From positions 1,550,001 to 1,614,000 of the forward strand of contig NZ_SBHM01000007.1 of assembly GCF_004028095.1 (NCBI RefSeq): a stretch of DNA of 64,000 nt, given 5' to 3'. How positions within the stretch are numbered: the first letter of the stretch is position 1; every line of letters starts with the position of its first letter. The notes below the pieces were generated by a model that did not search any database, was not told the origin of the DNA, and saw only the letters and a list, made by a program, of their open reading frames with translations. Below are positions 1 through 64,000 of this stretch, in pieces. A program made the position numbers and the translations under genes. This DNA comes from Paenarthrobacter ureafaciens (lineage in GTDB: Bacteria; Actinomycetota; Actinomycetes; Actinomycetales; Micrococcaceae).

Positions 1-859
1 AGACCAGGCTGCCGTTCGCCAGTTCCCCTACCGCGGACCGCACCGTCGGAGTGATGCGTCCCAGGAGCGTGGCGCCGTCGTCGGTCAGAGCGGCGCCTTC
101 GAAAGCGGCGGCCTCGTGCGGGAAATGGTCCCGGAGCAGCTGCAGCGAACGCTCCAGCTGGTCTTCGGGACTTACGACGCCGGACCAACAGTCCATGGGG
201 CCGCCCACCACTCCCTCGAACACCATCATGCGGCAGGGGCCGGACGCGGTGAGCCCCGGGAAAGTGAAAAACTCACCCACTCCCGGCGCCATGGACATCC
301 GGATGGCGGCAGCCCCGCCGTCGTCCGTTCCGGTAGCGGTGACGTAATTGAGCGCCAGCACCCGCTGGGGACGGTCGAACGGCGACTTGGCCTTGTCCCG
401 GGGGAACACCTGCCCGATTTCGCCCTTTCCGGTGCTGACGATCACCAACTCGTAGTCCCGGGCCAGTTCTTCCAGAAGGCGGGGAGTGACTTTCTCGATC
501 CGGAAGTCGCCGCCATTCGCGACGAACCGTTCGATCCAGTGCGCGCTCTTGAGCCGCTGGTCAACGGACCTTGCCGGGCCGTCCAGGGGGGCTTCCCACT
601 CAATCGGTTCCTGGCCCTCAACGCGCAGGTGGATGGAGCCGATGGCGGGGGCAGCTCCTGAGTCGGGAATCGCGGTTCCCATTTGTGCTTCGGCGTCCAA
701 GGCGGGTGCGAACATGCACTGGCTGGACATGACTTTTCCGGACCTGATTTGGGCTGCTGAGCGGTCCGAGAACAGCGTGACGGCGTAGCCCTCCCGTTGC
801 AGGCCCAAGGCCAGCTGGGCGCCGGATTCGCCGGCTCCGATGATTGCGATTGTGCGCAT
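1..859 (-). CDS. StyA-like FAD monooxygenase, partial (C-terminus beyond window)
   Basis: Open reading frame from an ATG at 859 to the window edge without a stop, about 286 codons. The N-terminus MRTIAIIGAGESGAQLALGL is a GxGxxG FAD-binding fold. The motif GKVMSSQCMF that follows is typical of the oxygenase subunit of styrene and indole monooxygenases, which use FADH2 supplied by a separate reductase. AAGGA seven bases upstream supports the start. It lies 42 bp after the next gene on the same strand and is a diverged paralogue of it, aligning along its length (for example VIVSTGKGEIGQVF against VIVAAGKGEIAQLF). The family call is firm; the substrate (styrene, indole or another aromatic) is inferred. 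No flavin reductase lies inside the window. Confidence 0.85.
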   Translation of the reverse strand, partial: MRTIAIIGAGESGAQLALGLQREGYAVTLFSDRSAAQIRSGKVMSSQCMFAPALDAEAQMGTAIPDSGAAPAIGSIHLRVEGQEPIEWEAPLDGPARSVDQRLKSAHWIERFVANGGDFRIEKVTPRLLEELARDYELVIVSTGKGEIGQVFPRDKAKSPFDRPQRVLALNYVTATGTDDGGAAAIRMSMAPGVGEFFTFPGLTASGPCRMMVFEGVVGGPMDCWSGVVSPEDQLERSLQLLRDHFPHEAAAFEGAALTDDGATLLGRITPTVRSAVGELANGSLV

Positions 860-901
860 GGTAAATCCTTATTAGCAGGGGCGTGCTATGAAAATCCGGG
901 G

Positions 902-2140
902 TCAGGAAACCTTGGCACCCAGGGCTGCGAGGTAGTCCTCGGCTTTGTCCGGGTACATGAACCACTCCTGGAATTCCGGCGGGTGGTTGAAGCCGTTGGC
1001 AAAGCGGTGCGCGATTTCCGGAACCTGGTTTGCCGCGCCCAGCAACTCAAGGACGTGCGGCGGGGGAGGAGCCAGCAGGGCATTGGTCCAGTGTGCAACG
1101 TGTCGGGCGTAATCCCAATAGCGTTCGAACGTGGCCTGCATGAATGCCGGGTCATAGCGGCGGTCGCCGTGCTCAACGATGCTTTGCAGGTACGACGCCG
1201 CGCACTTGCTGGCGTTGTTGGAACCCTGGCCGGTAATGGGATCGTTCAAAACCACGACGTCGGCAAGGCCAAGTACCTGCTTCCCGCTGGGGAGCGTGGC
1301 AATCGGGTGGCGGACGGTGGGGGCGAAGCGGCCCTGCAGGATGCCGTTGGGGTCGGTCAGTTGGACGTCAGTAGCCCGTTCGGCTTCCCACGGAAGGAAG
1401 GTCTCAAGGATGTTCTTGGATGTTTCCAGGTGCTCGTCCGGAGTAAGGCCCTTCCACACGTCCATGGGACCGCCCGGGACGCCTTCGAAGACCATGATTT
1501 CGCAGGGGCCGCTGGTGGTCAGGGCTGGAAAAACGAAGTACTCGCCCACGCCCGGGATGAGGTTGAAGGAGACCGCCGAGTACTCTTCGCGGGGCTTCAA
1601 GCCGGTGACGTAGGTGAGGGCCAGAGCGCGCTGGGGTGTGTCATAGGTGCTGCGTTCAGCGTCCCGGGTGAAGAGTTGGGCGATCTCGCCCTTGCCGGCG
1701 GCCACGATCACCAGGTCCGAGTTCAGTGCATAGCGTTCCAGCTCATCAACGCCTGCATCCTCGAACACCAGCTCGCCGCCGCGTTTGATGAACTCCTCCA
1801 TGAACCTGGGGAACTTGACGCGCTGGTCGATGGACTGGGCGTGGTTGTCCAGCCTCGAGGCCCAGCTGATGGCCTTCTCACCCGGAAGTTCGGGGTGCGG
1901 GACGGTGAACGAGATCCCGTCAACGGTGGGTGCATCGGGCCACAAATCAAGTCCCAACGCCCGCTCGTGCTCCAGGGCGTTGTGGAAGATGCACTGGCTG
2001 GAGGCAACCTTTCCGTCCCGGATCTCTTCCGACGTCCGGTTGGAAATGGTGGTTACCTGGTAGCCGGCGTCCAGCAGGCCGATGCCCAGCTGAAGGCCGG
2101 ACTGGCCTGCGCCGACGATCGTAATGTGGCGTTGCGTCAT
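902..2140 (-). CDS. StyA-like styrene/indole monooxygenase oxygenase subunit
   Basis: 412 residues, close to the usual StyA length of about 410-420. MTQRHITIVGAGQSGLQLGI gives the dinucleotide-binding motif, GKVASSQCIF the StyA signature, and GLADVVVLNDPITGQGSNNA the C-terminal FAD-contact segment. Members epoxidise the vinyl or indole 2,3 double bond with reduced FAD from a partner reductase. The start is ATG 2140, preceded by GAAGGGCAAGAACC; a longer in-frame start at 2266 has no ribosome site and runs into the intergenic stretch before the SDR gene. It sits between an SDR gene and a second StyA paralogue, all in the same direction, which suggests one catabolic operon. The arrangement (AraC regulator, SDR, StyA-type enzyme) resembles published indole-degradation clusters; the actual substrate is inference. 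Confidence 0.88.
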   Translation of the reverse strand: MTQRHITIVGAGQSGLQLGIGLLDAGYQVTTISNRTSEEIRDGKVASSQCIFHNALEHERALGLDLWPDAPTVDGISFTVPHPELPGEKAISWASRLDNHAQSIDQRVKFPRFMEEFIKRGGELVFEDAGVDELERYALNSDLVIVAAGKGEIAQLFTRDAERSTYDTPQRALALTYVTGLKPREEYSAVSFNLIPGVGEYFVFPALTTSGPCEIMVFEGVPGGPMDVWKGLTPDEHLETSKNILETFLPWEAERATDVQLTDPNGILQGRFAPTVRHPIATLPSGKQVLGLADVVVLNDPITGQGSNNASKCAASYLQSIVEHGDRRYDPAFMQATFERYWDYARHVAHWTNALLAPPPPHVLELLGAANQVPEIAHRFANGFNHPPEFQEWFMYPDKAEDYLAALGAKVS

Positions 2141-2198
2141 GGTTCTTGCCCTTCTATGGTGGGGACGTTTTCGAAGCGGTCGGGTGGATTTTTGGGGG

Positions 2199-2987
2199 TT
2201 AGTTGGCGGCCAGGAGGGGGATGGTCTCTTCGGCGCGTTCCGGGCCCAGTGCCGAATAGCCGCCATCCACGGCCCAGTCTGCGCCGGTCACGAAACTGGC
2301 CTGGTCACTCGCCAGGAAGGCGACGACGTCACCCACTTCGCGTGGCCGGCCCACTCTTTTGAGGGCGTGGAAAGGCGCGGCAACAGCGTCCGTCTTGTCG
2401 AGGTTTCCGTTGCTGAGGGAATCCATGATGTTGCTCCATACCCAGCCGGGGCTCACCGAATTGACCCGGATGTTGTCCGGGGCGAAGTCGACGGCCATGC
2501 TGCGGGTGACCTGGACCAGCGCAGCTTTGCTGGCGGGGTAGAGCCAGCGGCCGGTCTGGGCAACGGAACTGGAAATGGAGGTGAAGTTGATGATCACACC
2601 GTGTCCGGACTTTGCCAGATGCGGCCTGGCCGCGTTGGCGGCCATTACTGCGCTGACCAGGTTGACGTTGAGGGCCTCGAGCCAGTCCTCACGGCCGGAG
2701 CCTGCGCCTTCGTCCTTGTAGGTGCAGGCCAGGTTCACCAGGATGTCCAGGCCGCCGTGGCGGACTACTGTCTCCTCGATCAACTCGTTGAGGGCGGAGT
2801 CGTCCGTGATATCCGTGTGGGAGTAGTGGATCCCTTCCCCGAGCGCTTTGGAGACCGTACCGCCGTCGGGGTCAATGTCGGCTACCACCACAGTGGCTCC
2901 TGCGTCGCGCAACGCAGTGACAACGCCTTGGCCCACTTTGGTTGCTCCGCCCGTGACCACTGCGGTCCTGCCTTCGAGTCCTGACAT
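2199..2987 (-). CDS. Short-chain dehydrogenase/reductase of the monooxygenase cluster
   Basis: 262 residues, a classical SDR. The cofactor motif is TGGATKVG near residue 14. NVNLVSAVMA, the catalytic YPASK (Tyr-x-x-x-Lys) and the SPGWVWSNIM segment follow, and the C-terminus ends in the usual FVTGADWAVDGGY. It probably oxidises a dihydrodiol or alcohol formed by the StyA-like enzymes downstream; that role is inferred from position. The start is ATG 2987 with AGGAGAGGG upstream, but a TTG at 2993 in the same frame would place the ribosome site at tighter spacing. The 145 bp between this gene and the upstream 51-residue ORF contain a tandem half-site repeat, described separately. Confidence 0.88.
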   Translation of the reverse strand: MSGLEGRTAVVTGGATKVGQGVVTALRDAGATVVVADIDPDGGTVSKALGEGIHYSHTDITDDSALNELIEETVVRHGGLDILVNLACTYKDEGAGSGREDWLEALNVNLVSAVMAANAARPHLAKSGHGVIINFTSISSSVAQTGRWLYPASKAALVQVTRSMAVDFAPDNIRVNSVSPGWVWSNIMDSLSNGNLDKTDAVAAPFHALKRVGRPREVGDVVAFLASDQASFVTGADWAVDGGYSALGPERAEETIPLLAAN

Positions 2988-3080
2988 GGCCAAACCCTCT
3001 CCTTTGTGGATTCTGCTGATGAGCGAATGTGGCGTGCTTCATATTCGCTGTGAAGTGACTCTAGGTAGCCGCCGGCCTCC

Positions 3081-3123
3081 CGGAATATCCACTTGGCGCG
3101 GACGTCATCCGGAATGCGCAACG
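3081..3123. promoter_or_regulatory. Candidate AraC-type operator, copy 1 (tandem half-sites)
   Basis: This 43-bp stretch matches 3376-3418 at 31 of 43 positions with no gaps and in the same orientation. The halves start at 3082 (GGAATATCCACTTGGCG) and 3102 (ACGTCATCCGGAATGCG), 20 bp apart, about two helical turns, as is usual for AraC-family dimers. It lies about 95 bp upstream of the SDR start, where an activator of the SDR-StyA operon would bind. Binding by the divergent AraC protein is inferred. Confidence 0.6.
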
Positions 3124-3132
3124 GAGGCGGAA

Positions 3133-3288
3133 TCAATCGCCGGGGTACTGGTCGTCGTCTTCCTCGAGCCACCCAACCCAAGGGGCGGACGTCACCGTTG
3201 CCTCCGGCGTGCGCAGCTGCTTTTCCCAGGCCTCAAAGTGCCGCTCCCACTCATGGCGGCGGTCGTGTACCAGCTTGATGTTCTTCAC
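3133..3288 (-). CDS. 51-residue hypothetical protein
   Basis: GTG at 3288 with GGAGG nine bases upstream, ending in TGA at 3133-3135. The product begins MKNIKLVHDRRHEWERHFEA and ends EEDDDQYPGD. It is charged, probably helical at the N-terminus, and acidic at the C-terminus, with two Trp near its centre (APWVGWLEED). No signal peptide or membrane segment is visible. It is the first reading frame after the divergent promoter and runs towards the SDR and StyA-like genes, so it may be the first gene of that operon. The ribosome site and protein-like composition support it; I do not recognise the family. Confidence 0.6.
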   Translation of the reverse strand: MKNIKLVHDRRHEWERHFEAWEKQLRTPEATVTSAPWVGWLEEDDDQYPGD

Positions 3289-3322
3289 GGAGTTTCACCT
3301 CCCTTCAGTGCTGTTGCGGAAA

Positions 3323-3338
3323 TATGACGTACGTCATA
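3323..3338. promoter_or_regulatory. 16-bp perfect palindrome in divergent promoter
   Basis: TATGACGTACGTCATA is perfectly self-complementary and lies between the 51-residue ORF (start 3288, minus) and the AraC gene (plus). It is placed to overlap the promoter of the minus-strand operon. It differs from the tandem AraC-type half-sites and could be an operator for another dimeric regulator. No binding protein can be named from sequence. Confidence 0.45.
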
Positions 3339-3375
3339 CTTGGTCTAAGAGCGACTTTAGGCAGCTGCTCAGGTT

Positions 3376-3418
3376 CGGAATATCCGCCAGGCGTAAGGAT
3401 CATCCGGAAAGCGAAATG
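3376..3418. promoter_or_regulatory. Candidate AraC-type operator, copy 2 (tandem half-sites)
   Basis: Two 17-nt direct half-sites, GGAATATCCGCCAGGCG at 3377 and GGATCATCCGGAAAGCG at 3397, share 12 of 17 bases with a 20-bp period. The block ends 28 bp before the AraC start, a position suited to autoregulation. A second copy of the whole block is at 3081-3123. Confidence 0.6.
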
Positions 3419-3446
3419 CCGTAGCCAGACCCTAGGTAGGTGCCAT

Positions 3447-4421
3447 GTGGTGAGGATCCTTCCCCGCGACGTCTTGCGTGGGCGGCCGACGACTGCCACC
3501 AGGGATGTTGACGAGGCGCACGCGAAAATTGCCGAGCTGTTCTGCGGCCATGAACTTGCGCCCCGTGCCAGCAAGGCTGCCGTGGACATGAAGCTGCGTT
3601 CGCTGCACCGCGGGGATGTAGGGATCGAGTTCCTGGATTACGGGGCCGATGTGCGGATTGAGCCGGAGGGCCTGCAGGATTTCCATCTGGTCCAGATCCC
3701 ATTGGCGGGCCACGCCTCCATGCAGGTGGGGTCAGTCAGCGTTGATTCAACCCCGCGTATGGCTTCCGTCCCGCCTGTTGACCGCCCCTTCAGCATGTCG
3801 TGGGATGCGGGCAGCCCGCACCTGATTGTGTATGTTCGCCGGACTGCGCTTGAACGGGTGGCCACATCACTCAACGGTGGCCTGGAGCCCAAAGGCGGGC
3901 TCGGCTACGGCATGGACCTCACAACCGCGGCCGGCAGGGCGTTCCTGAGGTCCGTCGTCGAACTTCACGATGACCTGATCAGCAAGCCGCAAGCGGCCAC
4001 GCCTGCGTTCGTGCAGGGATTGCTGGCGGACAGCATGATGTCGCGGCTGCTGATGGCCATGGAAGCTCCGGAGCCGGGGATGCGGGATGTGGAAACGGAG
4101 AGTCGCTTGGTCAGGGAATGCCGCGAGCTGTTGGAGCGGCATGCCTTCGAGGAACTCACAGTGCCGGACATCGCGGAGTGCCTTGGTGTATCGGTGCGCA
4201 CGCTGCAGACGGCGCTCCGGGCGGAATGCGGTGCTACGCCGTCGGAGTTGTTGCGGTCGATCCGTCTGGACCGCGCCCGCGAGATGCTCTTGGAGGCCGA
4301 TCCGAGGGAGCAAACGGTGACCGCAGTGGCCGAGCTGTGCGGGTTTACCCACCAAGGACGGTTCTCGGCGCTGTACCTGCAGTCATTCGGCGAGTTGCCG
4401 TCGGAGAGCCTGCGCCGCTAG
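3447..4421 (+). CDS. AraC family transcriptional regulator
   Basis: 324 residues from GTG 3447 (a second GTG follows at 3450), with AGGTAGG upstream. The N-terminal two-thirds resembles the cupin-like AraC_binding_2 sensing domain (VEFLD-type strand and the HLIVYV region). The last 100 residues carry the double helix-turn-helix: TVPDIAECLGVSVRTLQTAL and VTAVAELCGFTHQGRFSALY, ending FGELPSESLRR. A longer frame reaches back to 3324 but would run through the palindrome and the half-site repeat, so I reject that start. It is divergent from the SDR/StyA-like cluster and probably activates it in response to an aromatic inducer; the inducer is unknown. Confidence 0.85.
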   Translation: MVRILPRDVLRGRPTTATRDVDEAHAKIAELFCGHELAPRASKAAVDMKLRSLHRGDVGIEFLDYGADVRIEPEGLQDFHLVQIPLAGHASMQVGSVSVDSTPRMASVPPVDRPFSMSWDAGSPHLIVYVRRTALERVATSLNGGLEPKGGLGYGMDLTTAAGRAFLRSVVELHDDLISKPQAATPAFVQGLLADSMMSRLLMAMEAPEPGMRDVETESRLVRECRELLERHAFEELTVPDIAECLGVSVRTLQTALRAECGATPSELLRSIRLDRAREMLLEADPREQTVTAVAELCGFTHQGRFSALYLQSFGELPSESLRR

Positions 4422-4482
4422 CCCAACTGACTGGCATTAGGGGTTGCTCTGAGCCCTCAGAACAACCCCTGCTGCCAGTCAG
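4421..4482. repeat. 62-bp palindromic dispersed repeat, copy 1
   Basis: The sequence folds on itself: CTGACTGGCA (4427-4436) pairs with TGCCAGTCAG (4473-4482), GGGGTTG (4440-4446) with CAACCCC (4463-4469), and CTGAG (4449-4453) with CTCAG (4456-4460). It sits exactly between the convergent AraC and GntR genes and shares 57 of 62 bases with 43330-43391. It could act as a bidirectional terminator, though no T-run follows. Confidence 0.75.
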
Positions 4483-4494
4483 ATCGGTGACGCG

Positions 4495-5196
4495 CTAGGC
4501 CTCCAGCACGTACGTCTTCAGATCGTCCAGGGTCTGCTGCATGTGCTCATCCATGGCCAGCCGGGCGTCGTTGGCGGTGCGGGACTCCAGAGCCGTGGTG
4601 ATGCTGCGGTGGTGCTTGATGGCGTGTTCCTGGATCTCGGGAACCGCCGAAGTCTGCGTGCGGCGGGCCTCGAGCACGCGATGCAACGGCTCGAACAGTA
4701 CGGCTACGAACACGTTGCCGGAGGCGTGCAGAATGACGTCGTGGAAGGCGAGGTCGGCCTCGACGAACGCTGCAACATCGTTGATCTCATGGGCGGACTG
4801 CATCTGCTCCACGTGATCCTTGAGGACCTCGAGGTCCTCGTCCGAAATGCGGCCGGCGGCGAGCTCACAAGCGCCGGTCTCCAGCATGCGCCGGAGTTCG
4901 ATGAGCTGGATGGCGGCCGCCGCGTCCTTGGTACCTTCGGACGCCGCACGCAGCACGGCCTCGAGCGAAGTCCACTGATTCAGGGGGTTCACGAACGTTC
5001 CCCGGCCGCGTTCAACACTCAGGATCTTCTGGGCTTCAAGGGTTTTCATGGCTTCGCGGACCGTCATGCGGCTCACCTCGTGGCGCGCGCTGAGCTCCAG
5101 CTCGCCCGGGACTACAGTGCCGGGCGGAAACTCGCCGGCGACGATCCTGTCCAGCAGCTCATCAGCAACGACGCCGACCAGCGACTTGCGTGCCAT
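4495..5196 (-). CDS. FadR-subfamily GntR repressor of the acid-sugar locus
   Basis: 233 residues from ATG 5196 with AAGGGGG upstream. An N-terminal winged helix-turn-helix (VPGELELSARHEVSRMTVRE, then GRGTFV) is followed by an all-helical FCD sensor domain with metal-site residues in LAFHDVILHASGN and the later EHAIKHHRSI. Longer in-frame starts lack a ribosome site. It follows the hydrolase gene in the same direction after 71 bp. That gap contains TGTCAGACA, which matches the palindrome in the divergent promoter at 6143-6157. Autoregulation and control of the kinase operon by a sugar acid or its phosphate are inferred. Confidence 0.88.
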   Translation of the reverse strand: MARKSLVGVVADELLDRIVAGEFPPGTVVPGELELSARHEVSRMTVREAMKTLEAQKILSVERGRGTFVNPLNQWTSLEAVLRAASEGTKDAAAAIQLIELRRMLETGACELAAGRISDEDLEVLKDHVEQMQSAHEINDVAAFVEADLAFHDVILHASGNVFVAVLFEPLHRVLEARRTQTSAVPEIQEHAIKHHRSITTALESRTANDARLAMDEHMQQTLDDLKTYVLEA

Positions 5197-5256
5197 GGGT
5201 CCCCCTTTCCTTGCTTCCGATCTCCCATCCCGCGGTTCCCCCTTGGGCAGGATGGT

Positions 5257-5265
5257 TGTCAGACA
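5257..5265. promoter_or_regulatory. GntR-type operator half-palindrome TGTCAGACA
   Basis: TGTC-A-GACA lies 61 bp before the repressor start, at the end of the hydrolase gene, in the wider sequence GGTTGTCAGACATCTTA. The same TGTC-N-GACA core with the ACATCTTA flank recurs at 6143-6157. This suggests that one FadR-type protein binds both. Confidence 0.6.
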
Positions 5266-5267
5266 TC

Positions 5268-6071
5268 TTACGCTGGCAGTGGCCGGCTTGTTTTCCAAAA
5301 CTCCATCAGCGTCACAGCGCATGCCTCCGGCTGTTCCCAGTGGACGCTGTGCCCCGCGTTCTCCACCGCTTTGAGCCGCCTGCCTGGAGCAGCCGCTGCA
5401 AAGTCAGTCATCTGGTCGATGGAACGCACGCGGTCGCCCACTCCGGCGATGACCAGCAGGGGCGCCAGGACGCGCCCGGGTATTGAAGGCCCGACGCCGG
5501 TCATGGCCGCCAATGCGCTCGGGGCAAGGACCCGGAAGGGCAGGTCAAAGCCTTTGCTGAGCTTCTCTTGATCCTCCGCAGGGAGATCCCCGTACCAGGC
5601 CCTCATGCACTTCCCGACGAACCCTGCATCGAAGTGTCCTTGCTCCACCTGCTCCCGGATCAGGTTGCGGAAACCGGCGTTGGGCGGCGCGGGCACCATT
5701 CCCAAGAGCGTCAGCGTAGCCACGAGGTCCGGCCGTGCTGCGGCCAACGTCAGGGCGACGCTGCCTCCCATGGAGTGACCCAGCAGGTGTACGGGGCCGG
5801 AAGTCATTCGCCCGATCGTGGCTCCAACCGATGCTGCAGCCGTCTCCAAGGTCCACTCAAAGTCCTGCGGAAGTTCCTGGCCGGCGTGGTAACCGGGGAG
5901 GTCCAGGATCCACACGGTCTGACCGCGCTCCACAAGCTTCGAGGCCAAGGGCTCCCAGTAAGCCGAGCCGGATGCCCAGCCATGGATCAGGACTGCAGGG
6001 GGCTGGTTGTTCGGGGCCTCGGAGGGCTCGCGAACGTCAACAAAGCAGGGCGGGACCCCGATGTCAGCCAT
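5268..6071 (-). CDS. Alpha/beta hydrolase
   Basis: 267 residues from ATG 6071. Motifs of the alpha/beta-hydrolase fold are the oxyanion-hole strand VLIHGWASGSAYW, the nucleophile elbow GHSMGGS (Ser), a late Asp in AGVGDRV and the catalytic His in NAGHSVHWEQ. An upstream in-frame GTG at 6125 has no ribosome site. It is divergent from the sugar-acid kinase gene across the 6143-6157 operator and followed by the repressor. A lactonase or esterase that feeds an open-chain sugar acid into the pathway would fit, but the sequence alone does not show the substrate. Confidence 0.8.
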   Translation of the reverse strand: MADIGVPPCFVDVREPSEAPNNQPPAVLIHGWASGSAYWEPLASKLVERGQTVWILDLPGYHAGQELPQDFEWTLETAAASVGATIGRMTSGPVHLLGHSMGGSVALTLAAARPDLVATLTLLGMVPAPPNAGFRNLIREQVEQGHFDAGFVGKCMRAWYGDLPAEDQEKLSKGFDLPFRVLAPSALAAMTGVGPSIPGRVLAPLLVIAGVGDRVRSIDQMTDFAAAAPGRRLKAVENAGHSVHWEQPEACAVTLMEFWKTSRPLPA

Positions 6072-6142
6072 GGTCCCTAGCCTAGCCAGCGTGATCGCCT
6101 TGCGCGGTAAGGAGCGCTGTGTCACACTGGCATTGAAATGTT

Positions 6143-6157
6143 AGATGTCTGACATCT
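6143..6157. promoter_or_regulatory. 15-bp palindromic operator AGATGTCTGACATCT
   Basis: Perfect palindrome AGATGTC-T-GACATCT between the divergent hydrolase (start 6071) and kinase (start about 6205) genes. It shares the TGTC-N-GACA core with 5257-5265 in front of the FadR-type regulator gene, its most likely ligand protein. Confidence 0.65.
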
Positions 6158-6204
6158 TACATTCACAATCATTGCCGCTTAGATTTCCCACGATGGAGTG
6201 TTCC

Positions 6205-7707
6205 GTGATCCCTGAAGCCGAAGTCCTGGCCGCCTTCCCGGCGGAAGTTCAGATCCCTGCTCAGCTGGTGGCCGACGCCGTTGCAGCGTCCTCGGCGAAC
6301 AGCCCCCGCATCCTGGTTGTCCTGGACGACGACCCCACGGGTACCCAGTCCGTTGCCGACCTCGCGGTGCTGACCCGCTGGGACGTGGAAGATTTCACGT
6401 GGGCCTTCGATCACATCCGCCGGAACCAGACCAAGCCCGCCGTCTACGTCCTGACGAATACCCGCAGCCTGGACCCGGCCGAGGCGGCGGCGCGTAACGA
6501 GGAAATCGTCCGCAACGCCCTTGCCGCAGCTGCCGGCATCGTGACCCTAGGCTTCGTGAGCCGCAGCGACTCCACCCTTCGCGGCCACTACCCGCTGGAG
6601 CCTGACGTCATCGCCGCAACCGTGGCTGCAGAAACGGGCGGTGCCACGGACGGCGTCGTGATTGTTCCCGCCTTCCCCGACGCCGGCCGCGTCACCATCG
6701 GCGGCGTGCACTACATGCGCGACTCCGGGGACGACGCCGGCTCACTCACCCCGGTTGCTGAGACCGAATTCGCCAAGGACGCCACGTTCGGGTTCTCGAA
6801 TTCCCGGATGGCCAAGTATGTGGAGGAGAAGTCACAGGGACGCTTCCCCGCGGAGGACGTGATTGTCCTGGACCTGAACATCATCCGCGCCGGCGCCTCG
6901 GCACAGGATCCCGCCATCTCAGCCAAGGCGATCGCCGACGCCATCGAGCCGGCCACCGACTCCACCCCGGTTGTGGCGGACATCGTCACCGAGAATGACT
7001 TCCGTGCGCTGGCCCTCGGCCTGGAAGAAGCGGAACGCCGCGGCAAGAAGCTCCTTTACCGCGTTGGCCCGCCGTTCGTCCGTGGCCGCATCGGCCAGGA
7101 GATCCGCGAGGCCCTCACTGGAGAAGAGGCCTACGCCGGCAACACACCCTCCACCGCCGGGGGCCTGATTGTGGTCGGCTCACACGTTGGCCTGACCACC
7201 CGCCAACTCAACGTCCTCACCAGCGAACACAGCAGCGCCCGCATCATCGAGATCGACGTGGAAAGACTCGTTGCCGAAACCAAAACAGCAGCGGAAGCTG
7301 AGCAGTACATCGCAACAGTGGTCAGCGACGTCGTCGATGCCCTCCGGGAAGGCGACGTCATTGTCCACACCAGCCGCCTGCTCATCAAGACCGACGATCC
7401 CGCAGCGAGCCTGCAGATCGCCCGCACTGTTTCTGCCGCCGTCGTATCGGTCGTGAACCGGACCCTGAAGACCTTCCCGCCGCGCTTCGTCATCGCAAAG
7501 GGCGGCATCACTTCCTCCGACGTTGCAGCGCACGGCCTGGAAATCCGCCACGCGATTGTCCGGGGGCCGATGCTTCCCGGAATCGTCTCCCTTTGGGAAC
7601 CCGTGGACGGCCCCGCGAAGGGCATCCCGTACATCGTCTTCGCCGGCAACGTGGGCGACGACCAGTCACTGGCCCACGTCACCCGCAAACTCAGCAGCAC
7701 TTTCTAG
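6205..7707 (+). CDS. DUF1537-family four-carbon acid-sugar kinase (OtnK-like)
   Basis: 500 residues. The N-terminal half carries VVLDDDPTGTQSVADLAVLT and the strand VTLGFVSRSDSTLRGHYPLE, both hallmarks of DUF1537 (sugar-binding half). The C-terminal nucleotide-binding half contains FVIAKGGITSSDVA and ends in the WEPVDGP...YIVFAGNVGDD region. Members phosphorylate 3- or 2-oxo-tetronate or related four-carbon acids with ATP. I chose GTG 6205 because GGAG lies six bases upstream; ATG 6193 is also in frame but lacks a site, and the still longer frame overlaps the operator. It is followed after 23 bp by a dehydrogenase, then a GntP permease and an aldolase, consistent with erythronate or threonate catabolism. 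Confidence 0.88.
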   Translation: MIPEAEVLAAFPAEVQIPAQLVADAVAASSANSPRILVVLDDDPTGTQSVADLAVLTRWDVEDFTWAFDHIRRNQTKPAVYVLTNTRSLDPAEAAARNEEIVRNALAAAAGIVTLGFVSRSDSTLRGHYPLEPDVIAATVAAETGGATDGVVIVPAFPDAGRVTIGGVHYMRDSGDDAGSLTPVAETEFAKDATFGFSNSRMAKYVEEKSQGRFPAEDVIVLDLNIIRAGASAQDPAISAKAIADAIEPATDSTPVVADIVTENDFRALALGLEEAERRGKKLLYRVGPPFVRGRIGQEIREALTGEEAYAGNTPSTAGGLIVVGSHVGLTTRQLNVLTSEHSSARIIEIDVERLVAETKTAAEAEQYIATVVSDVVDALREGDVIVHTSRLLIKTDDPAASLQIARTVSAAVVSVVNRTLKTFPPRFVIAKGGITSSDVAAHGLEIRHAIVRGPMLPGIVSLWEPVDGPAKGIPYIVFAGNVGDDQSLAHVTRKLSSTF

Positions 7708-7730
7708 AAACACCTTCAACGGAGAACATC

Positions 7731-8630
7731 ATGACCAGCAACTACACCGTTACCGTCCTCGGCCTGGGTGCCATGGGCCTGCCGATGGCAACCCGCCTTG
7801 CATCCGAGCTGACCGTCCACGGCTTCGACATCGCCGAAGCCCGCCTGGATCTCGCCGCCGCGGCAGGCATCAAGACCTTCAGCACTGCCCGCGAAGCCTC
7901 CGAAGGCGCGGACGCCCTGCTCCTGGCGGTCCGCAACGGCGAGCAGCTGAACGACGTCCTGTTCGGTGAGAACGGCGTGGCTCCCGTCCTGAAGCCGGGC
8001 GCCGTCGTGATCCTCGGCAGCACCGTGGGCACCGAGGCCATTCCGGCAACGGTGGCCAAGCTTGCCGAATACGGTGTGTCCCTTGTTGACGCCCCGCTGT
8101 CCGGTGGCCCGAAGCGCGCCGGGGAAGGCGACCTCCTGATCGTCGTCGGCGCAGAGCCCGAGGCGCTCGGGAAGGCCCGTCCTGCCCTTGAGCTCCTTGC
8201 CTCCACCCTCAGCATCGTTGGCGACAAGCCCGGTGACGGCCAGGCCCTCAAGACCGTCAACCAGCTCCTGTGCGGCGTCCATATTGCCGCTGCTGCCGAG
8301 GCCATGGCCCTCGCCGACGCGCTTGGCCTTGACCAAGCCAAGACCCTCGCCGCGCTCGAAGCCGGCGCTGCGGGATCCTTCATGCTCTCCAACCGCGGCC
8401 CGCGCATCCTGGAGGCCTACACTGAAGAAGGCGCCGAAGTCCTCAGCCGCCTGGACATCTTCGTCAAGGACATGGGAATCGTCGGCAAGGCCACCCGCGC
8501 CGCCGGCCTGGCTGCTCCCGTCGCAGCCGCCGCCGAACAGCTCTACCTCCTCGGCCAGGCCCAGGGCCTCGCCGCTGCCGACGACTCCGCCGTCATCAAG
8601 GTTGTGGCACCCGCCAAGCGCACCGCCTAA
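7731..8630 (+). CDS. NAD(P)-dependent beta-hydroxyacid dehydrogenase (LtnD-like)
   Basis: 299 residues of the 3-hydroxyisobutyrate dehydrogenase superfamily. The Rossmann motif is VLGLGAMGLPMA, the substrate loop DAPLSGGPKRAGEGDL, and the catalytic Lys lies in KTVNQLLCG (GxxxKxxNQ). ATG 7731 follows GGAGAACATC. In known four-carbon sugar-acid pathways such an enzyme oxidises L-threonate or D-erythronate at C2 before isomerisation and phosphorylation. Placement directly after the DUF1537 kinase supports that role here. Tartronate-semialdehyde reductase is a close alternative on sequence alone. Confidence 0.85.
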   Translation: MTSNYTVTVLGLGAMGLPMATRLASELTVHGFDIAEARLDLAAAAGIKTFSTAREASEGADALLLAVRNGEQLNDVLFGENGVAPVLKPGAVVILGSTVGTEAIPATVAKLAEYGVSLVDAPLSGGPKRAGEGDLLIVVGAEPEALGKARPALELLASTLSIVGDKPGDGQALKTVNQLLCGVHIAAAAEAMALADALGLDQAKTLAALEAGAAGSFMLSNRGPRILEAYTEEGAEVLSRLDIFVKDMGIVGKATRAAGLAAPVAAAAEQLYLLGQAQGLAAADDSAVIKVVAPAKRTA

Positions 8631-8688
8631 GCGGAGCCGCAACCCCGCCAGCGTCCGCATGGGCGCTTCAGCACCTCAGTAAAACCCG

Positions 8689-8717
8689 CGACGACGGCGG
8701 TCCCCCCTCCGTCGTCG
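8689..8717 (+). terminator. Intergenic hairpin in acid-sugar operon
   Basis: CGACGACGG (8689-8697) pairs with CCGTCGTCG (8709-8717) around an 11-nt C-rich loop, in the 141 bp between dehydrogenase and permease genes. No T-tract follows, so it may be a partial terminator or an RNA-stability element that lowers expression of the distal genes. Confidence 0.45.
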
Positions 8718-8771
8718 TCGCCACCTTTCGCCGGTCCCCGGACCGGTATGTCATAGGAGACATTTCCCCCA

Positions 8772-10241
8772 ATGAACCCCCTCATTAACTCCTTGATGGT
8801 TCGCGCGGCCGACGCGCCCGCCATCAAACCCGCAGTGGAGCTGGGTACTCCGCTGCTGCTGACCATCGCCGCTGCAGGCATCGCACTGCTGCTGGTGCTG
8901 ATCATCCGCTTCAAGATCCAGGCATTCGTCGCACTCCTGGCCGTCAGCATCCTTGTAGGCGTCGCGGCGCAGATCCCGCTGAAGGACATCTTCACGGTGG
9001 TGACCACGGGTGTGGGCAGCACCATGGGCAAGGTTGCGCTGCTGATCGCCCTCGGTGCCATCCTTGGCCGCATGATCGAGGTCTCCGGCGGCGTGCAGTC
9101 GCTGGCCACGCACTTCACGGAGAAGCTTGGCGCCAAGCGGGTAGCCATCGCGCTGACCGCGGTCGGCTTCCTTGTTGCCATTCCCGTGTTCTTTGAAGTG
9201 GGCGTCATCGTCCTCGTCCCGATCGTCTACGCCTTCGCCAAGATCGCGAACGTGCACCCGATTAAGTTCGGCCTGCCCATGGCCGGCATCATGCTGTCCA
9301 TCCATGTGGCCGTCCCGCCGCACCCGGGCATCGTTGCCGGCGCCGGCGTCTTCGGCGCCGACATCGGACTCATCACGCTTATTTCGCTCATCATCTGTGT
9401 CCCGCTCGGCTTCCTGTCCTACTGGGTTGCCAGCATCATGAACCGCAAGGAGTACGAGTTGCTCCCCGGCGTCAAAGCACAGGTGGAAGAGTTCGGCTCG
9501 GCCGAAACCCTGGTTCACGTAGGCCACGACGGGCCCGGAGCCCGCGCCATCGCTCCTCCGCGTCCCGGCCTGATCATGTTCCTGATCGCCGCTCCCATCG
9601 TCCAGATCCTCCTTGGCACCGTCGGCACGCTGACCATCCCCAAGGACAACTACTGGTACGGAGTGGCGTCGTTCATCGGCAACCCGTTCTTCGCTCTTCT
9701 GGTTGCCGTTGCTTTGTCCTTCTTCCTGCTGGCGGTCCGCCGCCACTGGTCCCTGAAGGAAACAGGAGAGATCTTCGAAGGCGCACTTCCTCCCGTCGCA
9801 TCCATCCTCATGGTTGTTGCAGCCGGTGGCGTGTTTGGCGAAGTCCTCCGCACGTCCGGCATCGGTGCCGCACTGTCCCACACCCTGGACAGCCTTGGCC
9901 TGCCGGTGATCGTGCTCGGCTTCATCATCTCCCTCGCCCTCCGCGCCGCGCAGGGCTCGGCAACCGTCGCAATCGTCACGACGACGGGCCTGCTCACCTC
10001 CGCGGTCATGGAAGGCGGCTACTCGCCGGCCCAGATCGCCGTGATCGTGATCGCCATCGGGTTCGGTTCGCTCGGCTTGTCCCACGTTACGGATGCTGGC
10101 TTCTGGACCGTGGTCCGCTACTACGGCCTCACCGTGTCCGACGGACTCAAGACCTGGACCGTCCTCACCACCATCCTGGGCTTGGCCGGCTTCGCCCTGA
10201 CGTACGTGGCGTGGATCCTCGTGGGCGGGCTGGGCCACTGA
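8772..10241 (+). CDS. GntP-family sugar-acid:H+ symporter
   Basis: 489 residues with about 12-14 hydrophobic segments, typical for the gluconate permease family. GntP-like stretches are VGSTMGKVALLIALGAILGR, the segment HVAVPPHPGIVAG near residue 177, and LRAAQGSATVAIVTTTGL in the C-terminal third. It imports gluconate-like or four-carbon acids across the inner membrane. The start ATG 8772 has AGGAG about eleven bases upstream. Its stop overlaps the aldolase start by one base (TGATG), indicating translational coupling with the downstream catabolic enzyme. Confidence 0.9.
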   Translation: MNPLINSLMVRAADAPAIKPAVELGTPLLLTIAAAGIALLLVLIIRFKIQAFVALLAVSILVGVAAQIPLKDIFTVVTTGVGSTMGKVALLIALGAILGRMIEVSGGVQSLATHFTEKLGAKRVAIALTAVGFLVAIPVFFEVGVIVLVPIVYAFAKIANVHPIKFGLPMAGIMLSIHVAVPPHPGIVAGAGVFGADIGLITLISLIICVPLGFLSYWVASIMNRKEYELLPGVKAQVEEFGSAETLVHVGHDGPGARAIAPPRPGLIMFLIAAPIVQILLGTVGTLTIPKDNYWYGVASFIGNPFFALLVAVALSFFLLAVRRHWSLKETGEIFEGALPPVASILMVVAAGGVFGEVLRTSGIGAALSHTLDSLGLPVIVLGFIISLALRAAQGSATVAIVTTTGLLTSAVMEGGYSPAQIAVIVIAIGFGSLGLSHVTDAGFWTVVRYYGLTVSDGLKTWTVLTTILGLAGFALTYVAWILVGGLGH

Positions 10242-11116
10242 TGCGTGCCCAACTCGACCAGCTGGTCAGCTCTGCCCTGGCCTCCGGATCCGCCGTTCCC
10301 GCTTTCACGTGCTACGACTTCACCACCGCCATGGCCGTGGTTTCGGCGGCCGAGGAAGCACGGTCAGGCGTGATCCTGCTGGTAGCCCCGAAAACCGCGG
10401 CAACGCCCAACGGGCTGCGGCTCATTACAGCCTTGCGGGGACTGGCAGACAATGCCGGTGTTCCGGTCTCCGTGCAGTTGGACCACGCCTCCGACCTGCA
10501 GGTCATCCGTGACTCCGTGAATGCCGGTGCGGACGCCGTCCTGGCCGATGGTTCGTCCCTGGCCTACGAGGACAACATCGCCCTGGTTCGCGAAGTCCGT
10601 GCCATGCTCGACGCCGACGGCCATGCCGACGTCGTCATTGAAGCGGAGCTGGGTGGCTTGGCAGGGGACGAGGACCGGGCGTTCGGCGCCTCGGGTGAAG
10701 CCCCCGACGCCGGTCCTTCCGTTGCGGGTTTGACGGATCCGGAGCAGGTGAGCGACTTCGTCGGGCGAACCGGCGCGCAGTTGCTGGCAATTGCGGTGGG
10801 TAACGTGCACGGAAAGTACACGGGCGAGCCCAACATCCGCTGGGACGTCCTGCAGGACGTCGCCGCCCGGACCGATGTTCCGTTGGTGCTCCATGGCGCG
10901 TCCGGCATTCCAGCCAGTGAGCTCTCCAAAGCGTCCGCCATGCAGGTGGGCAAGGTGAACTTCAACACCGAGCTCCGCACCGGGATCCTCGCCACGCTCG
11001 AGGCTGAGACCGCGGCGCACCGTGCGGACGGCGAGAACCTGCAAGGCTTGCTGGCGCGTTGGAACGGCTCGGCATGGTCGTTCGCCGGTGCCACGCTGGC
11101 GATGTTGAACGCCTGA
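10241..11116 (+). CDS. Class II (zinc) fructose-bisphosphate-type aldolase
   Basis: 291 residues. Class II aldolase landmarks appear in order: VSVQLDHASD (zinc His/Asp), VVIEAELGGLAG (zinc Glu), LAIAVGNVHGKY (zinc His), LVLHGASGI (zinc His) and KVNFNTELR (phosphate and substrate loop). It resembles FbaA, GatY and KbaY. ATG 10241 overlaps the permease stop. In this operon it probably cleaves the phosphorylated four-carbon or related keto-acid to a triose phosphate product. The usual OtnC-type decarboxylating aldolase of threonate pathways is absent from the window, so this enzyme may replace it; that is inference. Confidence 0.85.
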   Translation: MRAQLDQLVSSALASGSAVPAFTCYDFTTAMAVVSAAEEARSGVILLVAPKTAATPNGLRLITALRGLADNAGVPVSVQLDHASDLQVIRDSVNAGADAVLADGSSLAYEDNIALVREVRAMLDADGHADVVIEAELGGLAGDEDRAFGASGEAPDAGPSVAGLTDPEQVSDFVGRTGAQLLAIAVGNVHGKYTGEPNIRWDVLQDVAARTDVPLVLHGASGIPASELSKASAMQVGKVNFNTELRTGILATLEAETAAHRADGENLQGLLARWNGSAWSFAGATLAMLNA

Positions 11117-11171
11117 CGGCAAGCGCACCAACAGTCCTCAAACGGGGACGAGGGGAGGCTAGGATCAACTC

Positions 11172-11564
11172 ATGATCCTGGCCTCCCTGATTTTTGCCCT
11201 GGTGGCAGCGTTGTTGCACGTCTACATCTTCACCATGGAGTCCATCACCTGGACCAAGCCGGCCACTTGGAAACGCTTCAGCATCACATCGCAGGCGGAC
11301 GCCGTAACCACCAAACCGCTCGCGTACAACCAGGGCTTCTACAACCTCTTCCTCGCAGTCGGGGCTCTGGCAGGCATTGTTGCCATCTGGGCCGGGGCTC
11401 CGCAGGTTGGCTGGACCCTCGTGTTCAGCTCGTGCGGATCCATGCTGCTGGCGGCCCTGGTCCTCGCGGCCAGCGGGCGGAAGTACCTCCGCGCCGCGGT
11501 GCTTCAAGGCACAACCCCGCTGCTCGCCGTCGTGCTCGGGATTGTGGCCCTCCTGCTGCCGTAG
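11172..11564 (+). CDS. DUF1304 family membrane protein
   Basis: 130 residues with four hydrophobic segments. The N-terminus MILASLIFALVAALLHVYIF, the MESITW motif and the YNQGFYNLFLAVGA segment are characteristic of DUF1304 (YqjF-type) integral membrane proteins of unknown function. It starts 55 bp after the aldolase gene on the same strand, so it may be co-transcribed, but nothing ties it to sugar-acid use. AGGATCAACTC precedes the ATG. Confidence 0.8.
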   Translation: MILASLIFALVAALLHVYIFTMESITWTKPATWKRFSITSQADAVTTKPLAYNQGFYNLFLAVGALAGIVAIWAGAPQVGWTLVFSSCGSMLLAALVLAASGRKYLRAAVLQGTTPLLAVVLGIVALLLP

Positions 11565-11578
11565 AGAAGTCCTTGCCG

Positions 11579-11998
11579 CTAGGACGCGGGCGGACCATCC
11601 TGGGCTGCGGCTTGGTCCATCCAAAAGACTTCCCAGTGGTGGCCGTCGAGGTCCCGGAATGCGCGGCTGTACATGAACCCGAGGTCCTGGGCGTCATAGG
11701 TTTCCGTACCGCCCGCTTCCAATGCTTTGGTGGCAAGCGCATCCACAGCTTCACGGCTGTCGGCCGAAAGCGCAACGATGGCCGCCGTCGAGTTGTGAGT
11801 GTCGGCGATGGGTTGCTTGGTGAACTGGGAGAACTTGTCGTGCGTCAGGAGCATGGTGTAAATCGTGTCGCTGAAAACCACGCAGGCTGCGGTTTCATCC
11901 GTGAAGTTCGGGTTGATGGTGTATCCGAGTGCGGTGTAGAAGGCCTTGGACGCCTCGAGGTCGCTGACAGGCAGGTTCACAAAAATGGAAGTTGTCAT
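11579..11998 (-). CDS. VOC family (glyoxalase/bleomycin-resistance fold) protein
   Basis: 139 residues, a single vicinal-oxygen-chelate unit pair: FVNLPVSDLEASKAFYTALG at the start and FRDLDGHHWEVFWMD at the end. The histidine and glutamate placement resembles the PhnB or glyoxalase-like subgroup. ATG 11998 was chosen because MTTSIFVNLPV is the usual start of this subgroup; the longer frame upstream runs through the intergenic region. It converges with the DUF1304 gene with a 14-bp gap. The substrate is unknown. Confidence 0.85.
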   Translation of the reverse strand: MTTSIFVNLPVSDLEASKAFYTALGYTINPNFTDETAACVVFSDTIYTMLLTHDKFSQFTKQPIADTHNSTAAIVALSADSREAVDALATKALEAGGTETYDAQDLGFMYSRAFRDLDGHHWEVFWMDQAAAQDGPPAS

Positions 11999-12167
11999 GG
12001 CTTTGATCCTGCCGGTTGCAGGTGGCTCCGTCCAGACTTGGTCCACGTTTTGTGGACAAGGATCATGAGCCGTCCCTCCACAACGGCAGCCCCCCGGACT
12101 CTGGTCCCACCAACCGCTCGGGCGGACAATGGTGTAGCACCACAGAGCATGCATCCTAGGGAGAGCC

Positions 12168-13508
12168 ATGGAAAGGGCAAGGCAGAGTCAACCTGCGCAG
12201 CGCGACCCGGCAATCGACCTTGTGCGCTTTGTCTGCCTGCTCTTGGTGGTAGTGGCCCATTGCATGATGGTCAGCCCGGTACTGCACCGGGACGGAACAG
12301 TCACCACTGAGAACACCCTCATGGAGCAAGCGTGGTTCACGCCGGTGGTGTGGCTCCTGATGATTGTTCCTCTGTTCTTCGTCCTGGGCGGCGTCACCGG
12401 GCTGCAGTCATGGCGGCGCTTGAAAGCGCGGGGTGGCACAGGCTTTGACTTCGCACAGCTCCGGCTCCTGCGGTTGGTCCGGCCTGCCATGGCTTTGCTG
12501 GCCCTAATGTGGGCGGGGCTGTGGGCGGCACTGCTGCTGGGCGTCCATCCGCAAGTGATCCAGCTGATGACTACAGGCGCCGCAATGCCGCTCTGGTTCC
12601 TTGCGGCGTTCCTGACCGCGCAGCTCAGCATCCCCCTGCTGGCCCGTCTCCATGACCGGCACCCGCTGGCGACCTTCGGGGCGCTCGTTGCCCTGATCAT
12701 CGCCGTCGATTCCTTGAGGGGCGCCATCCCCTTGCTGGCCTTCACCAACCTGATTTTTGTCTGGTGCGCGGTGCAGCAACTGGGCTTCTTCATGGTGGAC
12801 GGCTATTTTGAGCATCGCAGCCGTCCGTGGTTGCTCGGGATGGCGGTCTTCAGCAACCTCCTGCTCGGGCTTGCCACCGGGGTGGGCCTCTATCCAGGCA
12901 ATATGGTGGTGAACATCAACCCGCCCAACCTGTGCCTGCTGCTCCTGGGCGTATCCCAGGCGGCAACGCTTCAGCTGCTCCGGCCCGGTGTGCGCTGGCT
13001 CGGCTCCGTACGCTGGGTGCAGCGGGTCGTTGCTGTTGCCGGTCGCCGTTCCATGACGGTCTACCTGTGGCATCTTCCCCTCCTTGTGGGCATGTCCGCG
13101 CTCCTGTTGCTGACCGACTTTCCAAAGCCTTCAGCCGGCACTGCCGAATGGTGGTGGGCGCGGATCCCCGTGTTCTGCGCGGTCGTGGGCCTCTTGCTAC
13201 CTACCGTCGCGCTTCTTGGACGCCTCGAGGACCGTCCGACGGCGGCCAGTCACGCCCGGGGCCCCTCCAGGATCGCAGTGGTAACTGCCGCCGTCGTCGT
13301 TTTTGTTCCCGTCGCTGACGCCGCGTTCAACGGCCTGACGCTGGCGCTGCTGGGTGGCGGAGCTGCCTGCTTCGCGCTCGCGGTCCTGCTGCTTGGCAGG
13401 GTCCCGACGCCGGTGCTGCCGCCGGCTCCGGTGGGAGCTTCCGGCGAGCGGAACCACCAACTCTCCGCATTGCCAGAGCAGGGTTTACGTGCCAATCTCG
13501 AATCATGA
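12168..13508 (+). CDS. Acyltransferase 3 family membrane protein
   Basis: 446 residues, about ten transmembrane helices. The first helix contains RDPAIDLVRFVCLLLVVVAH with the conserved Arg and His of acyltransferase 3 (OafA/NodX-like) proteins, and helix three has FFVLGGVTG. These enzymes move acyl groups onto surface glycans, lipids or antibiotics at the membrane. ATG 12168 has GGGAG upstream. Its last four bases overlap the start of the following GNAT gene (ATGA), so the two are translated together. The acceptor is unknown. Confidence 0.82.
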   Translation: MERARQSQPAQRDPAIDLVRFVCLLLVVVAHCMMVSPVLHRDGTVTTENTLMEQAWFTPVVWLLMIVPLFFVLGGVTGLQSWRRLKARGGTGFDFAQLRLLRLVRPAMALLALMWAGLWAALLLGVHPQVIQLMTTGAAMPLWFLAAFLTAQLSIPLLARLHDRHPLATFGALVALIIAVDSLRGAIPLLAFTNLIFVWCAVQQLGFFMVDGYFEHRSRPWLLGMAVFSNLLLGLATGVGLYPGNMVVNINPPNLCLLLLGVSQAATLQLLRPGVRWLGSVRWVQRVVAVAGRRSMTVYLWHLPLLVGMSALLLLTDFPKPSAGTAEWWWARIPVFCAVVGLLLPTVALLGRLEDRPTAASHARGPSRIAVVTAAVVVFVPVADAAFNGLTLALLGGGAACFALAVLLLGRVPTPVLPPAPVGASGERNHQLSALPEQGLRANLES

Positions 13509-13861
13509 CCGAGCAAACCGACTCCTTGGCAGACTCGTTCCGCGCTGGCGTGACCACAGTGCGCAACGACCAATTCCACCGCTACGAGCTGCGTGCCGAC
13601 GGTGAACTGGCTGTGATTGCCCAGTTCATCAACCGGCCCGGTCACATCGATTTCACGCACACGGAGACCAAGCCCCAGTTCAAGGGCCAGGGGCTGGCCA
13701 AGGTTCTGGCGCACTTTGCACTGGACGACGTGGTGGCATCCGGAAAGCGCATCATTCCCCACTGCCCGTATATCGCTGCCTACCTGCAGAAGCACGAGGG
13801 TTACGAGCTGGACGTCGACTGGCCGGCGGAGAAGCCGGTGGGGGAACCGGACAACGAGTAG
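13505..13861 (+). CDS. Small GNAT-type N-acetyltransferase (YjdJ/GCN5-related)
   Basis: 118 residues. It is the short one-domain GCN5-related class: HIDFTHTETKPQFKGQGLAK carries the Q-x-x-G-x-G/A acetyl-CoA loop, and RIIPHCPYIAAYLQKHEGY is the conserved end of this subgroup, which is found in bacteria and in mitochondria (NATD1-like). It overlaps the acyltransferase gene by four bases. Substrate unknown. The C-terminal tail WPAEKPVGEPDNE is acidic and probably disordered. Confidence 0.85.
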   Translation: MTEQTDSLADSFRAGVTTVRNDQFHRYELRADGELAVIAQFINRPGHIDFTHTETKPQFKGQGLAKVLAHFALDDVVASGKRIIPHCPYIAAYLQKHEGYELDVDWPAEKPVGEPDNE

Positions 13862-13864
13862 GCC

Positions 13865-14467
13865 CTAACCCAACCGCCCGGGACGTCGACGGGGCTTTAA
13901 GGAAGAACTGCGGCTGGAAGGGCGATAGGCCACCTCCGGGCGCGCTGGACCGGACATCCATCCCGTAGGCGCTCCGTTGAGCGAAACGATCGCGTCGTGT
14001 TCGTCGGCGATAATTTCGCCGCGGCACGTGGCTTGCACCTGCATCGCACTGATCAGGCTGCCTCCGTGGAGGTGGTCCGCATCAGTGACCCTGTACGAGA
14101 AAGTCCTCATCATGGTCTGGCCCGGCTCCAGGCTTGGTACCTCCAACTCCTCGGATCCGGGGTTCGAGGTGTAGTTGAGCGAGTCCATGCCCTCGTTGGT
14201 GAAGGATCGCGGAATGAGGCGCACTTGCCTTAGGTGGCTGCGTGAGTCATTGGTGACCCATGCGGTGAAGATGACCGTATCGCCAGGTACGGCGTGCGTC
14301 CTGTCAGCCCTGTAAAGGAGGGCCACCCGGCCGGCATGCTTCTTGCGGCTCAAGGCTCCGGAACGCCGTCCGGGCAGGCCTCTCGCAACCTTTTCCGGCC
14401 GTCCCGGCGTGCCTTGATTCAGGGCGCGGACGAGCTTCAGCGTGTGGCGGTTACCGCGGAGGTCCAT
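13865..14467 (-). CDS. DUF11-like domain protein without signal peptide
   Basis: 200 residues. The first third is basic (RGNRHTLKLVRAL, GRRSGALSRKKHAG). The middle folds like a DUF11/beta-sandwich repeat: HAVPGDTVIFTAWVTNDS, then LEPGQTMMRTFSYRVTD and QVQATCRGEIIADEHDA. The C-terminus is again Arg- and Ser-rich. No signal peptide or membrane helix is visible, which is odd for a domain usually displayed outside the cell. The start is ATG 14467 with GAGG close upstream; a GTG at 14482 is possible. It is divergent from the sigma-factor fusion gene, with 58 bp between, and shares the domain type of both proteins encoded to its right. Confidence 0.6.
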   Translation of the reverse strand: MDLRGNRHTLKLVRALNQGTPGRPEKVARGLPGRRSGALSRKKHAGRVALLYRADRTHAVPGDTVIFTAWVTNDSRSHLRQVRLIPRSFTNEGMDSLNYTSNPGSEELEVPSLEPGQTMMRTFSYRVTDADHLHGGSLISAMQVQATCRGEIIADEHDAIVSLNGAPTGWMSGPARPEVAYRPSSRSSSLKPRRRPGRLG

Positions 14468-14525
14468 TGATCCTCGATCCACTTGGGGGCGTGATATTCC
14501 CCTTAGTGGGCCTTAGGGGCGAATC

Positions 14526-16220
14526 GTGACGCAGATGACGCGATCGTATTATCCGGTTACGCATCTTGTTTCAAGTGGCCCGCAATCTGATGTAACACTA
14601 TTGTTTGTGGATCAAGTATCGGAGGTCGGGGGTGACGGTGGTGCCCCGACCTTGGCGTTGGATGATTACACCGACCCCCAGGCGATCGCCCTGGTGCGGG
14701 AAGGCAGCCAGGAAGCCTTCGATGTCCTGTACCGGCGCCACTTGAACGCAGCCCTCTATGTCGCGCGGACGCAGGCTGACAATTTCAGCGATGCGGACGA
14801 CGTCGTGGCAGAGGCCTTCGCTTCCATTTACCAGTCGTTGACTGAGGGCAAAGGCCCCAAAGAGTACTTCCGATCCTATCTGCTCACCGTCGTTCGGCGC
14901 ACAGCCCACGACCGGAACCGCAAGTCGCGCCGAGTGCCGGTTGCGGGTGACAACGGCGTTCTGGACTCCGTCGTTATAGATGAAGACCGCATCATCAATG
15001 AATTCGAGTCAGCCGTCATGGCCAAGGCGTTCAGGTCATTGCCCGAGCGCTGGCAGGCAGTCCTGTGGCACATCGACATTGAAGGCTTGAAACCGGCGGC
15101 TGCGGCTCCTTTCATCGGGTTGAGCCCGAACGGCGTGTCGTCACTTGCCCTCAGGGCGCGGGAGGGCCTGCGGCAGGCGTACCTTCAGTTCCACATCGGC
15201 GGATCACCCGACGACGGGTGCGCAGAGTTCTCCAGCCAGTTGGGGAAGTATGCGCGGAACGCCTTGAAGCGCACTACCCGCGAAAAAGTGGACGCGCACT
15301 TGGCCGGCTGTGCCAAATGCACCGCCTTGCTCGTGGAACTCAACGACATTCAAAGCGGCATGCGCACGCTCCTGTTCCCGCTGCTCACGGGTGTTGCCTT
15401 CACTCCCGACGTCGTGGCGGCCTACTTGTCGGGGACAGCACCCCTTCCCGGAGGGACGTCTGTAGCAGCGGCTTCCAGTGATGCCCGGAGGTCCGGGAGC
15501 CCGGGAAAGATCACCGCCGCGGTGGTGGCGGGAGCCCTCGCTATTGCCGGGCTGGCTGCTGCGCTGGTCCCCACCGGTTCCGAGACGACGGCCGCACCGG
15601 ACTCCGCGACAGAAGCACCGCCCGCGGTCGTCGAGCCTTCCGCCACGCCTTCCGGCCGCGCCGAACCGCCGGCTGCCACCCCGACGTCGGTCCCTCCTGC
15701 GGCGGCCCCCACGGAACCTGCGGCGTCCCCGGCTCCGCGGCCCGCCGTCGTCGTGGTCCCGATTGCGCCCGCTGCTCCAAGGGCGGCATCGGTTGTGGAC
15801 TCACCGGTTGTTCTTTCGACGTCGACGCCCGCACCATCGAACGCAGCCTCCGTCCCGCCTGCCCGAACCGTTGACGCGACTTTCACCGCGGTTCGCGGTT
15901 CCATTCCCACGGAAAGGGAACTGAACCTCGTGTTCTCGCTGACGGGCAACGGGCCTGCGGAATCCGCCGAGGCAATCTTCAGCCTGCCGGAGCAAGCCAC
16001 GTTTGTTGCCGGCAAGACCACCAGCCCCGCGGGATGGACATGTTCCAGCGCGGCGGAAAACAGCCGGCAGGTCCGGTGTGCAACTCCTGCTCTTGATCCT
16101 CACGGCCTGGATTTCAAACTTGTGGTCGCCATGCCGGTAGCCGCGGACCGGGGCACCCTGCATTACCAGTTCGGCGGCCAGGGCATCGTCACCAAGACAT
16201 TCAGCAACGCCTTTCATTAG
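14526..16220 (+). CDS. ECF sigma factor fused to zinc-finger anti-sigma, TM and DUF11-like domain
   Basis: 564 residues. Sigma region 2 spans about residues 55-120 (EAFDVLYRRHLNAALYVART, then DADDVVAEAFASIYQSL). Region 4 is at about 165-225 (LPERWQAVLWHIDIEGLKPA, then GLSPNGVSSLALRAREGL). A zf-HC2 motif (VDAHLAGCAKC) follows near residue 255, one transmembrane helix (ITAAVVAGALAIAGLAAALV) at about 328-348, a Pro/Ala/Thr linker to about 450, and a C-terminal beta domain with GWTCSS and VRCATP. Sigma, anti-sigma and outside sensor are thus one chain, so activity probably depends on conformational change or proteolysis at the membrane. Some actinobacterial ECF groups carry C-terminal extensions of this general kind. 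GTG 14526 follows AGGGGCGAATC. The next gene, a DUF11-repeat protein, is the obvious target. Confidence 0.85.
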   Translation: MTQMTRSYYPVTHLVSSGPQSDVTLLFVDQVSEVGGDGGAPTLALDDYTDPQAIALVREGSQEAFDVLYRRHLNAALYVARTQADNFSDADDVVAEAFASIYQSLTEGKGPKEYFRSYLLTVVRRTAHDRNRKSRRVPVAGDNGVLDSVVIDEDRIINEFESAVMAKAFRSLPERWQAVLWHIDIEGLKPAAAAPFIGLSPNGVSSLALRAREGLRQAYLQFHIGGSPDDGCAEFSSQLGKYARNALKRTTREKVDAHLAGCAKCTALLVELNDIQSGMRTLLFPLLTGVAFTPDVVAAYLSGTAPLPGGTSVAAASSDARRSGSPGKITAAVVAGALAIAGLAAALVPTGSETTAAPDSATEAPPAVVEPSATPSGRAEPPAATPTSVPPAAAPTEPAASPAPRPAVVVVPIAPAAPRAASVVDSPVVLSTSTPAPSNAASVPPARTVDATFTAVRGSIPTERELNLVFSLTGNGPAESAEAIFSLPEQATFVAGKTTSPAGWTCSSAAENSRQVRCATPALDPHGLDFKLVVAMPVAADRGTLHYQFGGQGIVTKTFSNAFH

Positions 16221-16402
16221 CCAGCGCCTCGCGAATCCGGCCGCCAGACATGCCATCACCTCGTGGGTTGGCTGAATTAACCAAAAAACTTCGAAATTCG
16301 CGACACGAAAGCTGTCTTGCGCCCACAGATAAGTGGTGAGCCGACTGTCGGTCTCTACTGCTGAAGTATGCCGCAGCTTTCGGCGACACGAGTCTCCCGA
16401 AA

Positions 16403-16442
16403 CCGGCGCTAGCCAGGTGGCGTGCAACCACCGAAATGCCGG
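16403..16442 (+). ncRNA. Candidate structured leader hairpin 1
   Basis: In the 287 bp between the sigma fusion and the surface-protein gene, CCGGC (16403-16407) pairs with GCCGG (16438-16442), enclosing GGTGG (16416-16420) paired with CCACC (16428-16432) and a CGTGCAA loop. The asymmetric internal loops (GCTAGCCA and GAAAT) look like a folded RNA rather than a simple terminator. No known riboswitch consensus was recognised. Confidence 0.4.
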
Positions 16443-16448
16443 AGCCGT

Positions 16449-16480
16449 GAAGTCCGCTCCGACCCAGCGGAGAGGACTTC
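16449..16480 (+). promoter_or_regulatory. Candidate structured leader hairpin 2
   Basis: GAAGTCC (16449-16455) pairs with GGACTTC (16474-16480), and inside it CTCCG (16457-16461) pairs with CGGAG (16468-16472), with one mismatch between the stems. This 12-bp stem ends 27 nt before the ATG at 16508 of the surface-protein gene. It could act as an attenuator or affect ribosome access. No T-run follows. Confidence 0.45.
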
Positions 16481-16507
16481 TCATGGCCGGGAGAAGTAAG
16501 CGAGCCC

Positions 16508-19500
16508 ATGAGACATTCCTTACCCATGAAGCTGCTGGCAAGTGTGCTCGCCACAGCTGTCTTTTCGATGGGGCTGGGTGGTGCATTAGCGTCATCAGCC
16601 TTGGCAACAACCCCAGGGGCGCCGGGTGTCGCACAATCCGGCACCGTTGTCTTCAACGAGGACTTCGAAAATGGGACGGATGACACCGCGCTTGGAGCCC
16701 AGTCCTATTCCGCCTCCGGATCAACCGCCTACACCGGGGCCTCAGGACAGATGTACACGGGGTCGCCTCAATGGATCAACGGGATTCGATGCAACGGCGT
16801 CATCCTGAGCCAGGACAACACCACCACACCCGCCTGGGCCGTCTCCGGAAGCGCCGGTACAGCCTCGAACAACCGTTGTGCCGATTCCAGCGGTGTTCGC
16901 AGCTACCAGTTCCTGCGCATGCTGGCGCTGGCCATGGGCCAGGAATTCACGCCCAACTCGCCCGCCACGAACCATGTAAACAGCTCGTACACCGAGTGCC
17001 GGTCCACCAGCACATCGAGTGGCACGTGCGATACCCTCCCCACGGGGCCCACCGACGGTCTCATGTTCAAAACAGCGGCGCCTATCGCAGTGGCTCCCGG
17101 TCACTACTACACGTTCGGTGTGGATACGGCGTACATGAACTGTGGCTTGCCGGCGGGGGACCCCTCCTATCAATTCGCACGGAGCGACGAACTCGGAAAC
17201 GTGACACTAATCGGCGCTCCCCTCAACGGCTGCCAATCGACAACGGATCCCAATGTCACCTCATCCGAGCAAGAAGTAACCAGCAACGTCGGCGGCGTCT
17301 TCGGCACTGTGACCAAGTCGGTCCGCATCAATTCCATGACCTCCGACGTTGCCTTCCAGGCAACCACCGAGTCGCTGGGCCTGGAGATGTGGAACACGAA
17401 TGGAACCACCGACGGCAACGACGGTGCCTTTGACAACGTGCGCTTGGTTGATGTCACGCCGCAGTTGGACAAGTCCTTTACCCCGGGCCTTATCGGTCCG
17501 GGCGGGACGTCCACCCTCACCCTGACAGTCACCAACACCGATGAACTCAATGCCAAGAGCGACTGGACCATCACGGACACTCTCCCTGCCGGCGTCGTCG
17601 TGGCCGATGTGCCGAACCTCGGCGGAACCTGCGTCCAGGCGCCGGGAACCGACCCGTTCCTGACGACGGCCAATCCCGGCGGCAACGTCATAACGGTGAC
17701 CGGCGGAGATCTGGCCTCCCGAATGGTGTCCTGCACTATCACCGTGGATGTCACCGCCGCGGCCGAAGGCACGTACGTCAACGGTCCTGCCAACATCGCG
17801 ACCAACCTGAACCCGCCGGCGGACGCCAGTCTGGTGGTCCGCGCTCCCCGCCTGGCACTGAGCAAAGCACTGGGCGCTGAACGAACGGCAGCCGCAGACC
17901 AGTTCACGGTTGAAATCCGTGAGGGCTCCGCCACGGGAACGGTGGTCAATAACACAGCTAACTCAACCACCACCGGCTCGGGCGCTGCCGTCTCGGCTGG
18001 TACCGGGGTTACGGGTCAGTATGTGGCCAACGCCGGTAGTACGTACTATCTCACCGAGTCGGGCCCCAACCTGTCGGGATACGCCAAGGCCATTAGTTGC
18101 ACGGATGCCAACGGTTTGCAGACAGGCCTGCCTCGCCGGGCAGCTTTCGGTGGTTCGTTGGAGTTGGTTCCGGTGGCCGGGGCGGATATCAGTTGCGTGC
18201 TGACCAACACAGCCGTTCAGGCCCCTCAGTTGACGTTTACCAAGATGGCCAACCCGTCCGGGATACAGTCCCCGTCGCAGGTTGGTGACGTGATTAGCTA
18301 CACGTTCACGGCCGCGAACAACGGTAACGTCGCGCTATCGGGCGTAGTCATTGACGACCCCCTGGCCGGCCTTTCGCCGTTGGTTTACGCCTGGCCCGGA
18401 ACTCCTGGAACGCTGCTTCCGGGCGAGACTGTCACAGCGACGGCAACGTATGCGATCACACAGGCCGACGTCGACGCCGGTCACGTTGCCAACTCAGCGG
18501 TAGCTACTGGTAATCCTCCTACCGGGCCTCCGTTAACGACGCCGCCGTCGGGTACGGATACTCCGTTGACCAAGGCTCCGGCGTTGCAGTTCAGCAAGAT
18601 GGCGGATACTTCGGCGATCCGCAAACCGGCCGTTGTTGGTGACGTCATCACGTACACGTTCACCGCAAGGAACACGGGCAACGTGAAGCTGACCAACGTG
18701 TCGATCGACGATCCCCTGGCAGGCCTTTCACCGTTGGTTTTCAGCTGGCCGGGAACTCCCGGTGAGCTGTTGCCGGGCGAGTCGGTCACGGCGAAGGCCA
18801 CGTACGCGATCACTCAGGCCGATATCAGCGCCGGTCACGTGGTCAACTCGGCGACGGTCACAGGCGCTCCGCCCACAGGTCCTGCTGTGACGCCGCCTCC
18901 GGGAACGACGGACACTCCGCTGACTCCGGCCCCGGGGCTGCAGCTTACGAAGACGGCTGATTCGAGCAGCGTTCAGGATCCGGCCAAGGTCGGTGACGTC
19001 ATCACGTACTCGTTTGCGGCGAAGAACACCGGAAACGTGAAGCTGACGGATGTGACGATCGATGATCCGCTGGCTGGGCTGTCCCCGCTGGTTTTCAGCT
19101 GGCCGGGCAACCCGGGGGAGTTGTTCCCGGGCGAGTCGGTCACGGCGAAGGCCACGTACGCGATCACCCAAGCGGACATCGACGCTGGCCACGTGGTCAA
19201 CTCGGCCACGATCACTGGTGCTCCGCCCGCAGGTCCCGCTGTGACGCCTCCTCCGGGAGTAACGGATACCCCGTTGACCTCTGCCCCGGCGATGGAATTC
19301 AGCAAGACAGCCACGGCCGCGGCATCTGATGGACCGTCCCGCGTGGGCGATCACATCGTCTACCGGTTCACGGCCAAGAACAACGGCAACGTGAAGCTGA
19401 ACAAAGTGTCGATTGATGACCAAATGGAAGGATTGTCGGCTCTGACCTACGTCTGGCCGGGCACCCCGGGGGAGTTGCTCCCGGGCGAGTCGGTCACGGC

Positions 19501-20140
19501 AGAGGCAACGTACACGGTCACGCAGGGGGATATCGACGCCGGTCACGTCGCCAACCTGGCGACCACCACGGGAACGCCACCTACGGGTCCCGTAGTTGCA
19601 CCGCCAGCTGCCGGCACCGACACTCCGTTGTCTCCAGACGCGGGTTTTGCGTTCTTCAAGACCGCTGACGGTTCCGCCATCGGAGATCCCGCGAAGGTCG
19701 GTGACATTATCACCTTCAACTTCACGGCGAAGAACACCGGCAACGTTGTCCTGACGGACGTCGCCATCCGGGACGCGATGCCCGGTTTGTCCGCGCTGGA
19801 TCACCGCTGGCCTGGAACTCCCGGCGTGCTGAACCCGGGTGAGACGGTCACTGCCAAGGCGACTTATGCGATCACCCAGGCGGACATTAATGCCGGCCAA
19901 GTGTTCAATACGGCCACGGCGTCGGCAGGTTCGACAACGGGAAGTCTGGTGTCAACGCCGCCGGCAAACGTTGTGATCAACTTCCCGACGACGGAGGCGA
20001 CGGGTCCGGACCGGGCTGAAGAACCGCTGGCCTTCACAGGTGTTGTCCTCACCGTGCTACCCATCAGTGTTCTGATAGTTGGCGCTGGCTTGGTCCTGTT
20101 CCTTGTGGGACGCCGTAAGAAGCAGGCAGCACGTCCATGA
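16508..20140 (+). CDS. DUF11-repeat surface protein with LAFTG sorting signal
   Basis: 1210 residues. A signal peptide ends near ASSALA (about residue 34). The N-terminal globular region (about 40-310) holds several Cys, followed by a DUF11 unit from about 317 (PQLDKSFTPGLIGPGGTSTL) and a SpaA/prealbumin-like unit from about 447. Five tandem units of 118-119 residues start near 570, 689, 807, 925 and 1044; each has a VGD.I.Y.FTAKN.GNV core and a WPGTPG...PGE(S/T)VTA turn. The C-terminus has LAFTG, a hydrophobic helix and RRKK, the form recognised by class E sortases. It is probably cell-wall-linked, perhaps an adhesin. The preceding membrane-tethered sigma factor ends in a related domain. Start ATG 16508; ATG 16526 is an alternative. 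Confidence 0.85.
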   Translation: MRHSLPMKLLASVLATAVFSMGLGGALASSALATTPGAPGVAQSGTVVFNEDFENGTDDTALGAQSYSASGSTAYTGASGQMYTGSPQWINGIRCNGVILSQDNTTTPAWAVSGSAGTASNNRCADSSGVRSYQFLRMLALAMGQEFTPNSPATNHVNSSYTECRSTSTSSGTCDTLPTGPTDGLMFKTAAPIAVAPGHYYTFGVDTAYMNCGLPAGDPSYQFARSDELGNVTLIGAPLNGCQSTTDPNVTSSEQEVTSNVGGVFGTVTKSVRINSMTSDVAFQATTESLGLEMWNTNGTTDGNDGAFDNVRLVDVTPQLDKSFTPGLIGPGGTSTLTLTVTNTDELNAKSDWTITDTLPAGVVVADVPNLGGTCVQAPGTDPFLTTANPGGNVITVTGGDLASRMVSCTITVDVTAAAEGTYVNGPANIATNLNPPADASLVVRAPRLALSKALGAERTAAADQFTVEIREGSATGTVVNNTANSTTTGSGAAVSAGTGVTGQYVANAGSTYYLTESGPNLSGYAKAISCTDANGLQTGLPRRAAFGGSLELVPVAGADISCVLTNTAVQAPQLTFTKMANPSGIQSPSQVGDVISYTFTAANNGNVALSGVVIDDPLAGLSPLVYAWPGTPGTLLPGETVTATATYAITQADVDAGHVANSAVATGNPPTGPPLTTPPSGTDTPLTKAPALQFSKMADTSAIRKPAVVGDVITYTFTARNTGNVKLTNVSIDDPLAGLSPLVFSWPGTPGELLPGESVTAKATYAITQADISAGHVVNSATVTGAPPTGPAVTPPPGTTDTPLTPAPGLQLTKTADSSSVQDPAKVGDVITYSFAAKNTGNVKLTDVTIDDPLAGLSPLVFSWPGNPGELFPGESVTAKATYAITQADIDAGHVVNSATITGAPPAGPAVTPPPGVTDTPLTSAPAMEFSKTATAAASDGPSRVGDHIVYRFTAKNNGNVKLNKVSIDDQMEGLSALTYVWPGTPGELLPGESVTAEATYTVTQGDIDAGHVANLATTTGTPPTGPVVAPPAAGTDTPLSPDAGFAFFKTADGSAIGDPAKVGDIITFNFTAKNTGNVVLTDVAIRDAMPGLSALDHRWPGTPGVLNPGETVTAKATYAITQADINAGQVFNTATASAGSTTGSLVSTPPANVVINFPTTEATGPDRAEEPLAFTGVVLTVLPISVLIVGAGLVLFLVGRRKKQAARP
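18217..19980 (+). repeat. Five tandem coding repeats of about 354-357 bp
   Basis: Within the surface-protein gene, five copies of a DUF11-type unit begin near 18217, 18576, 18930, 19284 and 19641. Copies 2 and 3 are nearly identical over long stretches in protein and DNA (for example GESVTAKATYAITQAD in both). This points to recent duplication or gene conversion; copies 1, 4 and 5 are more diverged. Confidence 0.8.
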
Positions 20141-20556
20141 AGAAGTCAGTCGCGTGCATGACAGCGCTACTCATGTCGGCAGTGCTTGCCGGCTGTTCGT
20201 CGTCTGGAAGCGGCGGCCAGTCGCCGTCGAACACTACAACGCAAGCGGCTACTACTGGTGAGGCAAAGCCGGCGAACCCGGGCACCGGGATCATCGAAGC
20301 CGCCAAGATGACCTCCTGTGATACCGCCACCGGCAAAGTGACAGCCAAGGGGATCGTGACTCCGCCGGACGGCATCAAGGGCACCGTCAAGGTCTCGGTG
20401 AGTTGGGTGGACCCGGCAACCTCGGTAGTACTGGCACGCGGCGAGCGATCGTTCACGGGTGCTCAGCCGGGGAAGGCTTTGGATTGGTCGGTTGAAGCTG
20501 AAATCGCCAAGCCAGGGACAGAGGCCAAGTGCGTCCTCGGAGCCAGCGTGCTGTAG
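20137..20556 (+). CDS. Small lipoprotein translated with the surface protein
   Basis: 139 residues. The N-terminus MKKSVACMTALLMSAVLAGC ends in a lipobox (LAGC), followed by a Ser/Gly/Thr-rich linker, so the mature protein should be lipid-anchored outside the cell. The remaining about 85 residues form a beta-rich domain with two Cys (KMTSCDTATGKV and EAKCVLGAS) that may form a disulfide. ATG overlaps the stop of the surface-protein gene (ATGA), so the two are made together. Family not recognised; a partner or assembly factor for the surface protein is inferred from coupling only. Confidence 0.75.
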   Translation: MKKSVACMTALLMSAVLAGCSSSGSGGQSPSNTTTQAATTGEAKPANPGTGIIEAAKMTSCDTATGKVTAKGIVTPPDGIKGTVKVSVSWVDPATSVVLARGERSFTGAQPGKALDWSVEAEIAKPGTEAKCVLGASVL

Positions 20557-20605
20557 CGCGCTGCTCAAAAGCGCGGGCTCTTGCAGTGGGGCCTGTGCGG
20601 CGCTG

Positions 20606-20643
20606 GAAGCGGCTGTCCGGATCACCCTCCGGGCGGCCGCTTC
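20606..20643 (+). terminator. Rho-independent terminator after surface operon
   Basis: GAAGCGGC (20606-20613) pairs with GCCGCTTC (20636-20643), and CCGGA with TCCGG inside it around a TCACCC loop; TCTTTG follows. It ends the surface-protein/lipoprotein transcript 50 bp after the lipoprotein stop. Confidence 0.75.
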
Positions 20644-20683
20644 TCTTTGACTTCGGAAGCAATTAGGTCACAAGAGTTTGACG

Positions 20684-20716
20684 TTAAGGTAAACCTAAGT
20701 AAGGTGTGCCTATGCT
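20684..20716. promoter_or_regulatory. DtxR/IdeR-type iron box(es) upstream of siderophore operon
   Basis: TTAAGGTAAACCTAAG followed by TAAGGTGTGCCTATGCTAA resembles two overlapping actinobacterial iron-repressor boxes (consensus TTAGGTTAGCCTAACCTAA). They lie 27-60 bp before the desA start. This fits repression of siderophore synthesis under iron-replete conditions. Confidence 0.7.
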
Positions 20717-20742
20717 AACTAGTGCAACGGAAGGAAGCTGAC

Positions 20743-22305
20743 GTGACGTCACCAACTGTCGAGGAGCGGATAGCTCAGGAGCAGGATTTCGGCTCCAAAG
20801 TGGAGCTGGCTCTCGCTGCCACCAGCCAGCTGTTCAACGCGCGAAATTCGCCCAATTATGTGGCGCAGGTTCTGCAGGGCGTCAACGCTGTTTCCACAAA
20901 AGTGCAGCGAACCGCCCGGCCGTTCACCGGCGTCGCACCTTCAGCGCTGAAGGCGAAAGTGGAAGCCGTGGACCTGGACCGTCCCCTGCCGGATACGGCT
21001 GCAGCCCTCGACGAACTCGACGATCTTTACCTCAAGGACGCCATCTACTTCCACGACGCCCGTTACGCGGCGCACCTGAATTGCCCTGTGGTCATTCCGG
21101 CACTTGTGGGCGAAGCAGTCCTTTCTGCCGTGAACTCGTCCATGGACACCTGGGACCAAAGTGCCGGGGCCACCATGATCGAACGCCGCCTCATCGATTG
21201 GACTGCTGAGCGGATTGGTTTCTCCGCAGAGGCCGACGGCGTGTTTACCTCCGGTGGAAGCCAGTCCAATTTCCAGGCGCTGTTGATCGCGCGCAACCAG
21301 GCGGTGGCCAAACTCCGTGCGACCAGCCCCGAAGTGCGCCTGCCGCACCTGCTGGATCGCCTCCGCATTTTCACCTCCGCAGACAGTCACTTCAGCATCC
21401 AGAAGTCGGCCTCCATGCTCGGCCTCGGATTCGACGCGGTGATCGCGGTTCCCACCTCCGAAGACCACCGCATGGATCCCGCTGCGCTGGCGGCAGCCCT
21501 GGCGGAAGCGCACGATGCCGGGCTGGTGCCCATGGCGGTTGTGGCCACTGCGGGGACCACCGACTTCGGTTCGGTGGATCCGCTTGCCGAGGTGTCGGCG
21601 CTCGTCCGGGCCTACGATTCGTGGCTCCACGTCGACGCTGCCTACGGCGGAGGATTGCTCGTCTCGCGCAGGTACCGGCATCTTCTTGACGGCATCCACG
21701 TGGCCGACTCGGTGACCGTCGATTTCCATAAAACGTTCTTCCAGCCGGTCAGTTCCAGCGCGGTGCTGGTCCGGCGCGGTGCCATGCTCGGCCATGTCAC
21801 CTACTACGCCGACTACCTGAATCCGGAAAGTGCGGCCAAAGCCGACATTCCCAACCAGGTGGACAAGAGCATCCAGACCACCCGCCGCTTCGATGCGTTG
21901 AAGCTTTGGCTGACACTCCGGATCATGGGGGCGGACGCTATCGGCGTGCTGTTCGACGAGGCGATCGAGCTCGCTGGCCGCGTGGGCACACTGCTGGCTG
22001 AGGATGCAGAATTCGAACTGGCTGCCGCACCGCAGCTCAGCACCCTGGTGTTCCGCTACCGCCCGTTCGTGGATGGAGTCGCCCTGAACGACGATGCCGC
22101 GGACCTTCTCAACCCGGCAATCCGCGCAGCAATCTTCGCTTCGGGTGAAGCCGTAGTGGCCGGCACCAAGGTGGCAGGGCATCACTACCTCAAATTCACC
22201 CTGCTCAATGCTGAAGCATCCCTGGGGGATATCCAGGAAATCATTGAACTCATCCGCCGGACGGGCGCCGGCCTGCTCTCGAACACTACGGAGGCCGCTG
22301 CATGA
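20743..22305 (+). CDS. desA: PLP-dependent lysine/diamine decarboxylase of siderophore pathway
   Basis: 520 residues, group II PLP decarboxylase. The segment [20 protein letters not shown] and the cofactor Asp region [10 protein letters not shown] lead to the PLP lysine in [20 protein letters not shown]. In desferrioxamine pathways DesA makes cadaverine from lysine; related enzymes act on ornithine or diaminobutyrate. GTG 20743 is preceded by GGAAGGAAG at six bases; a GTG at 20722 would leave no ribosome site. First gene of a four-gene operon with stop-start overlaps throughout, behind an iron box. Substrate identity is inferred from the operon. Confidence 0.9.
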
Positions 22306-23636
22306 GCACCCCGGACAAAGGCAGGATCTACGACGTCGCGGGAATCGGCGTCGGGCCCTTCAACCTGGGTCTGGCCGCGCTGAGTGAACCGGTGGAGGAG
22401 CTGGACTGCGTGTTCCTTGAGCGTCGGGACTCGTTCGACTGGCATCCAGGCATGATGCTCGAGCCTGCACACCTGCAGGTCCCCTTCATGGCCGACCTCG
22501 TAACCTTGGCCGATCCGACGTCGCCGTATTCGTTCCTGAACTTCCTGAAACAGACAGGGCGCCTGTACCGCTTCTATATCAGGGAGAACTTCTACCCGCT
22601 CCGCGCCGAGTACAACCAGTACTGCCAGTGGGTAGCCGGCCAGCTCGATTCCGTCCGTTTTGGCACGGATGTGCTGGATGTGGCCTACGACGACGGCGTG
22701 TACCGGCTTTCGGTGCAGGGCCCGGATGGCGCTGAGGTGCTTCGCTCCCGACGGCTGGTCCTCGGCACGGGTACCTCGCCGTACATTCCAGCGTCCTGTG
22801 CAGGGGTAGTCGACGGCGGGGGACTCGTCCTCCACAACGCTGAGTACCTGTCGAGGAAGAGTGAGGTGCAATCCAAACGGAGCATTACGATCGTGGGCAG
22901 CGGACAGAGCGCGGCCGAGATCTACTACGAACTGCTCCAGGAAATCGACGTCCACGGCTATCAACTCAACTGGGTCACGCGGTCCGGGCGCTTCTTCCCC
23001 TTGGAGTACACCAAGCTAACGCTCGAAATGACGTCCCCGGAGTACGTGGACTACTTCCACTCCCTGCCGTCCGAGCAGCGTGACTCATTGATCAGGAACC
23101 AGAAAAACCTCTACAAAGGCATCAACTCGGACCTGATCGACGATATCTATGACCTCCTGTACACCAAGAGCCTTTCCGGGATGGTGGACACCCGGCTGCA
23201 TACGCATTCTGCACTGAACGCTGCCGAATGGGATGCGGGCAGGAGGACCCATACACTCCAGCTCCGCCACGAGGAACACGGACGCGACTACCAGCTGGAG
23301 TCCGAAGCCGTGGTGCTGGCCACCGGTTATGCCTACAGGGAACCGGCATTCCTGGCCGGCATCAAAGACCGCCTCCGCCGTGACCACAAAGGGCGGCTCG
23401 ACGTCGACCGTAACTACGGGACCGGCGTCGAACCCGGCGAAATCTTTGTACAGAATGCGGAACTCCACACCCACGGCTTCGTTACCCCGGACCTCGGCAT
23501 GGCCGCGTACCGCAATTCCTGCATCCTGCGTGAAATCACGGGCCGGGAGATCTACCCGATCGAGCGCAGCATCGCTTTCCAGCAGTTTGGCGCACCTGCC
23601 GCAGTGCAGGCCGAAACCGTAGGGGCACGTGTATGA
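22302..23636 (+). CDS. desB: L-lysine/diamine N-monooxygenase (FAD, NADPH)
   Basis: 444 residues, the usual length for IucD/AlcA/DesB N-hydroxylating monooxygenases. The FAD site [14 protein letters not shown] is at residues 15-28, followed by the [20 protein letters not shown] family motif, the NADPH site [14 protein letters not shown] near residue 200, and the late ATGYAYR. It hydroxylates the amino group of cadaverine (or a similar diamine) to start the hydroxamate. ATG overlaps the desA stop by four bases and its own stop overlaps desC. Confidence 0.92.
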
Positions 23637-24223
23637 GGTTCACGTTCCGTCCCGTCGATCCGGTAGCCGATGCACCCGTCCTCCACAGCTGGGTGAGCCG
23701 GGAGTACGCGCGGTTCTGGGGCATGGCCGGATGCACGGAACAGGACGTTGTTGAGGAGTACTCAGGCATCGCCGCCTCCGGACACCACCAGGCATTCCTG
23801 GGGCTCGACGGCGGAGTGCCCGCCTTCCTCATGGAACGGTACCTTCCGGAAGCGTCCCCGTTGGCGGACGTCTACGAAGTACAGCCCGGGGACGTGGGAA
23901 TGCACCTGCTGGTATCGCCGCCGAGCGGAACCCCTCAATCCGGCTTCACCACGTCCGTCATGCAAGCCGTGATGACAGAACTCTTCGATGATCCCGGAAC
24001 CCGGCGGGTCGTCGTCGAGCCTGATGCCCGGAACCACAAGATCCATCTCCTCAACCAGAAGGTGGGCTTCCGCCCGCACGGCGTGGTGACTCTTCCCGCC
24101 GTCGACCCTGCTGAGGACCACAAGCAGGGGCTCCTTAGCTTCTGTACCCGCGAGGACTTTCTCGCCACCCTGACCCCGATTCCGGCCGTGCCCGCCGCGG
24201 CGACCAAAGGAGAAACCCAGTGA
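23633..24223 (+). CDS. desC: Hydroxamate-forming acyltransferase (GNAT, RhbD/IucB-like)
   Basis: 196 residues. The family resembles the siderophore acyltransferases IucB, RhbD, AlcB and Des[17 protein letters not shown] at the start, [10 protein letters not shown] in the middle and [20 protein letters not shown] toward the end. It acylates N-hydroxy-diamine with acetyl- or succinyl-CoA. Overlaps with desB (ATGA) and desD (GTGA) indicate coupled translation. Confidence 0.88.
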
Positions 24224-26097
24224 CAAGCACAGCCGAGGCCGCAACAGCACAGTCGCCGGTTGCCCACCTGACGCCGGAGCGTTGGGCCGTTGCCAACAGG
24301 CACCTGGTCCGCAAAGCGCTCGCAGAGTTCTCGCATGAACGCATCCTTGTTCCCGAACTCATCCGCGAAGAGGCGGACGGAATTGGTCTCTACAAGGTGG
24401 TGAGCGACGACGGTTCAGTGGAGTACCGCTTCCGCGCCCGGGTCTTGGAACTGGAGCACTGGTCCGTGCTCCCGGACTCGATCGGCCGGCACGGGGATGG
24501 CGGGAAGCTGCCGCTGGATGCCTTGGATTTCATTGCCGAGTTCCACCAAACGCTCGGCATCGGGATGGACATGCTGCCGGTGTATCTGGAAGAGATCAGC
24601 AGCACCCTGGCCGGCCACGCGTACAAGCAGGGCAAACCCTTCGGGTCCGTTGAACTGGCCGCCGGCGTGACGGGTGGCTCGGATGTTGCGGCTGACTTCC
24701 AGGCAATCGAGCACAGCATGGCCGAGGGCCACCCCTGTTTCGTGGCCAACAACGGGCGGTTGGGTTTTGGTATTGAGGATTACCACGCTTTTGCACCCGA
24801 GACCGGGGCTACCGTCCAGCTGCAGTGGATCGCGGTCCATCGGTCCAAGGCCGTGTTCACGTCGAGTGCCGGTTTGGACTACAAGGCGCACTTTGAAGCG
24901 GAATTGGGCCCGGCTACCGTGGCTTGGTTCAACGCGGGGCTCTCCGCCTCAGGGCTGGATCCCGAGGACTACTTCTTCATGCCGGTACACCCCTGGCAAT
25001 GGGACAACAAACTCACTGTGACTTTTGCTGCGGAAATCGCACAGCAACACATCGTGCACCTTGGCCATGGCGAGGATTCTTACCAGGCCCAACAGTCCAT
25101 CCGGACGTTCTTCAACGCCACCTCGCCCGGGAAGGCCTACGTGAAGACCGCGATGTCCGTGCTGAACATGGGCTTCATGCGAGGGTTGTCGCCGCAGTAC
25201 ATGAAGGCCACGCCGGCCATCAACGACTGGCTGCAGGAACTGATCACCAAAGACCAGGAGCTCCAGGACCGGGGCTTGGCCATGATCAAGGAAAGTGCGG
25301 CGATCGGCTACCGCAACGACTATTTCGAGGCTGCGTCGGCCAAGGATTCGCCGTACCGGAAGATGCTCTCTGCCCTGTGGAGGGAAAGTCCCCTGCCATT
25401 GCTTAAGGATGGCCAGCAGTTGGCAACCATGGCATCCCTGCTGCACGTCGATGCTTCCGGCGCCTCGATGGTTTCGTCGCTGATTGCGCGCTCCGGGCTG
25501 GAGCCCACGCAATGGTTGCGCCGCTATTTCGACGCGTACCTTGTGCCATTGGTGCACTGCCTCTACAACTACGAGCTCGCATTCATGCCGCACGGCGAGA
25601 ACGTGATCCTGATCCTTGAGGACGGCGTACCGGTGCGGGCGATCATGAAGGACATTGCCGAGGAAATCGTGGTGATGGGGGACAGGCTGGAACTGCCCGG
25701 GGAAGTTTCCCGCATCAAGGCAGAGATCCCGGCCGAACAGATGGTGTTGGCAATCTTTACGGACGTCTTCGACTGCATCTTCCGCTTCCTTTCCGCGATC
25801 CTCGTTGAGGACGGAACGATGCGCGAAGACGAGTTCTGGGGGACTGCTGCATCGGTGCTGCGGGAATACCAGGCCCGCCACCCCGAACTCGCCGATCAGT
25901 TCGACAGGCACGACCTCTTCGCCCCGGACTTCGAGTTGTCCTGCCTCAACAGGCTGCAGTTGCGGAACAACCAGCACATGCTGGATATCTCCGATCCCTC
26001 CGGGGGCCTCCAAATGGCGGGACGTTTGGCCAATCCTCTGGCAAAGTTCGCCTGTACCTCGTTTCGTCCCCTCGCCCTGAGCCGAGTTGACACTTAA
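24220..26097 (+). CDS. desD: NRPS-independent siderophore synthetase (IucA/IucC family)
   Basis: 625 residues from GTG 24220. IucA/IucC motifs include GHPCFVANNGRLGFGIEDYH, MPVHPWQWDN, the nucleotide-binding segment KTAMSVLNMGFMRGLSPQYM and LYNYELAFMPHGENVIL. The enzyme uses ATP to join and often macrocyclise hydroxamate units, so the operon as a whole predicts a desferrioxamine-type or other dihydroxamate siderophore. Its stop codon lies inside the left arm of a perfect hairpin. No siderophore export or uptake gene is linked here. Confidence 0.93.
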   Translation: MTSTAEAATAQSPVAHLTPERWAVANRHLVRKALAEFSHERILVPELIREEADGIGLYKVVSDDGSVEYRFRARVLELEHWSVLPDSIGRHGDGGKLPLDALDFIAEFHQTLGIGMDMLPVYLEEISSTLAGHAYKQGKPFGSVELAAGVTGGSDVAADFQAIEHSMAEGHPCFVANNGRLGFGIEDYHAFAPETGATVQLQWIAVHRSKAVFTSSAGLDYKAHFEAELGPATVAWFNAGLSASGLDPEDYFFMPVHPWQWDNKLTVTFAAEIAQQHIVHLGHGEDSYQAQQSIRTFFNATSPGKAYVKTAMSVLNMGFMRGLSPQYMKATPAINDWLQELITKDQELQDRGLAMIKESAAIGYRNDYFEAASAKDSPYRKMLSALWRESPLPLLKDGQQLATMASLLHVDASGASMVSSLIARSGLEPTQWLRRYFDAYLVPLVHCLYNYELAFMPHGENVILILEDGVPVRAIMKDIAEEIVVMGDRLELPGEVSRIKAEIPAEQMVLAIFTDVFDCIFRFLSAILVEDGTMREDEFWGTAASVLREYQARHPELADQFDRHDLFAPDFELSCLNRLQLRNNQHMLDISDPSGGLQMAGRLANPLAKFACTSFRPLALSRVDT

Positions 26098-26140
26098 TGA
26101 CAATCCGCCGCGCCAACATTGTCATTAAGTGTCAACTCGG
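26082..26140 (+). terminator. Perfect 23-bp hairpin after desD
   Basis: The 23 bases from 26082 (CCGAGTTGACACTTAATGAC and on) are the exact reverse complement of 26118-26140, with a 13-nt CG-rich loop. The desD TAA is inside the left arm. The stem is unusually long and AT-containing, and no T-run follows, so it may be a terminator or an inserted palindromic repeat. Confidence 0.7.
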
Positions 26141-26179
26141 TGGGGTGGCGGAGGAGTTGCGGGACGCTAGGGTAGGGCC

Positions 26180-26965
26180 ATGACCACTCGAGCCAACGAA
26201 CTCACTGCCCTTGTCACCGGAGCCACCGCCGGCCTGGGCGCGGAGTTCGCCCGCCAGCTTGCCGAAGCCGGGCACCATCTGGTCCTGGTTGCCCGCGATG
26301 AAGAGCGACTCAAAGCCAAGGCCGAGGAACTCGAGCGCGACTTCAGTATCTCGGTGGAGGTGTTGCCGGCGGACCTGACCTCCGACGTCGGGGTTTCCGC
26401 AGTGGCGGACCGCCTGCGGGACGCAAGCAGGCCCGTGGACGTGCTGGTGAACAACGCGGGGAGCGGGCTCTTGAAGTCGTTCGAGGACAACGATCTTGAG
26501 GAAGAGCGGGCGCACTTGCGCCTCCACGTCCAGACTCCCATGGAGCTATGCCACGCCGTCCTTGAGGTCATGTTGGCGCGGGGCAAGGGCCGGATCATCA
26601 ACGTGGCCAGCGTGGCGGCCTTCGCCAACCGGGGCAGCTATTCCGCGGCCAAAGCCTGGCAGGTGACATTCAGCCGCTGGGCGAACACCGCTTATGCAAA
26701 GTCAGGCGTACAGGTCACCGCAGTCTGCCCGGGGTTCACCCACACGGAGTTTCACGATCGCATGGGCATGGATAAGTCCGTGGCGCCGCGATTCCTCTGG
26801 CTGAAGGCCGAGCGGGTGGTTCGTGAAGGCCTCGAGGACAACGCCAAAGGCAAAGCTGTGTCCATCCCGACGCGGAGGTACAAGGTGGTCACCTTCTTCG
26901 CGCGCGTCCTCCCGGCAAAGCTGACCGCAGGCCCGCCGAGGCGCCCGGCGAAGACGGAGGACTAA
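26180..26965 (+). CDS. SDR family oxidoreductase (DltE-like subgroup)
   Basis: 261 residues. The motif TGATAGLGAEFARQLAEAGH is the classical SDR cofactor site; VNNAGSGLL and the YSAAK catalytic motif follow. The tail continues past the core with VCPGFTHTEFHDRMGMD and a basic end. ATG 26180 has AGGGTAGGG upstream. Monocistronic, between the desD hairpin and a convergent hairpin at 26981-27007. The substrate cannot be predicted. Confidence 0.85.
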   Translation: MTTRANELTALVTGATAGLGAEFARQLAEAGHHLVLVARDEERLKAKAEELERDFSISVEVLPADLTSDVGVSAVADRLRDASRPVDVLVNNAGSGLLKSFEDNDLEEERAHLRLHVQTPMELCHAVLEVMLARGKGRIINVASVAAFANRGSYSAAKAWQVTFSRWANTAYAKSGVQVTAVCPGFTHTEFHDRMGMDKSVAPRFLWLKAERVVREGLEDNAKGKAVSIPTRRYKVVTFFARVLPAKLTAGPPRRPAKTED

Positions 26966-26980
26966 CGGCCCAAAGCTGGT

Positions 26981-27007
26981 AAATGCCCCACATGAAGTGG
27001 GACATTT
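26981..27007. terminator. Hairpin between convergent SDR and FUSC genes
   Basis: AAATGCCCCAC (26981-26991) pairs with GTGGGACATTT (26997-27007) at 10 of 11 positions around ATGAA. A-rich on one side and T-rich on the other, it can work as a terminator in both directions. Confidence 0.6.
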
Positions 27008-27100
27008 TGGGCATCGCCCCTTGAAGTGGTCGCGATTTCTGCAGCGCTTGAGCAGGGAACAGTGCCAGACGTCCGTGACGTGACTGACAACGGAGTCGGT

Positions 27101-28162
27101 TTAGCGCCGCCGCTGCACCACCACGGCAACGGCAATTCCGATGACCGCTCCCACGAACGTCTCAACGGCCCGCTCCAGCACCAGCACTCCCGGATCCATG
27201 GGTGCCGCCAGCTGCGCGATCAGCAGGATTACGGGGGTGAAGAACACCATGGCCCAGCCGTAGTGCCTGGCCATGAACAGCTCGGTGGGGAACTGGCATA
27301 ACATCACGATCACCGCGAGTACCACCGGGCCGTGGCTTGGGAAGTACTGAAGCGGCGACACCGGACTCGGGAAAAGCACGACGGCGACCACCCCCAAGCC
27401 GAGGAACGTCCCCACGATCCTGTGGATGCCCCGGTGGACCCGGCTTGGCAGATCGGCACCGGCCAGCGGGACGGCCGCTGCTGCCATGGCCCAGTGCGGG
27501 TGGCCGCTGCCACTGAGTACGCCGCAAACCCCGGCCGCGCTGACTGCAAGGACGTAGCGCGTCGCATGGACCAGGGCTGACTGCCGTAGAGGCCCGCGCA
27601 ACAGTGGTACGTCCCGGACCGCACCCCGTTCCCATGAGCGGGTTCGCAACCACCCCGCAAAGCCAACCACGATCGAGAACGCTGCCGAGGCAGCACCGAT
27701 GAGCACCGCCGTCGTAAATGGAACGCTGGTCGGCACCGAGGCGCAGGCGCCCAAGGCAAGGATTCCGAAGAACGGTCCTACGGGCCTTAGCTTCGCGGCA
27801 TCACAGAAGAAAGAGCCGGCCCCCGCGAAAAGCGTAGCCACGAGCACGAGCCACCACGAATGAATATGGTTGACGGACAGGAAGGTGCCGATGGACAACC
27901 CGCCCACCAGCAAGAGCGCCGCCTGTGCTTGGTGCCTGAGCCGAAGTTGGTGCGATTCATTGCGTCCGTACATGCCTGTCAAGGCACCGAACACCGCGTA
28001 CATCATGAGCTCGGGCCGGCCGATGGCAATGAGGAAGAGTCCAGGCACAACCACGCTGAGCCCGACGCGTACGGCCGATAGCCTGTCGTTGTTCGCCGGA
28101 CCGATCCGGTGAAGTTCCCGGGCGTGCGTCATGAACACGGACATGGGAACACCACCAATCAT
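27101..28162 (-). CDS. FUSC-type membrane protein (putative aromatic-acid exporter fold)
   Basis: About 353 residues with two blocks of closely spaced hydrophobic helices separated by a charged loop (WLRTRSWERGAVRDVPLL), the layout of FUSC/YccS-like proteins. Helices include VGLSVVVPGLFLIAIG, MAAAAVPLAGADLPSRVHRG (with the family RxxHRxxGT-like turn HRGIHRIVGTFLG) and VGAVIGIAVAVVV at the C-terminus. The start is uncertain: ATG 28162 is used, ATG 28144 and 28132 are possible, and none has a clear ribosome site. Substrate unknown. Confidence 0.7.
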   Translation of the reverse strand: MIGGVPMSVFMTHARELHRIGPANNDRLSAVRVGLSVVVPGLFLIAIGRPELMMYAVFGALTGMYGRNESHQLRLRHQAQAALLLVGGLSIGTFLSVNHIHSWWLVLVATLFAGAGSFFCDAAKLRPVGPFFGILALGACASVPTSVPFTTAVLIGAASAAFSIVVGFAGWLRTRSWERGAVRDVPLLRGPLRQSALVHATRYVLAVSAAGVCGVLSGSGHPHWAMAAAAVPLAGADLPSRVHRGIHRIVGTFLGLGVVAVVLFPSPVSPLQYFPSHGPVVLAVIVMLCQFPTELFMARHYGWAMVFFTPVILLIAQLAAPMDPGVLVLERAVETFVGAVIGIAVAVVVQRRR

Positions 28163-28355
28163 CAAGGGCTTGTGGGCTAAAGGCTCACGTCCGAAAATTA
28201 TCAGGATTGCCGCGCGAGCTGCCATAAGCCCGGTCACAACGCGTAGCAAGGACTGTCAGAGGAATCTGGAAAGATCGAGATATGCCCGTAGCTTTCGTCT
28301 GCAGAACCCGCTCCACCATGTCGTGGCAGGCCCCTGCAACACCGGATCCGGGCCG

Positions 28356-28871
28356 ATGATCCGGCTGGCGCATTCGGATGACCTCGGGCAGCTGCAGACC
28401 ATTGAGCGCGCCGCGGGGGAGGCCTTCCGTTCCTTGGGCATGGACCAGATTGCCGACGACGAACCCTTTCCCGTGGACGTGTTGCAGGAGTATGTCTCTG
28501 CGGGACGGGCCTGGGTTTACGTCGACGGCCTCGACTACCCCGTGGCCTACATCCTTGTGGACGTGGTGGACGGAAACGCCCATGTGGAACAGGTGAGTGT
28601 TCACCCGGACCAGGCCCACCAAGGCATCGGCCGGGAACTGCTCCATGCCGCCCGGGTTTGGGCGAGGGGCCACGGCATGCACCGGCAGACCCTCAGCACC
28701 TTCCGGGACGTTCCTTGGAACGCGCCGTACTATCGCCGCCTCGGTTTTGAGGTGTTCGACGCCGGACTGTGGGGCCCGGAGCTCACCCGCCTGATGGAGC
28801 ATGAGGCGGAGTTGGGACTGACGCGCTGGCCGCGGGTGGCGATGTGGCGCCCGGTGGTCCCGCCCGCGTAG
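28356..28871 (+). CDS. GNAT family N-acetyltransferase
   Basis: 171 residues. Acetyl-CoA loop VSVHPDQAHQGIGRELLHAA, then WNAPYYRRLGFEVFD, both typical of GCN5-related acetyltransferases that act on small molecules or protein N-termini. ATG 28356 (MIRLAHSDD) was chosen because family members start just before this strand; the upstream frame runs into the FUSC promoter region. Divergent from the FUSC gene. Substrate unknown. Confidence 0.8.
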   Translation: MIRLAHSDDLGQLQTIERAAGEAFRSLGMDQIADDEPFPVDVLQEYVSAGRAWVYVDGLDYPVAYILVDVVDGNAHVEQVSVHPDQAHQGIGRELLHAARVWARGHGMHRQTLSTFRDVPWNAPYYRRLGFEVFDAGLWGPELTRLMEHEAELGLTRWPRVAMWRPVVPPA

Positions 28872-28928
28872 GCTCCGCCACCGCAGGCGAATGCGCCTTG
28901 GCCCCTCCTGGACGCCTCATTGCCGAGT

Positions 28929-29552
28929 CTATGAGTTCCGTGCCCGCTCAACGTCGGCTGCGCTGGCAGCGTCGCCTACCGACCGGAGTCCGGCGATGAC
29001 GCCTTCCACATCAGCCGGCGTCCGGTTTTGGCTGAGTTTCGCTTTCACCTCCACGCGCGTCATCACAAGCTCGACGCCGACTATCGCCTTCAGCTGCCCG
29101 GCAATAAAGCGCTGCGGTGCTTCGTCCACCGACCAGGGACGGGCCATCGCCGACTCGTGGTGATCCGAAAGCTGCCGGACGTGCTTTCCCAGCCACTCGC
29201 CGTCGTCATGGATCACCAGCCGGCCGTAGACGTGCGCGGTGGAGTAGTTCCACGTGGGAACCACCCGTCCATGCTCGGCCTTGGAGGCGTACCAGGAGGG
29301 GGAGATGTAGGCGTCCGGACCTTGAAGGATCATCAACGCCTCACCCGTCACCGGCGTTGACCATTGGGGATTGTTGCGCGCCATGTGGGTTTGCAGGGCG
29401 CCGTGGTCCCCAACGGAGGGGTCGTAGATGAAAGGCAGGAGCGTGGCGAGCAGGCCGTCCGGTGTCATGGTCACGAGGTTCGCGGCCCCGGAGTTGCGGA
29501 GCAGCGCCTCAATGGCCTCTTCGGAAGCGGCGAAGTGGGCGGGGGTGTACAT
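28929..29552 (-). CDS. PaiB-like FMN-binding negative regulator
   Basis: 207 residues. MYTPAHF is the invariant start of this family; LVTMTPDGLLATLLPF, ALMILQGPDAYISPSWY, VPTWNYSTAHVYG and the C-terminal KAIVGVELVMTRVEVKAKLSQNR match PaiB proteins with an FMN-binding split-barrel fold. Named after a Bacillus protease-synthesis repressor, though many members are probably enzymes. AAAGGA precedes the ATG. It follows the EamA transporter gene by 22 bp on the same strand, so both are likely controlled by the divergent MocR protein. Confidence 0.88.
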   Translation of the reverse strand: MYTPAHFAASEEAIEALLRNSGAANLVTMTPDGLLATLLPFIYDPSVGDHGALQTHMARNNPQWSTPVTGEALMILQGPDAYISPSWYASKAEHGRVVPTWNYSTAHVYGRLVIHDDGEWLGKHVRQLSDHHESAMARPWSVDEAPQRFIAGQLKAIVGVELVMTRVEVKAKLSQNRTPADVEGVIAGLRSVGDAASAADVERARNS

Positions 29553-29574
29553 GGAAGTGTCCTTTCGGCTTGGG

Positions 29575-30507
29575 TTAGGGGCGCGACGGCGGCGCGAGCC
29601 TCACGCGCACGGCGGCACCTGCGCAGAGGATCACCATGAGACCGCCGATGACGGTGGTCAGGGTGAGGGACTCGCCGAGCAGGAGAGCTGCCCACGCGAT
29701 GGTCATGACGGGCTGTACCAACTGGATCTGGCTGACTTGGGCCATGGGCCCGATGGCAAGCCCGCGGTACCAGGCGAAGAAGCCGAGGAACATGCTGACC
29801 ACGCCTAAATAGGCAAAGGCCGCCCATCCGGCCGGCGTCGTGGAAGGGAAGCCAGACGCCAGCGACATGGCTGTCAACAGGATCATGACCGGGGACGCCA
29901 CCACCAGGGCCCAGGAGATGGTCTGCCACGAACCCAGTTCGCGGGCCAACAGGCCGCCTTCCGCGTAGCCGATAGCGGCGGCTACAACGGCTCCGAGCAG
30001 GAGAAGGTCAGCCCAGTGAAGTGACTCAAAGCCGCCCGACTGCGCCAGGGCGAAAACCACTGCGGCCACCACGCCCACCCCCGTGAGCACCCAGAACAGG
30101 GGCCTCGGACGTTCGCGTCCCCGCATGACGGCCACGGTCGCTGTTGCTGCCGGGAGAAGGGCAATGACCACCGCGCCGTGGCTCGCGGAAGTGCTGGTCA
30201 GGGCAAAGGTGGTGAGTAGCGGGAACCCGGCCACGATTCCGCCGGCTACTACTGCCAGGCGCAACCACTGCATGCCTTGGGGAAAGCGTTGCTTGGTGAT
30301 TGCCAAGGCAGCGGCAGCAAGGGCGGCGGCTATGACTGCCCGGCCGGCTCCAATGAACAGGGGCGACATCCCATCCACGGCCACCCGTGTGAAGGGAACC
30401 GTGAAGGAGAAGGCGAACACGCCCACAAGCCCCCACCAAATTCCGGATGCGGTTGGCGTGGGTAACGCTGGCGACTGAATGAGAGTAGCGCTACTATTAT
30501 GGTTCAT
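29575..30507 (-). CDS. EamA/DMT-family exporter
   Basis: 310 residues with ten predicted helices as two EamA repeats: GIWWGLVGVFAFSFTVPFTR opens the first and IGYAEGGLLARELGSWQTIS the second, with the family end PVMTIAWAALLLGESLT. RhaT- and YdcZ-like members export amino acids or metabolites. The only available start codon near the N-terminus is ATG 30507, which overlaps on the opposite strand with the start codon of the MocR gene; no ribosome site precedes it, so a leaderless message is likely. Operon with paiB-like gene. Confidence 0.85.
   Translation of the reverse strand: MNHNSSATLIQSPALPTPTASGIWWGLVGVFAFSFTVPFTRVAVDGMSPLFIGAGRAVIAAALAAAALAITKQRFPQGMQWLRLAVVAGGIVAGFPLLTTFALTSTSASHGAVVIALLPAATATVAVMRGRERPRPLFWVLTGVGVVAAVVFALAQSGGFESLHWADLLLLGAVVAAAIGYAEGGLLARELGSWQTISWALVVASPVMILLTAMSLASGFPSTTPAGWAAFAYLGVVSMFLGFFAWYRGLAIGPMAQVSQIQLVQPVMTIAWAALLLGESLTLTTVIGGLMVILCAGAAVRVRLAPPSRP
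30484..30495. promoter_or_regulatory. 12-bp palindrome at MocR/EamA divergent promoter
   Basis: AGTAGCGCTACT is a perfect palindrome next to a TATTAT box (about 30495-30500) that would place the plus-strand transcript start at the ATG. It lies inside the N-terminal coding region of the EamA gene. It is a natural candidate for MocR binding. Confidence 0.5.
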
Positions 30508-31915
30508 GAACAACGATAGCAGTTCACGGATAGTCTCGCGACTGAAAGAGTGGATTGCCGCAGCCGCCCCCGGGGCCCGAATGCCTTCTACCCGCCAACT
30601 CGTGGCGGAGTACCAAGCGAGCCCTGTGACAGTACAAAAGGCACTGAGGACACTCACCGCCCAAGGGCTTATCGAGAGCCGTCCCGGCGTTGGAACGTTC
30701 GTCCGAGCCTACCGCACCGCGCGTCCGGTGGATTATGCGTGGCAGACGGCTGCCCTTGGCGCGCTCCAGGCACCCAGGCTAACCAACACCGCTGCGATGC
30801 GCAGTGCGTCCAATGATGTGATTGCTTTCCACTCCGGGTACCCGGCGCGTGAGCTCCTCCCAGAGAGGCTGGTTCGTTCGGCACTGACGCGTGCGGCGCG
30901 TGGCGAGGCCGCGTTGTCCAGGCCGCCCGTCGCGGGTCTGCCGGAGCTGCAGTCGTGGTTCGCGCAGGAGCTTAGTACCTCAACGCCGGTTGGCGTGACG
31001 CCGCCCCAGCCCGGCGACGTCGTCGTGCTTCCCGGAAGCCAAAGCGGCCTGAGCTCGATCTTCCGCGGCCTGGTGGGTCACGGCCAGCCGCTGCTGGTGG
31101 AGTCGCCCAGCTATTGGGGCGCGTTGCTTGCGGCCGCGCAGGCGGGTGTCCGCGTGGTCCCGGTACCGAGCGGGCCGGACGGTCCTGACCCCGCACAGCT
31201 GTCCCGTGCTTTCGAAGAGACGGGCGCCCGCATGTTCTACGCCCAACCCAACTTCGCGAACCCAACCGGTGCCCAGTGGTCGGTTCGGCGCGGCGAGGAA
31301 GTCCTGGACGTGGTGCGGGCCCATGGCGCTTTCCTTGTGGAGGACGACTGGGCCCACGACTTCGGGATCACCGCCCCATCCGTACCGGTAGCCGCGAAGG
31401 ACGACTCAGGGCACGTTCTCTACATCCGCTCGCTGACCAAAAGCGTGTCCCCGTCCATCCGCGTGGCGGCGGTGGTCGCCCGCGGCCCGGCCCGGGAGCG
31501 GATCCTTACCGCGCAGGCCGCTGAGTCGATGTACGTCAGCGGCCTCCTGCAGGCGGCCGCGCTCGACGTCGTCACCCAGCCCGGGTGGCAAACCCACCTC
31601 CGGGGAGTCTCGGCCCAGTTGCAGTCGCGGCGGGATCTTCTGGCCACCAGCCTCAGCGAACACATCCCGGAGGCCCACCTGACGCACCTGCCCAAGGGCG
31701 GCCTGAACCTCTGGTTGCGGCTTCCGGACGGGGCCGACGCCGATCGCCTCACCAAGGATTGCGAGGCGGCGGGCGTCCTGATCGCCGCAGGTTCCGAGTG
31801 GTTCCCTGCCGAACCCGAAGGGCCGTATGTCCGGCTCAACTATGCCGGGCCCAACCCGGGAGCGTTCCCGGAAGGGGTGCGAATTATCGGTGGGGCGCTG
31901 AAGCGGCAGAGGTAG
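30506..31915 (+). CDS. MocR-type GntR/aminotransferase regulator
   Basis: 469 residues. An N-terminal GntR winged helix (MPSTRQLVAEYQASPVTVQK, GVGTFVRAY) is joined to a fold-type I aminotransferase-like domain with the PLP-site sequence YIRSLTKSVSPSIRVAAVVA (Lys in SLTKS) and GLNLWLRLPD near the end. Such proteins sense PLP or amino compounds and often control a divergent transporter. ATG 30506 is five bases after a TATTAT box with no ribosome site, so it is probably leaderless; the longer frame to 30479 would cross the palindrome. Confidence 0.88.
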   Translation: MNNDSSSRIVSRLKEWIAAAAPGARMPSTRQLVAEYQASPVTVQKALRTLTAQGLIESRPGVGTFVRAYRTARPVDYAWQTAALGALQAPRLTNTAAMRSASNDVIAFHSGYPARELLPERLVRSALTRAARGEAALSRPPVAGLPELQSWFAQELSTSTPVGVTPPQPGDVVVLPGSQSGLSSIFRGLVGHGQPLLVESPSYWGALLAAAQAGVRVVPVPSGPDGPDPAQLSRAFEETGARMFYAQPNFANPTGAQWSVRRGEEVLDVVRAHGAFLVEDDWAHDFGITAPSVPVAAKDDSGHVLYIRSLTKSVSPSIRVAAVVARGPARERILTAQAAESMYVSGLLQAAALDVVTQPGWQTHLRGVSAQLQSRRDLLATSLSEHIPEAHLTHLPKGGLNLWLRLPDGADADRLTKDCEAAGVLIAAGSEWFPAEPEGPYVRLNYAGPNPGAFPEGVRIIGGALKRQR

Positions 31916-31932
31916 TTTGGGGTTGTTTCGCG

Positions 31933-32673
31933 CTATCGGGTATGCAGGTCTGTATCCAGGCCAGGAAAATCCAAGGGCGATTCGAACTCCGGTTCGCCGC
32001 TCCTCAAATCAACGTCGGATTCGCGGATCGCGTACCGCATTGCGGCCTCGGCCGCTTCCGGATCACCCTTTTTGATGGCATCCAGGATGGACCTGTGGTC
32101 CGGTACCGGGTCCAGCCAGTGACCTCCCGGGTGATGCTGGATGCGGTTCCGGGCGCTCAGTGCGTGCACGATCACAACGTCGAGGCGCATCATCAGTTCA
32201 TTGTGGGTTGCCCGAAGCAGGCTCAGGTGAAAGTCATGGTCCGCTGCGGCGAGCCGTTCAACATCGCGGCCTGATGCTTCGAATTCGGCAAATGCCTTCT
32301 CAAGGGCTTCCAGGTCCTCAGGTTTCCTGAACCGTGCAGCAAGCTTTGCCGCGGCCGGCTCTATGACATCCCTCAACTGGGAGAGTTCGGCCAGGAGGCG
32401 GTCGTCATCGCGCCGGGCTGCGCGGCGCCATTTAATCACGTCGCTGTCCAGCAGCTTCCATGACTTCCGGTCATTGACGATTGTTCCGCGGCGCGGCCAC
32501 GAATCGATCAAGCCCTTTTCCCGGATCACTCGCAGCGCTTCCCGCATCGCCGTTTTGCTGACTCCGAATTCCGGCTCCAGAGAGTCCACATCGATGCGCG
32601 TACCCGGAGGGTAGTCTCCGCGCACGATGCGTAGCCCGAGCATGTCTACCAGCTCGGTGTGCAGGTTTGTCAT
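31933..32673 (-). CDS. FadR-subfamily GntR regulator of sugar-acid operon
   Basis: 246 residues. DNA-binding part: VDSLEPEFGVSKTAMREALR and SWPRRGTIVNDR. The FCD domain holds the metal-binding set Asp/His/His/His (ADHDFHLSLLRATHNE and PVPDHRSILDAI). ATG 32673 has AGGG eight bases upstream. It converges with the MocR gene and is divergent from the ABC-importer/Weimberg-like operon, with a 17-bp palindrome in the shared promoter region. The effector is probably a sugar acid or its keto-deoxy derivative; inferred. Confidence 0.88.
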   Translation of the reverse strand: MTNLHTELVDMLGLRIVRGDYPPGTRIDVDSLEPEFGVSKTAMREALRVIREKGLIDSWPRRGTIVNDRKSWKLLDSDVIKWRRAARRDDDRLLAELSQLRDVIEPAAAKLAARFRKPEDLEALEKAFAEFEASGRDVERLAAADHDFHLSLLRATHNELMMRLDVVIVHALSARNRIQHHPGGHWLDPVPDHRSILDAIKKGDPEAAEAAMRYAIRESDVDLRSGEPEFESPLDFPGLDTDLHTR

Positions 32674-32715
32674 AGCGGTACCCTACCCCTTTAACCTGAC
32701 TATTGCCTTTATACC

Positions 32716-32732
32716 TATTATTAGTAATAATA
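32716..32732. promoter_or_regulatory. 17-bp AT palindrome, candidate GntR operator
   Basis: TATTATTAGTAATAATA is perfectly symmetric. It is in the 110 bp between the GntR gene and the importer operon, overlapping a possible -10 (TATTAT) with TTGCCT further upstream. Binding here would block the plus-strand promoter. Confidence 0.6.
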
Positions 32733-32783
32733 CTCAAATATGTGGGCTGCGTCTCACGGAAAGATGCATACGAAGGAGTAGCT

Positions 32784-34043
32784 ATGCCATTTCGACCCAA
32801 CCGCCGCGCGAAGACCTTCTCTGTCCTCGCCACCGTTGCAGTGGGAGCCACCGTTCTTGTTGGTTGCTCGCCATCCCAGGAGAATAACTCCGGCTCCCCG
32901 CAGCCGGCGACCATCACCTTCGCCGCCTCCACCCTCGGGGACCCGGGCCGCGGACCGGGCTTGCAAAAGCTCATCGATGAGTACAACGCGAGCCAGAGTA
33001 CGGTAACCGTCCAGGCTGCTTCGGTCCCTTACCCGACCTTCGGCCAGACCGTCCTGACACAAATGGGCGGTGGAGAAGGTCCGGACTTGGTGCGTTTTGA
33101 TATGCCCGAGTTCTCCACGGCAGCAGCTTCTGCCCTGCTCGAGCCCCTGGACGACAAGATCGACGCGTCCAAGCTCAACTTGATTGCCGGGCCGGACAAG
33201 TACCTGAACGTCGACGGCCACCGCTACGGCGTTGTCTTCGAGAACTCCAACTACGGCATGTTCTACAACAAGGACCTCATCCCCGAGGCTCCCAAAACCT
33301 TTGACGAGTTCATGCAAACGGCCAAGGCCACCACCAAGGGTGACGTGTACGGCCTCGCCTTCCGTCAGACTCAGGCAGAAGAAGCAGGTGTGTGGCAGGA
33401 CATCTACAACTACGTGCTCGGTTTCGGCGGTGACTGGTCCGACGGCGGGAAGCTCACCCTGGATTCGCCCAAGGTGATTGAAGGACTGGAAAAATACAAG
33501 GAGCTTTACGACGCCAACGTCATTCCCAAGGGCGCGGATGCGGCCACCTTCCGCAAGATGTTCGCCAACGGCAAGGTTGGAATGGAGCTCAACAACGGCG
33601 GCTACGTGACCGCTACCAAGTCAGCCAACCCGGCACTGAATTTCAGCGTTGCCCGGATCCCGTTCCCTGAGAAGAAACAGGGTTCCCTGCTGGCCCCGAT
33701 CGTCATCAACGCGAACAGCAAGCACAAGGACGCCGCCCTCGACTTCATCCAGTGGATCCTGAAGCCCGAGCAGCAGGTCAAGCTTCAGGAAGTGCTGGGT
33801 GCCAGCAGCGTGGCCACGCCCACCGAACGCAGCGCCGAGAGCCTGGAGAAATACCCGTTCCTCCCCGAATTGGACAAGCTGACCGAGTCCGGTGTTCCGC
33901 AGATCGTCAACGGCTTCGGTCCCCAGACCGCGGACATCCGCCGCATTGTTGTCACTGAGGTGCTTTCTTCCCTTCAGGGCCAGCAGGACATGAAGACCGC
34001 CATGGAGAAGGCCCAGAAGCAGGCCGAGGAGCTGGTTAGGTAA
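32784..34043 (+). CDS. Extracellular solute-binding lipoprotein of sugar ABC importer
   Basis: 419 residues. Lipobox VLVGC after a short signal sequence beginning MPFRPNRRAKTFSVLATVAV. Family-1 binding-protein features: ITFAASTLGDPGRG, YGVVFENSNYGMFYNKDLI (sugar-binding fold crossover) and FANGKVGMELNNGGYV. ATG 32784 has GGAG at a good distance; the longer frame is a chance extension. First gene of a six-gene operon; the substrate is most likely a sugar or sugar acid used by the downstream enzymes. No ATP-binding subunit is encoded here, so a shared MsiK-like ATPase elsewhere is likely. Confidence 0.9.
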   Translation: MPFRPNRRAKTFSVLATVAVGATVLVGCSPSQENNSGSPQPATITFAASTLGDPGRGPGLQKLIDEYNASQSTVTVQAASVPYPTFGQTVLTQMGGGEGPDLVRFDMPEFSTAAASALLEPLDDKIDASKLNLIAGPDKYLNVDGHRYGVVFENSNYGMFYNKDLIPEAPKTFDEFMQTAKATTKGDVYGLAFRQTQAEEAGVWQDIYNYVLGFGGDWSDGGKLTLDSPKVIEGLEKYKELYDANVIPKGADAATFRKMFANGKVGMELNNGGYVTATKSANPALNFSVARIPFPEKKQGSLLAPIVINANSKHKDAALDFIQWILKPEQQVKLQEVLGASSVATPTERSAESLEKYPFLPELDKLTESGVPQIVNGFGPQTADIRRIVVTEVLSSLQGQQDMKTAMEKAQKQAEELVR

Positions 34044-35026
34044 TGAGCGGCCAAAAAGGGGGACCGCGTCTGCTGTCGCGGTCCCCGGGGCCCGGGAACA
34101 CTTCCAAACCCGCTTCCCCGTCCCCACGCAAGCGCCGGCGCAGGAGCGCGGTGGGCAGTCCGTGGACACCGTATCTTTTCCTTGCCCCGGCTGTCCTCTA
34201 CATCGGCATCTTCCAGCTCTTCCCGCTCCTGCAGGAAGTCTGGCTAAGTTTCACCCGGACAACGCTGCTTAACCCGACCCTGAACGTTTGGGTCGGCCTG
34301 GCGAACTACCAGTCCGTTCTCGGGGACCCGTCGTTCCGGCAGACCCTGCTCACCACCCTTCTGTATGTCACCGCTTGCGTTGTCGGGTCGGTGGGACTGG
34401 GGTTGGTAGTGGCTCTCCTGTTGAACGGCAGGTTCCCGGGCCGGGCAGTGGCCCGGTCCTTGGTCACCGTGCCGTGGGCTGCTCCCGGAATCGCCGTGGC
34501 GCTGATAGCGGTGTGGATGTTCAACCCGCAATTCGGCCTCCTTACCCGGGTGTTGAAAGGCTTGGGGATAGACACAGGCGAGAACGGCGTCCTGGATAAT
34601 CCCAGCCTGGCTCTCGCGGCCATTCTCATGACCACTATCTGGCAGTTGGTCCCGTTTGTTGCCGTCGTCCTGCTCTCTGCGCTGCAAAGTGTGCCGCAGG
34701 AACTCGTCGAAGCAGCGCAAGTTGACGGCGCAGGGCGCTGGATGATCTTCCGCGTGGTCACCTGGCAGGTGCTGAAACCGACCATCGGCTTGGTGGCCGT
34801 ACTTATGACCATCTGGTCTCTGCGGCGATTCGAGCTGATCTGGCTCATGACGCGCGGTGGGCCCCTGGGTTCCACCCGGACCCTTGTTATCGACCTCTAT
34901 TCGCAGGCATTCGAGTCAAAGCAACTCGGCACAGCCGCCGCGATCGGGATGGTGGGCATCGTCATCTCCCTCATCGTCATTATCGGTAGTCGACTGGTCG
35001 CACGTGCGGCCGCTAAGGAGGCATGA
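34043..35026 (+). CDS. ABC sugar importer permease 1 (MalF-like)
   Basis: 327 residues, six helices after a basic Pro/Arg-rich N-terminus (KRRRRSAVGSPW). PYLFLAPAVLYIGIFQLFPL is the usual first helix, and EAAQVDGAGRWMIFRVVTWQ is the EAA loop that docks to the ATPase. ATG overlaps the stop of the binding-protein gene (TAATG), and its own stop overlaps the next permease. Confidence 0.9.
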   Translation: MSGQKGGPRLLSRSPGPGNTSKPASPSPRKRRRRSAVGSPWTPYLFLAPAVLYIGIFQLFPLLQEVWLSFTRTTLLNPTLNVWVGLANYQSVLGDPSFRQTLLTTLLYVTACVVGSVGLGLVVALLLNGRFPGRAVARSLVTVPWAAPGIAVALIAVWMFNPQFGLLTRVLKGLGIDTGENGVLDNPSLALAAILMTTIWQLVPFVAVVLLSALQSVPQELVEAAQVDGAGRWMIFRVVTWQVLKPTIGLVAVLMTIWSLRRFELIWLMTRGGPLGSTRTLVIDLYSQAFESKQLGTAAAIGMVGIVISLIVIIGSRLVARAAAKEA

Positions 35027-35856
35027 TGCGCCGCTTACACCTTGGCGTGACTGCACGCATGCTGGCCGTCCTGGTTGTCTTGGGGCTCGCTATCTTCCCG
35101 GTCTACTGGATGTTCGTCACGGCACTGACATCTGATCAAGACCTGTTCGGCCCATCGATCAACGTGCTTCCGGACTTCTCCCGACTCAACGTTTTCAGCG
35201 AAGCCCTGGCTGACGGCCAGGTTGTCGGATGGCTCACCAACAGCTTCGTCGTTGCCGCGGGCACTACCGTACTGTCCATCGCCTTGGGTGTGCCCTTGGG
35301 CTATGCGCTGTCCCGGTTTGGCTTCAGGGGGAAAGCAACTGTTGGCCTCGCCTTGCTTTTCACGCAGATGCTTCCGGAAGCGCTGTTGGTGGTTCCACTG
35401 TTCGCCGTATTCCGCAGATTTGACCTGCTGAATTCCTTGCACGGTCTTATCCTTGCGGACACAGCCTTCGCCCTGCCAGTGGTGGCTTTGATTCTGAAGG
35501 GAGCCATTGACGGAGTTCCTCGGGATCTCGACGAGGCTGCACGCGTGGATGGAAGCAACCCGCCCACGGTACTGTTCCGCATCATCCTGCCGCTCATCGC
35601 GCCGGCAATCGCCGCCGCTGCCGTCATCGCGTTCTTCAGCGCCTGGAACGAATACGTCTTTGCGGTCACGTTCGTCTTCGACAAGTCATTGCAACCGGCC
35701 TCGGTTGGCGTGGCCGGCTTCATCGGGGAGCAGGACACCTCTATCCAAAGCATCATGGCGGTCGGTCTGCTGTTCACGCTGCCCGCAGTCGCTTTTTACC
35801 TTTTTGCACAGAGATACGTCGTCAGCGGCATGACTGCCGGCGCGGTTAAGGGATAA
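35023..35856 (+). CDS. ABC sugar importer permease 2 (MalG-like)
   Basis: 277 residues, six helices. MalG features: IFPVYWMFVTALTSDQDLF, the EAA loop DEAARVDGSNPPTVLFRIIL, and the C-terminal RYVVSGMTAGAVKG, which is nearly universal in this permease class. Start at ATG 35023 or the following ATG 35026, both after AAGGAGGC. Confidence 0.9.
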   Translation: MMRRLHLGVTARMLAVLVVLGLAIFPVYWMFVTALTSDQDLFGPSINVLPDFSRLNVFSEALADGQVVGWLTNSFVVAAGTTVLSIALGVPLGYALSRFGFRGKATVGLALLFTQMLPEALLVVPLFAVFRRFDLLNSLHGLILADTAFALPVVALILKGAIDGVPRDLDEAARVDGSNPPTVLFRIILPLIAPAIAAAAVIAFFSAWNEYVFAVTFVFDKSLQPASVGVAGFIGEQDTSIQSIMAVGLLFTLPAVAFYLFAQRYVVSGMTAGAVKG

Positions 35857-35866
35857 AGACTCACTT

Positions 35867-37054
35867 ATGAAAATAACCAACCTCGATACCGTAGTTGTCG
35901 ATTTTTATCGGACAAACCTTATTTTCGTCAGGCTCAGCACCGACGAAGGAATTACTGGAGTAGCCGAGGCGACCCTTGAAGGACAGGAGCACGCCGTGGT
36001 GGGTGCCGTGGCCGTCCTCGCGGATGCGGTTCGAGGCAAAGATCCAACCCGCATCACGGAAACGATCTACCAGCTCAACAGAGATGCCTACTGGCGGGGC
36101 GGGCCCGTTTCCATGACCGCCTTGAGCGCATTGGAAATGGCAATGTGGGATGTCTCTGCCCGTGCACTCGGGGTGCCGGTTCATCGCATGCTCGGCGGCC
36201 AGGTCCGCGATAGGGTACGGGCCTATGCCAACGGGTGGTTTTCCGGAGCCCGCACCCCGGAAGACTTTGCCGAGGCCGCCGTGCAGACCATCGGACAAGG
36301 GTTCCGGGGCCTCAAATGGGATCCGTTTGAAGCAGCAGATCTCACCCTCGAACCCCGGGACCTGAAACGGATGCTGGAACCAGTGGCCGCCGTACGGGCG
36401 GCGGTGGGGGACGACGTCGAACTGTTCATCGAGGGGCACGGCAGGTTCGACGTTCCGACCGCTATCAGGGTGGCCCGCGAACTCGAACAATTCAACCCCG
36501 TGTTCTTCGAAGAACCGTGCCCGCCTGACGGGATCGATTCCCTCGTGGAGATCCGTTCCAAGTCTCCCGTGCCCATCGCTGCGGGGGAACGTTGGATCGG
36601 ACGGAGCACGTTCGTGCCGGCATTGGGCCGGCACGCCGTTGACTACGTACAGCCGGACGTCACGCATGCCGGTGGACTTATGGAACTGCAATTCATCGCC
36701 ACGCTTGCTGCCTCCCAGTACATTCCCTTCGCCCCGCACAACCCCAGCGGACCTCTCAGCACGGCCGCCACGTTGCAGCTCGGCGCCATGGTGCCGAACT
36801 TCCGCTACTTGGAAATCATGGCCACTGACGTGCCGTGGCGAAGCGAAATTTCCAGTGAACGGCTGACGCTGACTGAGGACGGCGACGTCCTCATCCCGGA
36901 AGGACCTGGTCTGGGCATCGAACTCGACTTCGACGCCATCGCGGAACACCCTTACACACCACACCCCATGCGCATTTTCACCGATGCGGTTGCGGACATC
37001 CGTCCTCCGGACGCGAGGTCTTTCTTCAACCTCGAAACCACCCCGGTGGGCTAG
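35867..37054 (+). CDS. Mandelate racemase/enolase-superfamily sugar-acid dehydratase
   Basis: 395 residues. Enolase-superfamily layout: cap domain, then barrel with GLKWDPF, the metal ligands in ELFIEGHGRFD, VFFEEP and IAAGERWIG, then YVQPDVTHAGG and PFAPHNPSGP (His). The motif set matches the galactonate/mandelate racemase subgroup, which dehydrates aldonates to 2-keto-3-deoxy acids. Next to a keto-deoxy-acid dehydratase and a semialdehyde dehydrogenase, a pentonate or hexarate substrate is most likely. It begins ten bases after the permease stop. Confidence 0.87.
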   Translation: MKITNLDTVVVDFYRTNLIFVRLSTDEGITGVAEATLEGQEHAVVGAVAVLADAVRGKDPTRITETIYQLNRDAYWRGGPVSMTALSALEMAMWDVSARALGVPVHRMLGGQVRDRVRAYANGWFSGARTPEDFAEAAVQTIGQGFRGLKWDPFEAADLTLEPRDLKRMLEPVAAVRAAVGDDVELFIEGHGRFDVPTAIRVARELEQFNPVFFEEPCPPDGIDSLVEIRSKSPVPIAAGERWIGRSTFVPALGRHAVDYVQPDVTHAGGLMELQFIATLAASQYIPFAPHNPSGPLSTAATLQLGAMVPNFRYLEIMATDVPWRSEISSERLTLTEDGDVLIPEGPGLGIELDFDAIAEHPYTPHPMRIFTDAVADIRPPDARSFFNLETTPVG

Positions 37055-37105
37055 GTGGCAAGCGATTACATGCAAGCCCAAAAAGAAATCGTGGAAGGAG
37101 GGACA

Positions 37106-38596
37106 ATGTTCACCACAGTCGAGGAAACAAACACCAGGACCACCGCCGCCCACGCGGCCTACGAACAAGCAAGGGACATCGACCCGGGCACGCGTGCCGC
37201 ATGGTTAAGGGGCATCGCCGCTGCATTGGAAGCGAATGCAGATGAGCTGGTGGCCCTGGGACAAGAAGAAACCCACTTGGACGAGGGAAGGCTTTCCTTC
37301 GAGCTCAAGAGGTCCGTCTTCCAACTACGGTTGTTCGCGGAGGAGGTCGTCCGGGGAGAACACCTGGACGCAACCATCGACCACGCCGATCCGACGTGGG
37401 GGATGGGTCCGCGGCCGGATATCCGTCGCGTCTCCGTGCCTCTGGGCGTCGTAGGCGTATTCGGGGCCTCCAACTTCCCCTTCGCGTTCAGCGTCATGGG
37501 TGGAGACAGTGCATCTGCGCTCGCCGCCGGGTGTGCAGTGGTGCATAAGATCCACGAAGGCCACCTGCAGCTTGCCCTGCGCACAGGTGCGATCGTGGAG
37601 GAAGCGTTGGAATCGGTGGGTGCTCCGCAGGGGCTTTTCTCCACCATCATCGGACGGGCGGCAGCTGAATGCCTGGTGGACCACCCGTTGGTAAAGGCTA
37701 TTGGCTTCACTGGTTCCACCGCCGGAGGAAGGGCGCTGTTCGACCGGGCGGCACGACGTTCCACACCCATCCCTTTCTACGGAGAACTGGGCAGCATCAA
37801 CCCTGTGTTCGTCACTGAAGCTGCTTGGAAGTTGCGCCGCGATGAGATCCTGGCCGGTTTCGCGTCGTCGTTCACTATGGGGATGGGCCAATTCTGCACC
37901 AAACCTGGGCTTCTCTTTGTCCCGGGGTACTCCTCCGCCTTAACCGGCAACGGTGATGACGTCTCTGACATTCTCAATCGGGAAGTCGCAGGCAAGCCGC
38001 GCCGCCCGCTCCTTAGCCCCAGACTGCGGGAAGGCTTCGATCGGGCCGTGGAAACCGTGCGGGCCGCACCCGGCGTAGACGTGCTGTTGGCAGGGGACGA
38101 TTCCGAGGCGCCCCACCCTACTATCCTGAAGACCACGGCTGATCACGTCCGCAAACATCCCGGAATCCTTGAACAGGAGATGTTCGGACCGGCTGCGGTA
38201 GTAGTGGAGTATCACCCAGGTGATGACCTGGTCTCCCTGGCAGGATTAATGGTGGGGCAACTGACCGGCACCGTTCATGCCGAACCCCACGAAGACGTCT
38301 CGGATCTGCTGTCCACTCTGCGGGAACGCTGCGGCCGGTTGCTGTGGAACGCCTGGCCCACAGGTGTGACGGTGAGCTATGCACAGCACCATGGCGGACC
38401 CTACCCGGCCACCACGGCAACCACCACGTCCGTGGGAACGGCGGCGATCGCTCGGTTCATGCGGGCTGTGGCCTACGATTCCTTCCCGCCGTCCCAACTG
38501 CCGGCACCGTTGCGTGATGACAATCCGTGGCGGATCCGGCGCCGGGTGGATGGAGCTTGGGATTCACCAATCCCGGAAGGAAAAGTCAGTGAATAA
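37106..38596 (+). CDS. 2-oxoglutarate semialdehyde dehydrogenase (ALDH superfamily)
   Basis: 496 residues from ATG 37106, with GGAGG five bases ahead; a GTG at 37055 is in frame but without a site. ALDH motifs: VFGASNFPFAFSVMGGDSAS, FTGSTAGGRAL (cofactor), the catalytic Glu in YGELGSINPVF and the catalytic Cys in GMGQFCTKPGLLFVPG. This FPFAFS/GQFCTKPG pattern is the KGSADH-III type, which oxidises 2-oxoglutarate semialdehyde with NADP+ in Weimberg-type pathways. It gives 2-oxoglutarate for the TCA cycle. Eight-base overlap with the next gene. Confidence 0.88.
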   Translation: MFTTVEETNTRTTAAHAAYEQARDIDPGTRAAWLRGIAAALEANADELVALGQEETHLDEGRLSFELKRSVFQLRLFAEEVVRGEHLDATIDHADPTWGMGPRPDIRRVSVPLGVVGVFGASNFPFAFSVMGGDSASALAAGCAVVHKIHEGHLQLALRTGAIVEEALESVGAPQGLFSTIIGRAAAECLVDHPLVKAIGFTGSTAGGRALFDRAARRSTPIPFYGELGSINPVFVTEAAWKLRRDEILAGFASSFTMGMGQFCTKPGLLFVPGYSSALTGNGDDVSDILNREVAGKPRRPLLSPRLREGFDRAVETVRAAPGVDVLLAGDDSEAPHPTILKTTADHVRKHPGILEQEMFGPAAVVVEYHPGDDLVSLAGLMVGQLTGTVHAEPHEDVSDLLSTLRERCGRLLWNAWPTGVTVSYAQHHGGPYPATTATTTSVGTAAIARFMRAVAYDSFPPSQLPAPLRDDNPWRIRRRVDGAWDSPIPEGKVSE

Positions 38597-39758
38597 GTCA
38601 AACATGCCGGACATCCTGCCATCGGACGGCGCGGACTCCGTGCTGGTTGGGCGAATCTGGGATCCGAATAGCCAAGGCCCGCGGGTAGTGGCGGTCCGGG
38701 GTGAGGAACTTGTGGACCTGACCCCGATGTTCGGCACTGTCTCGGAACTCCTGGAAAACGACGATCCCGCGGACCTGGTTCTCAGCAGTGGCTCGAATGT
38801 TCTTCCATGGGCACTGGAAGAGGTGGTCCAAAACTCCGCGACAGGGGACCGCAACCTCCCTTTCCTTCTGGCGCCCTTGGACCTGCAGGTGATTAAAGCC
38901 TGCGGCGTGACCTTCGTGGAGAGCATGGTGGAACGTGTCATCGAGGAACGGTGCGAAGGTGACTTCAACCGTGCTGCGGAAGTAAGGAAGAGCGTCAACA
39001 AAGCCCTCGACGGCGGTTTGGCTTCTGTCCGTCCCGGATCCAAACAGGCCCTGGAGGCCAAGAAAATCCTGGCCGCCCAAGGCATGTGGTCCCAGTACTT
39101 GGAGGTGGGGCTTGGCCCGGATCCGGAGGTATTTACTAAAGCTCCTGTGTTGTCAGCCGTGGGTTACGGTTCCGGCGTTGGTATTCCCGCGTTTTCTTCG
39201 TGGAACAATCCCGAACCGGAACTCGTCCTCATGGTCGATTCCGCAGGCAGGGTCAAGGGCGCTGCGCTCGGCAATGATGTGAATCTCCGGGACGTGGAAG
39301 GGCGAAGTGCCCTCCTGTTGGGAATGGCCAAGGACAACAATGCCTCGTGCGCGGTTGGCCCGTTCATCCGGCTGTTCCATGGCGGATTCACGTTGGAGTC
39401 CCTTCGCACCGAAGAGATAGCCCTGACTGTGGAAGGGGTGGACGGTTACCGTCTTGAGGGCCGGAACAGCCTTAGCCGGATCAGCCGTCCCTTCGAGGAA
39501 CTCGTAACTGCTGCGCACGGCCGGCACCACCAATACCCGGACGGTTTTGCCCTTTTTACCGGAACGCTTTTCGCCCCCACACAGGACCGCGACGCGGAAG
39601 GGCTCGGCTTCACCCATAAGAACGCTGATGTTGTAACCATTAGCAGTGCGCAGCTTGGAACGCTGGTGAACCAGGTCCATGCCACGGAAGACATGGAGCC
39701 GTGGACTTTTGGGATCGGGGCTTTGTTTAGCTATCTGGCTGGAGTGAAAAAGGTTTAG
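38589..39758 (+). CDS. FAH-family 2-keto-3-deoxy-acid dehydratase
   Basis: 389 residues. The fumarylacetoacetate hydrolase fold is clear: VIKACGVTFVESMVERVIEE, GYGSGVGIPAFSSWNNPEPE (metal Glu), LGNDVNLRDVEGRSALLLGM and LFTGTLFAPTQDRD. In Weimberg-like clusters this family (XylX-like) dehydrates 2-keto-3-deoxy-pentonate to 2-oxoglutarate semialdehyde. GTG 38589 follows GGAAGG and overlaps the aldehyde dehydrogenase gene. Last gene of the operon, ending before a perfect 15-bp hairpin. Confidence 0.85.
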   Translation: MNKSNMPDILPSDGADSVLVGRIWDPNSQGPRVVAVRGEELVDLTPMFGTVSELLENDDPADLVLSSGSNVLPWALEEVVQNSATGDRNLPFLLAPLDLQVIKACGVTFVESMVERVIEERCEGDFNRAAEVRKSVNKALDGGLASVRPGSKQALEAKKILAAQGMWSQYLEVGLGPDPEVFTKAPVLSAVGYGSGVGIPAFSSWNNPEPELVLMVDSAGRVKGAALGNDVNLRDVEGRSALLLGMAKDNNASCAVGPFIRLFHGGFTLESLRTEEIALTVEGVDGYRLEGRNSLSRISRPFEELVTAAHGRHHQYPDGFALFTGTLFAPTQDRDAEGLGFTHKNADVVTISSAQLGTLVNQVHATEDMEPWTFGIGALFSYLAGVKKV

Positions 39759-39765
39759 TTAACAG

Positions 39766-39813
39766 CCGTAGCCACCAACCTCAAGGAGAGCGCCTTGTGG
39801 TTGGTGGCTACGG
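39766..39813. terminator. Bidirectional terminator after sugar-acid operon
   Basis: CCGTAGCCACCAACC (39766-39780) is exactly complementary to GGTTGGTGGCTACGG (39799-39813). CAAGG and CCTTG extend the stem inside. It separates the convergent FAH-family gene and the MHS transporter gene. Confidence 0.8.
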
Positions 39814-39874
39814 TGGGCGGTTCGGTTACCGCGAACTATCGGGTACGCGCGCAGAAGTCGCAGGCAAGTAAGTC

Positions 39875-41497
39875 CTAAGCAGGTGTCAGGTCCTTCTTGT
39901 CCCGGCCAAAGGCCACATCGCTGACGGGCTGGCCATCGAACGGCATCTCGTTCAGGTTGATGAGCGGGTTGCTGTCCTGGGTTTCCACGAGTTCACGGGC
40001 TTCGGCCTCGGTATCCACGCTGGGCATGGAGCCCGGAAGCGGACGCTTCGCGGATTCACGCAGGAAGAAGATCGCGATCCCGCCAACAATGGACGTTGCC
40101 ATCAGGTAGTACGCCGGCATCATGTCGTCACCGGTACCTTCGATCAGGCCCTGCACGATGAACGGGGTGGTGCCGCCGAAGATCGCTACCGAGAAGTTGT
40201 AGGCAATGCCCATTCCGCCGTAACGGCTGGACGTGGGGAACAGGGCCGGCAGAGCCGAGGCCAGGTTGGATACGTAGAACGTCACGGGGAAGGCGATCAG
40301 GGCGAGGCCGAACAGCGTTGACCATACGTCTCCGATGCCAATGAGCATGAAGGCAGGAATGGAGAAGACGACCGTGCTGCCTGCGCCGATCCACAGCACG
40401 GGGCGGCGACCGATGCGGTCGGAAAGCTTGCCGGTCAGCGGAATGCAGAGGGCCATGATCACCAGGACCGGGATGGTCAGCAAGGTGCCGTGGACGGGGT
40501 CGTAGCCCTTGGAGTCCGTCAGGTATGTGGGCATGTACGAGGTCAGTGCGTAGCCAACGGTGTTGGCTGCTGCGGCAAGAATCATGGCCAGCAGGATCTG
40601 GCGCCAGTAGGCCTTGATGATGCCGATCGGGCCCTTGGCCACGTGCACGTCATGCGAAGCAGCGTCCTTTGCGAGGGCTTCCTGGGCGTCCAGGGTTGCC
40701 TGGAACTGCGGGGATTCCTCGATCTTCGTCCGGAAGTACACGGCGATGATGCCCAGGGGGCCGGCTACCAGGAACGGAATCCTCCAGCCCCATTCCTCCA
40801 TGGCTGCCTGTCCCAGCGTGAGCTGCAGGACTGACACCAGGGCGGCACCGAGCGCGAAGCCGATGTAGCTGCCCATGTCCAGGAAGCTCGCGAAGAAGCC
40901 GCGGCGCTTGTCCGGTGCGTATTCGCTCACGAACGTGGTTGCCCCGGCGTATTCACCGCCGGTCGAGAAGCCCTGGACGAGCTTGAGGATCACCAGGAGC
41001 GCGGCTGCCCAGATACCGATCTGCGCATAGCCGGGCAGGAGTCCGACGGCGAACGTACTTGCCGCCATCAGCATCAGTGTTGCTGCGAGTACCTTCTGGC
41101 GGCCGATTTTGTCGCCGAGCCAACCGAAGACCACACCGCCGAGCGGGCGGGCGATGAAGGTGGCGGCGAACGTACCCAGAAGGAAGAGGGTCTGGACGGA
41201 CGGGTCAGCTTCCGGGAGGAAAACGGGTCCCATGGTGGTGATCAGGTAGCCGAAGACACCTACGTCGTACCATTCCATAGTGTTGCCGACGATAGTGCCG
41301 CCGAGTGCTTTCTTCAGCATCGGCTGGTTCACGACGTTCACGTCGGATTCCTTCAACCGGCGCTTCGTCCGAAGCTTCGGCATTTTGGTGCTTTTACCAA
41401 CTTTCGCAGCGGCCGGTTCGTGGCCTGCCGCTACCTTGTTTCCGGAGGCGTTCCTTGCGCCGTCCGGAGAGACGGTGTTGCTTTGGTCTATGGGCAT
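39875..41497 (-). CDS. MHS-family MFS metabolite:H+ symporter
   Basis: 540 residues, 12 helices with a long charged N-terminus (about 60 residues, KMPKLRTKRRLKESDVN) and an acidic C-terminal tail. Motifs typical of ProP/ShiA/KgtP relatives: GTIVGNTMEWYDVGVFGYL in helix one, RPLGGVVFGWLGDKIGRQKV between helices two and three, and GFSTGGEYAGATTFVSEYAP. It imports a carboxylate or osmolyte with protons. ATG 41497 has AGGAG at eight bases; a longer frame to 41563 lacks a site. Substrate not resolved; 2-oxoglutarate, shikimate and proline/betaine are all possible. Confidence 0.87.
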   Translation of the reverse strand: MPIDQSNTVSPDGARNASGNKVAAGHEPAAAKVGKSTKMPKLRTKRRLKESDVNVVNQPMLKKALGGTIVGNTMEWYDVGVFGYLITTMGPVFLPEADPSVQTLFLLGTFAATFIARPLGGVVFGWLGDKIGRQKVLAATLMLMAASTFAVGLLPGYAQIGIWAAALLVILKLVQGFSTGGEYAGATTFVSEYAPDKRRGFFASFLDMGSYIGFALGAALVSVLQLTLGQAAMEEWGWRIPFLVAGPLGIIAVYFRTKIEESPQFQATLDAQEALAKDAASHDVHVAKGPIGIIKAYWRQILLAMILAAAANTVGYALTSYMPTYLTDSKGYDPVHGTLLTIPVLVIMALCIPLTGKLSDRIGRRPVLWIGAGSTVVFSIPAFMLIGIGDVWSTLFGLALIAFPVTFYVSNLASALPALFPTSSRYGGMGIAYNFSVAIFGGTTPFIVQGLIEGTGDDMMPAYYLMATSIVGGIAIFFLRESAKRPLPGSMPSVDTEAEARELVETQDSNPLINLNEMPFDGQPVSDVAFGRDKKDLTPA

Positions 41498-41628
41498 TTG
41501 GGCTTCTCCTAGGGAGGTCATTTGCTTGCGACTTCTGCTGCCCCGCTCTGGGCAGGTGTTCAATTTTACGCGGTTTTGCCCACCAATCCGAGTTGGGATC
41601 GGGTTTTGGGGCCACTTCGGGGTACGTA

Positions 41629-41643
41629 TTGCTAAGCAAACTT
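41629..41643. promoter_or_regulatory. TTGCTAAGCAAACTTA element upstream of MHS transporter
   Basis: The segment contains CTAAGCAAACTTA, which matches CTAAGCATCCTTA at 48988-49000 (in front of dps) at 11 of 13 bases. TAAG and CTTA form a short inverted repeat in both. The 275 bp between the MHS and methyltransferase genes hold nothing else I can name. Confidence 0.4.
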
Positions 41644-41772
41644 ACTTCTCTTTGCCCGGTTTTGCCCCGTCATAACAGGGAAGTAGGTGCCGGCCGCATG
41701 CCGTTATCAAATTGTTTAGTGAAGTACATCAAACGGCAGCTTTTTCACCGCGAAAGCTAACCTATTGCACCC

Positions 41773-42552
41773 TTAGGGCCACCGTCCGAGGACCACCGTT
41801 GCCCCAAGATCCCCATCGAAAAGGACGCTCGCCCGGAGCCCCACGCCGACCATCAACGCGGCGGTCGCCGACGCCTGTACGTCCGAGGTCTCAATCAGCA
41901 GTGCTCCACCGGGCGACAACCACTCCGGAGAGTCCCTCACGACGCGACGCTGGACGTCCAGACCGTCACCTCCGCCGTCGAGCGCTGCCATCGGTTCGTG
42001 AAGGCGGGCCTCAGACGGCATCATGGCGATCGAGCCTGTGGGAACATAAGGGGCGTTGACCATCAGGACGTCCACGCGGCCCCGGAGTTCCGGGGGCAGT
42101 GGCTCGAACAGGTCACCCTGGAATACCTGGCCGCCACGCGGGCCGATGTTCCGGGCGGCGCATGCGGCAGCCAGGGGGTCGATGTCCGCGCCGTACAGCT
42201 GGCAACTGCCCAGCAGGTCGCCCAAGGCAGCGCCAATAGCGCCCGAACCGCAGCAAAGATCGACGACGACGGCGCCCGGCTCGGCGACCAAGGCCGCCTG
42301 ACGCACCAGGAACTCCGTGCGACGCCGCGGCACGAAAACGCCCGTCTCCACCACCATGCGGCGTCCGCAGAATTCGGCCCACCCCAGGATGTGTTCAAGG
42401 GGTATCCCGCTGATGCGCTGCTGCACCATCGACGCGAAGTCTTCATCGCTCCGGGCGGCTTCCATGAGCAGCCCGGCTTCCTCTTCAGCGAAGACGCAGC
42501 CGGCGGCACGAAGCGCTTGGACGACGGCGGGATCCGGAGACATTGGGGTCAT
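41773..42552 (-). CDS. PrmC/HemK-related N5-glutamine-type methyltransferase
   Basis: 259 residues. SAM site VVDLCCGSGAIGAALG, acidic loop YGADIDPLAAACAARN, and the active-site motif VNAPYVPTG where HemK/PrmC has NPPY. The N-terminal helical part (RISGIPLEHILGWAEFCGRR) matches release-factor methyltransferases. It belongs to the actinobacterial PrmC-related group, which is distinct from true PrmC, so the protein methylated is unknown. ATG 42552 has no clear ribosome site (ATG 42543 is also possible). The 260 bp upstream show no gene. Confidence 0.8.
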   Translation of the reverse strand: MTPMSPDPAVVQALRAAGCVFAEEEAGLLMEAARSDEDFASMVQQRISGIPLEHILGWAEFCGRRMVVETGVFVPRRRTEFLVRQAALVAEPGAVVVDLCCGSGAIGAALGDLLGSCQLYGADIDPLAAACAARNIGPRGGQVFQGDLFEPLPPELRGRVDVLMVNAPYVPTGSIAMMPSEARLHEPMAALDGGGDGLDVQRRVVRDSPEWLSPGGALLIETSDVQASATAALMVGVGLRASVLFDGDLGATVVLGRWP

Positions 42553-42812
42553 GCTAACAAAATCACGGTGCCCGGAGGGGTTCACAAACACCGGGCAAGG
42601 TAGCTATGGTGTGACGCATGGGAACACTGATTTTTGAGTAAACCGGCCTGTGCCTTTGTGCGCCGCCGAGTTTCACCCGACAAAAATCCACGCCTGTTGA
42701 GGCCCTGCCTCCATGCCGTTCCCGTTGTCGCCTCTTTTGCTTCATGATCGCACCGTGACGCCGTGGTTCGTGCGCCTCTCCAGGATTGTAAAAACCTTTG
42801 AGGAGTTCACTA

Positions 42813-43010
42813 ATGACTGCCAACACCCCCGACAACAACCAAGCCGCCTCGGGCGGCATTAAGTCCAAACTGACCGACGCCCAGAGGGCCATGCTCGCCA
42901 GCAAATCCGGCGGCGGCACCCCCGATGGCTGGAAAAGCACCGGCAAGGGCCACAAGCCAACGCACGCCAGCGGAAAGCAGGCCAAGACCATGAAAAAGGT
43001 CCGCTGGTAG
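42813..43010 (+). CDS. Small basic hypothetical protein (65 residues)
   Basis: 65 residues with a strong ribosome site (AGGAG, seven bases before ATG 42813). It has an Asn/Ala/Gly-rich start, a helical segment KSKLTDAQRAMLASK and a basic tail ending GKQAKTMKKVRW. No membrane segment. Small Lys/Gly-rich proteins of this type are common and unstudied in actinobacteria, and some are stress-induced. I do not assign a family. It is followed after 45 bp by another small gene. Confidence 0.7.
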   Translation: MTANTPDNNQAASGGIKSKLTDAQRAMLASKSGGGTPDGWKSTGKGHKPTHASGKQAKTMKKVRW

Positions 43011-43055
43011 GCCTAAAATTGAAGTCCCTTCGTTTCATTGGAGAAAGGAAGAACC

Positions 43056-43316
43056 ATGACCGCCAATCAAGAATCCGGCAGCATCAACCCCGAGGTAGCA
43101 AGCCATTTGGTGGAGTCCATGGACATGGCCCCCATGCCTGAGCCGACCGCCATCGCGGCAACCCTCGGCACCGGACAAACGAGGCAGTGGCCGGACGGAA
43201 ACGGCAAGAAACGTCATCCCAAGGACCGCAACCAGGCCCACGGCCGGATGGGACAAGGCGCAGCTGTGACAGCGATCCACCGGACCAGCCGACCGCAGAT
43301 GCCGCACTCCTCCTAA
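43056..43316 (+). CDS. Small hypothetical protein (86 residues)
   Basis: 86 residues from ATG 43056 with GGAAG upstream. It has an acidic, Met-rich first half (HLVESMDMAPMPEPTAIAA) and a basic second half (WPDGNGKKRHPKDRNQAHGR). No Cys, no membrane segment, predicted disordered. It may form an operon with the preceding 65-residue gene and ends just before the palindromic repeat shared with 4421-4482. Family not recognised. Confidence 0.6.
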   Translation: MTANQESGSINPEVASHLVESMDMAPMPEPTAIAATLGTGQTRQWPDGNGKKRHPKDRNQAHGRMGQGAAVTAIHRTSRPQMPHSS

Positions 43317-43326
43317 TCACCACTTT

Positions 43327-43400
43327 CCAGCCCAACTGACTGGCATTTGTGGTTGCTCTGAGCGCTCAGAACAACCCCTATTGCCAGTCAGTTGGGCTGG
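43327..43400. repeat. 62-bp palindromic dispersed repeat, copy 2 (extended to 74 bp)
   Basis: The outer arms CCAGCCCAACTGACTGGCA (43327-43345) and TGCCAGTCAGTTGGGCTGG (43382-43400) are perfectly complementary over 19 bp, with GGTTG/CAACC and CTGAG/CTCAG pairs inside. The core (43330-43391) matches 57 of 62 bases at 4421-4482. The last codons and the stop of ligD lie inside the right arm, so the repeat has become part of the gene. Confidence 0.78.
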
Positions 43401-45907
43401 TTCACGTCCTCAGGAGACTTGTCCGGCCGCCAACCCCGCCACACCGGATGCCGCAAACGGCCCGGGCCGGTCCACTCCCCGAAAGTCACCTCAGCCACCA
43501 GCTCCGGATCCACCCACCGTGCGCCCGCGGCATCCTCGCGCGGAATATCCAGGAAGGGCGATTCCTCCGCAGCACGGGACTCGAGCTTGCCCATGATCTC
43601 CTTCAGCTGCCAGTCCTTGAAGCCGGTGCCCACGCGTCCCACGTAATGCAGCTTCCCGTCACGGGGGACCCCCAGGAGGAGCGAGCCGAACGTTCCGCTC
43701 CGGGCTCCGGCGCCCGGACGCCAGCCGCCAACCACTACCTCCTGGCTCTGTTCGAGCTTCAGCTTGATCCACGCCCGGCTGCGCCGCCCGGGGGAGTAGC
43801 GGCTCCCGGCCTTCTTGGCCATCACGCCTTCCAGTTTGAGATCGGACGCCACATGCAGGAGGTCGTCCACATCATGGTCCAGTACCTCGGACAAATGAAG
43901 CGGGCAACCGCCAGTCAGGCGTTCGGCAAAGGCTGCGAGCCGCTCCCTCCGGCCGCGGAAGGGCAGCCCGGTGAGGTCCGCGCCGTCGTCGTACAAAAGG
44001 TCGAAAAGCATCAGTTGCACGGGAACCGAAGCCCGGGCCCGCTCAATGTCCCCGGCTTTGACGAGGTTCATGCGCTGCTGGAGCAAGCCGAAGTCGGGCC
44101 GCGAACCCTTCCCGAGGGCAACTATTTCGCCGTCCGCCACGAAGTCGCCGTCGGGCCAACAGGACCGGTCCGTCAGCTCAGGGTAGGTGGCCGTGAGGTC
44201 GTTGCCGTTGCGGCTCATCAGCCGGATTTTGCCTTCGGTTCCGGTGATGATGGCGCGGATGCCATCCCATTTGAGTTCGTAGAGCCAGTCACCTCCGTGC
44301 AGATCATCGGTGGTGCCCGACGTCGCCAGCATCGGCGCATAGTCCTGCATCGGTCCGGGTTTGGGTGGTTCTGGTGCCGCTTTCGGCGCCCTGCGGCCTC
44401 CGGGCTGTTCCTTCATGAGGTGGATGAGCCAACGGTCGCCGGTGTTGATGAGGGCGAGCCGCTTTGTTCCGCCCAAGCCACCGCCTGGTTCCCCCGTGAG
44501 GGTGGCGATCACTTCCTTGCCTTCGCGCCATTTTTCGCCCGTGTATTCGCCGCGGTCCCAGATGGTCATGGTCCCTGCACCGTACTCGCCTTTGGGGATG
44601 ACACCCGCAAAATCGGCGTACTCCATGGGGTGGTCTTCGGTATGCACGGCAAGGTTGTTCCGGTCCGGCGTTTCCGGGACGCCGCGCGGCAGCGCCCATG
44701 AGGCCAGTACTCCGTCCCGCTCCAGGCGCAGGTCCAAGTGGTATCGCCGGGCGTGGTGTTCCTGGATGACGAAGATACCGCCGGGCGGGGCAGGGTCTCC
44801 GGGCTTGGGCTGTTCGGACGACCTCCGGGACGCGTCGCCTACGGAAGGACCGGACGACGACGGGAAAGGTTCCGGGGTCTTGCCCGGATCACGCATTCCT
44901 ACGTACTTGGACAGGCGGCCCTCCACCGTCAGCTTCTCCCGACCACCCGGGTTCGCATCCGATGACGCGGAACCCGGCCTTCCGACGTCGTCGTTTTCAC
45001 CGTGCGGCGGGAGGTGCCGGCCGGAAATCGGCGCGAAGAAGTCCTCGCCAGTGCTGACCCGTTCCATCACTTCGGTGTAGTCGAGGTGGTCCAGGTCCGG
45101 GTCTTCGAGCTCCGCCCAGGTCCTCGGAGCGGCGACGGTGGGGTGCGCCTTGCCGCGCAGCGAGTACGGGACAATCGTGGTCTTGTTGCCGCTGTTCTGG
45201 CTCCAGTCAACCAAGACTTTTCCGTTGCGGAGGGACTTCTTCATGTCACTCACAACCAACGCCGGGTGGTCCGCTTCCAAGGCCCGGGCAAGTTCGTGAG
45301 CGAAGGCGGAGACCTGATCGGACTTCAGCGTGCCCTCCAAGCCCGTGTAGAGGTGGATGCCCTTGCTGCCACTGGTGACCGGCACCGGCTCCATGCCCAT
45401 GTCCTGGAGGATGGACCGGGCCAGCCGGGCAACTTCAACGCATTCGGGCAGGCCTGCGCCCGGCCCGGGATCGAGGTCGAGGACAAAGCGGTCGGGGCGC
45501 AACGGGTTGCCGGCAGGGTCCACCTGCCACTGCGGTACGTGGATTTCCAATGACGCGATCTGCGCCATCCACGTCAGCGTGGCGAGGCTGTTGACCATGG
45601 GGTAGACATTGGCGTGGTCCGAATGGTGGATGGTGACCCGCGGAATCCACCTGGGCGCCGAGTCTTCCAGGTTCTTTTGGAAGAAGACCTCGCCCGGGTT
45701 TTCTGCCGTTCCAACGCCGTTCACCCAGCGCTTGCGCGTCACGGGCCGGTTGGCCGCCGCGGGGATCAGGTAGGGGGCAACCGCGGCGTAGTAGGCCAGC
45801 ACTTCGGCCTTGGTGGTGCCGGTCTCCGGGTAGATGATTTTGCCCAGGTTCGTGAGGGTCAGCTCATGACCCTCAACGACGACACGCTCCTTCTGCTTTC
45901 CTGCCAC
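43388..45907 (-). CDS. ligD: ATP-dependent DNA ligase LigD (polymerase-nuclease-ligase)
   Basis: 839 residues in the mycobacterial order. The N-terminal polymerase/primase domain (about 1-300) has FVLDLDPGPG, SGSKGIHLYTGL and LVDWSQNSGNKTTI. The phosphoesterase domain (about 380-500) contains FVIQEHHARRYHLDLRLERD and GVIPKGEYGAGTM. The ligase domain has the AMP-lysine motif ELKWDGIRAI (about 544), ADGEIVAL and EGVMAKKAGSRY. With Ku it repairs double-strand breaks by end joining. GTG 45907 has GGAGG seven bases ahead. Divergent from ku with 38 bp between start codons. The final residues derive from the palindromic repeat. Confidence 0.95.
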   Translation of the reverse strand: MAGKQKERVVVEGHELTLTNLGKIIYPETGTTKAEVLAYYAAVAPYLIPAAANRPVTRKRWVNGVGTAENPGEVFFQKNLEDSAPRWIPRVTIHHSDHANVYPMVNSLATLTWMAQIASLEIHVPQWQVDPAGNPLRPDRFVLDLDPGPGAGLPECVEVARLARSILQDMGMEPVPVTSGSKGIHLYTGLEGTLKSDQVSAFAHELARALEADHPALVVSDMKKSLRNGKVLVDWSQNSGNKTTIVPYSLRGKAHPTVAAPRTWAELEDPDLDHLDYTEVMERVSTGEDFFAPISGRHLPPHGENDDVGRPGSASSDANPGGREKLTVEGRLSKYVGMRDPGKTPEPFPSSSGPSVGDASRRSSEQPKPGDPAPPGGIFVIQEHHARRYHLDLRLERDGVLASWALPRGVPETPDRNNLAVHTEDHPMEYADFAGVIPKGEYGAGTMTIWDRGEYTGEKWREGKEVIATLTGEPGGGLGGTKRLALINTGDRWLIHLMKEQPGGRRAPKAAPEPPKPGPMQDYAPMLATSGTTDDLHGGDWLYELKWDGIRAIITGTEGKIRLMSRNGNDLTATYPELTDRSCWPDGDFVADGEIVALGKGSRPDFGLLQQRMNLVKAGDIERARASVPVQLMLFDLLYDDGADLTGLPFRGRRERLAAFAERLTGGCPLHLSEVLDHDVDDLLHVASDLKLEGVMAKKAGSRYSPGRRSRAWIKLKLEQSQEVVVGGWRPGAGARSGTFGSLLLGVPRDGKLHYVGRVGTGFKDWQLKEIMGKLESRAAEESPFLDIPREDAAGARWVDPELVAEVTFGEWTGPGRLRHPVWRGWRPDKSPEDVNQPN

Positions 45908-45945
45908 CTCTTCTCCTCCGTTGCCTTGTGCTGTTGACTGGGTTC

Positions 45946-46830
45946 ATGAGGGCCATCTGGAAGGGATCTATCGCGTTCGGTCTGGTCAACGTACCAGTCA
46001 AGCTCTACAGTGCCACGGAGGACCATGACATAAGCCTTCACCAAGTGCACAACAAGGACGGCGGACGGATTCGTTACCAGCGCAAATGCGAAATTTGCGG
46101 TGAAGTTGTGGCTTATGAGGACATTGATAAAGCCTACGAAGAAGAAGGGCGAACGGTAGTCCTTACGGCAGGGGAACTGAAATCCCTGCCTGAAGAGAAT
46201 AGCCGGGAAATCGAGGTAGTGGAGTTTATCCCTGCCGAACAGTTGGACCCGATCATGTATGAGCGAAGCTATTTCCTCGAACCGGATTCCAAGTCCCCCA
46301 AGGCCTACATGCTCCTGCGGCAAACGCTGGAAGATACGGACAGGATCGCCATTGTCCAGTACGCCCTCCGCCAGAAGACGCGGTTGGGAGCACTGCGTGT
46401 GCGTGGCGACGTCCTGTTGCTGCAGGCGCTGCTGTGGGGAGATGAGGTCAGGGAAGCCAAGTTCCCCTCCCTTGAAACCGATATCAAGATTTCGGACAAG
46501 GAATTGGAGATGTCTTCCGCGCTTGTTGAATCCATGGCGCACGATTTCGACCCCGACGAATACACCGACGACTACCAGGTCCAGCTCCGAACGTTGATTG
46601 AGGCCAAGCTTGAAAAGGGCGAGGCGCTGGATACGGAGGCCACCTTCGGTGCCACGGAAGGCGAAGCCGAGGGCGGCGACGTCATCGACCTGATGGAAGC
46701 GCTGAAGCGCAGCCTGGATAAAAAGCGCGGCAAGGAAAAAGCGTCCGACGACGAGGCTGCCGCAAGCAAAACCAGCAAATCGACCACAACTGCCAGTAAG
46801 CCAAAGGCGCGTGCCAAGAAAAAGGCGTGA
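45946..46830 (+). CDS. ku: Non-homologous end-joining protein Ku
   Basis: 294 residues. MRAIWKGSIAFGLVNVPVKL is the invariant bacterial Ku start, followed by HNKDGGRIRYQRKCEICGEV and the central ring with LLRQTLEDTDRIAIVQYALR. A C-terminal extension of about 45 residues is Lys/Ala-rich (KRGKEKAS, KARAKKKA) and probably binds DNA. It threads onto DNA ends and recruits LigD. No ribosome site precedes ATG 45946, so it may be leaderless. Confidence 0.95.
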   Translation: MRAIWKGSIAFGLVNVPVKLYSATEDHDISLHQVHNKDGGRIRYQRKCEICGEVVAYEDIDKAYEEEGRTVVLTAGELKSLPEENSREIEVVEFIPAEQLDPIMYERSYFLEPDSKSPKAYMLLRQTLEDTDRIAIVQYALRQKTRLGALRVRGDVLLLQALLWGDEVREAKFPSLETDIKISDKELEMSSALVESMAHDFDPDEYTDDYQVQLRTLIEAKLEKGEALDTEATFGATEGEAEGGDVIDLMEALKRSLDKKRGKEKASDDEAAASKTSKSTTTASKPKARAKKKA

Positions 46831-46873
46831 TCCGACGTCGTTATCCCCGGCCTCTCCCAACCAGGTCGCAGCT

Positions 46874-46903
46874 GATGCCGTTTTGAACGCCCAAAAAGGC
46901 ATC
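46874..46903. terminator. Terminator between ku and DUF7218 gene
   Basis: GATGCC (46874-46879) pairs with GGCATC (46898-46903), extended by TTTTG/CAAAA inside. It lies between two convergent genes. The short stem carries an internal A/T part, so strength is uncertain. Confidence 0.5.
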
Positions 46904-46927
46904 TACTGCTACTTACATGGGTTGGGG

Positions 46928-47194
46928 TCAGTGATTCCGGAGCATTGAAATGAGTTCGGACTTCTTCTTGTCCGAATACCCTTTCAATCCGAGTTCCTTG
47001 GCGCGGGACTTGAGTTTGTCCACGGTCCAATCGTCGTAGTCGCCGGACTTCCCGCCCTTGCGTCCCACTTCCTTCCGTCCCTTGGCGGCAGCGGCATTGG
47101 AAATCCGCGCGGCCTTTTCCTTGGAAGCCCCGTCATCGCGGAGTTCTTCGTAAAGCTCCGGATCCTTCAGGCTTGGATTCTTCTTTTCCGGCAT
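46928..47194 (-). CDS. DUF7218 / Rho N-terminal-like SAP domain protein
   Basis: 88 residues. MPEKKNPSLKDPELYEELRD with SKEKAARISNAAA is the conserved N-terminus of DUF7218-type actinobacterial proteins. The second half, WTVDKLKSRAKELGLKGYSD then KKKSELISMLRNH, is a SAP/Rho-N-like helix-turn-helix that usually binds nucleic acid. AAGGATC precedes ATG 47194. It lies beside ku, so a DNA-protection role is a fair guess but unproven. Confidence 0.75.
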   Translation of the reverse strand: MPEKKNPSLKDPELYEELRDDGASKEKAARISNAAAAKGRKEVGRKGGKSGDYDDWTVDKLKSRAKELGLKGYSDKKKSELISMLRNH

Positions 47195-47246
47195 GATGCT
47201 GATCCTTTCTTTGGGCGCGACTGCGTTTGTCAGGCAACTGCGTTTG

Positions 47247-47957
47247 TCAGGCACCCGTTTCGTAGTGCGGTTCGGCAACGGGTTTGGATTCGGGAGAGCC
47301 ACGTTCGCGGAGGTAGGCGGAAGCTCCCACCAGTACGGCCACGGCCAGGAATTCGCTTTGCCAGTTCTGGAATGACTCGAACCAGAACTGGCTGGAGCCG
47401 AGGTACTCCCAGACGGATACAGTGGCTTGGCCATGGCTGAGTTGTTCTTCGTTGTAGGCGGACGTGCCGCCGATGGCATGCAGCGTGAAGGAAGCCAGGA
47501 ACAGGATGCCAAGAAGCGCCGACAGGGAGTGCTCATAGATCTTCAGTACCCAGCCACCCCGGCGCACAGGCCACGGGGTTTTGGCTGACTTTCCAGCGTC
47601 CCTGGGATCTTCATCCTGGGGAGCAGCCTTGTCCACGGGCTTTGATTCCGAGGAACCCCGTTGGAACAGGAAGACCGTGAGGACCACGTACATGGCCATC
47701 TGCAGGAACTCGGACTCCCAGTTTTCAAAGACGGCCTCAACGAAGTCGCCGGTGGTGATGTATTCAAGGATGCCTACCGGGGATCCTCCGTGGGTTTGCT
47801 GCTCTTCGCTGTAAGTCTTCGCCCCGGAGATGATCATGCCGCCCAGGAATGCGACGAACAGGCCCGCGTTGGCAAGCAGCAGGCCGTGGTCCTTCAGCCA
47901 ATTCCGATTGGGACGGGCGTCGGTTGACGGTTCGGAGTGCTTGGTCGGTTTGAGCAT
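47247..47957 (-). CDS. DUF6766-like membrane protein with internal duplication
   Basis: 236 residues with four hydrophobic segments. The two halves align: AKTYSEEQQTHG...ILEYITTGDF...NWESEFLQMA...RGSSESKPVD in the first, and TSAYNEEQLSHG...VWEYLGSSQF...NWQSEFLAVA...RGSPESKPVA in the second. The duplication is clear and the conserved NWxSEFL sits at membrane interfaces. AGGAG precedes ATG 47957. It follows the DUF6328-type gene by three bases, forming an operon of small membrane proteins often found near stress genes. Function unknown. Confidence 0.8.
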   Translation of the reverse strand: MLKPTKHSEPSTDARPNRNWLKDHGLLLANAGLFVAFLGGMIISGAKTYSEEQQTHGGSPVGILEYITTGDFVEAVFENWESEFLQMAMYVVLTVFLFQRGSSESKPVDKAAPQDEDPRDAGKSAKTPWPVRRGGWVLKIYEHSLSALLGILFLASFTLHAIGGTSAYNEEQLSHGQATVSVWEYLGSSQFWFESFQNWQSEFLAVAVLVGASAYLRERGSPESKPVAEPHYETGA

Positions 47958-47960
47958 GAC

Positions 47961-48476
47961 TCACTCCTGAGGGGAGTTCCCGTTGTTGTTGTGCACGGCG
48001 CGTCGAAGAATCCAGAAAGGCATTCCCACAACGATGACCAGGACAATCAAAATAATGGTCCCGCCGGTGACCAGGCCTGCGGTGCGCCCTATTGTCACAT
48101 CGAAAACCAGCGCGGCCGAGCCCACGATCAGCAGGGCCACGCCGCCCAGGGCAAGTTTGGTCACCAGATCCGCATTGGACACGAGGGCGGCCTTCAGGCC
48201 CCTGCGGAAGAGACGCCGATGCACACTGACGGGCATCACTATGAGGATGGTGGTCAGTGCAGCAACGAGGACGTTGCAGAGATAGAGAGTGACCTGCCAC
48301 TCGTCGAGTTCCTCGAAGCGCTCCTGGAACGGCAGCGTCAGGAGGAAGCCGCCCAGGATCTGCACGCCTGTCTGCAGGACGCGCAGTTCCTGGATCAGTT
48401 CCATCCAGTTGCGGTCCATCCGCTCCTCTGTGGATTCATTCCTCCCGGTGCGGGCGACCGGATCGGACTCTGCCAT
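47961..48476 (-). CDS. DUF6328-like four-helix membrane protein
   Basis: 171 residues. NWMELIQELRVLQTGVQILGGFLLTLPF is the hallmark region (helix 1 plus amphipathic lead) and FRRGLKAALVSNADLVTKLA links helices two and three. About four membrane helices and a short hydrophilic tail (HNNNGNSPQE). GGAGG precedes ATG 48476. Same direction and spacing as the DUF6766-like gene; both may respond to envelope or oxidative stress, which is inference. Confidence 0.78.
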   Translation of the reverse strand: MAESDPVARTGRNESTEERMDRNWMELIQELRVLQTGVQILGGFLLTLPFQERFEELDEWQVTLYLCNVLVAALTTILIVMPVSVHRRLFRRGLKAALVSNADLVTKLALGGVALLIVGSAALVFDVTIGRTAGLVTGGTIILIVLVIVVGMPFWILRRAVHNNNGNSPQE

Positions 48477-48617
48477 TCAGGCACCTCCAGCGGGTATAGT
48501 GCGCCGGAGGACTGCCCCTGCAGTCAGCTGCGCTGCTGCTGGAACAGCCCTCGCGGTAGACGGATGTTCAAGGCTTTCCGGCATCCTGCGCCGGCGTGGA
48601 TTGATGGTGGCGTACGC

Positions 48618-48788
48618 CTAAACGGTGTGGCCCCTGCGTCCGGACATGAAGCTGAGAAGCCACCCGATGGCTGCGACTACCAGGAGGACGATGCCCACCC
48701 AGAGGAGCCAGTTGAGGGCTGAGGAGAAACCGCCCACCAGAAGAAAAACAATTGCCACAACACCAGCAATGATCAGAAGCGTGTTCAT
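48618..48788 (-). CDS. 56-residue two-helix membrane protein (DUF6131-like)
   Basis: ATG 48788 to TAG 48618-48620. The product MNTLLIIAGVVAIVFLLVGG... has two hydrophobic helices separated by a short turn (FSSALNWLLW) and ends in FMSGRRGHTV. Resembles small DUF6131-type proteins of actinobacteria. AAGGAATG lies ten bases upstream. It stands alone between the DUF6328-like gene and the dps promoter region. Function unknown. Confidence 0.65.
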   Translation of the reverse strand: MNTLLIIAGVVAIVFLLVGGFSSALNWLLWVGIVLLVVAAIGWLLSFMSGRRGHTV

Positions 48789-48987
48789 GGTCAGCACATT
48801 CCTTTCTGCGTGAACCCGGAATGAAATTTGCCGGATTCCTGACTATGCATTTCCTGTTACTTCGATTGAGTTATGCCGGTACCTGAAAACCCCTCCAGCT
48901 CCCAAGGTGCCAGTGCCGCCGTCGAAAACCGATCCTCGCTGGTGCGAAGTTCGCCAGTTGTGAACAGCGACACTCTCCATTGTACTA

Positions 48988-49000
48988 CTAAGCATCCTTA
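48988..49000. promoter_or_regulatory. CTAAGCATCCTTA element upstream of dps
   Basis: Shares 11 of 13 bases with 41631-41643 (CTAAGCAAACTTA). It lies about 100 bp before the dps start. The rest of the 313 bp between 48789 and 49101 holds no convincing gene. Confidence 0.4.
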
Positions 49001-49101
49001 TGAAAGTCTTATTGAAGTCGTCACCTGATGATTGACCGATTTTCCGCAGAGCGGTTGGCGGTGTCGGTTTGTCGTTCAATGGCCGTCAAAGAGAGGAACA
49101 C

Positions 49102-49581
49102 ATGAAAGCGTCACAGCAGCTCGCAGACAACCTTCAGGTCGTCCTGACAGACCTCATCGAACTCCAGCTCCAGGGCAAGCAGGCCCACTGGAACATCGTG
49201 GGGCCCAACTTCAGGGACCTGCACCTCCAGCTGGACGAGTTGGTCCTCGCCACCCGCCAGTTCGCCGACGACACCGCCGAGCGCATGCGTGCCCTGCACG
49301 CCCTGCCGGACGGCCGTAGCTCCACAATCGCCAAGGGCACCCGCCTGGAGGAATTCCCCGGCGGCCTGGTCAACACCAAGGACGCCGTCAAACTGGTTAC
49401 CGAACGCGTGGAACGGGCAGTCCAGACCATGCGCGACGTACACGACGAAGTGGATGAGGAAGACCCCACGACGGCGGACCTCCTCCACGAGTTCATCGCC
49501 CGCCTTGAGCAGCTGGTCTGGATGATCAACGCCGAAATCATGGGCGCCAACGCCAGCGTGACGGACCCGGACGAAGCATAA
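49102..49581 (+). CDS. dps: Dps/ferritin-like DNA-protection protein
   Basis: 159 residues. The ferroxidase-site residues of Dps are present: GKQAHWNIVGPNF (His), then DELVLATRQFADDTAERMRA (Asp/Glu). The hydrophobic C-terminal helix LEQLVWMINAEIMG follows. Dodecameric Dps stores iron and shields DNA from peroxide. GAGAGGAACAC precedes ATG 49102; an upstream ATG at 49069 lacks a site. It sits in a run of DNA-maintenance genes (ligD, ku, topoisomerase IB), which fits a stationary-phase protection cluster. Confidence 0.9.
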   Translation: MKASQQLADNLQVVLTDLIELQLQGKQAHWNIVGPNFRDLHLQLDELVLATRQFADDTAERMRALHALPDGRSSTIAKGTRLEEFPGGLVNTKDAVKLVTERVERAVQTMRDVHDEVDEEDPTTADLLHEFIARLEQLVWMINAEIMGANASVTDPDEA

Positions 49582-49625
49582 ACGACAAAGCATCAACGCG
49601 GCCCAACCGGACAGGCGGAGCAACC

Positions 49626-50582
49626 ATGGTCAGGCTACGGCGGAGTGATCTTTCCAAGCCGGGCATCGTGCGGCGCCGCTCCGGTAAAGGGTTCAGCTAC
49701 CGGCATCCCGACGGGACATTGCTGGACAAAGAGGATCGCCAGCGCATCAATGCGCTGGCGATCCCTCCTGCATGGACCGACGTCTGGATCAGCCCGTACG
49801 AAAACGCCCATATCCAGGCCACCGGGGTGGACGCGGCCGGGCGGAGCCAGTACATCTACCACCCCCGGTGGCGGGAGCGTAAGGACAACGAGAAGTTCCA
49901 ACGCGCAGCCGAACTGGGCTCTGCTTTCCCGTCCATCCGCCGCGCCGTGACGTTGCACTTGAAAGACACTTCCGATCCCAGGCAGCAAACCCTGGCGGCC
50001 GCTGTCCGGCTCATGGACCTTGGAGCATTGAGGATCGGATCTGAAAGCTACATGAAGCAGAACGGGTCCTACGGACTGACAACCCTGCGGTGCCGCCACG
50101 CGCGCGTCAAGGAAAACGCCGTCGGCCTGAAGTTTCCCGGCAAGAGCGGCCAATGGTGGGACACCTCCATCAATGATCCGGCGTTGGCCGCTTTCCTTGA
50201 GCCACTCTCACGCAGGCCGGGCAAGGAGCGGCTGTTGGCTTACAAGGCCAACGGCTCGTGGGTTCCCTTGGATGGCTCCATGGTCAACGAGTACCTCCGC
50301 AGCATCGCGGGGGAGGCCTACAGTTCCAAGGACTTCCGCACGTGGAAGGGGACCGCAGCAGCGGCGCTATGCCTCTTGAAAACGGAAGGCACCATGACCC
50401 GTCCGCAGGCATTGGTGAGGGCCATGAAGGAGGCGGCCGAGTTGCTGGGCAACACGCCCACCGTGGCTCGTACGTCGTACGTGGACCCGCGGATCGTGGA
50501 GGCATATCTGTCCGGCGAACTCATGGACGTGAAGCCCACCGAGCCCTCCATTGCCGAGTTCCTCATCGCAAAGCAAACCTGA
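49626..50582 (+). CDS. Bacterial type IB DNA topoisomerase
   Basis: 318 residues, the compact bacterial/poxvirus-like size. Motifs: ALAIPPAWTDVWISP, GRSQYIYHPRWRERKDNEKF, LRIGSESYMKQNGSYGLTTL, KDFRTWKGTAAAAL (catalytic Arg) and the nucleophile Tyr near residue 284 in ARTSYVDPR. It nicks and reseals one strand through a 3'-phosphotyrosyl link and relaxes supercoils without a metal. It begins 44 bp after dps with GGCGGAG upstream, so the two are probably co-transcribed. Confidence 0.92.
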   Translation: MVRLRRSDLSKPGIVRRRSGKGFSYRHPDGTLLDKEDRQRINALAIPPAWTDVWISPYENAHIQATGVDAAGRSQYIYHPRWRERKDNEKFQRAAELGSAFPSIRRAVTLHLKDTSDPRQQTLAAAVRLMDLGALRIGSESYMKQNGSYGLTTLRCRHARVKENAVGLKFPGKSGQWWDTSINDPALAAFLEPLSRRPGKERLLAYKANGSWVPLDGSMVNEYLRSIAGEAYSSKDFRTWKGTAAAALCLLKTEGTMTRPQALVRAMKEAAELLGNTPTVARTSYVDPRIVEAYLSGELMDVKPTEPSIAEFLIAKQT

Positions 50583-50606
50583 CTGACTGCCGCTGTAGAC
50601 AAGAAA

Positions 50607-50644
50607 GAAGCCTGGCAGCACCCTTCCGGGTACGGCCAGGCTTC
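50607..50644. terminator. Terminator between topoisomerase and ptsH genes
   Basis: GAAGCCTGGC (50607-50616) pairs perfectly with GCCAGGCTTC (50635-50644) over an 18-nt loop, between convergent genes. It can serve both strands. Confidence 0.75.
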
Positions 50645-50661
50645 CTGGTCAGGAGGTGTGC

Positions 50662-50937
50662 TTAGGCGTCGTGGTCCGTTTCGAGGATCTTCACGAGGTT
50701 CTCCAAGGCAGCATCTGCACCCTCGCCCTCTGCGCGAAGAACCACCACGTCACCGTGCTCGGCACCAAGGCTCATGAGCGAAAGGATGCTGGCAGCGTCC
50801 ATGGCTTCGTCGGCAGGCTCTCCCTGGCGGGCGATGGTCACCTCAAGGTCGAGCTCGCCGGCAGCCTCGGCGAAGATGGCCGCAGGGCGGGCGTGGAGGC
50901 CCACACGGCTGGCAATGGTGGCGGTACGTTCGGTCAT
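50662..50937 (-). CDS. ptsH: PTS phosphocarrier protein HPr
   Basis: 91 residues. RVGLHARPAAIFAEAA carries the phosphorylated His of HPr, and MDAASILSLMSLGAEHG the region of the regulatory Ser. It takes phosphate from enzyme I and passes it to EIIA. AGGAG precedes the ATG. Last gene of the fructose operon, 28 bp after the EII gene. No enzyme I gene is in the window. Confidence 0.95.
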   Translation of the reverse strand: MTERTATIASRVGLHARPAAIFAEAAGELDLEVTIARQGEPADEAMDAASILSLMSLGAEHGDVVVLRAEGEGADAALENLVKILETDHDA

Positions 50938-50965
50938 TTCTTACTCCTTGGTGGTTTGGGGACGT

Positions 50966-52993
50966 TTAGACGGTTGCGGGAACTGCTTCGGCCTCGGCCG
51001 CGGCTGGCTTGCGAACGGCCCAGCGCTTGAGGGCCACCACGATGAGGGCCGAAACCACGGTGCCTGCCAGAATCGAGATGACGAACATCGGCAGGTTTCC
51101 GATGGCGAAGAAGACGAAGATTCCGCCGTGCGGAGCCTGGGACGTCACTCCGGTTGCCATGCACAGGGCGCCGGTCAGTGCGCCGCCCACCATGCTGGCG
51201 GGGATGACGCGGAGCGGGTCGGCGGCCGCGAAGGGGATGGCGCCTTCGGAGATGAACGAGGCACCCAGCAGCCACGCCGCCTTGCCGTTCTCACGCTCGG
51301 CGAGGCTGAAACGCTTCTTGTCGATCAGGGTGGCGAGTGCCATTGCCAGCGGCGGAACCATGCCGGCAGCCATCACGGTTGCCATGATCTGCCACGGAGC
51401 CTGGTTGGCAACTGCGCCCGCACCCAGTCCGGCAACTGCGAAGGAGTAGGCCACCTTGTTGACGGGGCCGCCAAGATCGAAGCACATCATGAGGCCGAGG
51501 ATGATGCCAAGGACCACTGCCGACGCGCCGGTCATGCCGGAAAGCCATGCGTTCAAGCCGTCCGTCAGGTTCTTGATGGGGCCGCCCAGCACAAGGAACA
51601 TCAGGCCGGAAGCGACGATCGATCCGAGCAACGGAATGATGACCACAGGCATGAGCCCACGGAGCCAGCGGGGCACCTGCCACGTGCCGATCCAGTGCGC
51701 CACGACGCCCGCCAGGAGGCCGCCCACCAAGCCGCCGAGGAACCCTGCGCCCATGAATCCGGCCACGGCACCGGCCGTGAAGCCGGGTGCGATGCCGGGA
51801 CGGTCGGCGATGCCGTAGGCAATGTAACCGGCCAGCGCCGGCACCAGGAAGCCAATGGAAAGGGCACCGATCTTGAATGCCACTGCGCCGAGGTAGATGG
51901 CCAGGCCGCCTTCGGGCAGGTTGCCGAGGTTGTTCTCCAGCACCACCTTGTCCGCCACGGCCGTGATGTCGTAGCCGCCCAGCAGGAACCCAAGGGCGAT
52001 CAAAAGGCCGCCGCCTGCGACGAACGGGATCATGTAGGAGACACCGGTCAAGAGGGCACGCTTGAGCTTCTGCCCGATGTGCTCACCCTTTTCTTCGGCT
52101 TCGCGCTCGGCCTGCTCCTCCGCACCGAAGTGGGGGACGCGGCGTGCGTGCGGATCGTCGGCGGCCGCGAGGGCTTCCTGCACCATCTTGGCGGGCTCGT
52201 CGATGCCACGCTTGACTGGCGCGTTGATGACCGGCTTGCCGGCGAAGCGCTCCTTGCCGCGAACGTCGACGTCGACGGCGAAGATCACCGCGTCTGCCGC
52301 GGCAATCACCGCCGGGTCCAGCGGTTTGGCGCCGGAGGAACCCTGGGTCTCCACCTGCAGGTCTACGCCGGCCTCCTGTGCGGCGGCAACCAGCGAGTCG
52401 GCTGCCATGTACGTGTGCGCAATTCCGGTGGGGCAGGCGGTGACGGCCACGAGGCGCTTGGGTCCGGTAGCCGCCGTCGTGCTTTCAGCGGCGGCAGGTG
52501 CGGCCGCTGCAGCAGGTGCCGGAGCAGCGTGCGCGGCCGGCTTGTCAGCAAGGGCGCCGTCAACGAGCTCAACGATCTCCTGCTCAGAGGAGGCAGCACG
52601 CAGTGCGGCCGTGAAGTCCTTCTTGATGAGGGAACGGGCGAGCTTGGAGAGAAGCTTCAGGTGCTCCTGGTCCGCGCCGTCCGGGGCTGCGATGAAGAAG
52701 ATCAAGTCCGCAGGGCCGTCCTTGGCGCCGAAGTCCACTTTGTGGGCCAGGCGTGCCATGGCCAGGGCGGGCTCGGTGACAGCGGCCGAACGGCAATGCG
52801 GGATGGCAATCCCGCCGGGTACGCCGGTGGCAGTCTTCTGCTCGCGGGCAAAGGCGTCGGCAAAGAGGCCCTCCACTTCGGAAGCCCGGCCGGAGGCGGC
52901 AACCTTGCCGGCCAGGACGCGGATGACGTCGGCGGGGGTGTCGCCCAGGTTCTGGTCGAGGGTGACCAATTGGGGTGTGATCAGCTGGGTCAC
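50966..52993 (-). CDS. fruA: Fructose-specific PTS enzyme EIIABC
   Basis: 675 residues in the order A-B-C. EIIA (about 1-145) has the phospho-His in GGIAIPHCRSAAV. An Ala/Pro-rich linker follows, then EIIB with the phospho-Cys in LVAVTACPTGIAHTYMAA. EIIC has about nine helices from YMIPFVAGGGLLIALGFLLG to the end, including the GGPVNKVAYSF region. It imports fructose as fructose-1-phosphate. GTG 52993 has AAGGA eight bases ahead, and the gap to fruK is two bases; longer frames would cover the end of fruK. Confidence 0.94.
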   Translation of the reverse strand: MTQLITPQLVTLDQNLGDTPADVIRVLAGKVAASGRASEVEGLFADAFAREQKTATGVPGGIAIPHCRSAAVTEPALAMARLAHKVDFGAKDGPADLIFFIAAPDGADQEHLKLLSKLARSLIKKDFTAALRAASSEQEIVELVDGALADKPAAHAAPAPAAAAAPAAAESTTAATGPKRLVAVTACPTGIAHTYMAADSLVAAAQEAGVDLQVETQGSSGAKPLDPAVIAAADAVIFAVDVDVRGKERFAGKPVINAPVKRGIDEPAKMVQEALAAADDPHARRVPHFGAEEQAEREAEEKGEHIGQKLKRALLTGVSYMIPFVAGGGLLIALGFLLGGYDITAVADKVVLENNLGNLPEGGLAIYLGAVAFKIGALSIGFLVPALAGYIAYGIADRPGIAPGFTAGAVAGFMGAGFLGGLVGGLLAGVVAHWIGTWQVPRWLRGLMPVVIIPLLGSIVASGLMFLVLGGPIKNLTDGLNAWLSGMTGASAVVLGIILGLMMCFDLGGPVNKVAYSFAVAGLGAGAVANQAPWQIMATVMAAGMVPPLAMALATLIDKKRFSLAERENGKAAWLLGASFISEGAIPFAAADPLRVIPASMVGGALTGALCMATGVTSQAPHGGIFVFFAIGNLPMFVISILAGTVVSALIVVALKRWAVRKPAAAEAEAVPATV

Positions 52994-52995
52994 TG

Positions 52996-53982
52996 TTAGT
53001 CCTTCTGGAGGGCCGTGATGGTTACGGCGTCTGGGGTTGTCTGGTGGACTGCCGGGACAGTGGAGCCCGGCAGCGATGCGGCAGCGGCACCATGTGCCAC
53101 GGCTTGACGAAGGCAGTCCTGCGGGGAACGGCCTTGGGTTGCAGCCAGCAGGTAGCCGGCAAGGGACGAATCGCCGGCACCTACTGTGCTTACTGCTTGG
53201 ATGGGCGGGTGCGTGGCCAGCCACGCACCCTCTGCGGTCACAAGGACGGCGCCCTTGGACCCAAGCGTTGCGAGGACAGCGCCCACACCGCTTTCGACGA
53301 CGGCGGCGGCTGCTTGTGCCGCCTTGGCCGGGTCCGCTTCGAGTTCCTCAGCCGTGGAGACACTTGCGAAGCCTGCTGCGGCTGCGAGTTCCGCAAGTTC
53401 CTCGGCGTTGGGCTTGAGGAGGTCAGGCTTTCCCGCGGCGTCGGCTTTCACGGCAGCGGCCAGCGGCGCTCCTGAGGAGTCGATGGCGATGCCGGGAGCG
53501 TCCGTGCCATCGGCGCGGGAGCGAAGCCGCCGTGCAATTGTGGCGTAGTAATCAGCCGGCACTCCTGGTGGGAGCGAACCGGCGAGGACCACCCAGCTGG
53601 CGCCACGGGAGCGGTCCAGCAGCAACCCGATCAGGGCCTCCTGTTGTTCGTCGCTCAACTCCGGGCCGGGCTCGTTGATCTTTGTGGTGACGCCGTCCGG
53701 CTCGGTGAGCGTGACGTTGCTGCGCAGCGCCTGGCCGATGGGCAAGGCCGCAAACGGAACTTTTGCGTCGTGAAGTCCGGCAAGGACGGGATCCGCATCG
53801 GCGCCGGGAAGAACGGCCACGGTTTCGAGTCCCGATGCCACCAGGGCGCGGGAAACGTTCACGCCTTTGCCGCCGGATTCCTGGTGGACGTGGAGGGCGC
53901 GCTGTACCTCGCCCCGGGCAAGCGCCGCGGGAAGTTCCACGGTGCGGTCCAGGCTCGGATTCGCCGTAAAAGTGACGATCAT
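52996..53982 (-). CDS. fruK: 1-phosphofructokinase
   Basis: 328 residues, PfkB family. MIVTFTANPSLDRTVELP is the typical FruK start, with ESGGKGVNVSRAL (substrate site), VVLAGSLPPG, DLLKPNAEELAELA and the catalytic TVGAGDSSLAGYLLA near the end. It converts fructose-1-phosphate to fructose-1,6-bisphosphate. ATGA overlap with the fruR-like gene upstream and a two-base gap to the EIIABC gene show one operon. Confidence 0.93.
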   Translation of the reverse strand: MIVTFTANPSLDRTVELPAALARGEVQRALHVHQESGGKGVNVSRALVASGLETVAVLPGADADPVLAGLHDAKVPFAALPIGQALRSNVTLTEPDGVTTKINEPGPELSDEQQEALIGLLLDRSRGASWVVLAGSLPPGVPADYYATIARRLRSRADGTDAPGIAIDSSGAPLAAAVKADAAGKPDLLKPNAEELAELAAAAGFASVSTAEELEADPAKAAQAAAAVVESGVGAVLATLGSKGAVLVTAEGAWLATHPPIQAVSTVGAGDSSLAGYLLAATQGRSPQDCLRQAVAHGAAAASLPGSTVPAVHQTTPDAVTITALQKD

Positions 53983-54767
53983 GCGACCACCACGTCAACG
54001 CCGGCTTCTGCCAAGGCAGCTGCAAGATCGGCAGGGGGTTCGTTGTCAGTTATCAACGTGTCCACATCCTTCAGGGTGGCGAACTGGACCAGGGTCTCCG
54101 TGTCCAGCTTGGAAGAGTCGGCGAGGGCTACCACGCGGCGGGCCGAGGTCACGAAGGCGGCCTTGACGGCGGCCTCCTCCGGGTCGGGGGTGCTGAGACC
54201 GAACCCGGCGTGGAGGCCGTTGGTGCCGATGAAGGCAATGTCAGGGCGGAGGCGGAGGGCGGCCTCCACGGTGGACTGCCCGACGGCGGCCTGCGTCAGG
54301 CCGCGGACCCGACCGCCAAGAACCTGCAGGGAGATTCCGGCGACGGTGGAGAGTTTGCCGGCGATGGGCATGGCGTTCGTGATGACTACAAGCTCGTCCG
54401 AACCGTTCGCCGCGGGGTGCTGGGCCAGCAGGTCCGCCAGGGTTTCCGTGGTGGACCCTGCATCCAAAAGGACGCTGCCCGAGGAAAAGTCCGGGATCAT
54501 GGCCAACGCCGCAGCGGCAATGCGCAGCTTTTCCGCCTTGCGCTTGATGGCGCGTTCCTGGATGCTTTCTTCGCGCGTGCTCAACTTGTCGGACGGGACT
54601 GCCCCGCCGTGGACGCGCCTGAGGTTGCCTGAAACTTCCAGTGCCGCCAGGTCGCGCCGGACGGTTTCGGTGGTGATGCTGAATCGGTCCGCCAGCTCAG
54701 TGACGCTCACCCGTCCACGCTCTGTAACGAGTGCGGAGATCAGTTGCTGGCGCTCTTCGGCGAACAC
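53979..54767 (-). CDS. fruR: DeoR-family regulator of the fructose operon
   Basis: 262 residues. DeoR helix-turn-helix at the start (RGRVSVTELADRFSITTETV, RRDLAALEVSGNLRRVHGGA), then the sugar-phosphate isomerase-like sensor: SVLLDAGSTTETLADLLA, then IAFIGTNGLHAGFGLSTPDP. Likely effector fructose-1-phosphate. GTG 54767 follows GGAGGGTAA, a tight spacing. First gene of the operon, behind an inverted repeat at 54866-54902. Confidence 0.88.
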   Translation of the reverse strand: MFAEERQQLISALVTERGRVSVTELADRFSITTETVRRDLAALEVSGNLRRVHGGAVPSDKLSTREESIQERAIKRKAEKLRIAAAALAMIPDFSSGSVLLDAGSTTETLADLLAQHPAANGSDELVVITNAMPIAGKLSTVAGISLQVLGGRVRGLTQAAVGQSTVEAALRLRPDIAFIGTNGLHAGFGLSTPDPEEAAVKAAFVTSARRVVALADSSKLDTETLVQFATLKDVDTLITDNEPPADLAAALAEAGVDVVVA

Positions 54768-54865
54768 TTACCCTCCATTGCGTAAAGCTTCGAGTCGGTT
54801 GATTCGTTGGTTCCACTGCCGTGATGACTGTCACAACTAATGTGGAATTGCTTGACTCTATCTTT

Positions 54866-54902
54866 GTTTATGTGGGTTCGTCAAGGGTAAAGCCACATAA
54901 AC
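54866..54902. promoter_or_regulatory. Inverted repeat in fru promoter (candidate FruR operator)
   Basis: GTTTATGTGG (54866-54875) and CCACATAAAC (54893-54902) are perfect 10-base arms with a 17-bp spacer, about 100 bp before the fruR start. The unit ATGTGG recurs at 54839-54844. DeoR-type proteins often bind such repeats. Ligand assignment is inferred from position. Confidence 0.6.
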
Positions 54903-54910
54903 ACAGATCT

Positions 54911-54950
54911 GCAGGTGGGAGCAGGTGGGAACAGGTGGGAATGTGTGGGA
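54911..54950. repeat. Four tandem decanucleotide repeats
   Basis: GCAGGTGGGA, GCAGGTGGGA, ACAGGTGGGA and ATGTGTGGGA follow each other with no gaps, in the non-coding stretch between the fru promoter and a terminator. Guanine-rich on the plus strand, with four runs of three G. No coding meaning is visible. Confidence 0.75.
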
Positions 54951-54959
54951 ACGCAGCAA

Positions 54960-54993
54960 GGGCATGTCGCACTCCCTGTAGTGCGACATGCCC
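54960..54993 (-). terminator. Perfect 14-bp terminator after small-gene operon
   Basis: GGGCATGTCGCACT (54960-54973) pairs with AGTGCGACATGCCC (54980-54993) around CCCTGT. It most likely ends the minus-strand transcript of the three small genes between 55104 and 55938; a T-rich stretch (TCTTT) follows on the plus strand instead. Between this hairpin and 55104 no gene is seen. Confidence 0.7.
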
Positions 54994-55103
54994 TCTTTGG
55001 GATCCTGACTGGGGGATTTACCAGGATCCGGTCCATGGGTTGTTCTGAATGGTCATCTCAGCCGACCGGGCAAACCCGGCCGGTTGTGACCTCGTTTCTT
55101 TGG

Positions 55104-55280
55104 CTACTCCGGCGGCGAATCCCCGGGTTCCCGTTCCGGCGTCGGCTCAGGAACCGGCGGAGGGCCGGGCTCGGGGAGGGGAACGGGCTCAGGAGTGGGA
55201 CTTGGCTCCCGCGTTGGCGCGGGTTGGTCTTCCGGTCCGGGACTCCGCGCAGCAGTACCCTCTCCGTGCGCTTCACTCAT
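55104..55280 (-). CDS. 58-residue Pro/Glu-rich hypothetical protein
   Basis: ATG 55280 to TAG 55104-55106. After MSEAHGEGTAARSPGPEDQP the protein is a run of PxPEP-type repeats (PTPEPVPLPEPGPPPVPEPT), acidic and certainly disordered. ATG overlaps the stop of the preceding 69-residue gene (ATGA), which supports that it is translated. Such short Pro-rich proteins occur in several Arthrobacter-like genomes; function unknown. Confidence 0.5.
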   Translation of the reverse strand: MSEAHGEGTAARSPGPEDQPAPTREPSPTPEPVPLPEPGPPPVPEPTPEREPGDSPPE

Positions 55281-55486
55281 GGCTTGGTGCTCCGGCCACG
55301 GACATAGTGCTGCGGCCGCAATGTCCGGGGTGTCGCTGAGGGGAAGCTGCTGGAATCCCAGCCGGCTCCAAGATAGTCGATGGGGAGGTTGTCCGGATCG
55401 GGCGGATCCGGCAGCTTGTGCTTGAGCCCTGACCGGGGTTCGGAGCTGGCAACCCGTGGCTCTGTCCTGCGCTTCTCTGTTTGCAT
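55277..55486 (-). CDS. 69-residue hypothetical protein
   Basis: ATG 55486 after GGGAAGAG. Basic start (MQTEKRRTEPRVASS), a Pro/Asp motif LPDPPDPDNLPIDYLGAGWD and a basic end. No Cys, no membrane segment. Follows the zinc-ribbon gene by 23 bp and overlaps the Pro-rich gene by four bases, so three small genes share one transcript. Family not recognised. Confidence 0.55.
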   Translation of the reverse strand: MQTEKRRTEPRVASSEPRSGLKHKLPDPPDPDNLPIDYLGAGWDSSSFPSATPRTLRPQHYVRGRSTKP

Positions 55487-55509
55487 GTCACTCTTCCCTT
55501 TTGACCGGT

Positions 55510-55938
55510 TTAGTCCGGAATCTCCATCCGGAAGCCACATTTGCACCCAAGGATGCGTGTGTTGAGGTGGACCTCGTAAGACTGGGGCTGGCCCTTTCCC
55601 AGGGCCAAGGTCGCCTCGATGCGTCGAAGCTCGCAACTGCGCGTTTTCATGGGCTCCCCGCAGTGGAGGTACTGGCCGCCGAACTTCAACATGCCCTGAG
55701 GTGAGCCCGGGCGGTTGACGATGATGGCTACCTTTTGGACACTGGCCAGCTGAGAGTAGATGTAGCGGCATGCAGCGCATTCGTAGCTGACATTCACCAT
55801 GTTGGGCGCGGGCGGGTAGTGCGACTGGATCGAGTTGACCCGCAGGAACTGGTCGGAATCGCACCGGGAACACCACAGGGGCTCGTCAGGGGGCTGATGC
55901 GCTTCGTCGGGAACTCTCGAAGCCGGCTGGGCGGGCAT
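55510..55938 (-). CDS. Cys-rich zinc-ribbon-like protein, paralogue A
   Basis: 142 residues from ATG 55938 with AAAGG at eight bases. Four Cys clusters: LWCSRCDSDQF, YECAACRYIY, LHCGEPMKTRSC and LGCKCGFRMEIP, consistent with one or two zinc sites. It aligns with the protein at 57180-57635 over its length (C..C, VSYxC..C, HCGEPM, V.L.T..L.C.CGF..E.P). Longer in-frame starts at 55980 and 56004 lack a ribosome site. Divergent from the GAF-ANTAR gene. The family is not one I can name; a nucleic-acid- or metal-binding role is only suggested by the Cys pattern. Confidence 0.65.
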   Translation of the reverse strand: MPAQPASRVPDEAHQPPDEPLWCSRCDSDQFLRVNSIQSHYPPAPNMVNVSYECAACRYIYSQLASVQKVAIIVNRPGSPQGMLKFGGQYLHCGEPMKTRSCELRRIEATLALGKGQPQSYEVHLNTRILGCKCGFRMEIPD

Positions 55939-56102
55939 GGGACGCACCTTTGCACAGTGATGCTGGGCGCCCGTCTGCATGAGCTGTGAAGCCGGGTCCG
56001 TCAACGCGGACTGTAGCTAGATTGTGCACATAGGCGCACAGCAGATGCAAGGATTTTGCCAACACCTAACCTCACGGAACCGGACACTCCTACTATGGGA
56101 GC

Positions 56103-56903
56103 ATGGATGAAATGCAGCATGGAGCGGTGTCTTCCAACAATGTTGCGGCTCCGGATGCAGCCGGCTTCCTAGGTGGCGAAGCGGGCGTCCCCGTCGCCGA
56201 ACACTTGCAGGACCTGGTGATCGACAGCGAAGACGTGAACGGGTTCCTCAATGAACTCGCGGTCTTTTCCTCCGGGGCGGTTTCGGCTGAGGTTGGCGTC
56301 GAAGTTCTGTGCGGGGTGACCCTGAGCCGACGCCGCAAAGCCCTGACCGTCGCCGGAAGCAGCCCTGAGGCGCGCCTCATCGACGAGGTCCAGCAGGCAT
56401 ACGGTGACGGTCCCTGCCTGCACGCCATGCGGGAGCGCAAGACCGTGCTTGTCCACGACACTTCAACAGAAGAACGCTGGGCAGATTACTGCTCGGTCAT
56501 CGCCCAACGAGGTCACCTCTCAGCCCTCTGCGTTCCGCTTGAATTGGACGAGGGTGCTACGGCTGCCCTGAACTTCTTCGCTCCCAAGGCCCGGATCTTC
56601 ACGGACTCCATCATCCGGGGCTGTGATCTTTACGGCAGCCAGGCCGAAAAGGCTTTGCGTCTGGCCGTTCGAATCGGGACCAGGCAGCAGCATGCGGAGG
56701 ACCTCCGCGAGGCGATGTCTTCGAGAACGGCGATCGACCTCGCGTGCGGAATCATCATGGGTCAAAACCGTTGCAGCCAGGAAGAGGCCTTCGAGATTCT
56801 CAAGAAGGCGTCGAACGGGCGGAATCAGAAGCTGCGCGACATCGCCGAGTCGCTCATCAAATCGGTAGCTGGTGCCGCCCCTGTGTCGCACTTTGAGCCT
56901 TAG
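56103..56903 (+). CDS. GAF-ANTAR transcription antitermination regulator
   Basis: 266 residues. GAF domain (about 40-185) with PCLHAMRERKTVLVHDTSTE and LCVPLELDEGATAALNFFAP. ANTAR domain at the C-terminus: SRTAIDLACGIIMGQNRCSQ then EEAFEILKKASNGRNQKLRD. Such proteins bind paired RNA hairpins and prevent termination when their sensor is triggered. ATG 56103 has GGGAG almost touching it; ATG 56112 is an alternative start with wider spacing. Neighbours on both sides are the two Cys-rich paralogues. Confidence 0.88.
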   Translation: MDEMQHGAVSSNNVAAPDAAGFLGGEAGVPVAEHLQDLVIDSEDVNGFLNELAVFSSGAVSAEVGVEVLCGVTLSRRRKALTVAGSSPEARLIDEVQQAYGDGPCLHAMRERKTVLVHDTSTEERWADYCSVIAQRGHLSALCVPLELDEGATAALNFFAPKARIFTDSIIRGCDLYGSQAEKALRLAVRIGTRQQHAEDLREAMSSRTAIDLACGIIMGQNRCSQEEAFEILKKASNGRNQKLRDIAESLIKSVAGAAPVSHFEP

Positions 56904-57001
56904 CACCTGGGGACTCCGGACGCCATCCCTTGTGAGGCCGCGCACTGTTGAACTAAATTCATAGGTGGGTTAAGCCACCAGCCCCTGGAGCCTCATGACT
57001 T

Positions 57002-57155
57002 GGACCATCCGCAATGATGGTCCGCAGTGCGGCGCAATCCTTCGTTAGCATTCGCCGCCATTTCACATGCAGCTCCTACAGGAGCAATCGCTTCACCCGA
57101 CGCTGTTCAGTGCGTCCCGCAAGGGACGGTTGTCGGAAACCACCGGCCCCGGTGG
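57002..57155 (+). promoter_or_regulatory. Hairpin-rich leader between ANTAR gene and Cys-rich gene
   Basis: Four perfect stems occur in the 276 bp: GGACCATC/GATGGTCC (57002-57023, six-base loop CGCAAT), GCTCC/GGAGC (57072-57085), CGTCCC/GGGACG (57113-57128, GCAA loop) and CCACCGG/CCGGTGG (57140-57155). A leader with successive hairpins, next to an RNA-binding ANTAR gene, suggests antitermination control of the 57180 gene. The loops do not match the published ANTAR consensus exactly. Confidence 0.45.
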
Positions 57156-57179
57156 TGCTTGCAATAAAGGAGAATGGCA

Positions 57180-57635
57180 ATGACGCTTGGTTCCCCGCTT
57201 CCCGCCCCGAAACGCCTTACCGGGGCGACACCCGCGATCGGAGACACCGGATCCCGTCCCTGGTGCACCGTCTGCGATACCGATTCCTACATCTTTGTTG
57301 AAACCGTGGTTGAAGCCGCGCCGAACCAGTCCGAAATTGTTGAAGTCAGCTACACCTGCAGCGAATGCGATACGTTCTACGCCCACGCTGTCCGTTTGGC
57401 GGAGCTCGCGCCCCACATCCAGGCGGAATTCCTCTCTTCAGCCGCAACAGGTCTCTGGTACAGCTGCACCCATTGCGGTGAGCCCATGACCTTGGGCCGC
57501 CCGGCCGAACAATTCATCGAGGCGCCCCGGAACACTGACGATCCGGGCGGGCCAAGCTTGTTGGAGGTGTACCTGCAAACCCAGGTGCTGCACTGCCGCT
57601 GCGGCTTCCAAACGGAGGTTCCGCACGTCGGATGA
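57180..57635 (+). CDS. Cys-rich zinc-ribbon-like protein, paralogue B
   Basis: 151 residues. Cys clusters PWCTVCDTDSY, YTCSECDTFYAH, YSCTHCGEPMTLG and LHCRCGFQTEVP match paralogue A. GGAG lies one base before ATG 57174 and seven before ATG 57180, so I use 57180. An N-terminal Pro-rich stretch and a Pro/Asp insertion before the last motif differ from A. It follows the hairpin-rich leader after the GAF-ANTAR gene and is followed after 39 bp by a carboxylate-amine ligase. Function unknown. Confidence 0.68.
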   Translation: MTLGSPLPAPKRLTGATPAIGDTGSRPWCTVCDTDSYIFVETVVEAAPNQSEIVEVSYTCSECDTFYAHAVRLAELAPHIQAEFLSSAATGLWYSCTHCGEPMTLGRPAEQFIEAPRNTDDPGGPSLLEVYLQTQVLHCRCGFQTEVPHVG

Positions 57636-57674
57636 GGCCGGCTCTATAGACGTATCCGGTGGGGAGGGGTGGCC

Positions 57675-58790
57675 ATGCGTACGTTCGGCGTAGAGGAAGA
57701 GTTGCTCATTGCCGATCCTGTGGACGGGATTCCGCTGGCCCTTGCCAACGGAATCCTCGAGACCACAGGACCGGATGACGGGCCCTCGCTCAAATCGGAG
57801 TTCAAACAGGAACAGATTGAGGTGAACTCCCGCCCCTGTACCTCGGCCGTTCAGTTGCGCGAGGAGATCCACCTTGGCCGGGCGCTCGCGGATTCTGCCG
57901 CCCGGACCCTGGGCGCCCGCGTTGCGGCGCTGGCAACGCCGCCGGTATTCCATGCGACGCCCACCCTGGGAAACCAGCGGTACGCCACCATGGGAACGGA
58001 GTTCGGGCTGGTCTCCAGGGAGCAGCTCACCTGCGGCTTCCACGTGCATGTTGCCATCGAAAACCCCGAAGAAGGCGTAGCTGTCCTTGACCGCATGCGG
58101 CACTGGTTGCCCGTGCTGCTCGCCCTCAGCGCCAACTCCCCGTTCTGGATGGGCGTCGATACTGGGTTTGCCAGCTACCGGACCCAGATCTGGAACAGGT
58201 GGCCAACTGCCGGCCCCATGGACGTCTTCGGTTCCGAGCATGGTTACAGGTCCGTGCTGGAGGAGCTGCTCAAGACGGGCGTGCCTCTGGATGAGGGCAT
58301 GATCTACTTCGACGCGCGGCTTTCGCGCGGACACCCCACGGTGGAACTGCGGATCGCCGATGTGTGCCTTTACGCGGAGGATGCCCTCACCATTGCTGTC
58401 CTTGCGCGGGCCTTGGTAGAGACGTCGGCGAGGCAATGGCGCGAGGGGGTTCCGCCGTCGGGCGTTCTCACCAGCGTGCTGCGCATGGCCAACTGGCGCT
58501 CCAGCCGCTTTGGGGTTGAAAACCACTTGCTGCATCCCGCGGAACTGCGTCCGTCCCCGGCAGCCGAAGTGCTCGAAGCGCTGCTGGCGCACGTCCACGA
58601 GGCGCTCGCGGACGCGGACGACCTCGAACCCGCGCGCGCCGGAGTGTCGGCGATACTCCGGCGCGGAACGGGCGAGCGGCTCCAGCGAAAGGCCTACGGC
58701 CGGGGGATGCGGCTGGCGGACGTCGTCACGGAGGCCATTGATTCCACGCACCGGTACGGAGTGCCCGACGCCGGCCTCCTCACCGGGTGA
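57675..58790 (+). CDS. Carboxylate-amine ligase of the YbdK/GCS2 family
   Basis: 371 residues. MRTFGVEEELLIADPVDGIP is the family start, and the active-site strands contain FKQEQIEVNSRPC, GFHVHVAI, LSANSPFWMGVDTGFASYRT and HPTVELRIADVC. These enzymes form a gamma-glutamyl-like bond (YbdK itself has weak glutamate-cysteine ligase activity). GGGGAGGGG stands seven bases before ATG 57675. It may share a transcript with the Cys-rich gene. Substrate in this organism unknown. Confidence 0.88.
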   Translation: MRTFGVEEELLIADPVDGIPLALANGILETTGPDDGPSLKSEFKQEQIEVNSRPCTSAVQLREEIHLGRALADSAARTLGARVAALATPPVFHATPTLGNQRYATMGTEFGLVSREQLTCGFHVHVAIENPEEGVAVLDRMRHWLPVLLALSANSPFWMGVDTGFASYRTQIWNRWPTAGPMDVFGSEHGYRSVLEELLKTGVPLDEGMIYFDARLSRGHPTVELRIADVCLYAEDALTIAVLARALVETSARQWREGVPPSGVLTSVLRMANWRSSRFGVENHLLHPAELRPSPAAEVLEALLAHVHEALADADDLEPARAGVSAILRRGTGERLQRKAYGRGMRLADVVTEAIDSTHRYGVPDAGLLTG

Positions 58791-58829
58791 CCGACGGCCT
58801 CCACCGGATGCCCCGGCGGAAGCGGATCC

Positions 58830-59231
58830 CTAGCCCTGGTTAAAGCGGATCAGGTTCCCAGAGGGGTCGCGGAACGCGCAGTCGCGGGGACCCCACGGCT
58901 GGTCGATGGGCTCCTGCAGGACTTCCGCGCCGGATGCGCGGAGCTTCTCGAACGTGCCATCGAGGTCATCGGTGGTGAAGACCAGCATGGGCATGACGCC
59001 CTTGGTGAGGAGTTCCTGGATGGCATCGCCGTCGGCCTGGGAGCGGCCGGCATGCGGGGGCGAGAGGACCAGTTCCAAGTCCGGCTGCGCGTCGCTGCCA
59101 AGGGTCACCCAGCGCTGCCCGTCGGAGCCGACGTCGTTCCTCACCTGCAGGCCCAGCGCGTCACGGTAGAACGCCAGGGACTCGTCGATATCAGTGACAG
59201 TTACATGTGCGTACTTCAGGGAAATGTTCAT
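58830..59231 (-). CDS. VOC family (glyoxalase-like) protein
   Basis: 133 residues. KYAHVTVTDIDESLAFYRDA and CAFRDPSGNLIRFNQG mark the two halves of a VOC domain of the kind often encoded next to AraC-type regulators. ATG 59231 is used; an upstream GTG at 59240 is possible. It follows the AraC-type gene after 48 bp on the same strand, a common actinobacterial pairing. Substrate unknown. Confidence 0.85.
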   Translation of the reverse strand: MNISLKYAHVTVTDIDESLAFYRDALGLQVRNDVGSDGQRWVTLGSDAQPDLELVLSPPHAGRSQADGDAIQELLTKGVMPMLVFTTDDLDGTFEKLRASGAEVLQEPIDQPWGPRDCAFRDPSGNLIRFNQG

Positions 59232-59279
59232 GAGGCCCACGCTATTGCAGCGGTGAACGCCGTGCTTCTTCGATCCTGC

Positions 59280-59702
59280 TCAGCTTTTGAGGGCTGCTGC
59301 AGGCGGGTTCCTGGCCGGGCGTGTGTGCTGCTTTGCGATGCAGTTTGGCATGGCTTTCACGGCCTCGTGTTCCAGCGCGCGGTACTCGCTGGGCGGCATT
59401 CCCACGATTTCCGTGAAACGCGAGCTGAAGGAACCAAGGGACGTACAGCCCACCTCCATGCAGGCGTCGGTGACGGTGGCACCGGCGCGGAGGAGCGCCA
59501 TGGCCCGCTCAATGCGCCGGGTCATGAGGTAGTTGTACGGCGATTCACCATAAGCGGCCTTGAACTGGCGCGAGAAGTGGGCCGGCGACATGAGGGCGCC
59601 GGCTGCCATGGTGGGAACGTCCAACGGCCGCGCGTACTCGCGATCGATGAAGTCGCGGGCCCGCCGCAAGTGGGCCAGGTTGGCCAGTTCCTGCGGAGTC
59701 AT
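59280..59702 (-). CDS. AraC-type DNA-binding protein (HTH domain only)
   Basis: 140 residues, an isolated double helix-turn-helix: LDVPTMAAGALMSPAHFSRQ and VTDACMEVGCTSLGSFSSRF, ending in the GMPPSEYRA consensus. No sensor domain, so it may respond through its level or a partner protein. It is the first gene of the pair with the VOC gene. Its start lies only 20 bp from the divergent esterase start, leaving little room for two normal promoters. Confidence 0.85.
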   Translation of the reverse strand: MTPQELANLAHLRRARDFIDREYARPLDVPTMAAGALMSPAHFSRQFKAAYGESPYNYLMTRRIERAMALLRAGATVTDACMEVGCTSLGSFSSRFTEIVGMPPSEYRALEHEAVKAMPNCIAKQHTRPARNPPAAALKS

Positions 59703-59722
59703 GCGGTCAGTCTACTAGGCTC

Positions 59723-60352
59723 ATGCCCATGGATTCAGTGGTTTGGTCGAAGCCGGAAAACGAGCGCGCGGGTACGCCGTTGTTGGTGATGCTGCACGGT
59801 TACGGCACCAGCGAGGAACGGATGGCGGCACTCTTCCCGCACCTGCCGCAAGAGTTCACCTGCGTTGCCTTGCGCGGACCCAAAGTCATTGGCGACCACT
59901 ACGGATGGTTCCTGCTGGACTACTTCCTTACCAATGACTTCGCGGACGTTATCTCCTCCACCAACAGGGTGTTCGACTGGATCAACACCGTCCGGAACAA
60001 CCACAGCAGCGTCAGCCTCCTGGGGTATTCCCAAGGCATGGCCATGGCCAGCACGCTCCTGCGCCTGAAGCCGGAGCAATTCGTGGCTACGGTTGGGCTG
60101 TCCGGTTTCGTGCTGGACAACGACCTCCTGGCCCTCAGCGAGTCCTTCGACGCCCCGCCGCCCTTCTTCTGGGGCAGGGACAAGGCCGACCCCGTGATCA
60201 ATGACGAAGCGATCGAACATACCGACGGCTGGCTCAACGCCAACACCGCCCTTACGGCCCGGACGTATCCCGGGATGGGGCACAGGATCGAGCCCGCTGA
60301 ACTGGTGGATGTGGGCGCCTTCCTGCGGTATTACGTCCTCGGCCCCCGCTAG
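59723..60352 (+). CDS. Phospholipase/carboxylesterase (alpha/beta hydrolase)
   Basis: 209 residues, the short carboxylesterase class. LLVMLHGYGTSEERMAALFP holds the oxyanion loop, SLLGYSQGMAMAS the nucleophile Ser (GYSQG), and RTYPGMGHRIEP the catalytic His. Acts on carboxyl esters or acyl groups in the cytoplasm. ATG 59723 or 59729 are equally possible; neither has a ribosome site and a leaderless message is likely. Confidence 0.85.
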   Translation: MPMDSVVWSKPENERAGTPLLVMLHGYGTSEERMAALFPHLPQEFTCVALRGPKVIGDHYGWFLLDYFLTNDFADVISSTNRVFDWINTVRNNHSSVSLLGYSQGMAMASTLLRLKPEQFVATVGLSGFVLDNDLLALSESFDAPPPFFWGRDKADPVINDEAIEHTDGWLNANTALTARTYPGMGHRIEPAELVDVGAFLRYYVLGPR

Positions 60353-60458
60353 GCAGTTGGGCCGGGGGATTAGACGTCACCCGCGCCCTCGAATCAAGCT
60401 TTCCGTGAGATTCGCGTCACAATCCAATGTTCGACCACACAGTGTTGAATGACAAAAT

Positions 60459-60472
60459 TGTAAGCGCTTACA
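60459..60472. promoter_or_regulatory. LacI-type operator TGTAAGCGCTTACA
   Basis: Perfect 14-bp palindrome with a central CG step, the standard LacI/GalR-family operator shape. It is 75 bp before the LacI-type gene, so it is probably an autoregulatory site for the operon that follows. Confidence 0.75.
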
Positions 60473-60547
60473 CTTTTGGCTGCGGTGGCCGACGGCGCCG
60501 CCCCGCAAGGTGTTGCTCAAGCATGGAAAGGGTTGAGGCCGTGTTGC

Positions 60548-61606
60548 ATGGTTAGGACTCACAGGGTGACCATCCAGGACGTGGCAGTCCTCTCCGGACT
60601 GTCCATCTGCACCGTCTCCCGGGCCCTCCGGAATCTCCCCAACGTTTCGGAGAAGGCCCAACGGCAGGTGGCGGAAGCCGCCAGCAAGCTCGGATTCAAG
60701 GCCTCGGCCGCTGCTTCGCGGCTGGCCGGCGGCAGCACAGGATCCGTAGCCATCATTGCTCCCACCGCCACCACCTGGTTCTTTTCCCAGGCAGTGGAAG
60801 CAGCAGAAGAAGTATTCGGCGACAGCGGCTATGACACCATGCTGATCAGCCTCCGGAACAAGAAGACAGTGAAACAGCAGGTGTTCGGCCGGCTCGAGTC
60901 ACTGGCGCAAAGAGTCGACGGCGTGCTGCTGCTTAATGTTGACCTGGACCCCTCCGAGGTGGAAGCCTTGGAAGCTTCGGGGCTGGCAGTGGCCAGCGTC
61001 GGCCTGCGGAATGTTCCGTGGGACAATGTTGGAATCGACGACGAACATGCGGCCTGGCAGGCAACGTCACACCTGCTGGAGCTGGGTCACTGGGACTTGG
61101 CGGTTCTCACGAATACCGAACCCGTCCTCAGCGACGTCGCTCCGGCACAGCCGGCAGGACGCGGACAACAGGCAACAACAGCGAGGTTCCGTGGTTTCAG
61201 CCGTGCCTTGGATGACCACCACCTCACCGTCCACCCGGACCTGGTGGTTGCCTGTGCTCCCGGCATAGACGACGGCCGGCGGGCCATGACCGAGCTCATT
61301 GCACGGGGTGCAAAGCCAACCGCGGTGTTCGCCCACTGCGACGAGGCGGCGTTCGGCGCGTTGATGGCGTTGCGCGAACACGGATTCTCCGTGCCGAAGA
61401 ACATGTCCGTGATCGGCATTGACGATCACCCCATGAGTTGGTTCCTTGGCCTGAGCACCGTGGCCCAGCCCGTTGCAGACCAAGGCGCCTTCGCGGCCAA
61501 CCTGCTCTGCGAGCGACTTTTGAATACCGATACCCCCAACCAACCTGCAACCCACCTCCTCGACACCAAGCTCATCGAACGCAAGACCACGCGCCACCGG
61601 CGCTGA
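60548..61606 (+). CDS. LacI family regulator of alpha-glucoside operon
   Basis: 352 residues. Helix-turn-helix VTIQDVAVLSGLSICTVSRA with LPNVSEKAQRQV hinge region, then a periplasmic-binding-like effector domain from GSVAIIAPTATTWFFSQAVE to MSVIGIDDHPMSWFLGLSTV. ATG 60548 (MVRTHRV) is preceded by GAGG about ten bases away; a longer frame to 60476 would begin at the operator. It is followed after 14 bp by beta-phosphoglucomutase, whose substrate or the disaccharide is the likely effector. Confidence 0.88.
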   Translation: MVRTHRVTIQDVAVLSGLSICTVSRALRNLPNVSEKAQRQVAEAASKLGFKASAAASRLAGGSTGSVAIIAPTATTWFFSQAVEAAEEVFGDSGYDTMLISLRNKKTVKQQVFGRLESLAQRVDGVLLLNVDLDPSEVEALEASGLAVASVGLRNVPWDNVGIDDEHAAWQATSHLLELGHWDLAVLTNTEPVLSDVAPAQPAGRGQQATTARFRGFSRALDDHHLTVHPDLVVACAPGIDDGRRAMTELIARGAKPTAVFAHCDEAAFGALMALREHGFSVPKNMSVIGIDDHPMSWFLGLSTVAQPVADQGAFAANLLCERLLNTDTPNQPATHLLDTKLIERKTTRHRR

Positions 61607-61620
61607 AACGGAAAACGCAC

Positions 61621-62346
61621 ATGACTGAACTTCGTACTGCCTGGACCGGCGCTTCGGCGCTGCTCTTCGACCTCGACGGCGTGCTGACGCCCACTGCCGT
61701 GGTGCACGAACAGGCGTGGCAGGAACTCTTCGACGGCTACCTTGCCGAGGCCGGCCACCCCGACGGCTACCGGGAGAGCGACTACTTCGACCACATTGAC
61801 GGGAAGCCGCGCTTCGACGGCGTCAGGGACTTCCTGACCTCCCGCGGCATCACCCTGCCGGAGGGACCCGCAGACGACGCCCCCACGAATGAGACCGTGC
61901 AGGGCCTGGGCAACCGTAAGAACGCGATCTTCAACCAGATCGTGGATACGCGCGGCGTGGAGCCCTACCCAGGGTCGGTCAAATTCATCAATGCAGCACT
62001 GGAACTGGGCCTGAAGGTGGCGGTGGTTTCGTCCTCCCGCAACGCACCGGCAGTCTTGAAGGCCGCCGGGCTTGACCACCACTTCGAGGTGGTGGTTGAC
62101 GGGCAGGTTGCCGCCGGCGTCGGGCTTCCCGGAAAGCCGGACCCCGCAACTTTCACCTATGCCGCCTCGCTGCTGGGTGTTCCCACGGAGGGATGCATCG
62201 TGGTGGAGGACGCCGTCTCCGGAGTGCAGGCCGGGAAGGCCGGGAACTTCATGTCGGTGATCGGCGTGGACCGCGGGGCGGGTCGGCAGACGCTGCTGGA
62301 CGCTGGTGCCACTTTGGTGGTCGACGACCTCGATGATCTTCTCTAA
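61621..62346 (+). CDS. pgmB: Beta-phosphoglucomutase (HAD superfamily)
   Basis: 241 residues. The HAD nucleophile loop is LLFDLDGVLTPTA (first Asp phosphorylated), with the cap domain including HIDGKPRFDGVRDFL, motif II VAVVSSSRNAP and the late GLPGKPDPATFTYAA and VVEDAVSGVQAGKAG. It turns beta-glucose-1-phosphate from the GH65 phosphorylase into glucose-6-phosphate. The CDS starts 14 bp after the LacI-type gene and ends 30 bp before the GH65 gene. Confidence 0.9.
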   Translation: MTELRTAWTGASALLFDLDGVLTPTAVVHEQAWQELFDGYLAEAGHPDGYRESDYFDHIDGKPRFDGVRDFLTSRGITLPEGPADDAPTNETVQGLGNRKNAIFNQIVDTRGVEPYPGSVKFINAALELGLKVAVVSSSRNAPAVLKAAGLDHHFEVVVDGQVAAGVGLPGKPDPATFTYAASLLGVPTEGCIVVEDAVSGVQAGKAGNFMSVIGVDRGAGRQTLLDAGATLVVDDLDDLL

Positions 62347-62376
62347 CCCTACTTTTTCGAAGGAATTCAACAGCCC

Positions 62377-64000
62377 ATGGCACTGATCAGCTCCGACCGG
62401 CTGCGCTTCCCGTGTGAACCGTGGAAGCTCGTGGAAAACATCCACGTCCCCGGTGACGAAGGGACGCTGGAGACGCTTTTTGCGCTCGGCAACGGCCACT
62501 TGGGTGTGCGCGGCGCGCACTCCACGCGCGGGGACGGCGAACTCCCGGGTACGTTCATCAACGGGTTCCATGAGATTTGGGACATCAAGCACGCGGAGAA
62601 CGCGTACGGCTTTGCCCGCACCGGCCAGCGCATCGTGTATGTCCCGGACGCCAACAACTTCACGGTGACAATCGACGGCGAAGCCCTGAGCCTGTCCGAA
62701 TCCACAGTGCTGGACTACCACCGGAGCATCGACTTCTCCACGGGTGTCTACGAGGAATCAACCACGTGGGCCTGCCGCTCCGGCGCAGTGGTCACCACCG
62801 TGGAGCGGCGTGCGGTGGGGTTCGATTCCCGCGGCTGCCTTGGGCTTGAACTGTCCATAACTGCGGACCGTGACGTGTCCGCGGACATCACATCCGCCGT
62901 CGTGAACCGCCAGGACCAGCCCGTGGAGGACCATTCGGTCCACGATCCCCGGCGTTCCGGACGGCACGCCGGCCGCGTGCTCCTTCCCCTGCACCTGCAC
63001 GGAGCCGATGGCTCGCTGCGCCTGGCGTGGGAGACTTCCGAGTCCCGGCAGCGCGTGGCCATGGCAGTGGACCACTGGATTTCCTCGCCCGAGCAGCCGT
63101 TCGAGACCGTCGTGGCCGAGGACGAGTCCTCGGTGCGTTACGTGCTGGCCATTACCGGCGGCGGGCCGTTCCGTTTGGAGAAGACGGTCAGTTATGTCGT
63201 GGCCGGTTCCGCGGACGACGCCGAAGACCGTGGCGAGAGCCTGGCAGCGGAAGCGGAAGCAAACCTGGTGCCGTTTTCCGACATCCTGGCCCAGAGCCAG
63301 GCCCACTACAACACGTACTGGACCACCGCGGATGTTGCGATCGGCGGACAGCCTGAACTCCAGCAGGCAGTCCGTTGGGCACTGTTCCAGCTCTCCCAGG
63401 CCACGGCGCGTGCCGGTGTGGCAGGTATCCCGGCCAAGGGCGTCAGCGGTTCGGGTTACGAGGGCCACTACTTCTGGGACCAGGAGGTCTACCTCCTGCC
63501 CTACCTCACCTACACCAACCCGACCGGGGCCCGGAAAGTCCTTGAGTCGAGGCATGCCATGCTTCCCGACGCCCGTATCCGGGCCAAGGAGCTAAGCGTG
63601 GACGGAGCCCTTTTCCCGTGGCGGACCATCAACGGACTGGAAGCCAGCGCCTATTACGCCGCGGGAACGGCACAGTTCCACATTGCCGCCGCCATCGCTT
63701 TCGCGGCCAACCGCTATGAGTGGGCCAGCGGGGATGCGGCCTTCGAAGCCGAGGTGGGCGCGGACCTTCTCATCGAGACGGCCCGCATGTGGGCGTCGCT
63801 GGGCTTCTTCGGCAAGGACGGTTTGTTCCACATCCATGGCGTGACGGGCCCGGACGAGTACACGGCCGTGGTGAATGACAACCTCTACACAAACGTCATG
63901 GCGCGCTTCAACCTGCGTGCGGCAGCGGCGCTCGAGCATGAGGGTATTGCCGATACCGAGCGCCTGGTGTGGCGGCAGGCCGCGGAACGCATGTCACTGC
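62377..64000 (+). CDS. GH65 alpha-glucoside phosphorylase, partial (C-terminus beyond window)
   Basis: 541 codons are present before the window edge. Typical GH65 N-terminal domain (ETLFALGNGHLGVRGAHS), then the catalytic (alpha/alpha)6 barrel with GSGYEGHYFWDQEVYLLPYL, LFPWRTINGLEASAYYAAGT and the general-acid Glu in GVTGPDEYTAVVNDN. These enzymes split maltose, trehalose, kojibiose or nigerose with phosphate to beta-glucose-1-phosphate plus glucose. Paired with pgmB and a LacI regulator. Which disaccharide is used cannot be told from this part. Confidence 0.92.
   Translation, partial: MALISSDRLRFPCEPWKLVENIHVPGDEGTLETLFALGNGHLGVRGAHSTRGDGELPGTFINGFHEIWDIKHAENAYGFARTGQRIVYVPDANNFTVTIDGEALSLSESTVLDYHRSIDFSTGVYEESTTWACRSGAVVTTVERRAVGFDSRGCLGLELSITADRDVSADITSAVVNRQDQPVEDHSVHDPRRSGRHAGRVLLPLHLHGADGSLRLAWETSESRQRVAMAVDHWISSPEQPFETVVAEDESSVRYVLAITGGGPFRLEKTVSYVVAGSADDAEDRGESLAAEAEANLVPFSDILAQSQAHYNTYWTTADVAIGGQPELQQAVRWALFQLSQATARAGVAGIPAKGVSGSGYEGHYFWDQEVYLLPYLTYTNPTGARKVLESRHAMLPDARIRAKELSVDGALFPWRTINGLEASAYYAAGTAQFHIAAAIAFAANRYEWASGDAAFEAEVGADLLIETARMWASLGFFGKDGLFHIHGVTGPDEYTAVVNDNLYTNVMARFNLRAAAALEHEGIADTERLVWRQAAERMSL

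Follow-up and report, generated by a model that had tools for sequence, protein, structure and literature searches.

How Gram-positive bacteria know that a surface fibre or a wall-anchored protein has been built or engaged is, to our knowledge, a largely open question. A locus of the soil bacterium Paenarthrobacter ureafaciens raises it in compact form: a putative sensor, an anti-sigma domain, a sigma factor and a candidate target gene lie side by side together with a promoter-like motif, which makes for a short and testable path. The locus lies in a stretch of 64,000 nucleotides that we call the window (contig NZ_SBHM01000007.1, positions 1,550,001 to 1,614,000). The original prediction, made from the letters of the window, described a membrane-held sigma factor that reads cell-surface assembly. 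Does this protein sense the surface structure encoded next to it? We think that it does, with a probability of about 0.58; on this reading the protein is a membrane-tethered ECF sigma factor of the one-component kind, which would monitor its own surface structure and regulate the genes for it.

The frame at 14526-16220 on the forward strand runs uninterrupted for 564 codons in the ORF listing of the window. It is a real gene, since one relative of its product (561 aa) is 97% identical and many others are 50-58% identical. All five predicted parts are present in this single frame, but the predicted length of 564 residues is probably too long and 537 aa the better figure. Relatives begin with M(D)QV..., and in the alignment of locus DNA their ATG falls on the GTG at 14607 of the window. 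This start is preferred to 14526 because of that alignment, because the DNA upstream of it is a conserved non-coding block, and because the longer frame would overlap a motif on the opposite strand (14505-14531). The parts of the gene are as follows, with residues counted in the 564-codon frame:

14607..16220 (+): gene for the sigma, anti-sigma, transmembrane and outer domains; likely start GTG 14607, longest frame from 14526
14712..15179 (+): ECF sigma domain, regions 2 to 4 (residues 63-218; TIGR02937)
15219..15320 (+): zf-HC2 anti-sigma motif C-x25-H-x3-C-x2-C (Pfam match, ligand residues located)
15510..15566 (+): single transmembrane helix, residues 329-347 (hydropathy scan)
15567..15860 (+): Pro/Ala-rich linker of 98 residues, 24 Pro and 24 Ala (sequence composition)
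15867..16217 (+): outer domain with an invariant Trp and two Cys, without a Pfam match (alignment and Pfam search)
14570..14599 (+): conserved TTCAAGT...CACT block just 5' of the likely sigma start (alignment), unlike the main motif described below

The protein has regions 2 and 4 and no region 3, as expected of an ECF sigma factor. The whole-domain model sigma70-ECF (TIGR02937) scored 61.8 bits against a cut-off of 42.9, and region 2 scored 41 bits against a Pfam cut-off of 24, but region 4 by itself stayed below its cut-off (17.8 vs 25.7 bits), so that the predicted pair of regions holds for the domain as a whole and for region 2 separately. The zf-HC2 match (28.6 bits, cut-off 22.2, residues 232-265) bears out the predicted anti-sigma motif, as do the hydropathy scan and the composition for the single helix and the Pro-rich linker. 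The pattern C-x20..34-H-x3-C-x2-C occurs in 81 of 82 family proteins. The TTCAAGT...CACT block may possibly be the promoter of the sigma gene itself.

This protein is built like an ECF52, which is a known type of layout. ECF52 proteins are described as a sigma factor followed by a zinc finger, a transmembrane helix, a Pro-rich stretch and a carbohydrate-binding module, and the window protein has the same order in one chain, ending in an outer domain; ECF48 and ECF53 are compared alongside (PMC5826349, PMC8999054). Some ECF52 and ECF53 proteins are said to carry glycosyl hydrolase and carbohydrate-binding domains (PMC10766802), and an uncharacterised protease has been suggested to free SCO4117, an ECF52 of Streptomyces coelicolor, from the membrane (PMC5826349). 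The original prediction had named an existing ECF group with exactly this architecture as the finding that would count against it, and ECF52 comes close: the order is the same, but it is described as ending in the carbohydrate-binding module (PMC5826349). In the window protein the C-terminal zinc finger, the helix after it and the long proline-rich extension are all found, but none of 25 outer domains of the family matched a carbohydrate-binding family in Pfam at E<=1; for this reason we do not file it as an ECF52, and the comparison is one of described layouts. Unlike ECF52, the window family is paired with sortase-anchored proteins or pili, and in some relatives a pilin stands in the sensor position.

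Two other systems share part of this design. IutY of Pseudomonas putida (ECF243) likewise holds sigma and anti-sigma factors in one membrane-bound chain and is freed by Prc and RseP, but it serves cell-surface signalling in iron starvation with a siderophore as the signal, and its description in PMC8999054 makes no mention of a zf-HC2, Pro-linker and outer-domain layout. In the SigI/RsgI pairs of cellulolytic clostridia, the extracytoplasmic sensory module of the anti-sigma factor likewise fits the product of the regulon; those, unlike the window family, are described as two separate proteins with a SigI-type sigma factor and a polysaccharide signal (PMC6056542). A search of the open-licence PubMed Central literature found no report of sigma factors of the window layout controlling sortase-anchored proteins.

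The genes on either side of the sigma gene in the window are these:

16508..20140 (+): surface protein of 1210 aa with a signal helix, DUF7933, SpaA_3, five DUF7507 repeats and an LAFTG sorting signal (frame and Pfam); the gene directly 3' of the sigma gene
13865..14482 (-): divergent 205-aa protein with a weak DUF7507/DUF11 match (Pfam); upstream of the sigma gene

The divergent 205-aa protein showed neither a transmembrane nor a signal helix in the hydropathy scan, so it has a surface-type domain apparently without a secretion signal.

This arrangement recurs. A contig scan gave 178 confirmed relatives, of which the best 80 were kept (79 distinct loci), and a tree was made from 82 sigma domains. 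The window belongs to clade A (24 rows, the window and L004-L026; support 89/91). Among the 23 other loci of this clade, 22 have a surface-protein or pilus-tip homologue directly downstream, which in L026 overlaps the end of the sigma gene, and 18 have the small divergent gene beside the sigma gene. The lone exception to the downstream pairing, L010, has lost its surface gene and still carries the main motif at the vacant place. Pilus operons with tip, pilin and sortase genes adjoin family sigma genes in L011, L032, L167, L173 and plasmid L117; plasmid L119 has a pilus operon too, and the sigma factor paired with it is less similar, its zinc finger falling below the cut-off. By a simple pattern, genes for sorting signals lie within 3 kb in 14 of 23 loci of clade A, 5 of 9 of clade C and 3 of 12 of clade B, in none of six from Sinomonas and relatives, and in one of 28 distant loci (Pseudonocardiaceae/Promicromonosporaceae). 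Locus L059 was left out of the clade groups in these counts and in the clade-by-clade motif counts below.

The window's own genome holds two further sigma relatives. One is a short chain of 261 aa (L003). The other, a paralogue at L083:7501-9189, is divergent to an LASTG-anchored Big_8 protein and has motifs at its locus; five of the nine loci of clade C share this arrangement. The pairing does not work in reverse. We rejected the idea that every pilus operon has such a sigma factor, as only one of eight pilin loci picked by pilin similarity (L154) has a nearby sigma gene, with other frames in between, and no such gene is near the two pilin loci of the window's own genome.

A divergent neighbour of the paralogue's sigma gene, L083:6615-7538 (-), encodes a protein of about 250 aa without a Pfam match. 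Its relatives adjoin sigma genes in clade C, L026, some Sinomonas and other genera, and in several loci the motif lies 5' of the gene.

The clearest pointer to what the outer part might sense comes from Arthrobacter. In six genomes (L004-L009) the sigma chain continues past the linker as a complete SpaA-type major pilin, sorting signal included, which stands in place of the outer domain. The domain search for L004 shows GramPos_pilinD1, pilinBB and SpaA. These features, with the pilin-motif lysine and a mostly LPxTG signal, are those of sortase-assembled SpaA-type pilins; they belong to the fused relatives L004-L009 and not to the window protein. As at other SpaA-type pilus loci, the neighbouring operon has homologues of the tip protein, the free pilin and the sortase, downstream of the fusion in all six. 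The fusions occupy the same slot as the window gene, with an acyltransferase gene 1.9-3.0 kb upstream in 6 of 6 and, in the sole locus that reaches far enough (L006), decarboxylase and monooxygenase genes after it. We know of no other pilin with an N-terminal sigma factor, and the open-licence PubMed Central literature yielded no report of a sigma-pilin fusion.

The fusion was found in at least 16 protein clusters among the 120 matches listed of 442 in a protein database. One open frame in six assembled genomes and in these clusters, two of which are incomplete at the end, led us to discard annotation error as an explanation. The pilin-motif lysine (VYPK) is kept in all six loci and all 16 listed clusters, two sets that overlap. 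LPxTG is present in 13 of the 14 listed clusters with complete ends, the remaining one having LPFAG, and in four of the six loci (LPFAG in L004, LATTG in L008); here too clusters and loci overlap. Searched with the fusion protein, 100 separately sampled family genomes contained none that was whole: 17 gave matches at 1e-60, every one of them to either the sigma or the pilin part and none to both in full. We therefore do not regard the fusion as widespread.

The fused pilin is under purifying selection. Over 15 pairs, dN/dS was 0.14-0.24 for the fused pilin, 0.13-0.21 for the free pilin and 0.09-0.16 for the fused sigma part, values that speak against a dead copy. The sigma tree places the fusions within clade A, next to L010 (100/99), with a support of 92/59 for their own group; L010 keeps the usual outer domain. 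In the fusions, then, the product of the adjacent operon has taken the place of that domain. Fused and free pilins of the same locus are 80-93% identical with the last 60 columns excluded. In the pilin tree they do not form two clean groups, with several weak forks, so gene conversion or repeated exchange between them is likely as far as the tree goes. In L009 the free and fused pilins group together at 93% identity, which hints that gene conversion has linked the pilus operon and the sigma gene.

The swap makes it moderately likely that the outer part senses the surface structure, and it lends indirect support to the predicted reading of surface assembly. The accompanying claim, a DUF11-like sensor of the same type as the domains of the downstream surface protein, failed. 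From 44 C-terminal ends we retained 25 outer domains, the others being near-duplicates or lacking the domain; the alignment has nine invariant columns, among them one Trp and two Cys. None of the 25 matched DUF11 in Pfam at E<=1, and when their profiles were compared with those of the downstream proteins' DUF7933 and DUF7507 domains, the probabilities were 0.1-3.4%. An HMM of the outer domain, searched against 7887 open frames from the loci, matched 45 sigma proteins; of ten matches beyond the sigma set, the sole one with E<0.9 is the split-off end of a sigma factor (L039). On these three lines we drop the claim that the window's outer domain is homologous to DUF11, although the two may possibly share a fold. 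A search of a large protein database, a weak test, gave two proteins among 292 candidates, and both are sigma factors. We found this two-cysteine domain only in such sigma factors within the data searched.

Other relatives carry different domains at this position. The distant Isoptericola relative L077 has DUF11 after the transmembrane helix (34.2 bits, cut-off 24.6) and is the only one above the cut-off, with L068 just below it (24.5 vs 24.6); a Streptomyces relative has a ricin-type lectin (46.2 vs 25.6 bits), and one on an Arthrobacter plasmid has a weak Big_6 match below the cut-off. We take the outer part of the architecture to be exchangeable on these grounds.

Could the outer domain instead be an ECF52-like sensor of glycan or wall, binding polysaccharide or a part of peptidoglycan, with the surface protein merely one of its outputs? 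We consider this unlikely but worth weighing. The lectin of the Streptomyces relative, the last domain described for ECF52 (PMC5826349) and the missing homology between the outer domain and the downstream protein would all fit it. The failure of all 25 outer domains to match a carbohydrate-binding family argues against it, and a swap for the neighbouring pilus's own pilin is hard to fit. A sensor of redox state or envelope stress is more improbable still; here oxidation or misfolding would be reported by the two cysteines or by the zinc site, and the surface genes would belong to a stress response. It would explain the invariance of both cysteines and the zinc anti-sigma motif, but the pilin-fused form lacks this outer domain and is retained under purifying selection, and the neighbours of family sigma genes are surface proteins, with no redox genes among them.

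A promoter-like motif clusters at these loci. We noticed it as a repeated block in aligned spacers of clade A (the window and 20 loci). In the window it occurs as:

14505..14531 (-): perfect copy of CGWCAC-N17-CACT before the divergent gene (motif search)
16301..16327 (+): copy 1 before the surface gene, one mismatch (alignment and motif search)
16384..16410 (+): copy 2 before the surface gene, one mismatch (alignment and motif search)

Across the 79 loci CG[AT]CAC-N17-CACT was found 56 times near sigma genes (408 kb) and six times elsewhere (1178 kb), counts that overstate the number of events because orthologous loci are not independent. It is near the sigma gene in 32 of the 79 loci. Control spacers of 10-16 and 18-24 nt gave 0-8 near matches and altered cores 0-10. 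Since the motif was derived from clade A, the tests that count are clade C, with 19 near matches and none far (10 loci including the own-genome paralogue), and nine loci added later, with 12 near and none far (present in 6 of 9); L162, L171 and L172 had been dropped from twelve later loci because their contigs have the same lengths as those of L026, L067 and L043, which were already in use. Clade B had three near and two far (12 loci), and 34 more distant loci two and two. With a spacer of 19 nt, the same half-sites occurred eight times near and five times elsewhere in 34 distant loci (L051-L082), which may reflect a variant form of the promoter or conservation of coding sequence.

The sites lie 5' of the surface gene, twice in several loci, 5' of the divergent gene, and 5' of the pilus operons of L011, L167 and L173. 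On plasmid L117 there is no motif directly before the pilus operon, and one precedes the gene between the operon and the sigma gene. Judged by sequence, the motif is placed as an ECF promoter would be, before surface or pilus genes and the divergent gene. An ATG follows CACT by about 8 nt at several sites, which suggests leaderless transcripts. The fixed spacing and the co-location make it likely that this sigma factor reads CGWCAC-N17-CACT. SCO4117 has a putative motif, CSGYN-17bp-SRHA, which also has a 17-bp spacer but differs from ours. For a GGAAC-N17-GTT promoter the window has 4 sites where 1.75 were expected; as 12 of 100 shuffles had at least that many, the excess is not clear.

The idea that the window's own genome has a large regulon found no support. 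There are five perfect matches, two of them at sigma loci and three with downstream frames that are 339 and 142 nt away or absent, and with up to one mismatch there are 39 matches against 47 for the control. In the absence of a genome-wide excess the regulon looks small and local. The least probable alternative is that the motif serves another regulator or sigma factor, that this one has other targets and that the pairing is inherited linkage: it would account for a clade A block before the sigma gene that differs from the motif, for a motif that is promoter-like by its letters and for matches at many orthologous loci, but not easily for a motif of fixed 17-nt spacing that clusters tightly around paralogous sigma genes of several genera, nor for the copy that in clade C also precedes the sigma gene itself, a position common for autoregulated ECFs.

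We return to a sigma factor that senses its own surface structure. Anti-sigma factors of the zf-HC2 type are established as holding sigma factors, and here the zf-HC2 domain would hold the cytoplasmic sigma domain of its own chain inactive in cis. The transmembrane helix and the Pro/Ala linker would carry the two-cysteine domain out to the wall zone, where it might sense the presence, assembly or load of the wall-anchored structure encoded by the neighbouring genes; the signal and its sign we infer. The sigma part might then be freed, either through intramembrane proteolysis or because the zinc domain changes. An M50 protease is present in the genome, and in a control such proteins occurred in 14 of 14 genomes. 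Once free, the sigma factor would start transcription at the CGWCAC-N17-CACT sites that precede the divergent gene and the surface gene or pilus operon. On this view, a copy of the major pilin of the adjacent pilus took over the sensor position in one lineage of Arthrobacter.

The predicted tie between a membrane-held sigma factor and the downstream surface gene is upheld by the clade A pairing and by the fixed-spacer motif before that gene; motif clustering, the motif left at L010, the own-genome paralogue and the pilin swap also speak for the proposed sensing. Against it, both surface-gene copies in the window have a mismatch, the motif has no excess in the genome and is weak in clade B and distant loci, and sorting-signal genes are few outside clades A and C. 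Only one of eight pilin loci has such a sigma factor, and the outer domain shows no homology to the downstream protein or its repeats.

What this adds to the original prediction is the motif at these loci and the pilin swap; the layout itself was already known from ECF52. The pilin-fused form joins a structural subunit and a transcription factor in one chain, and if it works as proposed, a surface structure would report on itself without a separate receptor. In sortase pili the pilin-motif lysine accepts the growing pilus. A bolder and rather doubtful version, which we offer tentatively, is that the fused form in Arthrobacter is both a pilus subunit and the base of the fibre, its lysine accepting the pilus while the N-terminal part spans the membrane and keeps hold of the sigma domain, so that pull on the pilus or its completion is passed to transcription of the pilus operon; the window protein would then be an older, non-covalent form. 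If that is true, the chain would be a covalent wire from pilus to promoter.

Beyond the surface gene of the window and ahead of siderophore-type genes, 20137-20556 (+) encodes a protein of 139 aa whose start is of the lipoprotein type. The same protein is also present in L013, L016, L024 and L025.
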